48,772 bases of DNA from Crocinitomicaceae bacterium. GTDB taxonomy: Bacteria > Bacteroidota > Bacteroidia > Flavobacteriales_G > Salibacteraceae. A model generated the notes under the pieces. It was not told the origin of the DNA and did not search any database. It saw only the letters and a program-made list of their open reading frames with translations. The DNA lies in contig PAVO01000029.1 in assembly GCA_002713215.1 (NCBI GenBank), positions 1 to 48,772 on the forward strand, read 5' to 3'. Position numbers and translations under genes: made by a program. Below, in pieces: positions 1 through 48,772 of the stretch. Within the stretch, counting starts at the first letter, position 1. Every line of letters begins with the position of its first letter.

Positions 1-18
1 CTACGGTCAAAAGGAGGA

Positions 19-98
19 CAATCAGCTAGTAGCTGATTGAGCCAGATTGTGCGTTTGCCTAGCGGCTTCGCCTTCGCGTAGCTTCAGCGGAGCTAGGC
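19..98. repeat. Palindromic intergenic repeat elements at left edge
   Basis: Two structures lie in the 173-bp gene-free left end. The first is a perfect inverted repeat with 10-bp arms (CAATCAGCTA at 19-28, TAGCTGATTG at 30-39) around a single base. The second is a hairpin with 7-bp arms, GCCTAGC at 57-63 and GCTAGGC at 92-98, whose interior is GC-rich. Read on the minus strand, the second has the order CTAGC, GCGAAGC, CTAG, which is also found in the two direct repeats near the right end of the window. I infer a dispersed non-coding repeat family. No ORF or transposase is present here. Confidence 0.6.
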
Positions 99-173
99 TA
101 GAGCGAAAGAATAATTAATGTATCCTCCGAATTATTATGATGATTATAAAGGTTTGAGTATAGTGTTTTTACG

Positions 174-668
174 TCAGTTTACCGGACGATAAATTTTAAA
201 TTTTCCTTTGGAAATGTTTTTTACATCCAATTCGCTTAACCCAACTTTTCTACCAGAGAAAGCCGTGTTTTGATGGGCCAGGGTATATACACCGATTTCT
301 TTTACTTCATAGATAATGGCTGTGTGATGAGCCATTTCACCATTGTAGGTAATTCCGTCCTTTTCGTATTTAATTTTCACTCTTTCAAATTGTATAATAT
401 CTCCTGGGAAGATGCATTCCGATCGGTAAAAGACTTCCTTACCAAACTTGTATTGCCCGTCCCATTTAGCGTCAGTTGAACTCAAAGCCTCAAATGCCAA
501 ATCCCAACATTCGCCTCTACCAACTTTCTTTTTGATTTTGGAGTCAACAAATTCAATGATTTTCTGATTGAGTTTCGGAACCTTATCACATGCTTTGGGG
601 GGAACCGGTTCTGGGCCGAAAGAAGCAGGGAGAAGAGTAATTATTAAGAGTAGGGCAATAGTATTCAT
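174..668 (-). CDS. Secreted CHAP/NlpC-P60-like cysteine-peptidase-fold protein
   Basis: This 164-residue protein starts with a signal peptide (hydrophobic residues 4-16). It has a Cys in a GECWDLA context near residue 54, then GDIIQF, a His in HHTAIIYEV and a later AHQN. This Cys...His...(Asn/His) order, with the GDI(I/V)xF strand, resembles CHAP and NlpC/P60 amidase-fold proteins. That suggests a periplasmic or secreted peptidase/amidase, but the assignment rests on motif order only. On the minus strand a CTTTG lies four bases before the ATG, close to a -7 box. The gene stands alone, divergent from the phosphatase gene. It could instead be a non-catalytic member of the fold. Confidence 0.55.
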   Translation of the reverse strand: MNTIALLLIITLLPASFGPEPVPPKACDKVPKLNQKIIEFVDSKIKKKVGRGECWDLAFEALSSTDAKWDGQYKFGKEVFYRSECIFPGDIIQFERVKIKYEKDGITYNGEMAHHTAIIYEVKEIGVYTLAHQNTAFSGRKVGLSELDVKNISKGKFKIYRPVN

Positions 669-786
669 AATGCAAAGGGTAAAATTAACGGTTCAAGTCA
701 ATACTTTATTTTGTTTTCTGTTATAGAATATGAAAGGTCAATGCCCACGTAATTGGTTATTCTTGTAATCAAATTCAGAAAGTAAT

Positions 787-2646
787 ATGCACCACAGATT
801 ATTCTTCCTTCTTTTATTCTTACCCATACTGGGAATTGCCCAGAACCAAGAAGTTCCTTTGGTTTATTCCAATATACTCACCGACGACGATGGTACTTAT
901 TTTAAGTCGGGAGATTCAACCTATTCGCAAGCTATTCGTGGAAGAGGTTATTCCCTCAATCAAATGGTTAATGCTCCTATAGGAACAGGGGAAGGAATTG
1001 ATTTTGATTTTGAGGATACCACCTTTCAGGGTAAACTTTACTACGGTTTTATAAACATCAGGGAAGAAGAATATCCGCTACCGGTATATTTTAAACTCTC
1101 TACCATAATTAAAAATGGCAGAGCTGGCATTAATTTAATTAACCTAAGCGGCAAATACGATATGATCAATTGGGAAACGTCCAGGAAGGGATTGTTAGCA
1201 TATCGGGTCGTTTCAAGAAGTGGAAAATTAATTTATGACGGTCGCGTGGGTTTTGAATATGAGCGATCGTTCAAAGTACTTCCTACTATTGTTGAAGGAC
1301 CAACAATACATAGGGTAGGGCCTCATTCTGCTGTGGTCAGGATTGTATTAAGCCAACCCGTCAAAACCGGACTCTGGATCAATCGCAAAATAATTTCGTC
1401 GGAAGAAAGCCTGGTACATGAGGTGTTGGTTACCGGGTTGGAGCCCAGTACGACCTATCATTACGAATTTGAAGGATTTCAGACTCGTTTGTTTAGGCTA
1501 ACCACTGCACCAGAGCCTGGAAGTACTGAACCCTTTACTTTTTCTTATTGCAGCGACTCCAGAAGTGGGCAGGGTGGAGGAGAACGTAACCTGTATGGAG
1601 CTAATGCCTATATAATGAACCGGATTATGGCCTACAATAAATTGAGAGATGTAGCTTTTATGCAGTTTACCGGTGATATGATTTCCGGTTATCAGACCGA
1701 GCGAAAGGAGATGGACCTACAGTACGCCAACTGGAAAAGAAGCCTCGAGCCCTTTTCTCACTATAAACCGGTATACGTAGGAATGGGTAATCATGAAGCC
1801 TTACTAAACCTGTATAAAAGTGGTAAGGATTGGGTTTCAGTTGATAAGTTCCCGTTTAAAATTGAGTCTGCTGAAAAGGCTTTTAGCGATCATTTCTGCA
1901 ATCCGCTGAGCGAATTAAAGTCAGAAGATGGGAATAAATACGACCCCAATCCGAAGGGGCAGGATTTTCCTGATTACAGTGAAACGGTGTATTCTTATTC
2001 TTATGGAAATACGGAAATCATCGTATTGAATTCGGACTATTGGTACGCGCCTATGTTGTGGAATAATCCAACTACCGGAGGAAACCTACACGGTTACATC
2101 ATGGACGAACAGTTTAAATGGTTAAAAAACAAAATTTCGGATCTGGAAGCCGATAAAGCGATTCAGCATGTTTTTGTGAGTTTGCATACGCCTTTTTTTC
2201 CCAACGGAGGACACGTGGATGACGACATGTGGTATTCTGGAAACAACGAACCTCGTCCTTATATTGCTGGAAAACCTGTAGATAAGGGAATTATTGAAAG
2301 AAGGGATGAATTGCTTGAAATCCTTGTAAATCAATCAACCAAAGTTAGGGCCTTACTTACAGGAGATGAACACAATTATGCTAAAACACTCATTAGCAAT
2401 GCTACCCCAATTTATCCCCTTGTTTGGAGCCTGGAAAAAATTGATTTAAAGCGATCCATTTGGCAAATTAACAATGGCTCTGCCGGGGCACCCTATTACG
2501 CCCAGGAAAAAACACCATGGCAATCTATGGTGAGCAATTTTTCAACCCAAAATGTGGCCGTCCTCTTTCACGTAGCAGGTAAAAAAATATCAATGGAGGT
2601 AGTTAACCCATTAACCTTTGAGTTAGTAGATCAACTAGAATTTTAA
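787..2646 (+). CDS. Exported purple-acid-phosphatase-like metallophosphoesterase
   Basis: The 619-residue protein has a signal peptide (residues 1-18, ending in AQ). A fibronectin-III-like purple acid phosphatase N-domain follows at about 165-240, ending with LEPSTTYHYEF. The calcineurin-like metallophosphoesterase domain shows SDSR (~258), FTGDM (~296), GNHE (~334), a SLHTPFF His (~466) and GDEHNY (~525). These are the expected ligands of a dinuclear metal centre. The family hydrolyses phosphomonoesters or diesters, so a periplasmic or surface role in phosphorus scavenging is a reasonable inference. There is no T9SS sorting domain, so it is probably periplasmic. A one-mismatch -7 box, TATTCTTG, is at 758-765. 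It is monocistronic. Confidence 0.85.
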   Translation: MHHRLFFLLLFLPILGIAQNQEVPLVYSNILTDDDGTYFKSGDSTYSQAIRGRGYSLNQMVNAPIGTGEGIDFDFEDTTFQGKLYYGFINIREEEYPLPVYFKLSTIIKNGRAGINLINLSGKYDMINWETSRKGLLAYRVVSRSGKLIYDGRVGFEYERSFKVLPTIVEGPTIHRVGPHSAVVRIVLSQPVKTGLWINRKIISSEESLVHEVLVTGLEPSTTYHYEFEGFQTRLFRLTTAPEPGSTEPFTFSYCSDSRSGQGGGERNLYGANAYIMNRIMAYNKLRDVAFMQFTGDMISGYQTERKEMDLQYANWKRSLEPFSHYKPVYVGMGNHEALLNLYKSGKDWVSVDKFPFKIESAEKAFSDHFCNPLSELKSEDGNKYDPNPKGQDFPDYSETVYSYSYGNTEIIVLNSDYWYAPMLWNNPTTGGNLHGYIMDEQFKWLKNKISDLEADKAIQHVFVSLHTPFFPNGGHVDDDMWYSGNNEPRPYIAGKPVDKGIIERRDELLEILVNQSTKVRALLTGDEHNYAKTLISNATPIYPLVWSLEKIDLKRSIWQINNGSAGAPYYAQEKTPWQSMVSNFSTQNVAVLFHVAGKKISMEVVNPLTFELVDQLEF

Positions 2647-2744
2647 CTGTAGATCGCCTTAGTTTAATGATGGGCATATGTACCATTTCACCATACACTA
2701 TTTCTCTAACTGATGACTTTTTTACATTTCCTTTTTTTCGTTTG

Positions 2745-2752
2745 TAATTTTG
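2745..2752 (+). promoter_or_regulatory. -7 promoter box TAATTTTG
   Basis: This is an exact match to the Bacteroidota primary-sigma -7 box TAnnTTTG, and it ends only four bases before the ATG at 2757. The expected transcription start therefore falls at or next to the start codon, predicting a leaderless mRNA. No convincing -33 element is visible. Confidence 0.55.
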
Positions 2753-2756
2753 ACTA

Positions 2757-3278
2757 ATGAAAATTGAATTTTCTGTTCCACTCGAAAAACACGATTCCAG
2801 TTTGGGTTGGTATTACATTGTGTACGTACCCAAAAATCTAATTAAGGAATTGGGGAAGGAAAAAAACCTGCGGGTTAAGGTAACTTATAACAACAGAGAA
2901 ATAAGCCATGTTTCGGTAAAGAGTAAAGGTGATGTACGCTTTTTGGTAATGAATTCTCAATTGCGTAAAGCCTTGAAATTGGTGGAAGGCGAGTTGGTTC
3001 AAGTGAAGGTAGAATTGGAAACCGGCAAGTATGGAATGCCAATGCCTGAGGAGCTAGCTTTAATGCTGGAACAAGATGAACAAGCAGATGTCCACTTTCA
3101 TAATTTAACTCCCGGAAAGCAACGAAGTTTAATCTTCATTGTGCACAAATTGAAGAACGTAGACAGCCGAATCAAAAAGGCCTTGGGAATAGTTGAACAT
3201 CTCAATGAATTTAACGGCGAGCTTGACTATAGAGCCTTAAACGAAAAGATTAAGGAAGTCAATCAAAGGACGATGTAA
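2757..3278 (+). CDS. DUF1905 / YdeI (OmdA)-family protein
   Basis: This 173-residue cytoplasmic protein has no signal peptide. Residues 1-90 match the DUF1905 beta-barrel pattern (GWYYIVYVPKNL, then a DVRFLVMNSQLRKAL segment). Residues 100-150 match the OmdA/YdeI 'bacteriocin-protection' helical domain, with FHNLTPGKQRSLIFIVHKLK followed by R-I-K-K-A-L. The biochemical function of the family is unknown; YdeI of E. coli is linked to stress and antimicrobial-peptide tolerance. Its stop overlaps the start of the next gene by one base (TAATG), so the two are probably translated together. Confidence 0.75.
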   Translation: MKIEFSVPLEKHDSSLGWYYIVYVPKNLIKELGKEKNLRVKVTYNNREISHVSVKSKGDVRFLVMNSQLRKALKLVEGELVQVKVELETGKYGMPMPEELALMLEQDEQADVHFHNLTPGKQRSLIFIVHKLKNVDSRIKKALGIVEHLNEFNGELDYRALNEKIKEVNQRTM

Positions 3279-3499
3279 TGAACTTTGAAATCCTAACGTC
3301 ACTGGTAAGTTCGAAAATGCCCTATGGCAAATACAAAGACACGCTCATTTGCGATATTCCAACCTATTATTTGGAATGGCTGGCCAGGGAGAAAGCCTTC
3401 CCAAAAGGCAAACTGGGAATGCAATTACAAACCATGTATGAGATTAGGATTAATGGATTAGAAGAGTTGCTAAGTCCATTGAAGAAAAAAAGTATTTGA
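3278..3499 (+). CDS. DUF3820-family small protein
   Basis: The 73-residue protein contains the DUF3820 signature MPYGKYKDTLICDIPTYYLEWLA at residues 14-36, followed by K-G-K-L-G and a helical tail. Members are small putative DNA- or nucleotide-associated proteins of unknown function, sometimes labelled putative quorum-sensing-regulated virulence factors. The ATG overlaps the stop of the YdeI-like gene, which fixes the start and indicates coupling. The stop is seven bases from the convergent adhesin gene, with no obvious terminator between them. Confidence 0.75.
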   Translation: MNFEILTSLVSSKMPYGKYKDTLICDIPTYYLEWLAREKAFPKGKLGMQLQTMYEIRINGLEELLSPLKKKSI

Positions 3500-3506
3500 T
3501 TTTACT

Positions 3507-6500
3507 TTAACGAACCACCTGAACATACCCTTTATGTTCAGTTCCATTTACCTCAAGCGTAAAGAAGTAAACTCCATCGTCAACCTTATTGCCGGCAAAG
3601 GTTCTACCATCCCAGATTGGATGTCCCTGTGAAGATTCGAAGATAAGAACGCCCCATCGGTTATAAACAAAGACCTGAGAACACTGGTTTAAGTCATTTC
3701 CTAAACTAAAATCCAATAGGTCGTTTATACCGTCGTCATTGGGTGTAAATACATTGGGTAAGGAATCCGTTTTGAACTCCGAAATTGCATTGATAAAGGC
3801 TTGTTTTTCGGTACTATCGACGCATTGATCTTTTGATTTTACAATAAGTTTAATCAGGTTGTCAGAAGCGTAGGCAACACGTTCCCGTGTATCCACATCG
3901 GTGCTAATGGAATTTCCATTTAAGAACCATTCATATTCTATGGCATTGGTCGATAGGTTATGTGTTGTGATCAATGCATCTGTACAGCTTGCTTTTACAA
4001 CCAGGTCAAAATCGGCATTTACCTTGTCTGATACATCAATCCTCACCTGAGTTGAATCAATACACCCTAAACTATCACTTACTACCACTGTATAAAGGGT
4101 AGTAGAATCAGGGAAACTTATGGGATTAGCAATAGTGTCAGAAGTCAGCGCGTAGTTTGGTTTCCATAAGTACTTAATGGGATTGGCACCAAGCACGTTG
4201 CTAATTTGCAACTGCGCAGAATCGCCACCACAATCGATGGAAGCACCGGAAACGTCAAATCCAAATCGGGAAACAAATACCGAATCCACATTTTTACATC
4301 CACTGGTATCTTCAACCAATAAATAATACCAGCGTGTAGTACCTGATTTGGTTGTTGGGTTAGCTGTGTTCGGATTATTCAACTCGCCGGCAGGTCCCCA
4401 AACAAAATTGGAAGAGGGAGCACCCGTAGGATTTCCACCCAACCGAATGGTTGTAGTGGTATCATCACAAATGATCTGATTTTCACCCGCATCTATGGCA
4501 GCACTACTTAATACATTAAAATTGACCGTATCCCGAAGTACACATCCGTTGCTTCGGGTAATGGCAAGAATATAAGAAGTCGCTCCGCTAGTGGTCGGTG
4601 TATAAATGGGATTCGCAATGGTATCAGAATCCAGATCCGTATTTGGACTCCATAAGTATGTTGGGTTTCCAGGTGAGGTAGGATTTCCACCCAAGCGATA
4701 AGGAGTAAATTGACAGATGGTAGAATCTGGACCAGCATTTAAACTATCGGCGGTTATAATATTAACCACCACCGAATCCGTATCTGCACCGCAGAAATTA
4801 GATACCTCAACCCAATAATTCCCTGGTTTGGTTACTGTAAGAAACTGATTGGTGGAACTATCGCTCCAAAATGCCTTAAATACGTGCGTATTGACAGTAA
4901 ACGTCAATGAATCACCTTCACATAAAGTAGTATCCGGTCCAAGATCAACAATGGGTGTTGGTGGTACTTCTACTGTATCGCTGGTGGTTACGGTTGCACA
5001 TGAATAGTTGGTTGTTAAAGAAACTACGTAAGTGCCATTTGTAGCATAACCATGCGTTGGATTTTCCAGGGTATCGGTATTACCGTCTCCAAAGTCCCAC
5101 TTAAAAGAAAAGGCATTGGCAAATGAAACGCTCTTAAATTGTACTGTATCTCCCAGGCAAATGGTATCGCTTCCATCTATGGCATTGGTAAAGGTTATAG
5201 CGTTGTCCAGATCAACCAGTGAAACGCCTGTAGCATAGGCGTATGAAATAATGTTCCCCATACCCATAGAGTAGGCTAAAAAGCCACATCCCTTGGTTTC
5301 CAGTCTGTGGAATCCGGCTTTTACACCAATAGATCGGAATGAATATTTTGGATCTTGAGTGAATTGCTGAAATCCACCCAATTTTACAGAGTCAAGAAAT
5401 ACAAGCGCCGTATCGGTAGAAAAAGTGACTACGTGTACAAAGTTGGTATCCAGTTGGGCGCTTGGATCATCTACCGCGAAAAAGGAAATCGAATCCAAAA
5501 ACATTTGTTCTGTTGGGTTGAGCATGACCATGGAAGGGTCAGTAAGGTTGTACGAATTACAGCCCACAGGGCCACCACCGCTAACCAGAACTTCGGCAAC
5601 CGAAATGGGTTTGTTTGCCGTATAATGTCGGTTGGTAATAATAGTATCTTCAAAGAATTCACCTGCATTTAACGTATCCACGAATACACCGTCCCTAAAG
5701 AGGATGGTTGTGTCTTCATCAGCTAACACCTTAATGTAATCTTTTAGAACCAAGGGGGTAGGTAGTGCAAAGTAACTCTTACCCCATGTATTGGTAGGGT
5801 ACATTACTTCCAACAAGGGGTCCCGTGCACCGTTGCAAACTACCTGAATCCAAACGTTACCCGCATAGACGGCTACGTTTTTTCCATTTACACTTTTTAT
5901 TGTGGTACCTGTTAAATCTACACTATCGGCCAGTGCCTGTGCCTGGTATACTTCTCCAGGTAGTAGGGTAATCTGGTAGGGCACTCCTTTTAACGGACCA
6001 CCGGCAATATCACCGGTAGGTACAATTTCCACTACTGCTGTATCACCGGTTGCAACCACAACAAATTCCGATTCATAGAGTGTCGCACCAATTTGTTCAG
6101 ATCGGTAAGTCGTAATTCTATAATCCGGACCAAGTGCCCGATTAGGTAATACCAAAGTGGCTTCGTGTCTGGGGCGTTTTAGATGTACCGCATATACAAC
6201 CACTTCATTGTTTGATGAAACATGAATCGCTCGATTGAAGATTGAGTCTGATCCGTTCAGGTAGACATCATTTCGAGGCAGGTTCACTTTTGCGATTGCT
6301 CCTGGGGTAACCGAAAACGGTGCTGAGAAGCTGGTCCCTGGAATGGTTACCGTTCCAGCAGCAGAAGTGTTTGAAGTAATATTTAACCAGTAATCGGAGT
6401 TAGTTGTATTGCGATCGAACATTTCGGGAAATGCCAACCAGAATTCCGTTCCTGAATTAGTCACCTTTTGTGATGTAGCCATTGGAAGCCATAGAGCTAA

Positions 6501-6542
6501 CAAGAATACCCAGGCAATCGTAACTTTAATTAATTGGATCAT
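3507..6542 (-). CDS. T9SS type-B cargo: IgGFc-binding-like surface protein with PKD domain
   Basis: This is a 1011-residue exported protein with a signal peptide at residues 1-24. Residues ~25-440 begin NSGTEFWLAFPEMF and resemble the IgGFc-binding protein N-terminal domain. A PKD domain (WDFGDGNTDTLENPTH) lies near 485. Four or so Ig-like or PKD-like segments with repeated G(G)NPT and PxTTSGxxxYxL motifs follow. The C-terminus (about 925-1011) is a gliding-motility-type, T9SS type-B sorting domain (LPNVFTPNDDGINDLLDF, YNRWG, WDGR, GVYFF). It is probably a cell-surface adhesin or matrix protein, but the ligand is unknown. Unlike the 27.6-32 kb homologue, it has no porP/sprF gene beside it. 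Confidence 0.85.
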   Translation of the reverse strand: MIQLIKVTIAWVFLLALWLPMATSQKVTNSGTEFWLAFPEMFDRNTTNSDYWLNITSNTSAAGTVTIPGTSFSAPFSVTPGAIAKVNLPRNDVYLNGSDSIFNRAIHVSSNNEVVVYAVHLKRPRHEATLVLPNRALGPDYRITTYRSEQIGATLYESEFVVVATGDTAVVEIVPTGDIAGGPLKGVPYQITLLPGEVYQAQALADSVDLTGTTIKSVNGKNVAVYAGNVWIQVVCNGARDPLLEVMYPTNTWGKSYFALPTPLVLKDYIKVLADEDTTILFRDGVFVDTLNAGEFFEDTIITNRHYTANKPISVAEVLVSGGGPVGCNSYNLTDPSMVMLNPTEQMFLDSISFFAVDDPSAQLDTNFVHVVTFSTDTALVFLDSVKLGGFQQFTQDPKYSFRSIGVKAGFHRLETKGCGFLAYSMGMGNIISYAYATGVSLVDLDNAITFTNAIDGSDTICLGDTVQFKSVSFANAFSFKWDFGDGNTDTLENPTHGYATNGTYVVSLTTNYSCATVTTSDTVEVPPTPIVDLGPDTTLCEGDSLTFTVNTHVFKAFWSDSSTNQFLTVTKPGNYWVEVSNFCGADTDSVVVNIITADSLNAGPDSTICQFTPYRLGGNPTSPGNPTYLWSPNTDLDSDTIANPIYTPTTSGATSYILAITRSNGCVLRDTVNFNVLSSAAIDAGENQIICDDTTTTIRLGGNPTGAPSSNFVWGPAGELNNPNTANPTTKSGTTRWYYLLVEDTSGCKNVDSVFVSRFGFDVSGASIDCGGDSAQLQISNVLGANPIKYLWKPNYALTSDTIANPISFPDSTTLYTVVVSDSLGCIDSTQVRIDVSDKVNADFDLVVKASCTDALITTHNLSTNAIEYEWFLNGNSISTDVDTRERVAYASDNLIKLIVKSKDQCVDSTEKQAFINAISEFKTDSLPNVFTPNDDGINDLLDFSLGNDLNQCSQVFVYNRWGVLIFESSQGHPIWDGRTFAGNKVDDGVYFFTLEVNGTEHKGYVQVVR

Positions 6543-6547
6543 CTTTT

Positions 6548-6555
6548 CAAATGTA
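6548..6555 (-). promoter_or_regulatory. -7 promoter box TACATTTG
   Basis: On the minus strand TACATTTG is followed by five bases and then the ATG at 6542 of the IgGFc-like adhesin. It is an exact TAnnTTTG match, and the predicted transcript start essentially coincides with the start codon. Confidence 0.55.
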
Positions 6556-6685
6556 AGACTTGATAATGAACTAACAATTTAAGTGCTAAGGGGTTTGTTC
6601 ATGTCAAATTGTGAATTACTGCAGTTATTGGTTCCATTTCTCGTGTTAATTATCACAATGAAAAAGCGATTTCAATTTGTGAGAC

Positions 6686-6693
6686 TACCTTTG
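6686..6693 (+). promoter_or_regulatory. -7 promoter box TACCTTTG
   Basis: This exact TAnnTTTG match ends five bases before the GTG at 6699. The geometry matches the other candidate leaderless genes here and helps to support GTG as the true start of the TonB-like gene. Confidence 0.5.
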
Positions 6694-6698
6694 CAATT

Positions 6699-7466
6699 GT
6701 GCTGGGCTTTTCGACAAAACAATGGGCAATACTGATCACAGCAGTAATACATACCGTTTTTATTATGTGGTTTGCCTATATCCGTGTTGATTTCGATCCG
6801 GATAACACATTGAACAGAATCCGAATGTCATTTGCCGAGGAGGAGGTTCCCGAAATAGAAGAAGCCAAAGAAGAGTGGATTCCGAAAGATTATCAGGAGC
6901 ATGGCCTGGATCAAAAGAAACAATCAGTAGCTCAGACTAACCAGGCGGTAAATGAGGCAACCAATGAATTGAGCAAAGGAGAGCAGGAAAGACTGGAGCG
7001 CGAGATTGAAGCCCAGGTAAATCAAATGGCCAAGGAAGCCAGTACTACAGGGCATATAGAGGCCGGTTCAGAAGGTAGTTTAAGTGGAAATTTATCTGTA
7101 TCAAAGGAGAAAAAGAAGAAGGTAGAAAAAAAGTCAGGAACTAAAAAGGGCAAAGAGGATTTGGGCAATGTTCATGATAAATCAACCAACATAACCTATT
7201 TCCTTAAGGACAGAACTCTTGGAGCTATTGGGTTGTACAACCCTGTTTACCTGTGCGAAGAAGGGGGAATTGTGGTAATTAATATTGTGGTTAACACTTT
7301 CGGCGATGTAATTTCTGCCAGCGTTAACAATGGAAAATCAAACACCGGTAATGAGTGCCTGAGAAGCGCTGCGAAGCAGGCCGCACTAAAATCTTCTTTC
7401 AATGAAAACCAGCAAGCTGCGAGCAGGCAGAAAGGTATTATTACCTATAAGTTTATGGCTCAATAA
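6699..7466 (+). CDS. TonB-like energy transducer
   Basis: The 255-residue protein has a single N-terminal membrane segment (residues ~9-27) after a short cytoplasmic start. An acidic, coiled-coil-prone linker rich in E, Q and K follows (residues ~45-155, instead of the usual Pro-rich linker). The C-terminal ~95 residues have the TonB pattern YNPVYLCEEGGIVVINIVVN, FGDVISA, AAKQAALKSSF and GIITYKF. It should span the periplasm and energise TonB-dependent receptors. The start is GTG; the next Met is inside the membrane helix and would destroy it. No exbB or exbD gene is adjacent, so it must use a motor encoded elsewhere. It is convergent with the glycosyltransferase gene. Confidence 0.75.
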   Translation: MLGFSTKQWAILITAVIHTVFIMWFAYIRVDFDPDNTLNRIRMSFAEEEVPEIEEAKEEWIPKDYQEHGLDQKKQSVAQTNQAVNEATNELSKGEQERLEREIEAQVNQMAKEASTTGHIEAGSEGSLSGNLSVSKEKKKKVEKKSGTKKGKEDLGNVHDKSTNITYFLKDRTLGAIGLYNPVYLCEEGGIVVINIVVNTFGDVISASVNNGKSNTGNECLRSAAKQAALKSSFNENQQAASRQKGIITYKFMAQ

Positions 7467-7472
7467 GTTATA

Positions 7473-8570
7473 TTAGTTCCAATTTCTAATTGCTTTATCG
7501 AATTGTGCTGCCACTTTACCCCAGTTGTATTTTTCGTTTAAAAATTCCGGTAGATCAGAATCGATAGTCACAGGGTTCAGGATTTGGTCAATCAGTTTTT
7601 GTTCGAAATCGCTATCGTTGTTATAAACCAATTTCGACGCTAGTTCCGTAGGAAGATGCTCAGGAAAAGCCAATCGATTTGGTAATAAAGGTATACAACC
7701 TGAAGCGATGGCTTCAACTGCAGAGATCCCAAAAAAATCCTGATTACTGGTAACCGGAACCAGGTCTGCTTTGGCTAGGAGTTTATTGTATCTGTCATTA
7801 TTTTCCGCAAAGCCCCAGTGAACCAATTCACTGACCAGTCTTTCTTTAGCCAAACCAAAGATTTCAGGTGATTTCACGCTTTGCTCCCCAAGCACAATCA
7901 ATTCAAATTTGATTCCGCGTTCCTTTATCTTAAATAAAGTCTTAAAAAAAAGTTCAGAATTTTTATCGTATTCCCATCGGTGATTCCATAAAATTACCGG
8001 AGGAATATTCTTGCTTCGTTTAGAAGACTTAATTCGTGAAAAATCAATTCCAATTGGTAGAACCGAACTTTTATCTCTTATGGAATCTATGGTTGAAACA
8101 TTCCTGCGGTCAGGGAACCTTTTTAGGAAGCCAGGAAGTGCATTAAACCAGGCCTTGTAGTGGTAGTCAGAATTAAACCAAACCTGATCTGCAGCCAGCA
8201 TGGAAGTGTAATTTATAAAGGCGTAGTGATTGTCTCTTCCTTTGGTAGCATCTTCATCTGCAGCACTCCAGGGATAGTTTAATTGGTTTTCGTGCATGTA
8301 TAAAAAAGTAGGAGTGGATTTATATTGTTTTGGAATTAGCCCTTTGAATGTGGCTAAATCCAACATATCAGTAGCAAGAATAAAATCTACATTGTCGTTT
8401 AACCCCTTAAATTGTTCAGCAAAGGAAATTGCTGCCCCATGCATTCTCCACTTCCAATGGTTTGCCGGAAGGGTGAATAATTCAATTTTATGGCCGGAAA
8501 ATGAAAGTAATTCATCAGCCCATTTTTTATGAGATCCACCATAGAATGGTTCTAATAAAATTCCCTTCAT
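7473..8570 (-). CDS. DUF3524 glycosyltransferase, tRNA-queuosine mannosyltransferase-like
   Basis: This is a 365-residue cytoplasmic protein. The N-terminal half opens with LLEPFYGGSHKKWADEL and has LPANHWKWRMHGAA near residue 40. That is the signature of DUF3524, the N-domain of human GTDC1/QTMAN, which mannosylates queuosine in tRNA-Asp. The C-terminal half is a GT-B domain with LWNHRWEYDKN and the EX7E-like donor-site segment FFGISAVEAIASGCIPLLP. By homology it may glycosylate queuosine or a related tRNA base, but bacterial members are poorly characterised. It stands alone, divergent from the OmpA-like gene. A generic GT4 enzyme acting on a glycan is the alternative. Confidence 0.8.
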   Translation of the reverse strand: MKGILLEPFYGGSHKKWADELLSFSGHKIELFTLPANHWKWRMHGAAISFAEQFKGLNDNVDFILATDMLDLATFKGLIPKQYKSTPTFLYMHENQLNYPWSAADEDATKGRDNHYAFINYTSMLAADQVWFNSDYHYKAWFNALPGFLKRFPDRRNVSTIDSIRDKSSVLPIGIDFSRIKSSKRSKNIPPVILWNHRWEYDKNSELFFKTLFKIKERGIKFELIVLGEQSVKSPEIFGLAKERLVSELVHWGFAENNDRYNKLLAKADLVPVTSNQDFFGISAVEAIASGCIPLLPNRLAFPEHLPTELASKLVYNNDSDFEQKLIDQILNPVTIDSDLPEFLNEKYNWGKVAAQFDKAIRNWN

Positions 8571-8675
8571 TTATTAAAAAGGTGCAAATTATCTAAAAAA
8601 TCGACAGGTAAACGTATACACGTTCATCTGGTGGTAAATACTTCTTTCAAAATTTCTCTACCTTATCAACTTGTC

Positions 8676-8683
8676 TATTTTTG
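8676..8683 (+). promoter_or_regulatory. -7 promoter box TATTTTTG
   Basis: This exact TAnnTTTG match ends 23 bases before the ATG at 8707. It lies inside the longer reading frame that opens at a TTG at 8671, which argues that the TTG is upstream of the transcript and that 8707 is the start. Confidence 0.5.
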
Positions 8684-8706
8684 CCCTAATACGTACCCAA
8701 AATAGA

Positions 8707-10761
8707 ATGAAGAAACTCGTTGCGCTTGTTTTATTTTTCGTTATTGCCCTGACTTATGTAGCTAGTTCTCAGACTAGTTTGTCTGAATCTCAGCAAAAGA
8801 AAATTCTAAGACAAGCACGAAATTATTTATACGCTGCAGAGTATACCGAGGCCTTTCCTCTATACAGTGAACTCTATAAAGCAGACTCGAATAACTCGAT
8901 ATACAACTATGAATTGGGTATTTGTATCTACGAAGGATCTCGTGATAAACTTAAATCGAAAAAGTATTTTGAGAAAATTGTGGAGTTGGATGAAAGGGAA
9001 GAAAAACCAGAACTTTTCTATTACCTGGGTCGATTATATCATTTGGAACATAACTTCCTATTTGCTACGGCAGCATACAGTACATACATAGCGGAGGGAT
9101 TACCTCCAGGAAAAGTGGGTACGGAAATGGAGGCCGAAGTAGAGGCTTATATTTTACAATGTGAAGATGGTAAAGATTTGCTGGAATTGAATAGTCATAT
9201 TCTGGAGAGTGTTCAGAAGAAATCGAAAGATGTTACAAAGTTCGATATTGATTCCAATCATTACCTTACTTTGGAAAACCTGGGAGAAGAAATCAACAGT
9301 AGTTTCGATGAACATAGTCCATTAATTATTGATAACCGGGAGGTGTTACTATTTACTTCGAGAAGAAACGGATCTACCGGTGGTGAGCTATTTTCTGACG
9401 GTCAATATTACGAGGATATTTATATGGCCAATTTTCGAAATGGAATTTGGGCAGAGGTTAACAATGTGAACAACTCCGATTATTTTAATGGGGCTTATCA
9501 GAATTCGGCAGACCACAACTCCACGGTGTCTATTTCAGAAGATGAAAATGAATTATTCATTTATTCGAACAACCACATTGATGTTCTTAATCGTAAAGAT
9601 GGAACCTGGTTGCCGTTGGAAAAATTTAGCCAGAATTTCAATCGTGCCGGTGTTCAGATCTCAAGCGTAACCATTTCTCCGGATTTAAAATCGCTTTATA
9701 TCGACGCTGAAAGGTATGACAGTTATGGAGGGAGGGATTTATATAGAGCAACGCTACAGGATGATGGTTCCTGGGGAGAGATGCAGCATCTGGGACCGAA
9801 GATCAATACCGAATTTGATGAGGTTTCTCCTTTTTTACTTAATGATACCGTTCTTTATTTTTCTTCTAAGGGGCATTCCAGTATTGGAGGTTGGGACGTA
9901 TTTGTAACCCATAAAACGGATACGGGATGGACGGTACCTGAAAATTTAGGTATTCCGGTAAATACGCCATATGACGAAGTGAACTACATGATCGATCACG
10001 AAGGAGATAAGGCATACTATTGTTCAAGTCGCGAAGGCGGTTACGGTGGTTTTGATATCTATACCATAACAACTACAGTTCAGCGCGAAATTGATGAAGA
10101 GGACTTTAAGAAGTTGGAACAGGGTGATACAACCGAAGAGAGAATATTGGTTGTAGATAATGTTGAGGTTGATGAAAATGGAAAATTGACCCCTGCTACA
10201 TTAGCTGCATTGAATGATGCCCAAAAGCAGTTAGCCGCTAATCCTAATTTGAAGGTCGAAATAAAAGCTAGTGCTCCCGGAAAGAATGGACATGATATAG
10301 CCAAGAAAAATGCAGAATTGGCAATGGGTGTTTTGGTTAGTGCCGGAATTAGTAAGGACAGAATATCGCTTACATATCAATCGTCTGATACAATTGCCTC
10401 ATCCGGACCACTTAAGGCCAATTATGAAGAAACAATTTACTTTGGTTCAGCTTCTAAATACGTTACAGAGTGGAGCCAGGAAAAGAAAATGAAGCCCTTG
10501 TTGGAATACTTAAAAGGAAATACAACAGGTACCATCTATTTGAGTGGTCATACCGATCATGTTGGAGATACTGAATACAACTTGACACTATCAAGAGAAA
10601 GAACGGATTCAGTTGAAAAATTCCTAAGGGATAATGGTATCACCAATAAGATTAGGAAAGAATATTTCGGAGAGGCAAGCCCTCGCTATACCATAGAAGA
10701 AGTAACTACAGACCCTAAACAACTTATATACAATAGAAGGGTTAAAATAGTTGTATTTTAA
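8707..10761 (+). CDS. TPR / WD40-like propeller / OmpA-domain outer-membrane protein (PorE-like architecture)
   Basis: A signal peptide (MKKLVALVLFFVIALTYVASSQ region) opens this 684-residue protein. TPR-like helices occupy about 30-130. Repeats of the PD40 propeller type follow to about 460 (FTSRRNGSTGGELF, YSSREGGYGGFDIYTI-like). Two C-terminal OmpA-type modules come next: a degenerate one at ~485-575, and a canonical peptidoglycan-binding one at ~590-684 (SGHTDHVGDTEYNLTLSRERTDSV, RRVKI). The order TPR, propeller, OmpA is that of PorE and related T9SS-associated proteins, which anchor machinery to peptidoglycan. The start at 8707, rather than the upstream TTG, is chosen from the signal peptide and promoter. 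It is not beside a porP gene, so the exact role is inferred. Confidence 0.75.
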   Translation: MKKLVALVLFFVIALTYVASSQTSLSESQQKKILRQARNYLYAAEYTEAFPLYSELYKADSNNSIYNYELGICIYEGSRDKLKSKKYFEKIVELDEREEKPELFYYLGRLYHLEHNFLFATAAYSTYIAEGLPPGKVGTEMEAEVEAYILQCEDGKDLLELNSHILESVQKKSKDVTKFDIDSNHYLTLENLGEEINSSFDEHSPLIIDNREVLLFTSRRNGSTGGELFSDGQYYEDIYMANFRNGIWAEVNNVNNSDYFNGAYQNSADHNSTVSISEDENELFIYSNNHIDVLNRKDGTWLPLEKFSQNFNRAGVQISSVTISPDLKSLYIDAERYDSYGGRDLYRATLQDDGSWGEMQHLGPKINTEFDEVSPFLLNDTVLYFSSKGHSSIGGWDVFVTHKTDTGWTVPENLGIPVNTPYDEVNYMIDHEGDKAYYCSSREGGYGGFDIYTITTTVQREIDEEDFKKLEQGDTTEERILVVDNVEVDENGKLTPATLAALNDAQKQLAANPNLKVEIKASAPGKNGHDIAKKNAELAMGVLVSAGISKDRISLTYQSSDTIASSGPLKANYEETIYFGSASKYVTEWSQEKKMKPLLEYLKGNTTGTIYLSGHTDHVGDTEYNLTLSRERTDSVEKFLRDNGITNKIRKEYFGEASPRYTIEEVTTDPKQLIYNRRVKIVVF

Positions 10762-10797
10762 TTGAACTTCCTTAGTCTCATTTCAATTTCTGAGACT

Positions 10798-10805
10798 TAA
10801 ATTTG
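10798..10805 (+). promoter_or_regulatory. -7 promoter box TAAATTTG
   Basis: This exact TAnnTTTG match is separated by four bases from the fabG ATG at 10810. It predicts a leaderless fabG transcript independent of the upstream OmpA-like gene. Confidence 0.55.
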
Positions 10806-10809
10806 CGAA

Positions 10810-11562
10810 ATGGATTTACTATCAGGAAAAGTATCGATTGTAACAGGAGCGTCGAGAGGAATTGGTAAAGGTATTGCTCAACTTTTTGCTCAGCATGGCT
10901 CTGACGTTGCGTTTACTTATATGTCGTCGGATGAGAAAGCAAAGGCCTTTGAGGCTGAATTGAAAGAACTGGGTGTTAATGCCAAAGCGTACAAATCCAA
11001 CGCTTCGGATTTTAGCGCTTGTGAGGAGTTGATAAAAAATGTTCTGGCTGACTTTGGAGGTCGAATCGATGTTGTGATAAACAATGCTGGTATTACCAAA
11101 GACAATCTTTTAATGCGAATGACCGAGGAAATGTGGGACGATGTAATGAACACTAACCTTAAGTCGGTATTTAGCATGACCAAAGCAGTACAACGTACTA
11201 TGCTTAAGCAAAGGGCAGGGTCCATTGTCAACCTAAGTTCGGTGGTTGGAGTTCAGGGCAATGCAGGTCAAAGCAATTATGCAGCAAGTAAAGCCGGAAT
11301 TTTAGGATTTACGCGGTCGATAGCTCAGGAACTTGGCTCTAGAAACATTAGATGCAATGCTGTTGCTCCTGGGTTTATTGAAACAGAAATGACTGGCGCT
11401 TTACCAGAAGAAACCGTTCAGCAATGGAGGGATTCAATTCCTTTGAAACGAGGAGGTACGCCAGAAGATGTGGCCAATTTGTGTTTGTTCCTAGCATCTG
11501 ACCTTTCGGCATACATTACAGGGCAAACCATGAACGTTGATGGGGGAATGCTCCCGAGCTAA
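10810..11562 (+). CDS. fabG: 3-oxoacyl-[ACP] reductase (short-chain dehydrogenase)
   Basis: This is a 250-residue classical SDR. The NADP-binding motif TGASRGIG is at residues 12-19, NNAGIT near 93, NLSSVVG with the catalytic Ser near 143, and the YxxxK pair at Tyr157/Lys161 (YAASK). The C-terminus ends in the FabG-like TGQTMNVDGGM. Length and motifs fit FabG, which reduces 3-ketoacyl-ACP in fatty-acid elongation in the cytoplasm. A paralogous SDR on another substrate cannot be excluded without the other fab genes nearby. An AACGTTG/CAACGTT inverted repeat follows it at 11613-11633. Confidence 0.88.
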   Translation: MDLLSGKVSIVTGASRGIGKGIAQLFAQHGSDVAFTYMSSDEKAKAFEAELKELGVNAKAYKSNASDFSACEELIKNVLADFGGRIDVVINNAGITKDNLLMRMTEEMWDDVMNTNLKSVFSMTKAVQRTMLKQRAGSIVNLSSVVGVQGNAGQSNYAASKAGILGFTRSIAQELGSRNIRCNAVAPGFIETEMTGALPEETVQQWRDSIPLKRGGTPEDVANLCLFLASDLSAYITGQTMNVDGGMLPS

Positions 11563-11612
11563 CACTTTTTAAGATCAACCCAAACTTTTTTAGATCAATT
11601 TTGGTGGTGAGT

Positions 11613-11633
11613 AACGTTGCTTATGTCAACGTT
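11613..11633. repeat. Inverted repeat AACGTTG / CAACGTT
   Basis: Seven-base perfect arms (11613-11619 and 11627-11633) enclose seven bases between fabG and the VWA-protein gene. There is no T-run, so it is not a typical terminator. An operator for the downstream gene or a processing hairpin is possible. Confidence 0.35.
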
Positions 11634-11658
11634 GGTCTAAATTAGATTATTGAATTGA

Positions 11659-13746
11659 ATGCTTGACTTTTCGTACCCATTATGGTATTTGATTGTATGT
11701 GTATTATTTAGCCTGGGGTTAAGCATTTTTCTGTACTTCTATAATTCGGTTCACCTATCCAAACCCTGGCGGGCTGGACTTTTCTTACTTCGGTTTTTGG
11801 TATTGTTTGCGCTAAGCGCATTGCTGCTTAAACCCATTCTTAAGTATGCTTCTATAAGTTACGAGAAGCCCATAATTCTTGTAGGTATCGATAATTCCAA
11901 GAGTATATTACTGGGTAAGGACTCCGCCACCTACAAATCTGAACTGGCCAATAAAATAGAAGAATTAAAATCAAACTTATCAGCTGAGTTCGAGGTTAAA
12001 ACCTTGCTTATAGGTGATGAAATAGTAAGTGGAGATAAAATTGACTTTAGCGAAAAGGCAAGTAATCTGTCTTCATTTATGGATTATGTAAATGATAATT
12101 ATGCCTATGATAATGTAAGTGCCGGAGTATTAATAAGCGATGGTATTTTTAATAAGGCTACCAATCCAAACTACAAGAAGTGGAACATTGATGGAGGGTT
12201 GTATACTGTTGCCTTGGGAGATTCTTCGCAAATGAGTGATCAAAAACTAACCAACGTCAGAAGTAATTCCATTGCATTTTTAGGGAATAAATTTCCAATT
12301 AACGTCAACCTTCAAATCGATGGGTTTATCGGTCAAAAGTCGATGGTTAAAATAGTTGGCTATGGCAAAGAGATTTACAGTCAGGAAATTGAAATTACAT
12401 CCAACAGTTTAAATCTCGAATTTCAGCACCTGGCAGATGCTGAAAAAGTTGGATTACAAAAATTCACCGTAAAAATCCTATCCCTGGAGGGTGAGCTTAA
12501 CACGATTAATAATGAACAGGTTTTTTATGTTAAGGTGAAGGATAAAAGGCAAAAAATTCTCATGGCTTATGACTTCCCACATCCCGATATTGCAGCTATT
12601 CGCAGAAGCATTGAAGATGAGGAAAGCTATGAAGTGAAGATGTATAGGACAAAGGACCTACTTAAATTGGACAAGGAAAACATAGAGGAAAACTTTAACC
12701 TGATTGTTGCTTTCCAAATTCCAACAGGCGACCAAAAGTCCAAAAAAGCCTTTAGTTTACTTCGATCCTGCAATACTCCGCAGTGGTATATTTCTTCATC
12801 TCACACCGATCATTTGTTGTTATTCAATTCGGACAAGGGGATTGAATGGAAGGGACAATCAGACAAAAACAACTCGGTACAAGGAAGTATTAACGCAAAT
12901 TTCGATCTGTTTACCATTACGAATGATAAGGGAGTTCAGACCGAATACCCTCCTGTGAAAGTTCCTTTTGGAGTATTGAATTATTCAGTAGGTTCTCAGG
13001 TGTTGAGTTTCCAAACAGTTAGCGGCATTATAACCCAGTATCCACTGTGGTTGTTTACTTCCTCCGCTGAAGGTATTCGAAAATCTTACTTTTTTGGAGA
13101 AGGAATCTGGCATTGGAAAATGTCGGAGTATGAGCACAGTGGAACGTATGATTTATTTGACGAAACGGTAACCAAAACGGTTCAATACCTGGCGTCGAAA
13201 AAAGATGTCTCACGCTTTAGGGTTTATTGCGAAACCAGTTTTTATGAAAACGATCCCATTGAATTGAATGCTGAATTTTATAACCTGTCTTATGAATTAA
13301 TTAATGAACCCAATGTGTCCGTTCAGGTTCGGAACGAAGAAGGAGATTTATACGAACTGGAAATGGTTAGGAAAGGAAGCAAATACTACTTAAACGTAGG
13401 TAAACTTTCACCTGGCAAATTCAGTTACAAGGCTAGCGTTAATCACCAGGGAAAAGAAATGGTTAAGTCAGGAGAGTTTTCAGTTAAAAAGTTGGATACA
13501 GAGTATAAAAACCTACAAGCTGATTTTAACCTAATGCGAGGACTCGCTCAAAAGAATGGAGGAAAGTTTTATACCTACAATAAATGGGATGAGTTTAGTG
13601 CAGAATTAAAGCAAAAGAAGGCGGTTCAACGGTCTTATGAAGAAGTAGAAATTAAGGATTTAATCCATCAGAAGTGGTTGTTCGCTTTGCTGGTTCTAAT
13701 CATTGGATTGGAATGGTTAATTCGGAAAAGGGAAGGGGTAATTTAA
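11659..13746 (+). CDS. VWA-like membrane protein of unknown function
   Basis: The 695-residue protein has two N-terminal membrane helices (residues ~8-28 and ~40-58), a long extracytoplasmic region and a C-terminal helix (~672-688) followed by RKREG. Residues 71-200 form a von Willebrand A-like domain carrying the MIDAS sequence D78-x-S80-x-S82 (IDNSKS). Later regions are beta-rich and Ig-like, with a possible class-I amidotransferase-like segment around residues 300-350 (LMAYDFPHPDIAAIRR). Similar Bacteroidota proteins are annotated only as membrane or VWA proteins. A divalent-metal-dependent protein-protein role at the envelope is inferred. It sits between fabG and a receiver gene with no clear functional link. 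Confidence 0.6.
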   Translation: MLDFSYPLWYLIVCVLFSLGLSIFLYFYNSVHLSKPWRAGLFLLRFLVLFALSALLLKPILKYASISYEKPIILVGIDNSKSILLGKDSATYKSELANKIEELKSNLSAEFEVKTLLIGDEIVSGDKIDFSEKASNLSSFMDYVNDNYAYDNVSAGVLISDGIFNKATNPNYKKWNIDGGLYTVALGDSSQMSDQKLTNVRSNSIAFLGNKFPINVNLQIDGFIGQKSMVKIVGYGKEIYSQEIEITSNSLNLEFQHLADAEKVGLQKFTVKILSLEGELNTINNEQVFYVKVKDKRQKILMAYDFPHPDIAAIRRSIEDEESYEVKMYRTKDLLKLDKENIEENFNLIVAFQIPTGDQKSKKAFSLLRSCNTPQWYISSSHTDHLLLFNSDKGIEWKGQSDKNNSVQGSINANFDLFTITNDKGVQTEYPPVKVPFGVLNYSVGSQVLSFQTVSGIITQYPLWLFTSSAEGIRKSYFFGEGIWHWKMSEYEHSGTYDLFDETVTKTVQYLASKKDVSRFRVYCETSFYENDPIELNAEFYNLSYELINEPNVSVQVRNEEGDLYELEMVRKGSKYYLNVGKLSPGKFSYKASVNHQGKEMVKSGEFSVKKLDTEYKNLQADFNLMRGLAQKNGGKFYTYNKWDEFSAELKQKKAVQRSYEEVEIKDLIHQKWLFALLVLIIGLEWLIRKREGVI

Positions 13747-13763
13747 AATTCGATTGAGGGATC

Positions 13764-14162
13764 TTACTCCAAACTCGCTGTTATCTCGTCTTTTATTCGC
13801 TGGAGTTTTGCTAAACTCAATGGCTTGGTAATATAGTTTGTAACCATTGGGTGGTCCTCACTTTTTTTAATATCATCTGGTGAGATAGAAGAAGTAAGCA
13901 TAAATATTCGAGGGAATTTGAAATTAATTCGACCATCCAGCAAGTCCAGAAACTCCCAACCATTCATTATTGGCATGTTTATGTCGAGGAAAATAAGTTC
14001 CGGGAGTTCCTCTTCATTGGCCAAAAACATTTCGAAAGCAGCCCTTCCATTTATGGCAACCAGTACTTCTTCGCTGATATCCAATCTCTTAAGAAGCTTA
14101 GTATTTATAAGGTTTTGGATTGGATCATCGTCAATTAGAAGTATTTTCTGAATCTTGTTCAT
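13764..14162 (-). CDS. Stand-alone CheY-like response-regulator receiver
   Basis: This 132-residue protein is only a receiver domain. It has the acidic pair D11/D12 (LLIDDDPI), phospho-acceptor D60 (LIFLDINMP), conserved T90 (FMLTSS) and K113 (ITKPLS). It has no output domain, so it must act by protein contact or phosphorelay. IDDDPIxNLINxKLL at the N-terminus is typical of Bacteroidota single-domain receivers that pair with hybrid kinases encoded elsewhere. No kinase is adjacent. It is convergent with the VWA gene and divergent from the B12 riboswitch. Confidence 0.85.
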   Translation of the reverse strand: MNKIQKILLIDDDPIQNLINTKLLKRLDISEEVLVAINGRAAFEMFLANEEELPELIFLDINMPIMNGWEFLDLLDGRINFKFPRIFMLTSSISPDDIKKSEDHPMVTNYITKPLSLAKLQRIKDEITASLE

Positions 14163-14301
14163 TTATTTTCTTAGTACAGGTTTGAACGTCGAAAATTAAT
14201 AAAGGTTTCCATTCAGGCAAATTAAATGAATCATAATTGTCATAATATTTACGACTTCAATTAACGCTACTTTTCTCGTTTGATGTAATTTCGCTTTTGG
14301 A

Positions 14302-14488
14302 TTTTGGTGTCATCAAAATCGTTTCGAAATTGATGATGAAAAGGGAATTTCGTGAAATTCGAAAACTGTACCCGCAGCTGTAAAGTTCGGAGCTTGAATT
14401 TAATTTAAGTATAAGCTTTCTACCACAGCCACTCTCAAAAAACGAGGGGAAGGCAAGAAAGTGAACAAAGTCAGAAGACCTGCCAATT
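14302..14488 (+). promoter_or_regulatory. Cobalamin (AdoCbl-class) riboswitch
   Basis: This leader shows the conserved cobalamin aptamer in order: TTGGTGTCATC at the 5' side of P1/P2, GATGATGAAAAGGGAAT at 14331-14347, the core ACTGTACCCGCAGCTGTAA at 14365-14382, CAGCCACT near 14426, GGGGAAGGC at 14446-14454, and the B12 box AGTCAGAAGACCTGCC at 14469-14484. TTGG and CCAA at the ends can close P1. A short GGTT...AACC hairpin (about 14504-14518) follows before the ATG at 14549 and may be part of the expression platform. It should repress the downstream uptake operon when cobalamin is plentiful. The 14163-14301 segment contains its promoter; TAATTTCG at 14286 is a one-mismatch -7 box. Confidence 0.95.
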
Positions 14489-14548
14489 TCAACGATAAGT
14501 ATGGGTTCGGGAAAAACCTGTAATTATAAATGTGTTAACTAATTAGTA

Positions 14549-16066
14549 ATGTTTAAAAATGTAATTTGTGGATTATCCCTTTTGGGGTCTGTTTGTGCGT
14601 ATGGGCAAACGGTAAGTGGTTTTGAAAATGTGATTTCAGTGGTAGATTCAGCCTACAACGGATCTGACCTCAATCATGGGAAAATAAGTGGAGCCGGTCA
14701 TTTCTGGAACACTTATAATAAAACGTGGGGAAGTTGGACCGGCTTTTCCATTTCGAGTAAGACAGACACAGTAAAAGCCGACTGGAGCAATCAATATTCT
14801 TCCATTTCAGGAATGGGTGCAAATTCAAGCTTAAGTTACGCAGTGGCCTATTCCAATGCCTATGTAACCTTTACCGAATCTATGAATGGTGATTCAGTAG
14901 TTGGGGTTTCACTAAACAATTCAACCTATGCTTATAAAACTATTCGCGATGGAGGAGCCTTTAGTAAAAAGTTTGGCGGAACCTCCGGAAACGATACCGA
15001 TTATTTTAAAGTTGTTCTTACTGGAATGCTCCATGGAAACAAAACCGGTGAGGTTGTTTTCTATTTGGCAGATTATCGTTTTACAGATAACTTAAAGGAC
15101 TACATAGTTAAAGATTGGACCTGGGTAGATTTAACCAGCCTTGGCAGTATTGATGAGCTTGAGTTGTATTTTGAATCTACCGATAAAGGGCAATGGGGAA
15201 TAAATACACCTACCTATGTATGCCTCGATAGCCTGGTATACAAGAACAGCGGCAGTAAATTTAGGCCCGTAGCTACAAATGATCAGTTTTTAACCGCATT
15301 TGATGGCGTTAATGATGCCTATTCAGTTCTTGCCAATGATAAAGACCCTGACGGAACATTGAAAGCTTCTAACTTGAAATTACTTAATTCCTTCGCTCAA
15401 GGAACAACTACCATTGAAGCCGATGGAAAAATTAAGATGGCTCCAAACTCCAGTGCCTATGGATGGGATACATGCGATTACATAATAACTGATGCGGACT
15501 TCCTTGCTGACACCGCTCAATTTAGACTATTAATTAATGATGAGCCCGAGGCAAAAGACGATGAGTTTATTGTTCTTTCGGCTGATTCTGCTACCATAGA
15601 AATATTAAAGAATGACATTGATGAAGCAACGGATTCTTTGAAGGTGACGATAAGAAAACAACCTAACAAGGGTACTGCCTATATTTCTACGGATAACCAG
15701 TTAGTTTATAAACCCAATGGAACTCTTGGAAATGACACCTTGCGCTATCAAATTGAAGACGAATATGGATTGATAGATTCGGCGGAAGTACATTTAATCC
15801 TTGACCTTACTTTTTCAGTTGCACAAGAGAATTCAGCCATTAGCTTCTCGGTGTATCCCAATCCGGCAAATGACTTTATTCACATCGATCTGGAACAAGG
15901 AGCAAAGGTGAACTACTCCCTGACGGATTTAAGCGGCCGAACAACTAAATTTGGTATCATTAGTGACTCAGAGGTTCTTTTAGTATCTGATCTTCCCAAA
16001 GGAGTCTACATTCTTCGGCTTAATGATGGAATGTCAGAAGTTCAGCAAAAAATCTTGATACAATGA
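14549..16066 (+). CDS. DUF4465 cobalamin-locus surface protein with T9SS type-A sorting domain
   Basis: A signal peptide (residues 1-20, ending YGQ) opens this 505-residue protein. A DUF4465 domain occupies ~22-230, with HFWNTYNKTWGSWTGFSISS, DYF, and GINTPTYVCLDSLVY near its end. Two cadherin- or Ig-like modules (~240-325 and ~330-425; each with VLANDKDPDG- or ILKNDID-type motifs) follow. The last ~75 residues are a T9SS type-A sorting domain (VYPNPANDFIHI, GVYILRL). DUF4465 proteins recur beside cobalamin riboswitches and BtuB in Bacteroidota, so I infer a surface B12-capture protein comparable in role to BtuH; I cannot see binding residues. It is the first gene after the riboswitch and overlaps the next by four bases (ATGA). 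Confidence 0.8.
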   Translation: MFKNVICGLSLLGSVCAYGQTVSGFENVISVVDSAYNGSDLNHGKISGAGHFWNTYNKTWGSWTGFSISSKTDTVKADWSNQYSSISGMGANSSLSYAVAYSNAYVTFTESMNGDSVVGVSLNNSTYAYKTIRDGGAFSKKFGGTSGNDTDYFKVVLTGMLHGNKTGEVVFYLADYRFTDNLKDYIVKDWTWVDLTSLGSIDELELYFESTDKGQWGINTPTYVCLDSLVYKNSGSKFRPVATNDQFLTAFDGVNDAYSVLANDKDPDGTLKASNLKLLNSFAQGTTTIEADGKIKMAPNSSAYGWDTCDYIITDADFLADTAQFRLLINDEPEAKDDEFIVLSADSATIEILKNDIDEATDSLKVTIRKQPNKGTAYISTDNQLVYKPNGTLGNDTLRYQIEDEYGLIDSAEVHLILDLTFSVAQENSAISFSVYPNPANDFIHIDLEQGAKVNYSLTDLSGRTTKFGIISDSEVLLVSDLPKGVYILRLNDGMSEVQQKILIQ

Positions 16067-17058
16067 GATTTTCAATTACACTGTTACTCCTTGTTGTAAG
16101 CTTCGAAACTGTTGCTCAAAATAGTTATGCGCCTGCAGTGGGACTCCCTGGCTCAAAAGCTATATATAAGGATTCCAGTATAATAAAATCATGGGCTTCT
16201 GCATGCAAGGTGCAACGGGGCTACATTGATATTGCTAATAAAACTTCTGGTAAGGTAGATTATGGCAAAGCAGATTACGCTATTGGAAAAAGTGACCCGG
16301 GCGTAGTTAGTCTGGGAGATAGTGGAATAGCAACCCTATCGTTCGACGGAGTTGTACATAACGGCCCAGGTCCGGATTTTTGTGTTTTCGAAAACTCGTT
16401 TAGTGATAATTACCTTGAATTGGCATTTGTAGAGGTAAGTTCCGATGGAATAAATTATTTCAGGTTTCCTGCTTTCTCCGAGACGGATACGGCAACTCAG
16501 GTGGGGCCTTGGGGATTTCTGGAAGCATCAAATTTGTACAACCTTGCAGGTAAATACCGTGGGCAATACGGAACACCTTTCGACTTGCAGGAAATGGTAA
16601 ACATTGCAGGCTTAAATGTGGATAGTGTAAAACACATTCGGATGATTGACGTCATTGGAAGCATCGATACCAACTATGCGTCGTTCGATAGCAAGGGAAG
16701 AAGAATTAATGACCCTTACCCGACCGATATGCCTACAAATAACTTGTACTCTGGAGGGTTCGACCTGGATGCCGTTGGGTTAATCAATTATACCGGAAAA
16801 GTATTTCTTTCAAATCATTATGTTCAACCACGTAGTGCAGAGTTGAGCGTATTTCCTAATCCGGCTATTGATATACTCAATATTTCCAAGGTTTCAATAA
16901 ATTCAGTCATTACGGTTTATAACATAGCGGGAGAACGTTTCGAGGTCAATTCAATTGGGGATTTGCAGTATGACGTTTCGAATCTGAACCTGGGGCTTTA
17001 TTTGATTGAAGTAAATGATGGGAGAGTAGTTTATAGAGGAAGATTTGCCAAGTTATGA
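16063..17058 (+). CDS. Cobalamin-locus secreted surface protein, T9SS type-A cargo
   Basis: This 331-residue protein has a signal peptide (1-19, ending in VAQ). Residues ~20-245 form a beta-rich domain with the well-conserved string VVSLGDSGIATLSFDG, NGPGPDFCVFENSF, LELAFVEVSSDG, LAGKYRGQYGTPFDL and a final FDLDAVGLIN. I recognise this as the 'cell surface protein' family often found in Bacteroidota B12 loci. The C-terminal ~75 residues are a type-A T9SS sorting domain (VFPNPAIDILNI, LGLYLIEV). A role in capturing cobalamin or presenting it to the receptor is inferred from context. ATGA overlaps link it to both neighbours, indicating translational coupling within the riboswitch operon. Confidence 0.75.
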   Translation: MRFSITLLLLVVSFETVAQNSYAPAVGLPGSKAIYKDSSIIKSWASACKVQRGYIDIANKTSGKVDYGKADYAIGKSDPGVVSLGDSGIATLSFDGVVHNGPGPDFCVFENSFSDNYLELAFVEVSSDGINYFRFPAFSETDTATQVGPWGFLEASNLYNLAGKYRGQYGTPFDLQEMVNIAGLNVDSVKHIRMIDVIGSIDTNYASFDSKGRRINDPYPTDMPTNNLYSGGFDLDAVGLINYTGKVFLSNHYVQPRSAELSVFPNPAIDILNISKVSINSVITVYNIAGERFEVNSIGDLQYDVSNLNLGLYLIEVNDGRVVYRGRFAKL

Positions 17059-18920
17059 GAACCGCGCTGGCTGTCATAGCGTTGTTTCTTTTTTTTAATT
17101 CTATTAATGCTCAGGTTAGTGATTCTACGATATTTCTGAAAGAAGTTAGTGTTTTAGAAGTAAAGCCATCCGATAATTATACAACAACTTCAATTGACAC
17201 TTTAATTCTACAGTCGGATATTGGAGCATCGCTGGACGAGGTTCTGAATAAATCCAGCGATATATTTGTTAAAGAATATAGCCCTGGAGCATTAAGTACT
17301 CTATCTTTTAGAGGTATGGGAAGTAGTCATACCAAGATTTATTGGAATGGTATTTCGCTAAATTCTTCCATGAATGGGGTGTTCGACTTGTCTTTATTCA
17401 ACATCAACTTTACCGATCAAATTGATGTCCATTATGGTGCTTCGAGCCTGATTGATGGATCGGGTAGTTTGGGAGGAAGCGTAAAGCTTCAACAGAAGGA
17501 TGTATTTGAAAGAAAATCGGAAATGTTTTTGTCACAGTCTATAGGAAGTTTTTCAACCTACAACACCATGGCAAAATTTGCTTTTTCAAATGGTAAATTC
17601 TTTATGGATTACCGATTCTCTGCCATTAGCTCGAAAAATGATTTTGAATATTTAAACCCGGCGAAATCAGAAGTACCTCAGGAAAAAATGATTGGGGCTG
17701 ATTATAGAAGAGGAAATATGGTTGCCAATGTGGGTTGGCTGATTAATAACAACAATGTACTTAGCCTCAAATACATTTATCAAAATGGTCAGAGAAATTT
17801 GCCCAAGCTGAATATACAAGATTCGGTGAAAGAACTTCAGGAGGATACACTTAGTCTGGGTTTCATAGAATGGAGGAATTATAGTAAATGGTTTAAGAGT
17901 GAATTGAAAGTTGGAATTAAGGCAAATAATATGGGCTACAACAACGAAAATATTCAATTGAAATCAAAGAGTACCGAGAATAATTTTTTTGTTCAGGAAA
18001 GGCTCAAATACCAGCTCTTTAAAAAGGTCAACCTGAATTCTGTTTTTCTCTACGATTACATTGAAGCCTTCAACGACAAATACGGATCGACAAAGAATAG
18101 GAACGAATTTCAAATGATTCATGATTTTGAAAGGAGAATAGGAGGGAAGTGGAAGGCCGGAGTTCTTTTCAAATCTCATTTTACCAGCAATATGTCTTTG
18201 CCCTTTATGCCCTCGGCTAATCTGGGCTATCAGGCGATTCAGCATTGGTTAAGAATATCAACAAATGTTTCCTATCATGGAGCAATTCCAACCATGAATG
18301 ATTTGTACTGGGGAGAAGGTGGAAATCCGGACTTAAAGCCCGAGACTGGTATTTCTTCCGAATTAAACTTCATTGGTGGCAAACCATTAAAAAGCATAAC
18401 GATCAATTACACCTTGTCTTCTTATTATAGTGATATTGACGATTGGATTTTGTGGGCACCCGATAATTCAGGTATTTGGAAAGTGTCAAATGTTTCTCGG
18501 GTTCAATCCTATGGGTTTGAAGCAAATCTGAGTGCCTCTAAAAAGGTAAAACACATACTGTTATCTGCTAAGGTTTCGTACAACTGGAATGTTAGCGAAG
18601 ATGAAAACCACCATCAATTATTGTATGTTCCGGTTCATAGGATGCGACTCAATGCGGCAATCAAATGGAAGGAGCTGGGAATTAACTACAATCACCAATT
18701 CACTGACATGCGATATATAAATACTGAGAACAATGCATGGCTTCCAGGCTATTTTTTGGCAGACCTCTCCATATACTACACATTCCACTTAAAATGGAGA
18801 AGTCATATAAGGGTAGCTGGTAAAGTAAATAACCTTTACGATGAACCTTATCAGAGCATCGCTAATCGGCCAATGCCCGGACGCTATTATACACTTACGC
18901 TGACCTATATGTTTAAATGA
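17055..18920 (+). CDS. btuB: TonB-dependent outer-membrane cobalamin receptor
   Basis: The 621-residue precursor has a signal peptide ending NAQ at about residue 20. The plug (~30-150) contains TSIDTLILQ, SLDEVLNKSSDIFVKEY and LSFRGMGSSHTKIYWNGI, followed by GSGSLGGSVKL. A beta-barrel follows, ending in an aromatic residue (YTLTLTYMFK region). There is no carboxypeptidase-like N-terminal extension. Position three in a cobalamin-riboswitch operon, followed by a BtuG-like lipoprotein, supports assignment as BtuB. It would import cobalamin or cobinamide using TonB energy. The start codon overlaps the previous stop (ATGA), and its own stop overlaps the next start. Confidence 0.88.
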   Translation: MRTALAVIALFLFFNSINAQVSDSTIFLKEVSVLEVKPSDNYTTTSIDTLILQSDIGASLDEVLNKSSDIFVKEYSPGALSTLSFRGMGSSHTKIYWNGISLNSSMNGVFDLSLFNINFTDQIDVHYGASSLIDGSGSLGGSVKLQQKDVFERKSEMFLSQSIGSFSTYNTMAKFAFSNGKFFMDYRFSAISSKNDFEYLNPAKSEVPQEKMIGADYRRGNMVANVGWLINNNNVLSLKYIYQNGQRNLPKLNIQDSVKELQEDTLSLGFIEWRNYSKWFKSELKVGIKANNMGYNNENIQLKSKSTENNFFVQERLKYQLFKKVNLNSVFLYDYIEAFNDKYGSTKNRNEFQMIHDFERRIGGKWKAGVLFKSHFTSNMSLPFMPSANLGYQAIQHWLRISTNVSYHGAIPTMNDLYWGEGGNPDLKPETGISSELNFIGGKPLKSITINYTLSSYYSDIDDWILWAPDNSGIWKVSNVSRVQSYGFEANLSASKKVKHILLSAKVSYNWNVSEDENHHQLLYVPVHRMRLNAAIKWKELGINYNHQFTDMRYINTENNAWLPGYFLADLSIYYTFHLKWRSHIRVAGKVNNLYDEPYQSIANRPMPGRYYTLTLTYMFK

Positions 18921-19966
18921 GCCGAATTACCTACATACTGGTTATTGCTTTGCTTTTGTTTTCCTGTAGCAAGAAGAAAGATTTTGGTCCACAGTATTCC
19001 GAAGATCCTCCACAGCCTGTTACCAAGGTGGTGAGTGGTGCCCTGGTACTCAATGAAGGTAATTTCGGTTTTGGAAATGCAAGTCTGTCTGTAATTGATT
19101 TCGACAACGGCGAGGTACAGAACAAGGTATTTGAATTTGCAAACGGTAAAAAACTGGGAGATGTAGGTCAATCGTTGTTAATCATTGATTCCCTAGCATT
19201 TGTTGTGGTAAATAATAGCAATAAAATTGTTGTAATTGATTTAAAAAACTTCAAACAGGTTAAGGAAATTAAAATTAGTGGAGCACCACGCTATTTGGTT
19301 GAATATGAAAATTTGATTCTAATTAGCACCATGGGCTCCAATTCGATACAAGCCCTTAACCGTGATACCTATGAGGTTAGTCCATTCGTCCAGGTTTCCG
19401 GCTGGATCGAGGGAATGGTAATCAATAATGGAAAACTGTTTGCCTGTAATCGTGACATGAATGTAGTTGATGTCATTGATTTAAAAGCTAAATCCCTGGA
19501 GCAAAGAATAGTAGTTGGTAAAGAACCTGAATCGCTGGTGGTTGATTCTTTAGGAGACCTCTGGATACTTTGTACCGGAGGTTATAATAAAAATGATCGG
19601 GAACAAGCAAGCATTTATAAAATCTCAACCACAACCTTGAGAAACGAATTGATCTATCAATTTGCCGACATAGAGCATTCTCCTACCAGGCTTCGATTGA
19701 ACAAAGAAGCAACGTCTGTCTATTTTATCAATAACGGGATTTTTAAGCTTGATTTAATTAAAAAGGGTGAGCCTGCCCTTGTTTTGGAACAACCAAAGGG
19801 GGATATCTATTATGGCCTGGCAGTTAACCCCGGCAATGGCCATTTGTTTGTTGGAAATGCAAAAGACTACATCAAATTAGGTGAGGTAATCGAAATTGCA
19901 AACAATTCAACAATACTCAACAAATACAGGGTTGGAATTATCCCCCAATTCATTGGTTTCTATTGA
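18917..19966 (+). CDS. BtuG-like beta-propeller lipoprotein (B12 capture)
   Basis: This 349-residue lipoprotein has a lipobox LLFSC with Cys17 as the lipidated residue. The mature part is a YncE/DUF5074-like seven-bladed propeller, recognisable from ALVLNEGNFGFGNASLSVIDF, NNSNKIVVIDL, ISGAPRYLVEY, VGKEPESLVVDSLGDLWILC and SPTRLRLN. In Bacteroides, BtuG has this architecture, sits on BtuB and binds B12 with very high affinity. The same neighbourhood makes that role likely here. It is the last gene of the coupled riboswitch operon, overlapping btuB by four bases. No B12 ABC transporter or cobalamin salvage genes follow in the window. Confidence 0.8.
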   Translation: MSRITYILVIALLLFSCSKKKDFGPQYSEDPPQPVTKVVSGALVLNEGNFGFGNASLSVIDFDNGEVQNKVFEFANGKKLGDVGQSLLIIDSLAFVVVNNSNKIVVIDLKNFKQVKEIKISGAPRYLVEYENLILISTMGSNSIQALNRDTYEVSPFVQVSGWIEGMVINNGKLFACNRDMNVVDVIDLKAKSLEQRIVVGKEPESLVVDSLGDLWILCTGGYNKNDREQASIYKISTTTLRNELIYQFADIEHSPTRLRLNKEATSVYFINNGIFKLDLIKKGEPALVLEQPKGDIYYGLAVNPGNGHLFVGNAKDYIKLGEVIEIANNSTILNKYRVGIIPQFIGFY

Positions 19967-20043
19967 ATTAATCGCTACCAAAGGCAATTGTAATTTCGTT
20001 AATGCTTTTTATAAAGTTAATCCTCGAAAAAGGTGAAAACCAA

Positions 20044-20051
20044 TATCTTTG
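20044..20051 (+). promoter_or_regulatory. -7 promoter box TATCTTTG
   Basis: This exact TAnnTTTG match ends seven bases before the ATG at 20059. It lies inside the longer frame that opens at 20002, so the transcript should begin after that earlier ATG. This decides the start at 20059 and again predicts a leaderless or near-leaderless mRNA. Confidence 0.5.
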
Positions 20052-20058
20052 TGGTGAC

Positions 20059-20619
20059 ATGACACGAACAACTGTTTTCAACCCCTTATTCGTAATTGTT
20101 TTAGCTACGCTTTTGCTGTCGGTACCAACATTTGCACAGGAAGCAATGTCGTTTGGTTCCATTGATGACACTGCCATAGAAAAGAATTTATTGGTGGAGG
20201 CACAGGTACTTGAAAGCGCTAATCCGGCTCCTGGTGTAGTTATTGAAGTTATTAATGAGAAGGGTGGAATTACAAGTAAAGACACAACCAAAGACAACGG
20301 ATATTTTAGTGTTAAATTAAATTTTGATTCTGTTTTTGTATTGAAGTTCAAAAAGGATGGATACGTAACCAAAATGGTTGCCATAGATACAAGGAACATG
20401 TTGGAAGAGGACAAGGAATTTGGGTACGATCTTGGCATGTTCAAATTATCCATGCTAAAAAGAGAAGAAAAAAAGGACTATTCGTTGTATAAGCAACCAA
20501 TAGCAAGGTTTAGTTACAATGAAATCATGCAGATTTTTGTTGTAGACAAAGCCTACAAGAAAGTGGTAAAAAAGCGTTTTGATGATAAGGGTGAGAAACC
20601 TGAGATAATTAAGTTTTAA
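20059..20619 (+). CDS. Secreted protein, first member of a tandem paralogous trio (no TPRs)
   Basis: A signal peptide ends in TFAQ near residue 27 of this 186-residue protein. The rest is a carboxypeptidase-regulatory-like (transthyretin-type) beta domain: PGVVIEVINEKGG, DNGYFSVKLNFDSVFVLKFKKDGYVTKMVAID, then YDLGMFKLSML and the conserved tail YKQPIARFSYNEIMQIFVVDKAY. The same order occurs at the N-termini of the next two proteins, but this one stops where they continue into TPRs. It may be a domain-only partner or a truncated paralogue. The function is unknown. TAATG overlap with the next ORF shows coupling. An ATG at 20002 would place about 19 extra residues before the signal peptide and was rejected. 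Confidence 0.65.
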   Translation: MTRTTVFNPLFVIVLATLLLSVPTFAQEAMSFGSIDDTAIEKNLLVEAQVLESANPAPGVVIEVINEKGGITSKDTTKDNGYFSVKLNFDSVFVLKFKKDGYVTKMVAIDTRNMLEEDKEFGYDLGMFKLSMLKREEKKDYSLYKQPIARFSYNEIMQIFVVDKAYKKVVKKRFDDKGEKPEIIKF

Positions 20620-21866
20620 TGAGAAAGATTACGTTAATTCAGTTGAGTGTGATGTTGCTGAGCATGTTATTGTGTTTAAGTGTAGGTGCACAGGATGATA
20701 AGAAGGGCAAACCGAAAAAGGATAAAAACGGTAAGAAGTGGAGCAAGAAAATTTGGGGTGATTACGACAGTAATGCGGTTCCATTTAATCTGGCGATTAA
20801 CGATGCTTACGTAACCTACAACGATAAATTACTGGAAGGTGTAATTGTCAACGTGTTGGTGAATGGTGAAATTTTTATGGCCGATACAACTGATAAAGAA
20901 GGAGGTTTTTCTTTCAACTTGAAATTTGATCATCGCTACGTATTAGCTTTTATCAAGGATCAATACGTAACCAAAAGGGTTGAAATTGACCTTTCCAACA
21001 TGCCAGCCGAGGCTAAAAAAGAGGGTTACGATTTGGGCAAATTCAACATGGGAATGATAAAATACGCAGAGGGAATGGACATTGAAGAATACAAAATTGC
21101 CGTTGCTCGATATAAATATGATGAAATCAATAAAATCATTCAGTTAGACCGAACCTATTTTAGAAAGCGGAAAGAACTTCTGGCTGTAGTTAATAAGCAA
21201 AATGAGAAAGTTCTGGCCAATAAAGACGCTGAAGATCAGGATCTACAAAACGATTACGATATTTTGATTCGGGATGCTGACATAGAGTTTGCAGCGAAAG
21301 ATTATCAACTGGCTAAGGAGTTTTATTTGGAAGCGTTGAAGTTGAAGTCATTGGAAGAATATCCCAGAAAGCAACTAAAAATTATTGAAGGTTATTTAGA
21401 ACAGGACCTGAATGCAGAAGAAAAGTACCAGGCGCTTATTAGCCAGGGTGATGAGGCGTTTAATGTAAAAGATTACGAATCCGCTCTTCTTGCGTATAAA
21501 AATGCTACCAGAATTAAAACAACAGAAGCTTATCCAAGGGATCAGGTTAAGAAGATAGAAGGGTTGAAGGCTGCTGAGAAAGCGCCGGTTGCTGCTACGA
21601 ACGAAAAGAAAAACTACTCATTGGCCAACATCAAGATTAGTACTGAAAACAAAGGGTTGTCGAATGAACTCGCGAAAAAATACCCCCAGGGATTAACCGA
21701 AGAGACTTATACCGAGGGTAGTAAAACCATTGTTCGAAGAATTATTGTTGATGGAGATATAGGCGTTGAATACAAGAAGATAATTCACAATTGGGGAGGG
21801 GTGTATTATTTTAAAAATGGAAATGCTGTAAACCATTTTGTTTGGCAGAAAGAAGCAATTCAGTAG
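20619..21866 (+). CDS. Secreted beta-domain + TPR protein, second of the trio
   Basis: This 415-residue protein has a signal peptide (to GAQ, ~25) and a Lys-rich linker. It then has the trio's beta domain (NGEIFMADTTDKEGGFSFNLKFDHRYVLAF, KDQYVTKRVEID, YDLGKFNMGM) and the MDIEEYKIAVARYKYDEINKIIQLD segment. Two TPR-like repeats follow (FAAKDYQLAKEFYLEALKLK; FNVKDYESALLAYKNATRIK), each ending YPRxQxKxIEG. The C-terminal ~70 residues, KYPQGLTEETYTEG...WGGVYYFKNGNAV...FVWQKEA, are nearly the same as in the third protein. It is likely periplasmic or surface-associated. I know no function for the C-terminal module. Fifteen bases separate it from the third gene. Confidence 0.65.
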   Translation: MRKITLIQLSVMLLSMLLCLSVGAQDDKKGKPKKDKNGKKWSKKIWGDYDSNAVPFNLAINDAYVTYNDKLLEGVIVNVLVNGEIFMADTTDKEGGFSFNLKFDHRYVLAFIKDQYVTKRVEIDLSNMPAEAKKEGYDLGKFNMGMIKYAEGMDIEEYKIAVARYKYDEINKIIQLDRTYFRKRKELLAVVNKQNEKVLANKDAEDQDLQNDYDILIRDADIEFAAKDYQLAKEFYLEALKLKSLEEYPRKQLKIIEGYLEQDLNAEEKYQALISQGDEAFNVKDYESALLAYKNATRIKTTEAYPRDQVKKIEGLKAAEKAPVAATNEKKNYSLANIKISTENKGLSNELAKKYPQGLTEETYTEGSKTIVRRIIVDGDIGVEYKKIIHNWGGVYYFKNGNAVNHFVWQKEAIQ

Positions 21867-21881
21867 TTTTATGTGTTCAAA

Positions 21882-23615
21882 ATGAACACACTTCCTATAT
21901 ATAGACTTTATTTAAGTTGCTTACTTTTTCTTTTGACGTTTGGAATTCAAGCGCAGGAAGGAGGAATTAAGTTGGTTGTAGATGTTAAACACAAAGGAAA
22001 ACCCTACAATTTAGCATCAATAAGAATCAATAAAGACGCCTCTTTTTTTGATAAAAGTACAACAACCGAAACAGGCCAATTTTCCTATCTGTTTGAGTAT
22101 GGGGCTATATACCACATTTATTTTGAAGGAGAGGGAATGGCAACCAAATGCCTTGAACTTGATTTGAAACAGGCACCTGAGCATGAAAAGGATATCACAC
22201 ACGATTGGGAAATAGGTGAGCTAAGCCTCTTTAAAACCTATGAAGGAATTGACTTAACTATTCTTGAAAAGCCTATTGGTCGAATTCATTACGACGAGGA
22301 AATGGCAGACTTCACGATTGACTACAAATATGGGCTGAGCCGGGAAAAGGAGATCAAACAGTTGGAGCGAAAGGTTGAAGTGAAGGAAAAAGATGAGCAA
22401 ACAGAATTGAACCAATTGGAGAAAAGCTACAACGAGACTCTAAGCAAAGGGGATACCGAGTTCAGACAAGAAAATTATAAGAAAGCTCTATTGTTTTACG
22501 AGCAGGCAAAACAACTAATGCCAGAAGGTACTAAGGCTCAGGATAAAATAGCTGAAACGAATAAGGTGCTTGAAAAAGAGGCCAATTTCAAGGACATGGT
22601 TTTAGCTGGAGATGAATATTTCCGAAAAGGGGAGTGGATTTTGGCTAAAGACAAATACCAACAGGCAAAGCTGCTAAAGCCCTCAGCTTCATACCCCAAA
22701 AGTCAGTTGGCTGCAATTGCACAAAAGGTTAAAGAACAGGAACTAAAGAACAACGAGTTTAATAATCACATGGTAGTTGCTAATGCGGCTTATGCCTCAG
22801 GCAATTACACGGCTGCTGCAGCAAGTTATAAAAAGGCCCTGGCTATTAACCCCAATGCTGCTCTGGCTAAAAATCAACTGGACAAATCCAATACGGAAAT
22901 ATCGAAACTGAACGAGGCTGAAATAAGAAGGCAGCAATCACAAAATGCGTTATTGGAGTCTAAAAGAGCAATTCAGGATGAAGATCTGGTTTCTGCCAAT
23001 CAAATTTTAAATGAGGCTTTAATACTTGATCCCACAAATGAATCGCTCCAGGTGGAAAAAAAGAAGGTGGACTCAATGCTGGCAGCCGAGAAAAAGAAAA
23101 AGGAGGAAGCCGAACGGGCTAAGCAAGAAACGGCATTACTTGCAGCAAATAAGGCAAAGGCAGAAAAGGAGGAATTCGAAAAATTCAAGAAAAAAGGAAT
23201 GGAAGCTGATCAGGCTGGAAATAAAGAATCGGCGATCTACTTCTTTAAAAAGGCAGTTGCAATTAATCCAAATGACCAGGCAGTTAATTCGAGACTTAGA
23301 ACGCTTCAAAAGGGGGATCCAGCTGCGGCTGCAAATGCATCACCCAAAACAGTGAGTACTGAAAACGAGTTTCAGGAATTGGATAAACTCGATAAGAAAA
23401 GTGACAACTTTGTTGCATTGCTGGCGACCAAGTATCCGCAGGGAATGACCGAGAAAACCTATAAGGAAAAGAATAAAACAGTCACTAAACGCATTGTGGT
23501 TAAAGGCAATCTTGGAACAGAATACATGAAGGTTGAACATGCCTGGGGAGGTGTCTATTATTTTAAGAACGGGGAAGCAACAACCAAATATGTTTGGCAG
23601 AAGGAGGCGAAGTAA
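21882..23615 (+). CDS. Secreted beta-domain + multi-TPR protein, third of the trio
   Basis: The 577-residue protein has a signal peptide (MNTLPIYRLYLSCLL...IQAQ). It then has the trio beta domain (NLASIRINKDASFFDKSTTTETGQFSY, CLELDLKQAPEHEKD) and the region DLTILEKPIGRIHYDEEMADFTIDY. About five TPR-like repeats follow (for example FRQENYKKALLFYEQAKQLMP, ASGNYTAAAASYKKALAINP, QAGNKESAIYFFKKAVAINP) with an Ala/Lys/Glu-rich coiled coil around 400-445. The shared C-terminal module is KYPQGMTEKTYKEKN...WGGVYYFKNGEATTKYVWQKEA. I start at the ATG at 21882; the GTG nine bases earlier adds only MFK. The repeats suggest a protein scaffold. The function is unknown. Confidence 0.65.
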   Translation: MNTLPIYRLYLSCLLFLLTFGIQAQEGGIKLVVDVKHKGKPYNLASIRINKDASFFDKSTTTETGQFSYLFEYGAIYHIYFEGEGMATKCLELDLKQAPEHEKDITHDWEIGELSLFKTYEGIDLTILEKPIGRIHYDEEMADFTIDYKYGLSREKEIKQLERKVEVKEKDEQTELNQLEKSYNETLSKGDTEFRQENYKKALLFYEQAKQLMPEGTKAQDKIAETNKVLEKEANFKDMVLAGDEYFRKGEWILAKDKYQQAKLLKPSASYPKSQLAAIAQKVKEQELKNNEFNNHMVVANAAYASGNYTAAAASYKKALAINPNAALAKNQLDKSNTEISKLNEAEIRRQQSQNALLESKRAIQDEDLVSANQILNEALILDPTNESLQVEKKKVDSMLAAEKKKKEEAERAKQETALLAANKAKAEKEEFEKFKKKGMEADQAGNKESAIYFFKKAVAINPNDQAVNSRLRTLQKGDPAAAANASPKTVSTENEFQELDKLDKKSDNFVALLATKYPQGMTEKTYKEKNKTVTKRIVVKGNLGTEYMKVEHAWGGVYYFKNGEATTKYVWQKEAK

Positions 23616-23652
23616 TTAGTTGGAGTGTATTAGCACACTTTTAAGATAATGT

Positions 23653-23660
23653 TACTTTAG
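23653..23660 (+). promoter_or_regulatory. Near-consensus -7 box TACTTTAG
   Basis: One mismatch from TAnnTTTG, ending 20 bases before the ATG at 23681. Its last base is the G of an in-frame GTG at 23660, which is why I prefer the downstream ATG. Confidence 0.35.
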
Positions 23661-23680
23661 TGCGCTCAAACTATCAAAGC

Positions 23681-24466
23681 ATGCGCATTTTTAAAAGCTT
23701 TTTTTCCATATTTAATTTCAAAACCATTATTGCCGGATTAATGGCTCTGGCTTCGGCGTATGCTTGTGTTCGTTACAACATAAAAGCAGAATTTCCATTT
23801 TACCTAATTAGTATTGCTATTGTATTCCCAATAGTTTTTTCAATTGACAGTGCATATAAGCGGAGGGAACATGCCTTGCAGTTTTACGCAGATTTAAAGG
23901 CTCATGGTATTTCTCTATACTTTGGGATTCGGGAGTGGGCCAATGTACATGAACCGCATCTGTCCGCCACCTATAAAAAGGACATTAAGGAATTATTTCA
24001 TCTCATTAGTACCATGTTTATGAAGGATTCCAAAGAGGCAAAAAAAGACGAAGTTGAGATTTACAAACGATTTGCTGACCTCTCAGAATCATTAATCCAT
24101 GTAAAACAGATCGGAGTGGGTGGCAGTGAAATTTCCAGGCTTCACCAATATGTCAGTAAAATGCTTATAGCCTATGGAATTGTACGAAACGTATTTTATT
24201 ACCGAACGCCAGTTACGCTAAGAGCATATAGTAAAATCTTCATCTACTTTTTCCCCATTTTATACGGACCATATTGTGCATCAACCTACAACGATTATTC
24301 TTATGGAATTGCCTATATAATTGCTGTATTGTACAGTATAATCCTGGTCAGCTTGGATAATCTACAGGAGCATTTGGAGAACCCATTCGATCAGATTGGT
24401 GAAGACGACATTAATTTTGAGGTGGAAGAACTCGAGATGGTAATGGTAGAACCGGGAAAGAATTAG
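23681..24466 (+). CDS. Bestrophin-like membrane protein
   Basis: This 261-residue protein has two N-terminal hydrophobic helices (~14-33 and ~37-55) followed by SAYKRREHAL. A long helical middle follows, then RTPVTLRAYSKIFIYFFPILYGP and a further helix ending LDNLQEHLENPFDQIGEDDINF. The last segment closely resembles the bestrophin 'ENPF...D' belt, suggesting a member or distant relative of the bestrophin/RFP-TM anion-channel family in the inner membrane. Selectivity cannot be read from sequence. It lies 65 bp after the paralogous trio, with its own probable promoter, and is convergent with the OmpA-like gene. Confidence 0.65.
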   Translation: MRIFKSFFSIFNFKTIIAGLMALASAYACVRYNIKAEFPFYLISIAIVFPIVFSIDSAYKRREHALQFYADLKAHGISLYFGIREWANVHEPHLSATYKKDIKELFHLISTMFMKDSKEAKKDEVEIYKRFADLSESLIHVKQIGVGGSEISRLHQYVSKMLIAYGIVRNVFYYRTPVTLRAYSKIFIYFFPILYGPYCASTYNDYSYGIAYIIAVLYSIILVSLDNLQEHLENPFDQIGEDDINFEVEELEMVMVEPGKN

Positions 24467-24474
24467 GTATTTCC

Positions 24475-26508
24475 TTATTCTTTTAAATCAACATGAAGAA
24501 TTTCAATTCTTCTTTCCTCCATAGCGTCCGGACTATAAACCGAATTTATTTTGTCTTTCAGGTCATCACTGGTTGTACGTGCCGCCTTTGAATCTCCAAA
24601 GGGAATTTTTACAAATTCAATTTTAGCCCCATTTTTAGCTGTTCCATCAATATAGGGGGCAATTTCACCTTCTTTATATACATAGAGGTAATTAACCAGG
24701 CTCTCAATTCTACGTTTGGTTAAATGGATGTTATAATCGCTGGCGGCCAGGGGTGAAGCATATCCTTTTATGGTAATCACTACCGATTGACCCTTTTGCA
24801 ACTGACCGTAGAGTAAGTCCATAAACAGATCGAACTCTTCGATTCCTCCTTCCACCTTTTTCTTAAAAAAATGATCAATGCGTTTAATTGAAGAATCTCG
24901 ATCATTGCCTGTTTTGTTTCGGGTATACTCCTTTAAATAGCGTTTTTTTAAACCCAAATACTCCTCAAAGCATTCGTGATAGGTCTTTGACGTGGTAGTA
25001 GCCAATGACCTGGGATTGGGCTGGTCGTTATGAAAGTAGAGTACCGGTAAATAGTTGTTGAGCTCAGCTACGGTTTCAATTTTTGGTATCAGTAGAGTGG
25101 AATCTACTTCATCAACAGTGTCAGCCAATATGGGGGCCTCATGTTCAAAATAGTAGATATCGTTGCAACAGGTCTGGTTCTTCAGTTTAAACCCACCTTC
25201 CCGATTACTGGTAACGAAAGCAACACTGTTGGAGGGGTAGCTCCTGAAATATAGGTCATTGGCAGGAGAATTAATCACTTGACCCGCATTAGCTGGAGCC
25301 TTTACACTTCTTAAGCTATATGCCTCACTGGAGAACACATCAAAACCACCATAACCATAGTGCCAATCCGAACTAAAGAACAGACGATTGCTATCTGATA
25401 AAAAGTAGGGGGTAATTTCGTTGCCCGGAGAGTTTACTTTCTTTCCCATATTTCGAGGATAAGTAAATCCTTTTAATCGTTTATTGTATTGAGCGTACCA
25501 AATATCAAGTTGTCCCTTTCCTTGTGGTCGGTTAGAGGCAAAGAACAAGGTAGTTTTACCTTTTATGGTACATAAGAAGGGTTGTGTATTATTAAATCCT
25601 TCCAGGTTTATGGATCCGGCTAGTTCTTCAGGCTCCGACCAACTTTGGCCATCCCATTCACTGTATTTTATTTTACAATGGCTGTAATCGCTGCATGATG
25701 AATAAATAAGCCATTGTTTTTCTTCAAACCAACAGGCATTTGCTGTATGAACCCCCCGTTCATTTATGGAACTATCCAGGTTTCCCAAATCAACCCATAT
25801 AGAATCGCGCCATACGGCAGAATACAACATAACCCGATTGGCCTTATCCTTTTCAGTTAAGACCAATGAACTGTCTTCTCGATCGTATTGAAGGCTGCTG
25901 TATACCAACGTAGAATCATTGAGCAGAGTGCCACCAAATTCGGTGTAATTGCTGTTAAGGTCTGAACCCAGGTTTCTTATTTCTTTAATCAGGCTATCTG
26001 TTTCATGCTTCATTGCCCAAATACATGATTTAAATTGCTGATCTGAGTTCAATTGAAGAAAGCTCCCTTTTTCGGCGTGATAATTCGAATAATTTTTAAA
26101 GTTGTGAGCGGCCTCTTCATAATTGCCAAGGTTTTGTAGCATCATAGCCCACCAGTATAGACTCTCCTCATATTTGGTACGAAAAGGGTTTTCAAATATG
26201 AGTTGGTATGCAGATGCTGCGTTTAAATAATCGTGGTTTCTTCTTAAGGCATTCGCATATGGCATCCAATATTCCAGGTTACTACTATCGGAATCAGCCG
26301 CCTTTTGGTAATAATAAATTGCACCGTTTAAGTCTCCTTCTTTGGCGGCAGCATCGCCATGTTTTTTCCATTGTTGAGGCGATTGTGCCCATGAGGTTGC
26401 ACTTACAAAAGACAACAGTAAAATAGAAAGAACCAATGCAATTCTATGGTAGCACGGTAACCCCTTCGAATAATGTTTAATTCCGGAACTTGTTTTATAC
26501 CCAATCAT
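24475..26508 (-). CDS. TPR / propeller / OmpA protein of a T9SS PorP/SprF cassette
   Basis: This protein has 677 residues from the ATG at 26508. It has a long basic n-region and hydrophobic core ending SWAQ (~42). TPR-like helices follow (WKKHGDAAAKEGDLNGAIYYYQKAADSDSSN, ~45-150), then PD40-type propeller repeats (LIYSSCSDYSHCKIKYSEW, FFASNRPQGKGQLDIWYA, FFSSDWHYGYGGFDVFS). The OmpA-like C-domain carries TIKGYASPLAASDYNIHLTKRRIESLVNYL. This is the architecture of PorE-type proteins that link T9SS/PorP components to peptidoglycan. It is last in the order surface protein, PorP/SprF, OmpA. A GTG at 26550 would add 14 residues before this start; it overlaps a TAAAATTG promoter-like string, so I prefer the ATG. 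Confidence 0.75.
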   Translation of the reverse strand: MIGYKTSSGIKHYSKGLPCYHRIALVLSILLLSFVSATSWAQSPQQWKKHGDAAAKEGDLNGAIYYYQKAADSDSSNLEYWMPYANALRRNHDYLNAASAYQLIFENPFRTKYEESLYWWAMMLQNLGNYEEAAHNFKNYSNYHAEKGSFLQLNSDQQFKSCIWAMKHETDSLIKEIRNLGSDLNSNYTEFGGTLLNDSTLVYSSLQYDREDSSLVLTEKDKANRVMLYSAVWRDSIWVDLGNLDSSINERGVHTANACWFEEKQWLIYSSCSDYSHCKIKYSEWDGQSWSEPEELAGSINLEGFNNTQPFLCTIKGKTTLFFASNRPQGKGQLDIWYAQYNKRLKGFTYPRNMGKKVNSPGNEITPYFLSDSNRLFFSSDWHYGYGGFDVFSSEAYSLRSVKAPANAGQVINSPANDLYFRSYPSNSVAFVTSNREGGFKLKNQTCCNDIYYFEHEAPILADTVDEVDSTLLIPKIETVAELNNYLPVLYFHNDQPNPRSLATTTSKTYHECFEEYLGLKKRYLKEYTRNKTGNDRDSSIKRIDHFFKKKVEGGIEEFDLFMDLLYGQLQKGQSVVITIKGYASPLAASDYNIHLTKRRIESLVNYLYVYKEGEIAPYIDGTAKNGAKIEFVKIPFGDSKAARTTSDDLKDKINSVYSPDAMEERRIEILHVDLKE

Positions 26509-26562
26509 CCAATATTTGCGGTCTACTATGTGCAACTTAGTTAATTGCACAATTTTAAGCTA

Positions 26563-27570
26563 TCATAAGTAATCTGGACAATATTTATAGTTCAATCTTT
26601 TAGGCAGCAGGTCTCTTAGGATATAAATTATGGATATTTCCCAGCCTCCTCTGTAATTAGAAGCTGTATGTAGGGGAGAATAATTAACATCATAGCTTAA
26701 ACCAACTCGCCAGCTGTTGTAGTACATTCCAAGATTAAGTATACCCGCGTCTTTTCCCCGGTTCCACAATCCAAAAAACAATACCCTATAACTGTATGGT
26801 GCATCATTCATAACGTAGTTCAGTTCGCTCCCAAAAACCAATTCGTTGTACTGTCGTTGTCGGCTGTATACTAATCCAGGTGTAGCAAACCAATTGCCCT
26901 TTAAATCGATCTTTCCGCCTAAATGGAAGTTATATCTGCGCGGTATTCGTACATCGTCACCCAATAAGAAGGAAGACTTGGGCTCAAATAGATTGTAGAC
27001 TGACATACCTGCGGTCCAGTTCATTTTTTTTAGGTTTATTTGGTAAGTTACTCCCAGTGCCAAATCAAAAGTGGTGGTATTGGTATTTTGAAAATTCTCG
27101 TTAAGGGGCAGGTTATTGTCAAATCTTCTACCATTCCATTGTGCATCACTGGTCAACTTATCCGTGTTCAGGCTTTGATGGTTAAATGCAGGTTGAATTC
27201 CAACGTTTATTGCATGTGTACTGTCTCCTGATAAGGTGAAGCGGTAGCTTACCGGAACGGAGAAGTGGAGGGTGTTGTAGTCGCTTGTTCCGGCCTTGTC
27301 ATAATAAAAACTAAGACCAAGATTAATGTTCTTAGCATTTAAGAACTGCCTGGAGTCTGCCCACAACCCTGTGGTTTGGAAGGGTTGTGAAATGCTTCTC
27401 CATTGTTGACGATGGTTCATTCCCAATCGATAACGACCTTCGAAATTTCCAGTTAGGGCGGGGTTCAGCGTTAGGGGAGAATATAGAAATTGGGTAAAGT
27501 GGATGTCCTGGCCATTTAAATTTCCAAATGCCAATACAACAATACATGCTATGAGGAATTTCTTACTCAA
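26563..27570 (-). CDS. PorP/SprF-family T9SS outer-membrane protein
   Basis: This 335-residue protein has a signal peptide (residues 1-20, ending NGQ). The family start DIHFTQFLYSPLTLNPALTGNFEGRYRLGMNHRQQWRSIS is unmistakable for PorP/SprF. The remainder is a predicted beta-barrel with SYDVNYSPLHTASNYRGGWEISIIY near the end. SprF of Flavobacterium is required for secretion of the adjacent type-B cargo SprB; here the likely client is the 1467-residue protein encoded just upstream. The start is TTG inside a TTGA overlap with that gene's stop. No ATG exists before the signal peptide, so translation is probably coupled. Confidence 0.88.
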   Translation of the reverse strand: MSKKFLIACIVVLAFGNLNGQDIHFTQFLYSPLTLNPALTGNFEGRYRLGMNHRQQWRSISQPFQTTGLWADSRQFLNAKNINLGLSFYYDKAGTSDYNTLHFSVPVSYRFTLSGDSTHAINVGIQPAFNHQSLNTDKLTSDAQWNGRRFDNNLPLNENFQNTNTTTFDLALGVTYQINLKKMNWTAGMSVYNLFEPKSSFLLGDDVRIPRRYNFHLGGKIDLKGNWFATPGLVYSRQRQYNELVFGSELNYVMNDAPYSYRVLFFGLWNRGKDAGILNLGMYYNSWRVGLSYDVNYSPLHTASNYRGGWEISIIYILRDLLPKRLNYKYCPDYL

Positions 27571-30500
27571 CGAATTAGTGTTACATCTCCTTTCTTCTCA
27601 AATACCTGTCCATCGAGGCAAGTGGCATGTACCTGGTACACATACACATCAGACTGTGCTGTTTTTCCTTTGTACATTCCATCCCAACCTTTAGATGGGT
27701 CATTTGTTTCAAATACCAGTTCTCCCCAGCGGTTATATACCTTTAGGTTGAATTCGCTAATGTGATTTCCCCTGAAATAGAAGACCTCATTTTTTCCGTC
27801 CTGATTGGGCGAAAAACTATTTGGAATAAACAACCAGGGTTCTTCACAATGCAATTCTTCAACTACGATGGTTATCGACTTTTTAACCCTGCATTTTTCA
27901 TTATCCGAGTCGTAAATATCTACATCGTAGGTTGTGGTTGTATCTGGTGAAGCAATGGTGCTGCTTGTATTGGTACTCGACAACCCATACCCCGGAGTCC
28001 ATGTATAACTGAATCCTTGGGGCAAGGCTTGTAGGTTAGAGGATTGGTTTTTTAGAATGGTATCTTTACTTGAAACTATTTGACCTGCCGCTATATCTAG
28101 CTTTGAAACCTTTACAAGCACGGAATCCGTAACTAGGCACTTAATTCGATTTTCCACATCAACCCGATAGGTTTTGTCTGTGGGTGGATTAACCAGGATA
28201 TGAGAGGTATCATTTCGTCCTATAATAAACTGGTAAGGCTTCCAGAGGGTAGTTAAGGTGTCGTTAGGAATCAGGCTTTGTACTGAAATTTGAATCGTAT
28301 CGCCCAGGCAAATATTTTGGGTGGTGTCGGCTCTAATTCCAAATTGGTTTAATCGAATAATAGAAGAGTCTATTACTTCGCAGCCACGACTCGAAATGGT
28401 TTTGGCATAATATACATTTCTAAAGGCACTGGGATTTGCGGATATTACACTATCTCGTGGGAATGAAGAAAGGGTATCTGAAAACTGGTCGTTACTTGAC
28501 CATAAAAAGGCACCGGCCGTACCCATGGAGTTAATCCATAAATCGATAGCACCTGTACTGGTACAAATATCCGTGTCGTTGCTTGCAACAATTGAAATGG
28601 AGTCAAACAGCACTTTCTGATCAACCGAATCGGCACATACCCCACGATCCACAACGAGCAAGTAATCCGTATCCTTTCCTGGAGAGGCACTTGGGTTTGA
28701 AGTTGTTGAATCACTTAAGCCCGATCCCGGAATCCATCGATATGTATATCCGGTAACCTGGCTTATTCCAATAGGTTGTGGATCATTATTACAGGTAAGT
28801 ACATTAGGAAGTACATAACTGGAGTCGGCCAGCGCCAATACATTGGCTACTGAGGTATCTGCTAGGTTACAGGAAAGAGGATCATTAACCACCAGAATGA
28901 TCTGGTAACTTCCTTTGGAGTTTATTCCAATATTTAACTGTTCTGTATTTCCTGTATTACTGCCCTGGACTGTCCATTGATAAGACGTGTTACCGGTAAC
29001 ATCTCCCTGGCTGGTTAATTGAATACTGTCGGGAATACAAATCGAATCCGGATAGGTAAAGCTTGCCTGAATTAAACTATCGACTTTAATGTATTGAAAG
29101 AAAGTATCAACACATACATCTGTTTGTACCAGTAGCTTGTAATTGGTGTTGGATAGAGGAGTGGCCGTTGGGTTCATTTTAGTTGAATCATCCAAAAACT
29201 GTCCGGGACTCCAACTGAATGTATGATTGGAGTCCAGCGTAGTTCCCAATATTTTAGAGGTTCCAATACAAATACTATCTCCAACTAACGTCTGTGCAGG
29301 TTTTGGAATTTCAATAGTTACCGATTTTGTTATGGTATCGGTAGAGTTACAGGAACCGGTATCGCTAATTGCCAATGTAATAATGTAGGTTCCCACACTA
29401 TCGTAGAATACTTTGGGAGATTTTAATGTACTGGTATCTCCATTACCAAAGTCCCAATAATACTGAGGGCTTTTCAACTCTTTGCTAAAGTTTTTTAGCT
29501 GAACGGAATCATTGATACATATCTTTTTAGGAATCTGAAATTCTGCAATTACAATGGGTGGTTTAAAATCCATTTTAAAGACCGCATTATTACAACCATT
29601 AGTGTCAGCTCCATTTTTAGCTGATACAGCTCCACTCAACGGTTTTATCGGAAAATCCGAAGATCCACCGCATCCAGCGCATACAGATTGGTAAATGATA
29701 CCTTTCTTATCAAACCTTGATGTGCCACCGTCCACATGTTCCTCGGCAGTATCTCCACCAAAGAAAGAACCATACATGAGTCTGGATGCGTCGTTGGATA
29801 TTGAGCCTAAATAAAAATCATGACCATCTGTTGTAGGACGAAATGCGTCACTTGTAGTGTCCATTCCTATTGGATAGCGAGTAAAATTATTATTTACTCT
29901 AACGATACCTATTCTTAAGGTAAAATGATTGGTATGCCCTCCCCATCCACTAAAATAAATGGAGTTACAAACATCTACCAAAAAGGCAGTAGGCGATATC
30001 TGAGGTCTCGACCTTCCTGAGGTAGTTCCGCCGGCTCCAATAAGTGTCGACCAATAAGTAGTGTCTAGTTTTCCACTTAGTTTGGCAATAAAAACCCCTT
30101 CTCTGGACTTACCGTATAGTGCATTTTTGAAATGAAAATCAGTAGAATCTTCCGACTGCCCGTATATATATACTGATCCTTGACGATCCAATTCAATAAA
30201 ATAGATTTGATCGTAAGCCTTAGTACCATAGTAAGTACTGTTTATAACGGAGCTTCCATCAGACCTAATGTGAGTTATAAAACCATTGGTTCTGCTTGAA
30301 TCAGCGGTTAAATGATTAGGATTGGAACCATTCGGAAAGCTTGTTGTATCTGTAGAGGTTGTTCCGCCTGTAACATAAATATTGTTGGCTTTGTCTATGG
30401 CCAGTGAATAGATAGCATCATCGCCCAACCCACCTAGGTATGAACTCCAGATAATACTATCTAGGTCACCTGTCATTTTGATGATAACACCATCTTGGTT

Positions 30501-31970
30501 TCCTCCATTAAAGGTAGTGCTAAACGAATTCCCACGAATTGGAAAATCAGTGGAGCGGGTACAAGTTGCTATGTAGATATTGTCGTCCTTATCAATATCA
30601 ATTTCACCTCGGACTTCATCGGCATAATTATACCTAAGCCTGTACTCGGCAACGTTAGAGGTGTCATTTAATCCATCGTTTTTCGACCCTCCCAGATAAG
30701 TACTACCTAATCGTCGTTTGCCATCAGCGCTTAACTTAAAAGCAAATAGATCGCTCCCCTGATCATACACAACCCCCATTCCAATTAAAAACCTTCGGTT
30801 TAAAATAGAAGGGTTTTTCATATTGGGCTGAAAAGAGTTGGAATCTGTGGGGAAATTTCTGGAACCCGTAGTTCCAAAGATGTACAATTCGTCCCTACTA
30901 TTTACTACAAGGGAATGTGGAGCTTCATCGGCAGCCCCCCCTATGTATGTGCTGTATATAAATTTCGTGCCAGACGTATCATATTTTGAAATAGCGATAT
31001 CACATCCCCTTGTTGTACCCGCTCCTGGGAATGGAATTCCAAATGCCCCCCCACCATAAGAAGTCTGATATGCACCTGGAGTAGTAGGGTAGGGACTATA
31101 AATAGCAAAGGCAATAGAACCGGCATAAAGAAACCCTTCAGAGTCATAGGTGGCTGTAAAACCAAAGTTATTTGCCATGGAACCAGAGTAGGTTGAGAAT
31201 ATTAAGGTAGGATCAATGATTAAATCATGATCTGGATTATAACCCGATGGAAACTCAAATCCAAGTACGCCGTCCTTTAAAACGTATTGACAATTAATGA
31301 CTATTTGTTCCCCATTAATCATTTGGTATACAAAGGGTCGTTCTTCTATTATTTGGCCCAAACTGGTATACAGGTGCAGTTCCCCTTTTTTTATTTGAAT
31401 TTTGTCTAACCCTTCATATTGAAGTTGAATGTTCTTAGGATTTCCCCCCTTTTTAACTACAAATTCGTATTTAAGCAGGCCATCCTTACTGCCCGAATGC
31501 ATATCAATGGAAGGGTAGAGGTTGTTGTGAATAACCGTTCTAAAAAGTGGAACACCGGATGCCCATTTGCTGGGATCGTTACCCAAATAATAATTATAGT
31601 ATTCCTCAAATTTGCTGTTAGCCGTGACAACACAATTTGAATTAGCGTTTAAAAAGTTGACGTAGAAGCAATGGCCTTTTATTGAGGTTGGAAGTTCTTT
31701 TTCTTCAGTCTCAGAAGCATGGTGTTGGTTTAGAATCGAGAGATCTAAAAAGTCATATATCAATCGGTTTTGCTCCAGGAACAAATTACCAGAGGGTATT
31801 TCACATTTAAAGAGAACACTGGATTTGAATTGTCCCTGGTTTTTTATGAATTTGAACTCGTATCCCGAATGAGCTTTGGTCGGTAATTCACGGGAATGTC
31901 CATCCGCTCTATATAAAGCAGAAATAAAGAATACAATAAATAGTATAATCAGCCAACGGCTTTTTATCAT
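27567..31970 (-). CDS. Giant T9SS type-B surface protein with DUF7948-like and SBBP propeller repeats
   Basis: The 1467-residue protein has a signal peptide (~1-24) and then a domain starting FKFIKNQGQFKSSVLFKCE, of the DUF7948 type. A long series of SBBP-type beta-propeller repeats follows (for example FIYSTYIGGAADEAPHSLVV, IWSSYLGGLGDDAIYSLAID) to about residue 780. A PKD domain (YWDFGNGDTSTLKSPK), several Ig-like repeats and a C-terminal type-B T9SS domain (LFIPNSFSPNQDGKNEVFYF, YNRWGELVF, GWDG, DVYVYQV) complete it. It is likely a surface adhesin or motility-like filament anchored through the adjacent PorP/SprF. The ligand is unknown. Its -7 box is at 32036-32043. Confidence 0.85.
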   Translation of the reverse strand: MIKSRWLIILFIVFFISALYRADGHSRELPTKAHSGYEFKFIKNQGQFKSSVLFKCEIPSGNLFLEQNRLIYDFLDLSILNQHHASETEEKELPTSIKGHCFYVNFLNANSNCVVTANSKFEEYYNYYLGNDPSKWASGVPLFRTVIHNNLYPSIDMHSGSKDGLLKYEFVVKKGGNPKNIQLQYEGLDKIQIKKGELHLYTSLGQIIEERPFVYQMINGEQIVINCQYVLKDGVLGFEFPSGYNPDHDLIIDPTLIFSTYSGSMANNFGFTATYDSEGFLYAGSIAFAIYSPYPTTPGAYQTSYGGGAFGIPFPGAGTTRGCDIAISKYDTSGTKFIYSTYIGGAADEAPHSLVVNSRDELYIFGTTGSRNFPTDSNSFQPNMKNPSILNRRFLIGMGVVYDQGSDLFAFKLSADGKRRLGSTYLGGSKNDGLNDTSNVAEYRLRYNYADEVRGEIDIDKDDNIYIATCTRSTDFPIRGNSFSTTFNGGNQDGVIIKMTGDLDSIIWSSYLGGLGDDAIYSLAIDKANNIYVTGGTTSTDTTSFPNGSNPNHLTADSSRTNGFITHIRSDGSSVINSTYYGTKAYDQIYFIELDRQGSVYIYGQSEDSTDFHFKNALYGKSREGVFIAKLSGKLDTTYWSTLIGAGGTTSGRSRPQISPTAFLVDVCNSIYFSGWGGHTNHFTLRIGIVRVNNNFTRYPIGMDTTSDAFRPTTDGHDFYLGSISNDASRLMYGSFFGGDTAEEHVDGGTSRFDKKGIIYQSVCAGCGGSSDFPIKPLSGAVSAKNGADTNGCNNAVFKMDFKPPIVIAEFQIPKKICINDSVQLKNFSKELKSPQYYWDFGNGDTSTLKSPKVFYDSVGTYIITLAISDTGSCNSTDTITKSVTIEIPKPAQTLVGDSICIGTSKILGTTLDSNHTFSWSPGQFLDDSTKMNPTATPLSNTNYKLLVQTDVCVDTFFQYIKVDSLIQASFTYPDSICIPDSIQLTSQGDVTGNTSYQWTVQGSNTGNTEQLNIGINSKGSYQIILVVNDPLSCNLADTSVANVLALADSSYVLPNVLTCNNDPQPIGISQVTGYTYRWIPGSGLSDSTTSNPSASPGKDTDYLLVVDRGVCADSVDQKVLFDSISIVASNDTDICTSTGAIDLWINSMGTAGAFLWSSNDQFSDTLSSFPRDSVISANPSAFRNVYYAKTISSRGCEVIDSSIIRLNQFGIRADTTQNICLGDTIQISVQSLIPNDTLTTLWKPYQFIIGRNDTSHILVNPPTDKTYRVDVENRIKCLVTDSVLVKVSKLDIAAGQIVSSKDTILKNQSSNLQALPQGFSYTWTPGYGLSSTNTSSTIASPDTTTTYDVDIYDSDNEKCRVKKSITIVVEELHCEEPWLFIPNSFSPNQDGKNEVFYFRGNHISEFNLKVYNRWGELVFETNDPSKGWDGMYKGKTAQSDVYVYQVHATCLDGQVFEKKGDVTLIR

Positions 31971-32035
31971 GTTCTAATTTTAAGACTCAATTATTGCTAA
32001 AAGGTTGCCTATACAAGTACAATAATAGCAAACAC

Positions 32036-32043
32036 AAATTTAC
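32036..32043 (-). promoter_or_regulatory. -7 promoter box TAAATTTG for the T9SS cassette
   Basis: On the minus strand, an exact TAnnTTTG match lies 65 bases before the ATG at 31970. It predicts a leader of about 60 nt, in contrast to the leaderless geometry seen elsewhere in the window. Confidence 0.4.
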
Positions 32044-32128
32044 CATTACTCTATGGATTATTTAATCGGCAATTTACGAAGTGGGATACACCCTAATTTT
32101 TAGAACAGGCTCACTTCGCTGATTCGGT

Positions 32129-32136
32129 TAAATTTG
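32129..32136 (+). promoter_or_regulatory. -7 promoter box TAAATTTG for the DUF819 gene
   Basis: This exact TAnnTTTG match has a final G that is the first base of an in-frame GTG at 32136. That GTG is therefore part of the promoter, and the ATG at 32160 is the likely start. Confidence 0.5.
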
Positions 32137-32159
32137 TGGCTTTTTCAAAAAGCTATCTA

Positions 32160-33572
32160 ATGGAAGATGTAGTATCGGATATTCCCCTAATTACCAATGA
32201 CGCTGTCGTTTTTGGAATTCTCATAGCCTTGTTGCTGATAATTTTTAAAACCGCAGAAACACCTGGGTTTAGTAACTTTTACAAAGTTATACCGGCGTTA
32301 CTAATGTGCTATTTTCTTCCGTCGCTGTTTAGTACGGCGGGTATTATTTCGCCCAAATGGATTGATATGGCAGGTGCGATGAATGCAATGACTGCGGCTG
32401 GTTTTGATCTGAGTGAAGTGCACAATTTTAATACGTTTAAAAACTATGTATTGCACAATGAAGTGAGTGCCGAATTGCTCAATCCCTTTATTGGGAAATC
32501 TCAGTTGTATTTTGTTGCGTCGAGGTACATGCTACCAGCAAGTTTGGTTTTATTAACCTTAAGTATAAACTTGAAAGAAGTTTTCAAATTGGGGCCAAAA
32601 GCACTTATCATGTTTTTCACCGGAACTGTTGGAGTTGTTATTGGTGGTCCATTGGCCATTTTGTTATTCTCCTACATTTCTCCGGATATAGTTGGAGGTG
32701 CTGCACCCAATGAAGTATGGAGAGGTATGACAACCGTAGCCGGAAGCTGGATTGGTGGTGGTGCAAACCAGGCTGCCATGTATGAAATATTTAAGGGAGA
32801 AGACAATCTCATTAGCGGAAGTATGTATTCCATTATGATTACGGTAGATATTATTGTTGCCGAAGTATGGATGTTCTTCCTATTGCTTGGAGTTGGTAAG
32901 GCAGCTAAAATAGACAAGTTCTTTAAGGCCGATTCCAGTGCAGTGGACACCTTAAAAGATCACATGCATGAGTTCAGCCAAAAAATAGCACGAATTCCAA
33001 GTTTTACTGATATAATGGTAATATTGGGAATAGGCCTTGGTTTTACCGGACTGGCACACTTGGGTGCTGATATAATTGCACCCTGGATAAAAGTGAATGC
33101 ACCATACCTGGCCGAAACCTTTAGTTTGGGATCAGGATTCTTTTGGTTGATCGTATTAGCCACAACTTTTGGAATTACAATGAGTTTTACAAAAGCGCGA
33201 AACTATGAGGGGGCAGGAGCCAGTAAAATTGGAAGTGTTTTTATCTACATATTGGTAGCCACCATTGGTATGAAAATGAACATCCTGGCAGTATTTGAAA
33301 ATCCCGGAATCTTTTTAGTTGGCTTAACCTGGATGATTGTCCATGTAGGATTGTTGTTTGTTGTGGCCAAGCTAATTCGAGCACCATTCTTCTTCCTGGC
33401 AGTTGGGAGTAAGGCTAATATAGGGGGTGCAGCTTCGGCTCCGGTTGTTGCCGCGGCATTCCACCCGAGTTTAGCTCCTGTTGGGGTATTACTAGCCGTA
33501 TTGGGGTATGCCCTGGGAACTTATGGTGCCCTGATCTGCGGGTATTTGATGCAGGGTGTAGCGCCTATGTAA
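32160..33572 (+). CDS. DUF819-family membrane permease
   Basis: The 470-residue inner-membrane protein has about 12 hydrophobic helices. It carries the DUF819 (YjcL-like) motifs YFLPSLFSTAGIISP near the start, GAAPNEVWRGMTTVAGSWIGGGANQAAM in the middle and KANIGGAASAPVVAAAFHPSLAPVGVLLAVLGYALGTYGA at the end. The two Gly/Ala-rich repeats suggest an inverted-repeat transporter fold. The substrate is unknown. The start is set at 32160 because the GTG at 32136 lies in the -7 box. It is transcribed alone, divergent from the T9SS cassette. Confidence 0.85.
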   Translation: MEDVVSDIPLITNDAVVFGILIALLLIIFKTAETPGFSNFYKVIPALLMCYFLPSLFSTAGIISPKWIDMAGAMNAMTAAGFDLSEVHNFNTFKNYVLHNEVSAELLNPFIGKSQLYFVASRYMLPASLVLLTLSINLKEVFKLGPKALIMFFTGTVGVVIGGPLAILLFSYISPDIVGGAAPNEVWRGMTTVAGSWIGGGANQAAMYEIFKGEDNLISGSMYSIMITVDIIVAEVWMFFLLLGVGKAAKIDKFFKADSSAVDTLKDHMHEFSQKIARIPSFTDIMVILGIGLGFTGLAHLGADIIAPWIKVNAPYLAETFSLGSGFFWLIVLATTFGITMSFTKARNYEGAGASKIGSVFIYILVATIGMKMNILAVFENPGIFLVGLTWMIVHVGLLFVVAKLIRAPFFFLAVGSKANIGGAASAPVVAAAFHPSLAPVGVLLAVLGYALGTYGALICGYLMQGVAPM

Positions 33573-33580
33573 AATGGAAT

Positions 33581-34135
33581 TTACCTTGAAAAATAATAGG
33601 TGACTTCGGAGTAGAGTTTTTTCGATTCTTTTTTCTTCTTCTTGGTTTTACTTTTCTTCAATTTCTTTTTCACACGAGCTAGTTCACCATCTAACCAACT
33701 ATTATATGAATTATTATAACTTTCTTTTTTTGCCAATTTATATTTTGCAATTGACTTGGAGTAATCGTGCATGTATTCATGGAGTAATCCTTCCGCTGTA
33801 TAAATGCCACCCACACCTTCCCGGTTGAATGAGTGCAAGTAGGTGACCAGCTTTTGCGCTTCTTCAAAATGCCTGGTATTGGTTAAGCAAAACAACAAGT
33901 CCAAACCAATTTTTAGGCTTTTAGGATTCGAAGTAAATGCAGATTTCAAATATTTCAGGGCGGTTTTGTAATCACTCAAAACATCCATGTATAGGCAACC
34001 CATGGTGTGCAAAGCGCCTGCATGAGCACTGTCGTAGCTCAACGCATACTCCAAGCTCTCCATAGCATTTTCCAACTCAAATGGATAGTTATCCAGCGCC
34101 TTTAAGTAGTATTGTTCTGCTAAACTTTTTGACAT
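33581..34135 (-). CDS. TPR protein, third gene of the rtcB-prfH operon
   Basis: This 184-residue cytoplasmic protein has TPR-like helices: EQYYLKALDNYPFELENAMESLEYALSYDSAHAGALHTMGCLYM, then DYKTALKYLKSAFTSNPKSLKIGLDLL, then KSIAKYKLAKKE. The C-terminus is a strongly basic tail (KKKLKKSKTKKKKKESKK) that could bind RNA. It starts seven bases after the prfH stop, so it is probably co-transcribed with rtcB and prfH. A role in RNA repair is suggested only by context. I do not recognise a named family. Confidence 0.6.
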   Translation of the reverse strand: MSKSLAEQYYLKALDNYPFELENAMESLEYALSYDSAHAGALHTMGCLYMDVLSDYKTALKYLKSAFTSNPKSLKIGLDLLFCLTNTRHFEEAQKLVTYLHSFNREGVGGIYTAEGLLHEYMHDYSKSIAKYKLAKKESYNNSYNSWLDGELARVKKKLKKSKTKKKKKESKKLYSEVTYYFSR

Positions 34136-34142
34136 GATATTA

Positions 34143-34841
34143 TTATTCTAATTGCTTTCTTAGGGCTTGCTTTTCTTTTTTTCGCCTGCCACCAGAAGCT
34201 TTGTTTTTGTATTCCGATTTAAAATCCTTTCCAACAAATGTTCGAATTGGGTTTCCTCGTTCCAGCGTATTGTGTTGGTTCCAATTCGATTTTATTGAAT
34301 CAAGTTCCGTTTCATTATTTTTCTTCGCAACGAGTTCCAAAAGCCTGCTTCTTGCCAACTTCTTATTTTGATTTTGGGATCGGCTTTCTGAAACAACCAC
34401 ACTCAATCCAAGTGGTTTGTACACGGCTCTTATTGCGGAACTTACCTTGTTTACATGCTGTCCCCCCGGTCCACCTGATCGCATTGCCGTATATTGAATC
34501 AACTTTTCTTTGATTGCGGAGCGATCATTTTTATTAATCCGATGAAAACCAATAAACCAATTTTTTCTCTTGTGCATTTTCCGAAATTCACTGTGGCCGA
34601 TCCACAAAATGGAACCTTCCCAGGTAGATAACCAGTTATGCAATACGACGGTTTTGCCTTCCACGGAAACAATCGCTGAAACTAAGGTACTGTTGATGTC
34701 ACCATCTACCTTTTCAAGCACCCTAGCACTTAATCCTTGTTTTTTAGTTTCTCTAAGAAAAACCTTAAGCACTTGAGCGACAACCCAGCAACACTCTGCT
34801 GGGCCCCGCCCTGATGTGATTTGTACTATTTCTTTGTCCAT
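34143..34841 (-). CDS. prfH: Peptide chain release factor homologue PrfH
   Basis: This 232-residue protein has the class-I release-factor GGQ loop at 126-128 (RSGGPGGQHVNKVSSAIRA), followed by SESRSQNQNKKLAR and a basic C-terminus. The N-terminal half (QITSGRGPAECCWVVAQVL, VEGKTVVLHNWLSTWEGSILWIG) is typical of PrfH and lacks the codon-reading domain of RF1/RF2. PrfH releases peptide from ribosomes whose 16S decoding centre has been cleaved, which allows the paired RtcB ligase to repair them. The start is ATG at 34841, four bases after the rtcB stop; an ATG 51 bases earlier overlaps rtcB and is unlikely. Confidence 0.9.
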   Translation of the reverse strand: MDKEIVQITSGRGPAECCWVVAQVLKVFLRETKKQGLSARVLEKVDGDINSTLVSAIVSVEGKTVVLHNWLSTWEGSILWIGHSEFRKMHKRKNWFIGFHRINKNDRSAIKEKLIQYTAMRSGGPGGQHVNKVSSAIRAVYKPLGLSVVVSESRSQNQNKKLARSRLLELVAKKNNETELDSIKSNWNQHNTLERGNPIRTFVGKDFKSEYKNKASGGRRKKEKQALRKQLE

Positions 34842-34845
34842 AATT

Positions 34846-36252
34846 TTAGTTTTTATCCATTCTGACCACCTTCGGGAAGAATTTTCCTTCAATATTTACC
34901 AATTCGTTCTGGTTGAGCATTACCTGCTCAATATCCTTATACATCATAGGAGCCTCATCAACCCCACCTCCGATAAGTGTAACCCCAAGGCTTTTTAATG
35001 TCTTTTTTACTTCACTTCCGGTAATAGAAGCTTTGGCTTTCTTTCTACTCATTTTCCTTCCTGCACCATGTGCCGCTGACATTATAGAATTTGAATTTCC
35101 TCTTCCGGAAACTATGTAGCCCGGGTCAATCATGGTAGCTGGTATGATTCCAAGCTGACCTTTTTTTGCGGGAGTTGCTCCTTTGCGATGTACAATTAAT
35201 TCTTTGCCGTTTTCTTGTACTTCCTTCCAGGCGAAATTGTGGTGATTCTCCACCTTAACGCCACCCTTAAGATCAAGTGCCTTAGCTATTTTTCTATGAA
35301 TTACATCATGGCAAGCTTTTGCATAATCACCGGCCAACTGCATAGACATCCAATATTCTATGCCGGCTTCCGTATTCAAATCCAACCACGCCAGGTGTTG
35401 TACTTTTTTTGGTAACCAACAACGATCCATGGCCACTTGCATATAATAGTTGGCAACACTGGCTCCAAATCCTCTAGAACCGGAATGAGCTAACACACCG
35501 AGGTAATTACCTTGTTCAAACCCAAACACATTCCCATTTTCAAGTGAAACTTCTCCAACTTCTACAAAATGGTTTCCTGAACCTGAAGTGCCAATTTGCC
35601 GACAAGCTTTACCATGTAGCTGACGAAGCAATTCGGTTTCTTGGAATTCAGGGCGGTCCAATACTTCGTGCTGCTCGGGCGATGCTTGAACCTTTCCAAT
35701 TCCAAAATGAGTTTGTTCCTTAAGCGCAGTCTTGATGGCGTAATGGTTCCTTTTTATGAAATTGGATGGGGTGTCGTAAATCGACAAGGACATTCGGCAA
35801 CCTATATCCAATCCAATTCCATAGGGGATCACTTCATTTTCGGTGGCTAAAACTCCACCGATAGGAAGCCCATAGCCCATATGGGCATCAGGCATTAGAG
35901 CTCCTTTTTGCGCAATGGGCAAACTCATGGCCATATCCATTTGCTGAATGGTATTTTGCGAAATGAATTTCTTGCCATAAACTGAAAAGGGCTTTACTTC
36001 TTCGCTTAAGCGGTAAATAGTACCTTCTGTCTTCTTCACTACCGGAGCGAACTCTTCGACTATGGGAGATAGGATGTTATCATTAAGGTAATCTTCAGGA
36101 TGTAAAAGAACGTTCTTAAATGTTTCGAGCTTTTCGGCTTTAGACAAGTGCTTGAAGTTTTTGGAGGCAATATCAATTGCCAGACTTCGCACTTTGTCAG
36201 TTTTGTAATTAATTTTTCGAAGGTCTTTGCCCTTCAATTTAGATCTGCTCAT
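34846..36252 (-). CDS. rtcB: RNA-splicing ligase RtcB (PrfH-associated type)
   Basis: The 468-residue cytoplasmic enzyme has the RtcB metal-binding motifs in order: MPDAHMGYGLPIGGVLA, YGIGLDIGCRMSL with the metal-site Asp and Cys, GSGNHFVEVGE, LAHSGSRGFGA, VENHHNFAW and SGRGNSNSIMSAAHGAGRKMSR. The His in AHGAGR is the expected guanylylated residue. RtcB joins RNA 3'-phosphate or 2',3'-cyclic phosphate to 5'-OH ends using GTP and Mn(II). Being directly upstream of prfH marks it as the rRNA-repair type (RtcB2-like). It is first in a three-gene operon with a basic TPR protein. The upstream region contains the separate small-RNA candidate. Confidence 0.93.
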   Translation of the reverse strand: MSRSKLKGKDLRKINYKTDKVRSLAIDIASKNFKHLSKAEKLETFKNVLLHPEDYLNDNILSPIVEEFAPVVKKTEGTIYRLSEEVKPFSVYGKKFISQNTIQQMDMAMSLPIAQKGALMPDAHMGYGLPIGGVLATENEVIPYGIGLDIGCRMSLSIYDTPSNFIKRNHYAIKTALKEQTHFGIGKVQASPEQHEVLDRPEFQETELLRQLHGKACRQIGTSGSGNHFVEVGEVSLENGNVFGFEQGNYLGVLAHSGSRGFGASVANYYMQVAMDRCWLPKKVQHLAWLDLNTEAGIEYWMSMQLAGDYAKACHDVIHRKIAKALDLKGGVKVENHHNFAWKEVQENGKELIVHRKGATPAKKGQLGIIPATMIDPGYIVSGRGNSNSIMSAAHGAGRKMSRKKAKASITGSEVKKTLKSLGVTLIGGGVDEAPMMYKDIEQVMLNQNELVNIEGKFFPKVVRMDKN

Positions 36253-36379
36253 AGCAAGTCAATTTTCTTGTTTGCAATAGATACACGCTATTTGCGCATT
36301 TCCTATTCGGAATTAAATTTTTGAATGTACCAAGTTCTCTTGGTGAAGATCGGGTAGCCAATTCGTGAAAATTGGACAT

Positions 36380-36396
36380 AAAAAAACCCGATCGGG
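36380..36396 (-). terminator. Candidate intrinsic terminator of the small RNA
   Basis: On the minus strand CCCGATCGGG (36396-36387) is directly followed by seven T. The hairpin alone is short (three G-C pairs around GATC), though the preceding CCTGGTCTC could extend it. Confidence 0.35.
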
Positions 36397-36527
36397 AGAC
36401 CAGGTTGTAGCTTACTTAATGCACCTTGTGCTTAAGGTTTCCTGTTCTCAATAGCGATATGTGCGTTGTGACTTAACATAAGCATTCCTCCATCAATTAA
36501 TTCTTTAACGTGATGCAGGTTCTCTGT
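36381..36527 (-). ncRNA. Putative structured small RNA, ~147 nt (possibly 6S-like)
   Basis: On the minus strand, a perfect -7 box TACATTTG (36540-36533) is followed by a gene-free stretch that ends in CCCGATCGGG and seven T. The ends can pair (GAGA..CC near the 5' end with GG.UCUC near the 3' end). GCUUAUGUUAA can pair with UUAAGUAAGC inside, and ACCUU/AAGGU forms a perfect 5-bp hairpin with a six-base loop. A long, bulged rod with an internal open region is reminiscent of 6S RNA, but I see no diagnostic sequence. No ORF covers it. The exact 5' end is estimated from the promoter. Confidence 0.45.
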
Positions 36528-36532
36528 GGGGC

Positions 36533-36540
36533 CAAATGTA
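36533..36540 (-). promoter_or_regulatory. -7 promoter box TACATTTG for the small RNA
   Basis: This exact TAnnTTTG match on the minus strand has no protein start downstream until the next gene on that strand, rtcB at 36252. It therefore probably drives the small RNA, with read-through into rtcB possible. Confidence 0.45.
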
Positions 36541-36596
36541 GAATTAAATGGATTCGGAATAAACGGTTAGAAAATTTTTAGTTCCAATGTTTGATT

Positions 36597-36612
36597 TGAT
36601 TTTGCAAAATCA
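36597..36612. repeat. 16-bp perfect palindrome
   Basis: TGATTTTGCAAAATCA is self-complementary over all 16 bases. It lies about 57 bp upstream of the small-RNA -7 box and downstream of the lipoprotein gene. No T-run follows, so an operator is more likely than a terminator. Confidence 0.4.
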
Positions 36613-36684
36613 GTAATGGATTTTGTGAAGAATAGAATTGAGTTGAAAAAAACTACGGGCTACTTAATAAAATGGTACGCCTAA

Positions 36685-37278
36685 TTAAAAATATTCCCAG
36701 ATAATGGGACGCTTTCTGCAATCTACCCGTATGGTTTTTTCCTCGTAGTTGATTATAAAGGCGTTTTCTACGTCAATTTTTGAACCCGCATAGTTAAACT
36801 CTGCCATATCATATTTGAGGTAATAGATGCTATCGGCTTCAACATTCCATGAATATTGGTAATTACCAAAGCGATCTCCATAAATGAGGTAGAAATGAGT
36901 TTCGTGGCTCGGTTTATTCTCCAGCGAGGGATTTGAAATTTGAAACAGGATGGAGTCCCTGCCCGGATGAAGATGTCCATGCAATTTTATAAAAGCGTCG
37001 AGTACCGGGCCCTTTTTCTGAAATCGAATATCCACTAGGCGATCAAAATCAACTAACTGCCCTGTTGAATCATACTCATTAAAATAGAGTAGCTTATCTT
37101 CATTATAGACGTGTTCGCTTTTTAAAACTCCCGAATCGAAATGTTTTTTTACGGTTTGGTATTTACTGCTTTCCGATCCATTGGATTTTATTTCCGCGTT
37201 GCCGCCATCAGAATTGCAAGCAACTATAAGCTGGGTAAAGCAGATTAAAAACAGGAAAGCAGTATAGGTAAATTTCAT
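36685..37278 (-). CDS. Lipoprotein with YwqK/MORN-like repeat
   Basis: This 197-residue lipoprotein has a signal ending LIVAC, with Cys21 as the likely lipidated residue. The segment KKHFDSGVLKSEHVYNEDKLLYFNEYDSTGQLVDF resembles the antitoxin-YwqK/MORN-type repeat (x-x-G-x-L-x-x-x-x-x-Y). The remainder is beta-rich with paired aromatic residues. The function is unknown. It is transcribed in the same direction as the filament operon, 113 bp after its last gene, so it may be a separate unit. Confidence 0.6.
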   Translation of the reverse strand: MKFTYTAFLFLICFTQLIVACNSDGGNAEIKSNGSESSKYQTVKKHFDSGVLKSEHVYNEDKLLYFNEYDSTGQLVDFDRLVDIRFQKKGPVLDAFIKLHGHLHPGRDSILFQISNPSLENKPSHETHFYLIYGDRFGNYQYSWNVEADSIYYLKYDMAEFNYAGSKIDVENAFIINYEEKTIRVDCRKRPIIWEYF

Positions 37279-37391
37279 TGTTATTCAATTGTTCAAGCCG
37301 CAAGGCAATTCCAATTCAATAATAACAACTCTTTAGTGAATAGAAGATTTCAATTTCTCAATTGTTTCTGTAATTAGAAAGCAGTTAGAAT

Positions 37392-37886
37392 TTAGTCAAT
37401 GGTAAAAACCTTTTTTTCTCCTTCGAATACAAGTAGAACGGAATCTTTCCAAACCGAGTTGATTTTTAGCTCATCGATCATTTCATTTTCCGATAGGCGA
37501 TAACCTTTACCGTTTACTTTAAGTACAGCAACGTTATTGTTCGTTGAGTGATTTTTGATTCTTCCTTTATATTCGACGGTAGGCCAAACTATTTTTTTTT
37601 GTTGCTTAATTCTTTTGGTTTTTAGAGGTTTCTTTTTGTTAGTCACAGGTGGTCTGGTTTGGCTTAGCGACCAGGAGAACCTGCTCTTCATTCGAAAAGG
37701 ATCTTTGTAGTTAGCCTGAAGCACGTATCGCGAACTGGAGTCTTTTTTAGTGGAAGGAGTAGATTTTGTAGATACGATTGTATTATCAAATTCTTCACTG
37801 GGAGTTACAAAAACCTCTTGTATGATATAGCCCCAGATGGCTATTATGGCAGCGATAAGCAGGATATTTAGGTACTTCTTCTTCAC
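37392..37886 (-). CDS. GspC/PilP-like periplasmic connector
   Basis: This 164-residue protein has one N-terminal membrane helix (~6-24) and a Ser/Thr/Lys-rich linker containing YKDPFRMK. A basic stretch (TNKKKPLKTKRIKQQKK) and a C-terminal beta domain with YKGRIKNHSTNNNVAVLKVNGKGYRLSENEMI follow. The pattern (DPF near the helix, then a small beta-barrel with GxI..... A.... V.G....L..G..) fits the homology region of GspC or PilP, which contact the secretin. It is the last gene of the filament operon, six bases after the lipoprotein. The assignment relies on architecture and position. Confidence 0.65.
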   Translation of the reverse strand: MKKKYLNILLIAAIIAIWGYIIQEVFVTPSEEFDNTIVSTKSTPSTKKDSSSRYVLQANYKDPFRMKSRFSWSLSQTRPPVTNKKKPLKTKRIKQQKKIVWPTVEYKGRIKNHSTNNNVAVLKVNGKGYRLSENEMIDELKINSVWKDSVLLVFEGEKKVFTID

Positions 37887-37892
37887 TTTAGT

Positions 37893-38849
37893 TTATTGAA
37901 TAGTAAAGTTAAATGGGGTAGTGTAACCACTCCAGTTTCCTGCTCGATCCGTGGTTGACATTTTCCAGTAGTAGGTAATGCCCCTGGCTAGGGAATCGGT
38001 GTATGAACCATTACTTACCAAATGATATTTATTTCCGCTTCGAAACAGGCTATCGGTAGATAGAATGAGGCTGTCCCGAACAGGAGATCCATTATCGGAA
38101 GGAGTTGTCCAGGTAAAAGTGGTATTACCTATATTTCTTAATTCACCATTGGTTGGTGTTTTCAACTGAGGCTTACCGGGAACCTGATCGTCGAAGTACA
38201 TAAAACGGGTGGAATAATTTGTTTTGGAATTATCATTTTCGGCGTTAATGCCCCAGGTATAAAATCCATTTTCCAATGCTTTGGTAAGTGTAAGGGAAGT
38301 TTTATCGGTATTTATTTTAGAAGTAAAAAGTTCACCGTTTTCAAAATCGACTCCCTTTACAATTTTGTAGTTGTATTCGCTGGCAATGGGTAGCCCTTCC
38401 CATGAAAATTGGGGTTTAGATACATTGGTATAAAAACTATCACCCGGGGTGCTTAAAACTAGTTGAAACCCGGATAAATCACTGGTGCTATCAATGAATA
38501 TTTTGTAGGTGGAATAACCCGTGTTAGAACCTTCATTTTCCCCACGTATTTGCCATTCGTAAATTCCGGGATTTAGGTTGAATGAGATCGTGGTTTTGCT
38601 TGCCATGGAGTCGATAAGAAGCAACTGGATGGAGTCGAAGCTGGGAGTAGCTAGCCGAAATCGGTAGTTCGTGGCATCTTCTACCTCCTCCCAAATAAAA
38701 TTTATGGTTTGAGCTTTAAGCGAAACACCATTGCCCGGAGAAAGTAATACAACCTTTTCGTCGGCTATGTCTTTAACAAATAAATCTTTTTCGCATGCTC
38801 CTATGAGCATACAAACCAATAAAATGGGAATTAGAAAATGAATTTTCAT
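37893..38849 (-). CDS. Filament-operon lipoprotein with three fibronectin-III-like domains
   Basis: The 318-residue lipoprotein has lipobox MLIGAC (Cys19). Three repeats of about 100 residues follow, each of FN3 type: SLKAQTINFIWEEVEDATNYRFRL, VSKPQFSWEGLPIASEYNYKIV and IGNTTFTWTTPSDNGSPVRDSLIL. Each ends in a Y-x-W-x-(I/M)-x-(A/T) strand. It has no counterpart in standard T2SS or T4P operons. Its place between the GspM-like and GspC-like genes suggests an outer-membrane accessory, perhaps acting as a secretin pilotin or filament-tip/substrate receptor. Gaps of ten and six bases link it to its neighbours. Confidence 0.7.
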   Translation of the reverse strand: MKIHFLIPILLVCMLIGACEKDLFVKDIADEKVVLLSPGNGVSLKAQTINFIWEEVEDATNYRFRLATPSFDSIQLLLIDSMASKTTISFNLNPGIYEWQIRGENEGSNTGYSTYKIFIDSTSDLSGFQLVLSTPGDSFYTNVSKPQFSWEGLPIASEYNYKIVKGVDFENGELFTSKINTDKTSLTLTKALENGFYTWGINAENDNSKTNYSTRFMYFDDQVPGKPQLKTPTNGELRNIGNTTFTWTTPSDNGSPVRDSLILSTDSLFRSGNKYHLVSNGSYTDSLARGITYYWKMSTTDRAGNWSGYTTPFNFTIQ

Positions 38850-38859
38850 AACGGTGCTT

Positions 38860-39366
38860 TTAAATCAGTTTTTGAACATAGATTTTCATAAACAGTTCAT
38901 TCTTCTTTTTTCTTTTGTTTTTTTCTACATATAAGCTGGCACTAGCAATGTTGAGGTGCCGGTAATCTTGTTCGAGTTCATTTAATGTACGCAACAGGCT
39001 AAAAAATTCACCCTGAAGAACAATGGGTTGAATCTGAACCTCCAATTCCTGACTTTTAACCTTTTGGAGTTCCGAAAACTGGTGAATTTGAGCTGATTTT
39101 TTATCCAGTGTTTTGGTAATAATAGCCAATACCTCGTGTTGAAAATCGAGCGAGTCCATGGACCGGTTTATCGTTGTTAAGTCAATATCGTTGAAGCTCG
39201 AATTGAGTTTGTCTTGTTCGAATTGGATCAATTCGGTTCGGATTTCGTTTACTTCTGAATTCAATTCCAGGGTGTTGGACCAGGTAAACTGGTAAATTAC
39301 TATCCATAGCAGCAGCAATCCTGTGCCATAGAGTAGTAATTTTGGATATTTGATTCGTTTACTCAT
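38860..39366 (-). CDS. GspM/PilO-like inner-membrane alignment protein
   Basis: This is a 168-residue bitopic protein with a short basic start (MSKRIKYPK), a membrane helix (~9-27), a coiled coil (~32-100) and a C-terminal ferredoxin-like segment with LQGEFFSLLRTLNELEQDYRHLNIASASL. That last motif is characteristic of PilO/GspM-type proteins, which pair with GspL/PilN. It overlaps the GspL-like gene by eight bases, supporting joint expression and assembly. Confidence 0.75.
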   Translation of the reverse strand: MSKRIKYPKLLLYGTGLLLLWIVIYQFTWSNTLELNSEVNEIRTELIQFEQDKLNSSFNDIDLTTINRSMDSLDFQHEVLAIITKTLDKKSAQIHQFSELQKVKSQELEVQIQPIVLQGEFFSLLRTLNELEQDYRHLNIASASLYVEKNKRKKKNELFMKIYVQKLI

Positions 39367-40558
39367 TCAGTGCAATCAGTAGTTTAAAATCGTATCCGCC
39401 TAATTTTTGGTTCCGTGAGAATTGAGTCATTTTTACACTCTTCAAGAGGTCTAGTTCATTGAGGTATTGAGTAAATTTTTTAAACCCGTCGCTGTGCTTG
39501 GCCAGCCCTGTTATTTGCATTGAGTTTTTATCAAACTCGATGGATTTTTTAGCCTGATTAGAATTCTTTTCCGGATATACCACAACCGAGGTAAACTGAA
39601 TATCGGAAGTCGCTCTGGAGGCAATTTGATCGATCAATTCCGAGTGGTGGGTTTGTTCCTTAAAATTTAGTTTGTCGAAGAGTTCTTTCCGCTCTTTAAA
39701 CTGATTTTGTTTCTCTTGCAATTCCCTCATTTCCTTTTCTACCGAGAGCTTTTTTATGGATTCCTGATTCAGGGTTTTATTCAGTGATGAGAAACAAACG
39801 AAATTGACCAATACCATTAACAGGGTGAGTACAATGGCAGCAACACCTCCTTTTTTCAATAGATTATTTTCTATGCTTGTGCTGGTGTTTTTTAAAGTCG
39901 TTTCTACTTCAGAAGAAAGGGAGGGGCCTATCCCCATTAGCGAATAATACCCAGCCAGTTGGAGTAGGGCAGATTCTGCCGGCAATGATTCTGAACCCAC
40001 GGTTACCTGTTGGCTTGGCTCTTCTTTTGATTCAGTAATCTGCACCAGCTCTCTGTTTTCCAATCGAATATTGTAGCAGGAAAGCTGAACATTCTTTTCA
40101 AATAACTTTATAAAGGAACCCACACCCAGGTTAAGAGACACCATTCGTTGTATCAGACTTGATTCGGGGTTTAAAATTTCGCTTAGTTGGCTTTTTCGAA
40201 CAATAGAAACCAAATACCCTTGAGGGATTTGATCGGCCTGATAATAAAAGTCATCGACGCTAATTTGGGGAAAAGCTTCCTTAATCAGAGCTATACCGGC
40301 TTTTTCACTTGATATAATTTTACGAAGAACTCCCTTGCCCGTTATGGTTATAGAAAGGTCAGTTTTTCCCGATTGCAGGGAATCCATATTAGCCAGGTTA
40401 GAATCGGTAATGAGTTCTCCATTGGGAATTACCTCATCACCTTTTCTCACAAAGTTCATACACTTGAATTGTATACCCTTGGGCGAAAAATGCACCTCCA
40501 GAGAAGTTACTTCCTTCAATGCCACAATCGATTTTATCAAGGCGAGGGGTGAGCGCAT
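39359..40558 (-). CDS. GspL / PilM-PilN-like fusion protein
   Basis: This is a 399-residue protein. Residues ~1-220 are a cytoplasmic domain of the actin-like type expected for GspL or PilM, though degenerate. A single membrane helix lies at about 236-256. A coiled coil (~262-300) and a PilN-like domain follow (SELIDQIASRATSDIQFTSVVVYPEKN, LAKHSDGFKKFTQYLNELDLLKSVKMTQF). The single-chain arrangement is that of GspL and links the assembly ATPase to the periplasmic ring. It overlaps the secretin gene by one base (TAATG) and the GspM-like gene by eight. Confidence 0.8.
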   Translation of the reverse strand: MRSPLALIKSIVALKEVTSLEVHFSPKGIQFKCMNFVRKGDEVIPNGELITDSNLANMDSLQSGKTDLSITITGKGVLRKIISSEKAGIALIKEAFPQISVDDFYYQADQIPQGYLVSIVRKSQLSEILNPESSLIQRMVSLNLGVGSFIKLFEKNVQLSCYNIRLENRELVQITESKEEPSQQVTVGSESLPAESALLQLAGYYSLMGIGPSLSSEVETTLKNTSTSIENNLLKKGGVAAIVLTLLMVLVNFVCFSSLNKTLNQESIKKLSVEKEMRELQEKQNQFKERKELFDKLNFKEQTHHSELIDQIASRATSDIQFTSVVVYPEKNSNQAKKSIEFDKNSMQITGLAKHSDGFKKFTQYLNELDLLKSVKMTQFSRNQKLGGYDFKLLIALNE

Positions 40559-42459
40559 TAGTAGATAATAGTTGGAATTATAAATATTTCAAGTTTGGTT
40601 TTGGACTTCGACTTTTCCCGTCTTCCGAAAATCCATTTTATAATGGGTATTCTGGATATAAGCGGAAGTCCTTTGCCAGACTCTGATGTAGTTTTTTCTT
40701 CTAGCCCACCCAGCAGAATCATTTCCTCGTTTTTTACCCGGATTACCGAATTAAAACTTCGCGTTACATTTCCAGGAGGGGCACCCGGTTCTATTTTGGC
40801 CGTAAAATCGGATTGTGAAACTTCAATTTCAAGCGTTACCTGCTCGTCTCCTGACACAATGGGTTTTATGGTAATGGATAGATCAGCACTTACCGATTTA
40901 TAGGTCCGGGTTTGAATGTTTTGTGGGTTCTGCGTACCAATCACGCTGTTCGATGTTTCCAGGTAATACTCGGTAGTACCAATGGTGGTATTGGCCTCGT
41001 GTCCGTTTATGGTTGCCAGGCGTGGAGTGGATTTGGTTTTGAGCAATCCGTTTTGTTCCAAAGCCTGTATACTGAGGTAAAATTCTGAATTCACCTTACC
41101 CAGATTGAGCAATCCGGCTCCGCTGAATCCTCCAAAAATGTCCATGAGTTTATTAGGATCAAGGTTTACATTTAATTCAGGCAATACGTTTCCTGTTCCG
41201 GGATTCGGGTTCTCTCCAAATCCAGCCGAAATTCCAGTGCTTATGCCCTTATTTTTATTGACATTCACTATTAGTACATCAATCAATACCACTGGAACAA
41301 TCTTGTCAATGGATTTCAAAAATTCCTGAACTTCAACTACGTTAGGGTAGGAGCCTGTAAGTACCAGAGAGTTTAATTCAACAAATTCTTTAATTTCCAG
41401 CCCTTTTTTCATTTCGGCTGGAATAATATCCATGACCGATTCTATGGTTCGGTTTTGCATTTGAAAAAGTTGGGTGGTTCTTAATCGCTCCAGTTGCCTT
41501 TTACCAATTAGGTACACGTTGTTTTCAAACTTGTGGGTGTAGTCTGTTCCATTGAGTAGATAGGTCATAAATTCCTCATACTTGGCATTTTCGACATAGA
41601 GTGTGGCGTTACCTGTAGGATCATTAAACAGGAAATAGTTTTTCTCCAACTTCTCAGAAACCGCTACAATGATGTCCTTTATGGGTACATTGTTGGCATC
41701 GACCGTTATTATTCCATCCTTAATTTCAATTTTTAAACCCTGTGGATCAGGAGTAATCCCATTTTTGCCGGACTGGTTATTTCGCCTTGCATTGTTCTTA
41801 TTGACTACTTTGTTTTCTTCGGGTTTGGAAATAATAAAAAAGTTGTCGGTCGATTTTTTAGTCTCCAGGCCATTGGCAAAAGCCAGCTTATCCAGGGTGT
41901 TTTTAAAAGGTCTTTTTTGAATGTAAGCACTCACCACCATATCATCCAGTCCGGGAGACAGGATGACGTTAATGCCGGAGACTTCAGTTATTTCTTTTAC
42001 CACACGGTGCAGCGAATCTTTTTTAAGGTCAACTGACAGAAACTGATTGGCTTGGTTAAACTTGATATTCAATTTACGGGCAACAACAGGTTTGGGAATT
42101 TCAATCGGTTTCTCATATTTCATAAAGGAAATGATGCTTCCAACAATTTCCATATCCAAATCATATTCCTTGCAGACATAAACAAATACGTCAATTACTT
42201 TGGCGTCGGAAAAATCGTTGGTTACCGGTTGGTTTATGTTGCCGCTAACACTCACGTTTAGTTTATGTGCCTGAGCTATGGCGGTTAAAAATTCGTTTAG
42301 CGATAAATCGCTTACTGATATTTCAACTTCTTCGAGAAGACCTGGTTCCACCTTGGATAAGGTATCCAATTGGGTTCGTATGGCGTCGAATCGATCTGTT
42401 TTTTGCGCTACAAGAGCAGTGCTGCCGACCAATAATAATATGATGAATATCTGTCGCAT
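40558..42459 (-). CDS. gspD: Type IV filament / type II secretion secretin
   Basis: This 633-residue outer-membrane protein has a signal peptide (to VAQ, ~19) and an STN-like domain (SVSDLSLNEFLTAIAQAHKLNVSVSG). Two or three N-domains follow, one with AYIQKRPFKNTLDKLAFANGLE. The secretin core (~390-633) has VPVVLIDVLIVNVNKNKG, GLLKTKSTPRLATINGHEA, VIRVKNEEMILLGGLEE and LPLISRIPIIKWIFGRREK. There is no AMIN domain, which argues slightly against PilQ. It forms the outer-membrane ring through which a filament or substrate passes. It abuts gspE with no gap. Whether the system is T2SS or T4P cannot be settled from this gene alone. Confidence 0.9.
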   Translation of the reverse strand: MRQIFIILLLVGSTALVAQKTDRFDAIRTQLDTLSKVEPGLLEEVEISVSDLSLNEFLTAIAQAHKLNVSVSGNINQPVTNDFSDAKVIDVFVYVCKEYDLDMEIVGSIISFMKYEKPIEIPKPVVARKLNIKFNQANQFLSVDLKKDSLHRVVKEITEVSGINVILSPGLDDMVVSAYIQKRPFKNTLDKLAFANGLETKKSTDNFFIISKPEENKVVNKNNARRNNQSGKNGITPDPQGLKIEIKDGIITVDANNVPIKDIIVAVSEKLEKNYFLFNDPTGNATLYVENAKYEEFMTYLLNGTDYTHKFENNVYLIGKRQLERLRTTQLFQMQNRTIESVMDIIPAEMKKGLEIKEFVELNSLVLTGSYPNVVEVQEFLKSIDKIVPVVLIDVLIVNVNKNKGISTGISAGFGENPNPGTGNVLPELNVNLDPNKLMDIFGGFSGAGLLNLGKVNSEFYLSIQALEQNGLLKTKSTPRLATINGHEANTTIGTTEYYLETSNSVIGTQNPQNIQTRTYKSVSADLSITIKPIVSGDEQVTLEIEVSQSDFTAKIEPGAPPGNVTRSFNSVIRVKNEEMILLGGLEEKTTSESGKGLPLISRIPIIKWIFGRREKSKSKTKLEIFIIPTIIY

Positions 42460-43881
42460 TTAGTTCAATAAAAGGGGATAAACTTCCTCCAAACTAGTTT
42501 CTCCGGTTATTAGTAATTCAAAAGCCCTTTCGGGAATTCTTTTGATGTTGAGTTCTTTAAAATATTCATCGACCACACTCCGGTTTTCTTTAATCAATTC
42601 ACGTCCGGTTTCGTTGATCGGAATTACTTCGTACACAGCTACCCGTCCCTTGTATCCGGTATAATGGCATTGGTCGCAGCCCCGGGGTTCCTGTACTTCA
42701 ATAGTGCTTTCCCTGGTCCAGTTTCCTGGGACCTCTGTTGCAGCAATTTGGTTCAATTGTTTGCACGAAGTACATAACTTACGAACCAGGCGCTGGGCTA
42801 TGCTAGCACTAATGGTACTGGATAACAAGAAGGGGGGAATGCCCATATCAATCAACCTGGAAATGGTTCCCCAGGCTGAATTGGTATGGATAGTGGATAA
42901 AACCAAATGGCCCGTGAGCGATGCCCGAATGGCCATGTTGGCGGTTTCTACGTCCCGAATTTCCCCCAGCATGATCACATCTGGATCTTGCCGGAGGAAG
43001 GAACGCAAAGCACTGCCGAAGGTGAGACCAATTGATTCTTTTACCTGTACCTGGTTAATTCCGGGCAGGGTATATTCAATTGGATCTTCCACCGTTAATA
43101 TGTTTGTTTTTTCCTTGTTAAGCATTTTTAGTGTGGCGTAGAGGGTAGTTGTTTTTCCTGACCCTGTTGGTCCACTAATGAGCACAATGCCCGATGGTTT
43201 TTTAACCGAATCGAGGTAGTACTTCAGCTCCAGTTGACTCAACCCCAATTGTTCGATGTGGATGTGCGATGCGTCGTTGTTGAGCAGTCTCATCACTATT
43301 TTTTCTCCAAACAGGGTGGGCAATACGGATACCCGAATATCGATGTTGATTTGATCGTGGCTAAAAATGATTCGGCCATCCTGAGGCAGTCTTTTTTCTG
43401 CAATATCGAGGTTGGCTTTAATTTTAATTTTGTTGACAAAGGAAGGGTAGAGCTCTGTGGGTATAGCGTATTTCTCCAGCAAATGTCCATCGATCCGGTA
43501 ACGGACGCGACAATGTTTTTCGTAGACTTCGATATGAATATCGGAACTGTCGTGGTGTTTGGCTTCGGCGATGAGGTCATCGAGGAAGGTTTCGCTGTTT
43601 CGTAAATCGACCTGCGATTTCTGCTTTTCGTTTTGGCGGTAATATTTAGCCAAAAGCTTGCTAATTATCGCTTCTTCAATTGGCTCTATTTCAATGGTAA
43701 GGCCTGTTAGTATTTCTATTTCGTCTATTGAGTCGAAACTGCTTTGAAGTCCATAACACTTAACGGAATTGTCATTGGAATGAAAGGGAACAATGGAATA
43801 CTCCTGTGCAAAGGAAGCCGTTATCAATTGAATGGTCTCCCTGGGAATGTTCTCTTCTATTATGTCTATACCATTAATCAT
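42460..43881 (-). CDS. gspE: GspE/PilB-type assembly ATPase
   Basis: The 473-residue cytoplasmic ATPase has a short N1E-like domain and then SSDIHIEVYEKHCRVRYRIDG. Walker A GPTGSGKTTT is at ~235-243. The Asp box (TVEDPIEYTLPGINQVQV) and Walker B (RQDPDVIMLGEIRD, ~297) follow, with the His box GHLVLSTIHTNSAW. The zinc-binding tetracysteine is CTSC (~370) and CDQC (~403). These mark a GspE/PilB extension ATPase rather than a PilT retraction ATPase. It overlaps the prepilin-peptidase gene by four bases and abuts the secretin gene. It should drive pilin addition in the operon's filament. Confidence 0.93.
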   Translation of the reverse strand: MINGIDIIEENIPRETIQLITASFAQEYSIVPFHSNDNSVKCYGLQSSFDSIDEIEILTGLTIEIEPIEEAIISKLLAKYYRQNEKQKSQVDLRNSETFLDDLIAEAKHHDSSDIHIEVYEKHCRVRYRIDGHLLEKYAIPTELYPSFVNKIKIKANLDIAEKRLPQDGRIIFSHDQINIDIRVSVLPTLFGEKIVMRLLNNDASHIHIEQLGLSQLELKYYLDSVKKPSGIVLISGPTGSGKTTTLYATLKMLNKEKTNILTVEDPIEYTLPGINQVQVKESIGLTFGSALRSFLRQDPDVIMLGEIRDVETANMAIRASLTGHLVLSTIHTNSAWGTISRLIDMGIPPFLLSSTISASIAQRLVRKLCTSCKQLNQIAATEVPGNWTRESTIEVQEPRGCDQCHYTGYKGRVAVYEVIPINETGRELIKENRSVVDEYFKELNIKRIPERAFELLITGETSLEEVYPLLLN

Positions 43882-44381
43882 AGTATCAGAGCCAATTGGT
43901 TTATTTCAGTTAGCAACGAAATGGGGTGGAAGTAGTTTAACACCAGGTACCCTATAAGAACCAGGCTTTGGTAGCCGGCCAAAGGAACCGTATTGCTTCG
44001 TTTGATCAATTGAACCAGCAGGTGTAAGATTCCGGCTCCAATAAATGATATGGAAAGGAAAATCAGGTATTCCAGGGTGCTAAACAGGGGAGTGATCGCA
44101 ACCAGAAAAAGAAGATCACCCATTCCCAAGGATTTATTAATTGGAGTTCGTGTTTTTAGCCAATGCAATCCAACCACAGAAGTGAGTAGTAACACGCTAA
44201 TAATCAAAGACCAGGGAATGGATTCCAGGAAATCGAAGGATTGAAACCTTAGGTAACTGTAGCCCATAGAGAACATTCCCAGCAGTGGAAAAAGCCACCA
44301 TTGAATGCCCCTGTATTTTAGGTCTTCATAGAACATAAAAAACAGGATTCCCACACCGAGTAGAAGTGATCCCTCCAACAT
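43878..44381 (-). CDS. Prepilin peptidase, A24 type lacking the methylase domain
   Basis: This 167-residue polytopic membrane protein has about five hydrophobic helices. The two catalytic aspartates are visible: Asp20 (FYEDLKYRGI) and Asp89 in the GxGD motif (SLGMGDLLF). Full-length PilD/GspO proteins are about 280 residues, with an N-terminal cysteine-rich methyltransferase part that is absent here, so it may cleave but not N-methylate pilin. It is three bases after the pilin gene and overlaps gspE by four. Confidence 0.85.
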   Translation of the reverse strand: MLEGSLLLGVGILFFMFYEDLKYRGIQWWLFPLLGMFSMGYSYLRFQSFDFLESIPWSLIISVLLLTSVVGLHWLKTRTPINKSLGMGDLLFLVAITPLFSTLEYLIFLSISFIGAGILHLLVQLIKRSNTVPLAGYQSLVLIGYLVLNYFHPISLLTEINQLALIL

Positions 44382-44384
44382 GGA

Positions 44385-44798
44385 TCAGTCTTTTATTACT
44401 TCTTTAAGCTGAAGGTCCTGATCGACTTCCCAAACATTATACTGACCATCTCCGTCAAAATCTACTACTGCTGTAGCTCGGGCCAGGTAACCAGTATTGC
44501 TGTGTTCTACCACTTCAATCTGGTAATTGGCCTGTCCACCGTTGGTTACCAAGTTCGAATGCTCAAAACCCAAATCGTTAAAGTCGTTCGAATACTTAGA
44601 GTGTACATAGAAGTAGGTTTTCTCCAGCGTATGAATGTGTTTTAGCTGAAGTTTGGCTTCCTGGGCCTTGGCTTCAGCAATTTTGGGCATTAAGTTGGGC
44701 AATGCCACTAAAATTAAAATACCAATGATGGCCAGAACGATTAATAGTTCGGTTAGCGAAAAGGCATGAATCCTCCTCGAGTTAATTCTTGATTTCAT
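44385..44798 (-). CDS. Type IV pilin-like major subunit
   Basis: This 137-residue protein has a basic 12-residue leader followed by FSLTELLIVLAIIGILILVALPN, the class III signal. Mature Glu5 (Glu17 of the precursor) is present. The residue before the cleavage site is Ala12, not the usual Gly. After the hydrophobic helix comes a coiled region (EAKAQEAKLQLKHIHTLEKTYFYVHSKYS) and a beta domain carrying D113-x-D115-x-D117-G, a possible calcium loop. It is the only pilin in the operon and the first gene, preceded by two inverted repeats. It probably forms the filament or pseudopilus shaft. Confidence 0.9.
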   Translation of the reverse strand: MKSRINSRRIHAFSLTELLIVLAIIGILILVALPNLMPKIAEAKAQEAKLQLKHIHTLEKTYFYVHSKYSNDFNDLGFEHSNLVTNGGQANYQIEVVEHSNTGYLARATAVVDFDGDGQYNVWEVDQDLQLKEVIKD

Positions 44799-44801
44799 AA
44801 T

Positions 44802-44831
44802 AAGTGCTTTAGTCGGTAAAGGTCAGCACTT
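44802..44831. repeat. Inverted repeat AAGTGCT / AGCACTT in pilin leader
   Basis: Seven-base perfect arms (44802-44808 and 44825-44831) flank 16 bases immediately before the pilin ATG at 44798. It could be a leader hairpin affecting translation or an operator. Confidence 0.4.
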
Positions 44832-44845
44832 GTTTTGGAATTTTT

Positions 44846-44863
44846 CTACGTGTATACACGTAG
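44846..44863. promoter_or_regulatory. 18-bp perfect palindrome upstream of pilin operon
   Basis: CTACGTGTATACACGTAG is perfectly self-complementary over 18 bases. It is flanked by T-runs on both sides, about 48 bp upstream of the pilin ATG. It has the form of a dimeric regulator operator, or a bidirectional hairpin separating the 44916-45395 gene from the pilin gene. Confidence 0.45.
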
Positions 44864-44915
44864 TGTTTTTCTAAAATGAGAGGGAGTAAGTTGTATGGAA
44901 GCTTCTTTTTATTTT

Positions 44916-45395
44916 TTAGAAAGACTTTTCATAGTTGGTCTTATTCAAAGCATTTGCTAAATTATTCTCAATCTCCTTGGATATTTCACCATTACGAAAA
45001 AATCTATCCAAAAAACTAATAGGTCTGTTATATTGAATTAGAAGAGTTCTTTCATTTAGTTGGATTTTGTATAGTTTAAAAAAAGTTGACAATACTGAAA
45101 TTGGATTTACATCAATTCTTCCGGCATTTTTTTTATCCAGATAATAACCCTTGGTTATCCATGACTTTACTACCAACTTATTATTAATAACATGAATTGT
45201 ATAAGTGAACGATGTCCATTTTAAAAAGAAAAAAGTTATCAAAGAATAAAAAGAAAAGTATACTAAATATCCATTGGAGTATATTAGACTATAATTTCCG
45301 ATTACAAAAGGAATCAATAATACAATGGGGAGAGGTAATGCAATAAAGAAAAGAGATATCCATTTACATATTAAATCTATACCTAGAATTTTCAT
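44916..45395 (-). CDS. Small membrane protein of unknown function
   Basis: The 159-residue protein has two or three hydrophobic segments (~8-34 and ~42-62), then a beta-rich part (YTIHVINNKLVVKSWITKGYYLDKKNAGRIDVNPISVL) that resembles a bacterial PH-like (bPH2/YdbT-type) domain. That would give a membrane anchor plus a cytoplasmic PH-like fold. It is AT-richer than its neighbours and lies in the repeat-containing right end, which could indicate recent acquisition. No named family was recognised. Confidence 0.5.
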   Translation of the reverse strand: MKILGIDLICKWISLFFIALPLPIVLLIPFVIGNYSLIYSNGYLVYFSFYSLITFFFLKWTSFTYTIHVINNKLVVKSWITKGYYLDKKNAGRIDVNPISVLSTFFKLYKIQLNERTLLIQYNRPISFLDRFFRNGEISKEIENNLANALNKTNYEKSF

Positions 45396-45712
45396 AAAAT
45401 CTCTAACATAAGTCTGATAGATTTATGAATCTAAAAGTAAGAACATTCTTATTAAAATGGCCTGAAACACCTAAATTTATTATTGTTCCGGATTCGGAAT
45501 AATAATGGATTTAAATCATGAATTTAGCCAATAATGCTTGATTTTCTTAAAAAATACGGATAACTTCTGTGACCTACGCGTTGTAAACGCACAGTCTGCA
45601 TGTCGCCGTAGCCTTACCGCGTTCGTGTACTAGCTTTTGCGGTTGCGAAGCAGAGGCGCTAGCTTCTTTTTGTTTTTTAGGAAGTATTACCTGATTATTT
45701 TAGATATTCTCA
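45396..45712. other. Intergenic region containing direct repeat A
   Basis: No gene is visible in these 317 bases. They contain a ~124-bp repeat (45561-45684) described separately. The rest is AT-rich. Confidence 0.5.
45561..45684. repeat. Direct repeat, copy A (~124 bp)
   Basis: This aligns without gaps to 47102-47225 at an offset of 1541 bases. My hand count gives about 19 mismatches in 124 positions (roughly 85% identity). The most conserved part, around TACTAGCTTTTGCGG to GAGGCGCTAG, is a hairpin with CTAGC/GCTAG ends. With copy B, it brackets the secreted-protein gene at 45713-47017. Confidence 0.7.
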
Positions 45713-47017
45713 TCACTTTATCAATGATACGCTAGAACCTTCTTTGCTGCTTTCAATTTTGAATAGGCCCAAACCAGCAACGGAATGATATACCAAAACT
45801 GAATTTGAATCCAGGCTATTTAAGCCATCCGCTAAAATTTTCTCAGCCTTTAAATCGGTTAATTCCATTCCACTGATCACATCACTTTTGTTCTCACCTA
45901 ATTTATAATCGATTCGCCCTAAACTTTCCAAATTCGAATTAAAAACATAGACTGTATTTATTAATTCTGTTGTTCGATACATACTATGTAAAAAGATAAA
46001 ATCTCCAACCTTAGAAAAGGCACCCAAAAAATTTTCATTCTTGTTCAATTCAATACCCAGCACATGTGTTTTTGATTGAATTGCCTTTCTTTCTTCCGAA
46101 AACAAAGTCATTGAAATGGACTGTGGGTTAGCCATTTTGCAAACATTAGCATAGCTTTTATCTCCTTGAATTGAAATAGTTATGTAACCTTCATCCTCTG
46201 GATTTTGACAAATCCAGCCAGCGGTTTTTGTTGATTTAGAGCTCGAACTTTCGCAAATAAAATTATTTTGAATACCCGTGGCATTGTAACGAAACAGTGG
46301 TTGAATAAATTGATTGTTACTAATTATTGGCGAAATACACGTAAAATTATCGCTTTCCTCTCCGAGTTTCAGGATGGAAGAATTCGTTGTTTTTTGAGAG
46401 GCTTTTACGGTCACAAATTCGATTTGTTTTAGATCGGCTTTACCATTACTGCCTATGTTTCCTTCCAGCTCAAAAGGAGCAATCCAATTGTAATCTGAAA
46501 CGGGACCGGTAAGATTAGCAGTAAAGAAAGTACCCTCATTTATTTCTCCTGTTTCCAAAGAAATGCCCTGCACTTCCAGTTTTTTTCCTCTAGCTTGTTT
46601 TTTGTATACAAAAACATGATCCCCTTCAATTCCCAACAATCCCGCATAGAATTTTAATCGCGGACTCTTTTGGGTTTGCACAACTCCATCGGCATCTATT
46701 TTCAGCATGATGAGTGACTTATCCCAAACTTGAAGCACCAGGTATTTTCCCTCGCTGGTGGTGAAAAAGTTGTATGAATACAAGCCTAAATCCCCTTCTA
46801 TTTTATGTTCAAACTCTACCTTTCCTTCCTCATTTACCAGGTATAATTTTTTGTCATTGTCTTTTCCATACCTGCTGAGGTTATCGCTTGAGAAAATCAA
46901 CACTCCTTTTCCGGAAAAAGTTTCGGCGAGAAGTCGGTGTCCCAAATTTAGCTCCTGAGATTTTACGGTAAGTTGAAATAGAAATAAACAGGCTAAGAAT
47001 ATGGTTCTGTAAGTCAT
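45713..47017 (-). CDS. Secreted propeller-like protein of unknown function
   Basis: The 434-residue protein has a signal peptide (MTYRTIFLACLFLFQLTVKSQ). The mature part has repeated short beta-strand units (KKLYLVNEEGKVEFEHKIEGD, SLIMLKIDADGVVQTQKSPR, TVYVFNSNLESLGRIDYKLGEN) like a propeller, but no T9SS domain. It is probably periplasmic. The reading frame is open 32 codons further upstream into the repeat-rich region, but that part is repeat-derived and precedes the signal peptide, so I start at 47017. The gene lies between the two ~124-bp direct repeats. The function is unknown. Confidence 0.55.
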   Translation of the reverse strand: MTYRTIFLACLFLFQLTVKSQELNLGHRLLAETFSGKGVLIFSSDNLSRYGKDNDKKLYLVNEEGKVEFEHKIEGDLGLYSYNFFTTSEGKYLVLQVWDKSLIMLKIDADGVVQTQKSPRLKFYAGLLGIEGDHVFVYKKQARGKKLEVQGISLETGEINEGTFFTANLTGPVSDYNWIAPFELEGNIGSNGKADLKQIEFVTVKASQKTTNSSILKLGEESDNFTCISPIISNNQFIQPLFRYNATGIQNNFICESSSSKSTKTAGWICQNPEDEGYITISIQGDKSYANVCKMANPQSISMTLFSEERKAIQSKTHVLGIELNKNENFLGAFSKVGDFIFLHSMYRTTELINTVYVFNSNLESLGRIDYKLGENKSDVISGMELTDLKAEKILADGLNSLDSNSVLVYHSVAGLGLFKIESSKEGSSVSLIK

Positions 47018-47061
47018 AATAGTATTTTTTGAATTTGAGAGCAAGATATACTTATTTGGTG

Positions 47062-47116
47062 AAGTTGGGGCACGGATTGCAAGCCCCTGCCAGGTCGGGG
47101 CTAACTTCCCCAACTT
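47062..47116. repeat. Nested inverted repeat
   Basis: AAGTTGGGG (47062-47070) pairs perfectly with CCCCAACTT (47108-47116). Inside, AGCCCC (47082-47087) pairs with GGGGCT (47097-47102). The whole can fold into a long two-tier hairpin just upstream of the secreted-protein gene and overlaps the start of direct repeat B. Confidence 0.5.
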
Positions 47117-47225
47117 ACACGCTGCAAATGCGCGGTCTGCGTGTCGCCGTATCTTTACCGCGTTCGCGTACTAGCTTTTGCGGTTGCGAAGCAGAGGCGC
47201 TAGTTTCAGTTTATTTTTTAGGAAG
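47102..47225. repeat. Direct repeat, copy B (~124 bp)
   Basis: This is the second copy of the repeat at 45561-45684, in the same orientation and at about 85% identity by hand count. It is upstream of the secreted-protein gene. Confidence 0.7.
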
Positions 47226-47485
47226 TTGCATCGGGGGAACACAACCCACTAATTCATTATTTTATTCCGAAGAGATGGCAAGCCGTTAAATCCATAGGCA
47301 TTCTTAAAATACTCTTTTTCTATTTGAAGGCCAGATTGCAAATCTGAACTAGTCGCTGTTTTATTATATCGACGCTAGTTGGGGCTTGCTTGTCCGACTT
47401 TGAACAAGGCGGATAAGGAACAATTTAGTAAACCTTCCTCATAGGTTGTGCGTGGCAAGCTAGTCAGGGTATCAAGGTTTGGCGC

Positions 47486-47821
47486 TTATTTAAAATGGCT
47501 AACTTTTAAAATTTCGCAATTCTTTTTATTTATTTTAAATTCAATGATTCCTCCCGCATATAGCGGATTCTTTCTTTTGCCAGTAACAACCCAAATACTA
47601 TCATTTATTAATTCTGCATCAAAAATCATCTTGCTCGTAATATCTTTTCCGTACAAAGGGATAGTTATTATTTCTGCAATCTTCTCTGCTATTGAATCAT
47701 TTGAGACTAGTCCAATCGTTGGAATCCCATCTTGCTCTATATAAAATCTCTTATTTGAATATATCTGAAGAAAACAACACAACAAAACAAATATTAATAC
47801 AATCCCTAAAAATCCTTTCAT
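47486..47821 (-). CDS. Probable NTF2-fold immunity protein for the RHS effector
   Basis: This 111-residue protein has an N-terminal hydrophobic signal or anchor (~3-20), then SIAEKIAEIITIPLYGKDI, INDSIWVVTGKRK and the C-terminal strand AGGIIEFKINKKNCEILKVSH. That pattern (helix, Y-G-K, W-x-V-x-G, GG-x-x-E-x-x-I-x-K) fits the NTF2-fold/YbbC-like immunity family encoded after polymorphic toxins. It starts ten bases after the RHS gene, the classical toxin-immunity order. The membrane-targeting segment suggests that it neutralises the effector in the periplasm. Confidence 0.65.
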   Translation of the reverse strand: MKGFLGIVLIFVLLCCFLQIYSNKRFYIEQDGIPTIGLVSNDSIAEKIAEIITIPLYGKDITSKMIFDAELINDSIWVVTGKRKNPLYAGGIIEFKINKKNCEILKVSHFK

Positions 47822-47831
47822 AATTTAAGTA

Positions 47832-48772
47832 TTAATTAGTAATCTTTAAAGTATCTCCAGCATAAATATCATTGGAAGACAACTTATTTTCGGCTTTTAT
47901 TGCCTTTACAGATGTTTGATACCTTTTCGCTATCGACCACAATGTGTCACCAGATTTAATCTCATATGTTGAAGTGCTTTTCGCTGCAGTACCTTTAACT
48001 CCCGTCCCTGGTCCTGTGTCTTTAGGAATAGTTTTCGTTGAGGGTATTGGACTTACAAGTTTGTTCCCTGTGAAACTATATTTTAACAGCTTAGCTCCTG
48101 GAGTAACAACATATCCATCGACACCTAAACTCCATGAAACACCTCTATCACCAACTGGCATTACAGCAGGTGCAGCCGGAGTCGAAGCAGTAGCCTTCAT
48201 AGGAGGGCTGTATTCTTTCCCTGAGAATAATTCATCATCATACACAGTATTTCCAAAACTTTTAGCGTTTACAGTAGATGCAGCATGTGTATGTCCCCAT
48301 GCTTCTAAATTGGTTCCAGAAGGTAAATTTATTGATCCTATATTAACACCACTTCCACTTCCACTTCCCTTAACAGGAATTGTGTAAGAATAATGTTTCA
48401 CTCCATTCTTGTCAACAACAGAATATATCTTTATGCCATATTCGAGGTTATCTCTTATGGAATTGTCATTAAAAAGTACCGCAAAATCTTCAAAGGCTTT
48501 ATTGGGATTGGAAAATAGTACTCCGGGTTGTAACCCTTCCAATTCAATTGCATCTATAACCCTATTACCACTGAACGCATAAGGGCTGTAATACGGATAA
48601 TCTTTGTAAATTGGATCAATAGCTAAAAACCTTGCAATTTTCGGGTCATACATTCTGTGTTTGTAGTTAACCGAGTTTCCAGTTCCTTTAACTTCGTCGT
48701 CTTGTTCTTGTCCTTGGAAGCCATATCGATATTCTCCAGGGTTTGCGGATCTTCCGGGTAATTTCATACCGA
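47832..48772 (-). CDS. RHS-repeat effector C-terminus with DUF4329 and LysM (5' truncated by window)
   Basis: The visible 313 or so codons run off the window edge; no stop precedes the first Met at 48767, so the gene continues upstream. The RHS-associated core is clear (EYRYGFQGQEQDDE, KHRMYDPKIARFLAIDPIYKDYPYYSPYAFSGNRVIDAIELEG). The variable C-terminus (~80-235) matches DUF4329, with FEDFAVLFNDNSIRDNLEYG, EAWGHTHAASTVN and FSGKEYSPP. The motif ends GVDGYVVTPGAKLLKY. The His-x-His and later Asp suggest a JAB-like metallopeptidase fold. A Thr/Pro linker and a LysM domain (YEIKSGDTLWSIAKRYQTSV) end the protein. It is likely a contact-dependent toxin targeting the cell envelope. The immunity gene follows. 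Confidence 0.85.
   Translation of the reverse strand, partial: GMKLPGRSANPGEYRYGFQGQEQDDEVKGTGNSVNYKHRMYDPKIARFLAIDPIYKDYPYYSPYAFSGNRVIDAIELEGLQPGVLFSNPNKAFEDFAVLFNDNSIRDNLEYGIKIYSVVDKNGVKHYSYTIPVKGSGSGSGVNIGSINLPSGTNLEAWGHTHAASTVNAKSFGNTVYDDELFSGKEYSPPMKATASTPAAPAVMPVGDRGVSWSLGVDGYVVTPGAKLLKYSFTGNKLVSPIPSTKTIPKDTGPGTGVKGTAAKSTSTYEIKSGDTLWSIAKRYQTSVKAIKAENKLSSNDIYAGDTLKITN

What the first reader, a model, noticed from the sequence alone, without database searches (positions are those of the whole stretch)
37392..44798. Compact type IV filament operon with no GspF/PilC platform and a single pilin
Eight tightly packed or overlapping genes encode pilin, prepilin peptidase, GspE-type ATPase, secretin, GspL-like, GspM-like, an FN3 lipoprotein and a GspC-like protein. 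The inner-membrane platform (GspF/PilC), PilT and all minor pseudopilins are absent from the operon. Characterised T2SS and T4P machines need a platform protein. Either it is encoded elsewhere, or a small component here replaces it. Such filament systems are poorly described in Bacteroidota, where T9SS dominates.
Basis: partly seen in the sequence, partly recalled or inferred. Interest (0 to 1): 0.78.

Follow-up and report, generated by a model that had tools for sequence, protein, structure and literature searches.

The report
Bacteroidota type II-like secretion operon, split
This is one half of a known but little-studied Bacteroidota secretion machine whose supposedly missing platform gene lies in a second half elsewhere in the same genome, and across relatives the machine tends to sit beside genes for giant surface-type proteins that it may export.

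Summary
The eight-gene operon is real. The idea that it works without a GspF/PilC platform is wrong: the same genome encodes one GspF on contig C16, beside two minor pilins (I, J), a beta-solenoid protein (K) and a MORN-repeat protein. Of 80 genomes (own included), 21 have the secretin and 20 of those have this GspF, within 8 kb of the secretin in 16. The usual set is 13 genes in two movable blocks, G-O-E-D-L-M-FN3 lipoprotein-C and MORN-K-I-J-F; the window holds the first, C16 the second. This is the 'Bacteroidetes T2SS' of Cytophaga hutchinsonii (PMC5553014), which branches apart from true T2SS (PMC6668835), so a new member of a known kind. I add two conserved parts left unnamed there (FN3 lipoprotein, MORN), the fold of K, and linkage to giant RHS-like proteins: 22 of 51 secretin-positive genomes have one within 30 kb of the secretin, against about 1.4 expected, partly circular for two of them. 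One such cluster was noted before in F. psychrophilum (PMC5808330). That these proteins are cargo is a hypothesis.

The parts
44385..44798 (-). G: major (pseudo)pilin, 137 aa, N-methyl prepilin signal, C-terminal DxDGDG motif
   Evidence: Pfam N_methyl 3.3e-6; NCBIfam Myxococcus PilA 2.4e-16 and GspG 4.3e-8, both under cut-off; DxDGDG in 61 of 92 pilins
43878..44381 (-). O: short prepilin peptidase, 167 aa, with GxGD motif
   Evidence: Pfam Peptidase_A24 0.011, under cut-off; GxGD in 76 of 91 homologues; D.[KR].[RK] plus G.GD in 65 of 91
42460..43881 (-). E: assembly ATPase, 473 aa
   Evidence: Pfam T2SSE 5e-128, MshEN 3.6e-6; PilB 503 and GspE 497 bits, both under cut-off
40558..42459 (-). 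D: secretin, 633 aa
   Evidence: Pfam Secretin 2.2e-34, STN 2.3e-8; PilQ 123, GspD 121.5 and MshL 112 bits, all under cut-off
39359..40558 (-). L: GspL-like inner-membrane protein, actin-like cytoplasmic part plus TM plus PilN-like periplasmic part
   Evidence: PilN weakly in 12 of 19 homologues; AlphaFold2 model pLDDT 80.6, pTM 0.55; Foldseek: EpsL cytoplasmic 3.1e-5, PulL 4.1e-5, EpsL periplasmic 1.5e-3
38860..39366 (-). M: GspM/PilO-like small inner-membrane protein, 168 aa (by position and size)
   Evidence: NCBIfam GspM 0.025 only; hhalign to E. coli GspM not significant
37893..38849 (-). FN3-type repeat lipoprotein, 318 aa, invariant lipobox Cys19
   Evidence: Cys invariant in 20 of 20 aligned homologues; present in 81 of 81 loci that have C; the FN3 type is read by eye, Pfam gives Big_13 1.2e-5
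37392..37886 (-). C: GspC/PilP-like protein, 164 aa
   Evidence: T2SSC in 3 of 23 homologues, best 5.3e-5
47832..48770 (-). C-terminal part of an RHS-type (RHS_B) protein running off the contig end, with DUF4329 and LysM; possible partner or cargo, not a machine part
   Evidence: LysM 3.4e-17, DUF4329 2.6e-11; clusters with RHS_B neighbours of other loci

Best explanation
The operon is block A (G-O-E-D-L-M-FN3 lipoprotein-C) of a 13-gene, T2SS-like type IV filament machine found across Bacteroidota. Block B (MORN-K-I-J-F) lies at another place in this genome (contig C16). SHOWN: both blocks in one genome, co-occurrence, shared synteny in relatives, one platform gene on host contigs, predicted GspL-type fold of L, predicted beta-solenoid in K. 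INFERRED: peptidase O trims prepilins G, I, J and K. The E ring under platform F, held by L-M-C, extrudes a short G filament topped by I, J and K towards secretin D in the outer membrane, and the FN3 lipoprotein sits on the outer membrane at the secretin. With no PilT-type ATPase found on its contigs, it works like a T2SS piston rather than a retracting pilus, and moves periplasmic proteins to the surface. MORE SPECULATIVE: giant RHS-like proteins, in some loci encoded with an OmpH/Skp-like chaperone and a lipoprotein, are among the cargo.
For: T2SSF on C16 with MORN-K-I-J-F. Composition matches the window, 0.10 versus 0.26-0.33 to the C7 and C4 stretches. 20 of 21 secretin-positive genomes carry GspF and 18 of these 21 carry K. 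63 of 95 distinct secretin loci have A with C plus B in one locus, in several orders. FN3 lipoprotein with C in 81 of 81, MORN with K in 59 of 64. L model matches EpsL/PulL. K model matches ice-binding beta-solenoids (Z about 12) and, lower, the Thermus competence pilin ComZ (Z 10.6 over 215 residues). C. hutchinsonii D, F and G mutants change cellulose-bound outer-membrane proteins and adhesion, not motility (PMC5553014). RHS_A in 41 of 51 secretin-positive versus 32 of 245 negative genomes; 22 of 51 within 30 kb, 1.35 expected.
Against: Function of this operon is untested; secretion is by analogy. In C. hutchinsonii the extracellular protein profile hardly changed (PMC5553014). L, M, C and K show no significant profile match to E. 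coli GspL, M, C, K. Closest relative G004 has block A but neither GspF nor K found, in a draft of about 210 contigs. RHS_A also occurs without the secretin (32 of 245; 8 of 59), and 10 of 51 secretin-positive genomes lack it. The RHS_A profile was itself built from copies next to the machine, three of them from genomes in the sample (G000, G001, G066).
Confidence: 0.68

Rival explanations
1. A platform-less filament machine in which a small operon component replaces GspF.
For: No T2SSF in the operon or contig. Closest relative G004 has block A with no GspF or K found.
Against: GspF is present in this genome and in 20 of 21 secretin-positive genomes, within 8 kb of the secretin in 16 of them. 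No operon gene is extra relative to the joined 13-gene clusters. G004 is a draft of about 210 contigs in which both F and K are missing, which suggests a gap or loss of the block.
Confidence: 0.02
2. A type IV pilus for adhesion or DNA uptake rather than a secretion machine.
For: Among solved structures the ATPase is nearer PilB than GspE (383 versus 342 bits); the platform's best match is full-length PilC (133 bits), while for the single-domain fragments PilC and GspF are close (31.5 versus 27.2 bits). Published trees place the Bacteroidetes system with T4aP (PMC6668835). K resembles, among other solenoids, the competence pilin ComZ.
Against: GspL-type fused L. No PilT found on host contigs. 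C. hutchinsonii mutants keep motility and change surface proteins (PMC5553014). I made no search for DNA-uptake genes.
Confidence: 0.2
3. Block B on C16 is contamination and this organism lacks a platform.
For: Contamination estimate 4.39%; contigs C7 and C4 look foreign.
Against: C16 matches the window in composition (0.10) while the foreign-looking stretches differ by 0.26-0.33. Own GspF falls among Bacteroidota GspF in the tree. Single-contig genome G011 has the same split, about 124 kb apart.
Confidence: 0.02
4. The RHS linkage reflects shared hot spots for rearrangement in large genomes, not cargo.
For: RHS_A occurs without the secretin. RHS_A copies are many in G002, G013 and G041. Secretin-positive genomes are on the whole larger. 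The profile came from linked copies.
Against: Hits fall off with distance: 23 within 30 kb, 2 at 30-60 kb, 2 at 60-120 kb, 4 beyond (short contigs limit this). The association holds at 3-4.6 Mb genome size, 12 of 14 versus 5 of 24. OmpH, lipoprotein and RHS_A stand together in that order in 8 loci.
Confidence: 0.4

Closest known systems
Putative T2SS of Cytophaga hutchinsonii, chu_3191-chu_3202, and its counterparts in F. johnsoniae and Pedobacter heparinus (PMC5553014; abstract and passages read)
   Same: Same components: D, E, F, G, O, three L/M/C candidates and minor pseudopilins. The locus numbers in its Table 2 fit the orders that I see in Pedobacter (G to F, 13 genes) and Flavobacterium loci.
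   Different: Here blocks A and B are apart. The FN3 lipoprotein and MORN genes fall on numbers that the table leaves out; K falls on a number listed as a minor pseudopilin for F. johnsoniae but left out for P. heparinus (by position). My L/M/C labels follow fold and order and need not match theirs. I did not fetch the C. hutchinsonii sequences.
'So-called T2SS of Bacteroidetes' in the type IV filament phylogeny of Denise et al. 2019 (PMC6668835; passages read)
   Same: Branches apart from true T2SS; suggested there as possibly a separately derived secretion system.
   Different: They place it with T4aP using far more references. My small trees only show a separate Bacteroidota clade.
T2SS-like cluster of F. 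psychrophilum CC-ST10 (PMC5808330; passages read)
   Same: T2SS genes with an OmpH-family chaperone and genes with ABC-toxin-type domains in one ~35-kb cluster; its T2S genes too lie in two oppositely transcribed loci.
   Different: One species there; here the linkage is counted across a class.
Proteobacterial T2SS (E. coli Gsp)
   Same: GspL-type fold, GspJ-like minor pilin, no retraction ATPase found.
   Different: Separate clade; no equivalog cut-off reached; no GspH identified; extra FN3 lipoprotein and MORN protein.

Membership tests
Bacteroidetes T2SS-like type IV filament system (C. hutchinsonii type) | G, O, E, D, L, M, C and F with minor pilins in one genome, in the order that the published locus numbers imply for Pedobacter and Flavobacterium | tested here: met
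   the order is compared with the locus numbers in PMC5553014 Table 2; in this genome the two blocks are apart
Bacteroidetes T2SS-like type IV filament system (C. hutchinsonii type) | Direct sequence match to CHU_3191-CHU_3202 | not tested
   C. hutchinsonii was not among the 80 loci kept (capped list)
T2SS | GspE, GspD, GspF and GspG equivalog scores over the curated cut-off | tested here: not met
   GspE 497/630, GspD 121.5/351, GspG 33/89 bits; GspF 217/424
T2SS | ATPase and platform inside the T2SS clade | tested here: not met
   Separate clades in both trees; few references
T2SS | Fused GspL (actin-like cytoplasmic part, TM, periplasmic part) | tested here: met
   Foldseek of a predicted model to EpsL and PulL; the sequence profile match fails
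T2SS | Minor pseudopilins H, I, J, K | tested here: inconclusive
   J matches GspJ 7e-8 over its first 100 residues; I and K by position and signal; K has no match to GspK; H not identified
T4aP | PilB over cut-off | tested here: not met
   503/675 bits
T4aP | PilT retraction ATPase | tested here: not met
   Only one T2SSE gene outside contig C7; the assembly is 98.9% complete, so absence is likely, not certain
T4aP | Separate PilM and PilN | tested here: not met
   L's predicted model carries both parts in one protein

The most novel reading that the evidence does not exclude
The Bacteroidota filament machine is a secretion system of its own descent, with own parts (FN3 lipoprotein, MORN protein, beta-solenoid tip pilin K). 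One of its main jobs is to put giant two-part RHS proteins (RHS_A shell plus RHS_B with variable end), escorted by a Skp-like chaperone, on the cell surface.
Probability: 0.28. Interest if true: 0.75.

Novelty: new member of a known kind. Interest (0 to 1): 0.45.

Why it matters
It removes a claim that would have overturned how type IV filaments are built. In its place it gives a parts list for a machine whose secretin is found in 51 of 296 sampled genomes of the class (four are partial matches) and whose cargo is unknown. If the RHS link is causal, it says what this machine secretes and gives large RHS proteins of Bacteroidota an export route other than T9SS or T6SS. Both claims can be tested by deletion in laboratory strains.

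Tried and rejected
Platform-less machine: rejected. Foreign origin of the C16 module: rejected by composition and tree. The other T4F genes in the assembly (C7, C4) as parts of this machine: rejected. Their composition differs and one C7 ATPase is nearest to Pseudomonas and Variovorax records in the plasmid collection; the phage collection gave weak matches to a second C7 ATPase.

G013 first looked like a split genome, but its two contigs break at the F and G ends, so it may be an intact cluster across a gap; I do not count it as a split. G004 lacks F and K in a draft of about 210 contigs; I treat it as unresolved. My rule for gene order files three scrambled loci (L070, L076, L165) under the plain orders.

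hhalign of L, M, C and K against single E. coli Gsp proteins was not significant; only J matched. That is a weak test, since one side was a single sequence. Pfam and NCBIfam do not name RHS_A: over seven proteins scanned, Pfam gave weak SpvB (0.0042) and DUF6531 (0.0088) in one, PKD in one, a weak carbohydrate-binding domain in one and nothing in four; NCBIfam gave nothing in any. The RHS label rests on YD-like C-termini in some members that I read by eye and on an RHS_B protein next to one of them with DUF6443 and RHS_repeat (L170). The E tree puts one divergent Bacteroidota ATPase (L080) beside the PilT outgroup, perhaps long-branch attraction, and does not resolve T4aP against T2SS.

Literature searches listed no paper that I recognised as treating the RHS linkage across Bacteroidota; the library is open-access only, and two listings were longer than shown. 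I opened six papers, by passages: PMC5553014, PMC6668835, PMC4793230, PMC5808330, PMC5524665, PMC3482391. PMC4793230 says that most T2SS are in one locus (96.5%) and most T4P in several (99%), so a split set alone is not unusual for the superfamily. PMC5524665 reports a partial T2SS and an RHS protein in F. columnare; the passages seen do not link them.
Full report
Observation. The window is G000:C29:1-48772 of a 5.03-Mb, 56-contig assembly (98.92% complete, 4.39% contamination estimate). Eight minus-strand genes at 37392-44798 follow each other with spacings of -8 to +10 bases. Pfam and NCBIfam identify the pilin, ATPase and secretin clearly and the rest weakly. No T2SSF domain, second prepilin signal or second T2SSE ATPase was found on this contig. 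That the organism is a Flavobacteriales-type Bacteroidota is inference: a same-family genome (G013) has a contig of the length of one titled 'uncultured Flavobacteriales bacterium' (L106, 19108 bases).

The platform is elsewhere. The T2SSF search of the own genome finds one protein of 396 aa at C16:24736-25710. It lies in a minus-strand cluster in the order MORN-repeat protein, K (408 aa), I (100 aa), J (143 aa), F. J passes the N_methyl cut-off and I falls below it. C16 and the window share composition (tetranucleotide distance 0.10), while stretches of C7 and C4, some with other pilus genes, lie 0.26-0.33 from both and 0.12-0.16 from each other. I take C7 and C4 as foreign. Outside C7 the genome has one secretin, one T2SSE ATPase and one T2SSF protein, so no PilT was found.

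Co-occurrence. In 80 genomes (own included), 21 have the secretin and 21 have GspF; 20 have both. Exceptions: G004 has the secretin without GspF or K, and G029 has GspF genes without a secretin match. In 16 of the 20, GspF is within 8 kb of the secretin on the same contig (in G038 and G041 as a partial gene at the contig end). It is apart in the window's genome, in G011 (one 5.1-Mb contig, about 124 kb apart) and in G003; in G013 the contigs end at the junction, so nothing follows. K was found in 18 of the 21.

Synteny. Profiles built from the best matches in loci of relatives were run over those loci and over 80 named loci from genome contigs; those 80 are the best of 471 relatives found, a capped list. 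Of 95 distinct secretin loci, 63 hold A (with C) and B in one locus: B before A 29, A before B 22, FN3-C-B before G..M 5, B inverted 4, G..M then inverted FN3-C-B 3; three of these are in truth scrambled. Six have A only, with at least 6 kb free of K, J and F on both sides, 12 are too short to judge and 14 show no C, several on short contigs. FN3 lipoprotein accompanies C in 81 of 81 and MORN accompanies K in 59 of 64. The profiles came partly from the same loci, so the 74 named loci are the fairer test. In other classes of the phylum the K-J-F part, and in several loci the G pilin with F, recur.

Component anatomy. The FN3 lipoprotein has an invariant lipobox cysteine in 20 of 20. The AlphaFold2 model of L (pLDDT 80.6) matches cytoplasmic EpsL (Foldseek E 3.1e-5), PulL (4.1e-5), periplasmic EpsL (1.5e-3) and XcpY (3.5e-3); sequence comparison with E. 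coli GspL fails. K (pLDDT 86.1) is a long N-terminal helix plus beta-solenoid. VIA-align gives ice-binding proteins at Z about 12 and the Thermus competence pilin ComZ at Z 10.6 (3.9 A, 215 residues); 16 of 23 members match Bactofilin, best 2.8e-6. Its N-terminus often reads as a short leader before a hydrophobic helix without E5 (read by eye). J matches GspJ (7e-8). ATPase Walker A is present in 93 of 95.

Placement. NCBIfam scores are below the equivalog cut-offs and near-tied between T4P and T2SS for E (503 versus 497) and D (123 versus 121.5). Maximum-likelihood trees with few references give a Bacteroidota E clade (99.7/100, 26 of 27 sequences) and an F clade including other classes of the phylum (95.7/95, 40 sequences), both outside the T2SS references. 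Denise et al. place the Cytophaga system with T4aP and away from T2SS (PMC6668835).

Known system. Wang et al. 2017 (PMC5553014; abstract and passages) describe such a set in C. hutchinsonii: chu_3195 D, 3196 E, 3197 O, 3198 G, 3199 F, 3200-3201 minor pseudopilins, 3194/3193/3191 as L/M/C candidates. Their Table 2 numbers for P. heparinus (1100 to 1112) fit the 13-gene order in my Pedobacter loci L150, L163 and L167; 1106, 1108 and 1109, where my order has the FN3 lipoprotein, MORN and K, are not listed. For F. johnsoniae, Fjoh_0611, K's position, is listed as a minor pseudopilin. This is inference from position. D, F and G mutants had altered cellulose-bound outer-membrane proteins and adhesion but normal motility.

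A lead on cargo. Single-linkage clustering of neighbours within 6 kb, over 99 loci, put two RHS-type families first: RHS_A in 24 loci and RHS_B in 23, either in 41. OmpH/Skp-like proteins (14 loci) and a small lipoprotein (10 loci) recur; OmpH, lipoprotein and RHS_A stand together in that order in 8 loci. In the window's genome this follows block B on C16: F, a 152-aa protein, a 976-aa protein, OmpH-like, lipoprotein, RHS_A of 1820 aa, the last four ORFs each overlapping the one before as called from the first start codon. The window itself ends in an RHS_B fragment with DUF4329 and LysM; DUF4329 is listed as Tox-JAB-2 by a survey of polymorphic toxins (PMC3482391, passage). A profile of the RHS_A N-terminus (A8) hits 41 of 51 secretin-positive and 32 of 245 negative genomes of one 296-genome class sample (Fisher 5e-21, not corrected for phylogeny; four positives are partial secretin matches). 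In 22 of 51 a hit lies within 30 kb of the secretin; 1.35 expected for an assumed 4.4-Mb genome. Three of the 11 rows of A8 came from genomes in this sample (G000, G001, G066), and G001 and G066 are among the 22; without the three the counts are 38 of 48 and 20 of 48. No secretin place matches the coordinates of the eight named source loci (compared by eye). In the 80-genome sample the counts are 19 of 21 versus 8 of 59, and 12 of 14 versus 5 of 24 for genomes of 3-4.6 Mb. Against: RHS_A without secretin, secretin without RHS_A, many copies in some genomes, and a profile drawn from linked copies. Authors on F. psychrophilum noted T2SS, OmpH and ABC-toxin-type genes together in CC-ST10, and read the chaperone as a sign of dedicated translocation (PMC5808330, passages). 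NCBIfam found no domain in seven RHS_A proteins; that this library includes T9SS sorting-domain models is recalled.

Verdict. The finding is ordinary in its headline claim: the platform exists and the operon is half of a known Bacteroidota machine. What remains of interest is the movable two-block set, the conserved FN3 lipoprotein and MORN parts, the solenoid K and the RHS linkage.

Noticed in passing
G000 contigs C7 and C4 (L015, L016, L017, L018): Other pilus-type ATPase, secretin and pilin genes (type IVb-like by eye) on contigs whose composition differs from the window; probably a foreign megaplasmid or contaminant in the bin.
   Followed up: partly
L223 (NZ_CP091287.1, F. jumunjinense 'plasmid', 11289 bp, linear): By gene size and order it carries D-L-M-FN3-C at one end, an F fragment and an RHS gene in the middle, and G-O-E at the other end, so its ends look continuous: a possible tandem copy or assembly artefact of this machine.
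   Followed up: no
L173 (CP034120.1, titled Glaciecola amylolytica): A record with the name of a gammaproteobacterium (recalled) carries a full Bacteroidota-type cluster that groups with Flavobacteriaceae loci in both trees; possibly mislabelled.
   Followed up: no
G029 (L054, L066, L091, L092): Two GspF loci, one with an in-frame stop in the match, but no secretin match: possibly a decaying or partial system.
   Followed up: no
L217 and many lower-scoring matches: A second GspF type of about 450 aa is common in other classes of the phylum, with an ATPase-type ORF beside it in L217; not analysed.
   Followed up: no
L135, L150, L152, L163, L167, L177, L178 and others: Runs of repetitive secreted-looking proteins, many with 'GNVGIGT', next to the cluster in Pedobacter- and Mucilaginibacter-type loci, 14 loci in all; another cargo candidate.
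   Followed up: no
G064:C160:7630-8817: A second K gene away from the main cluster.
   Followed up: no
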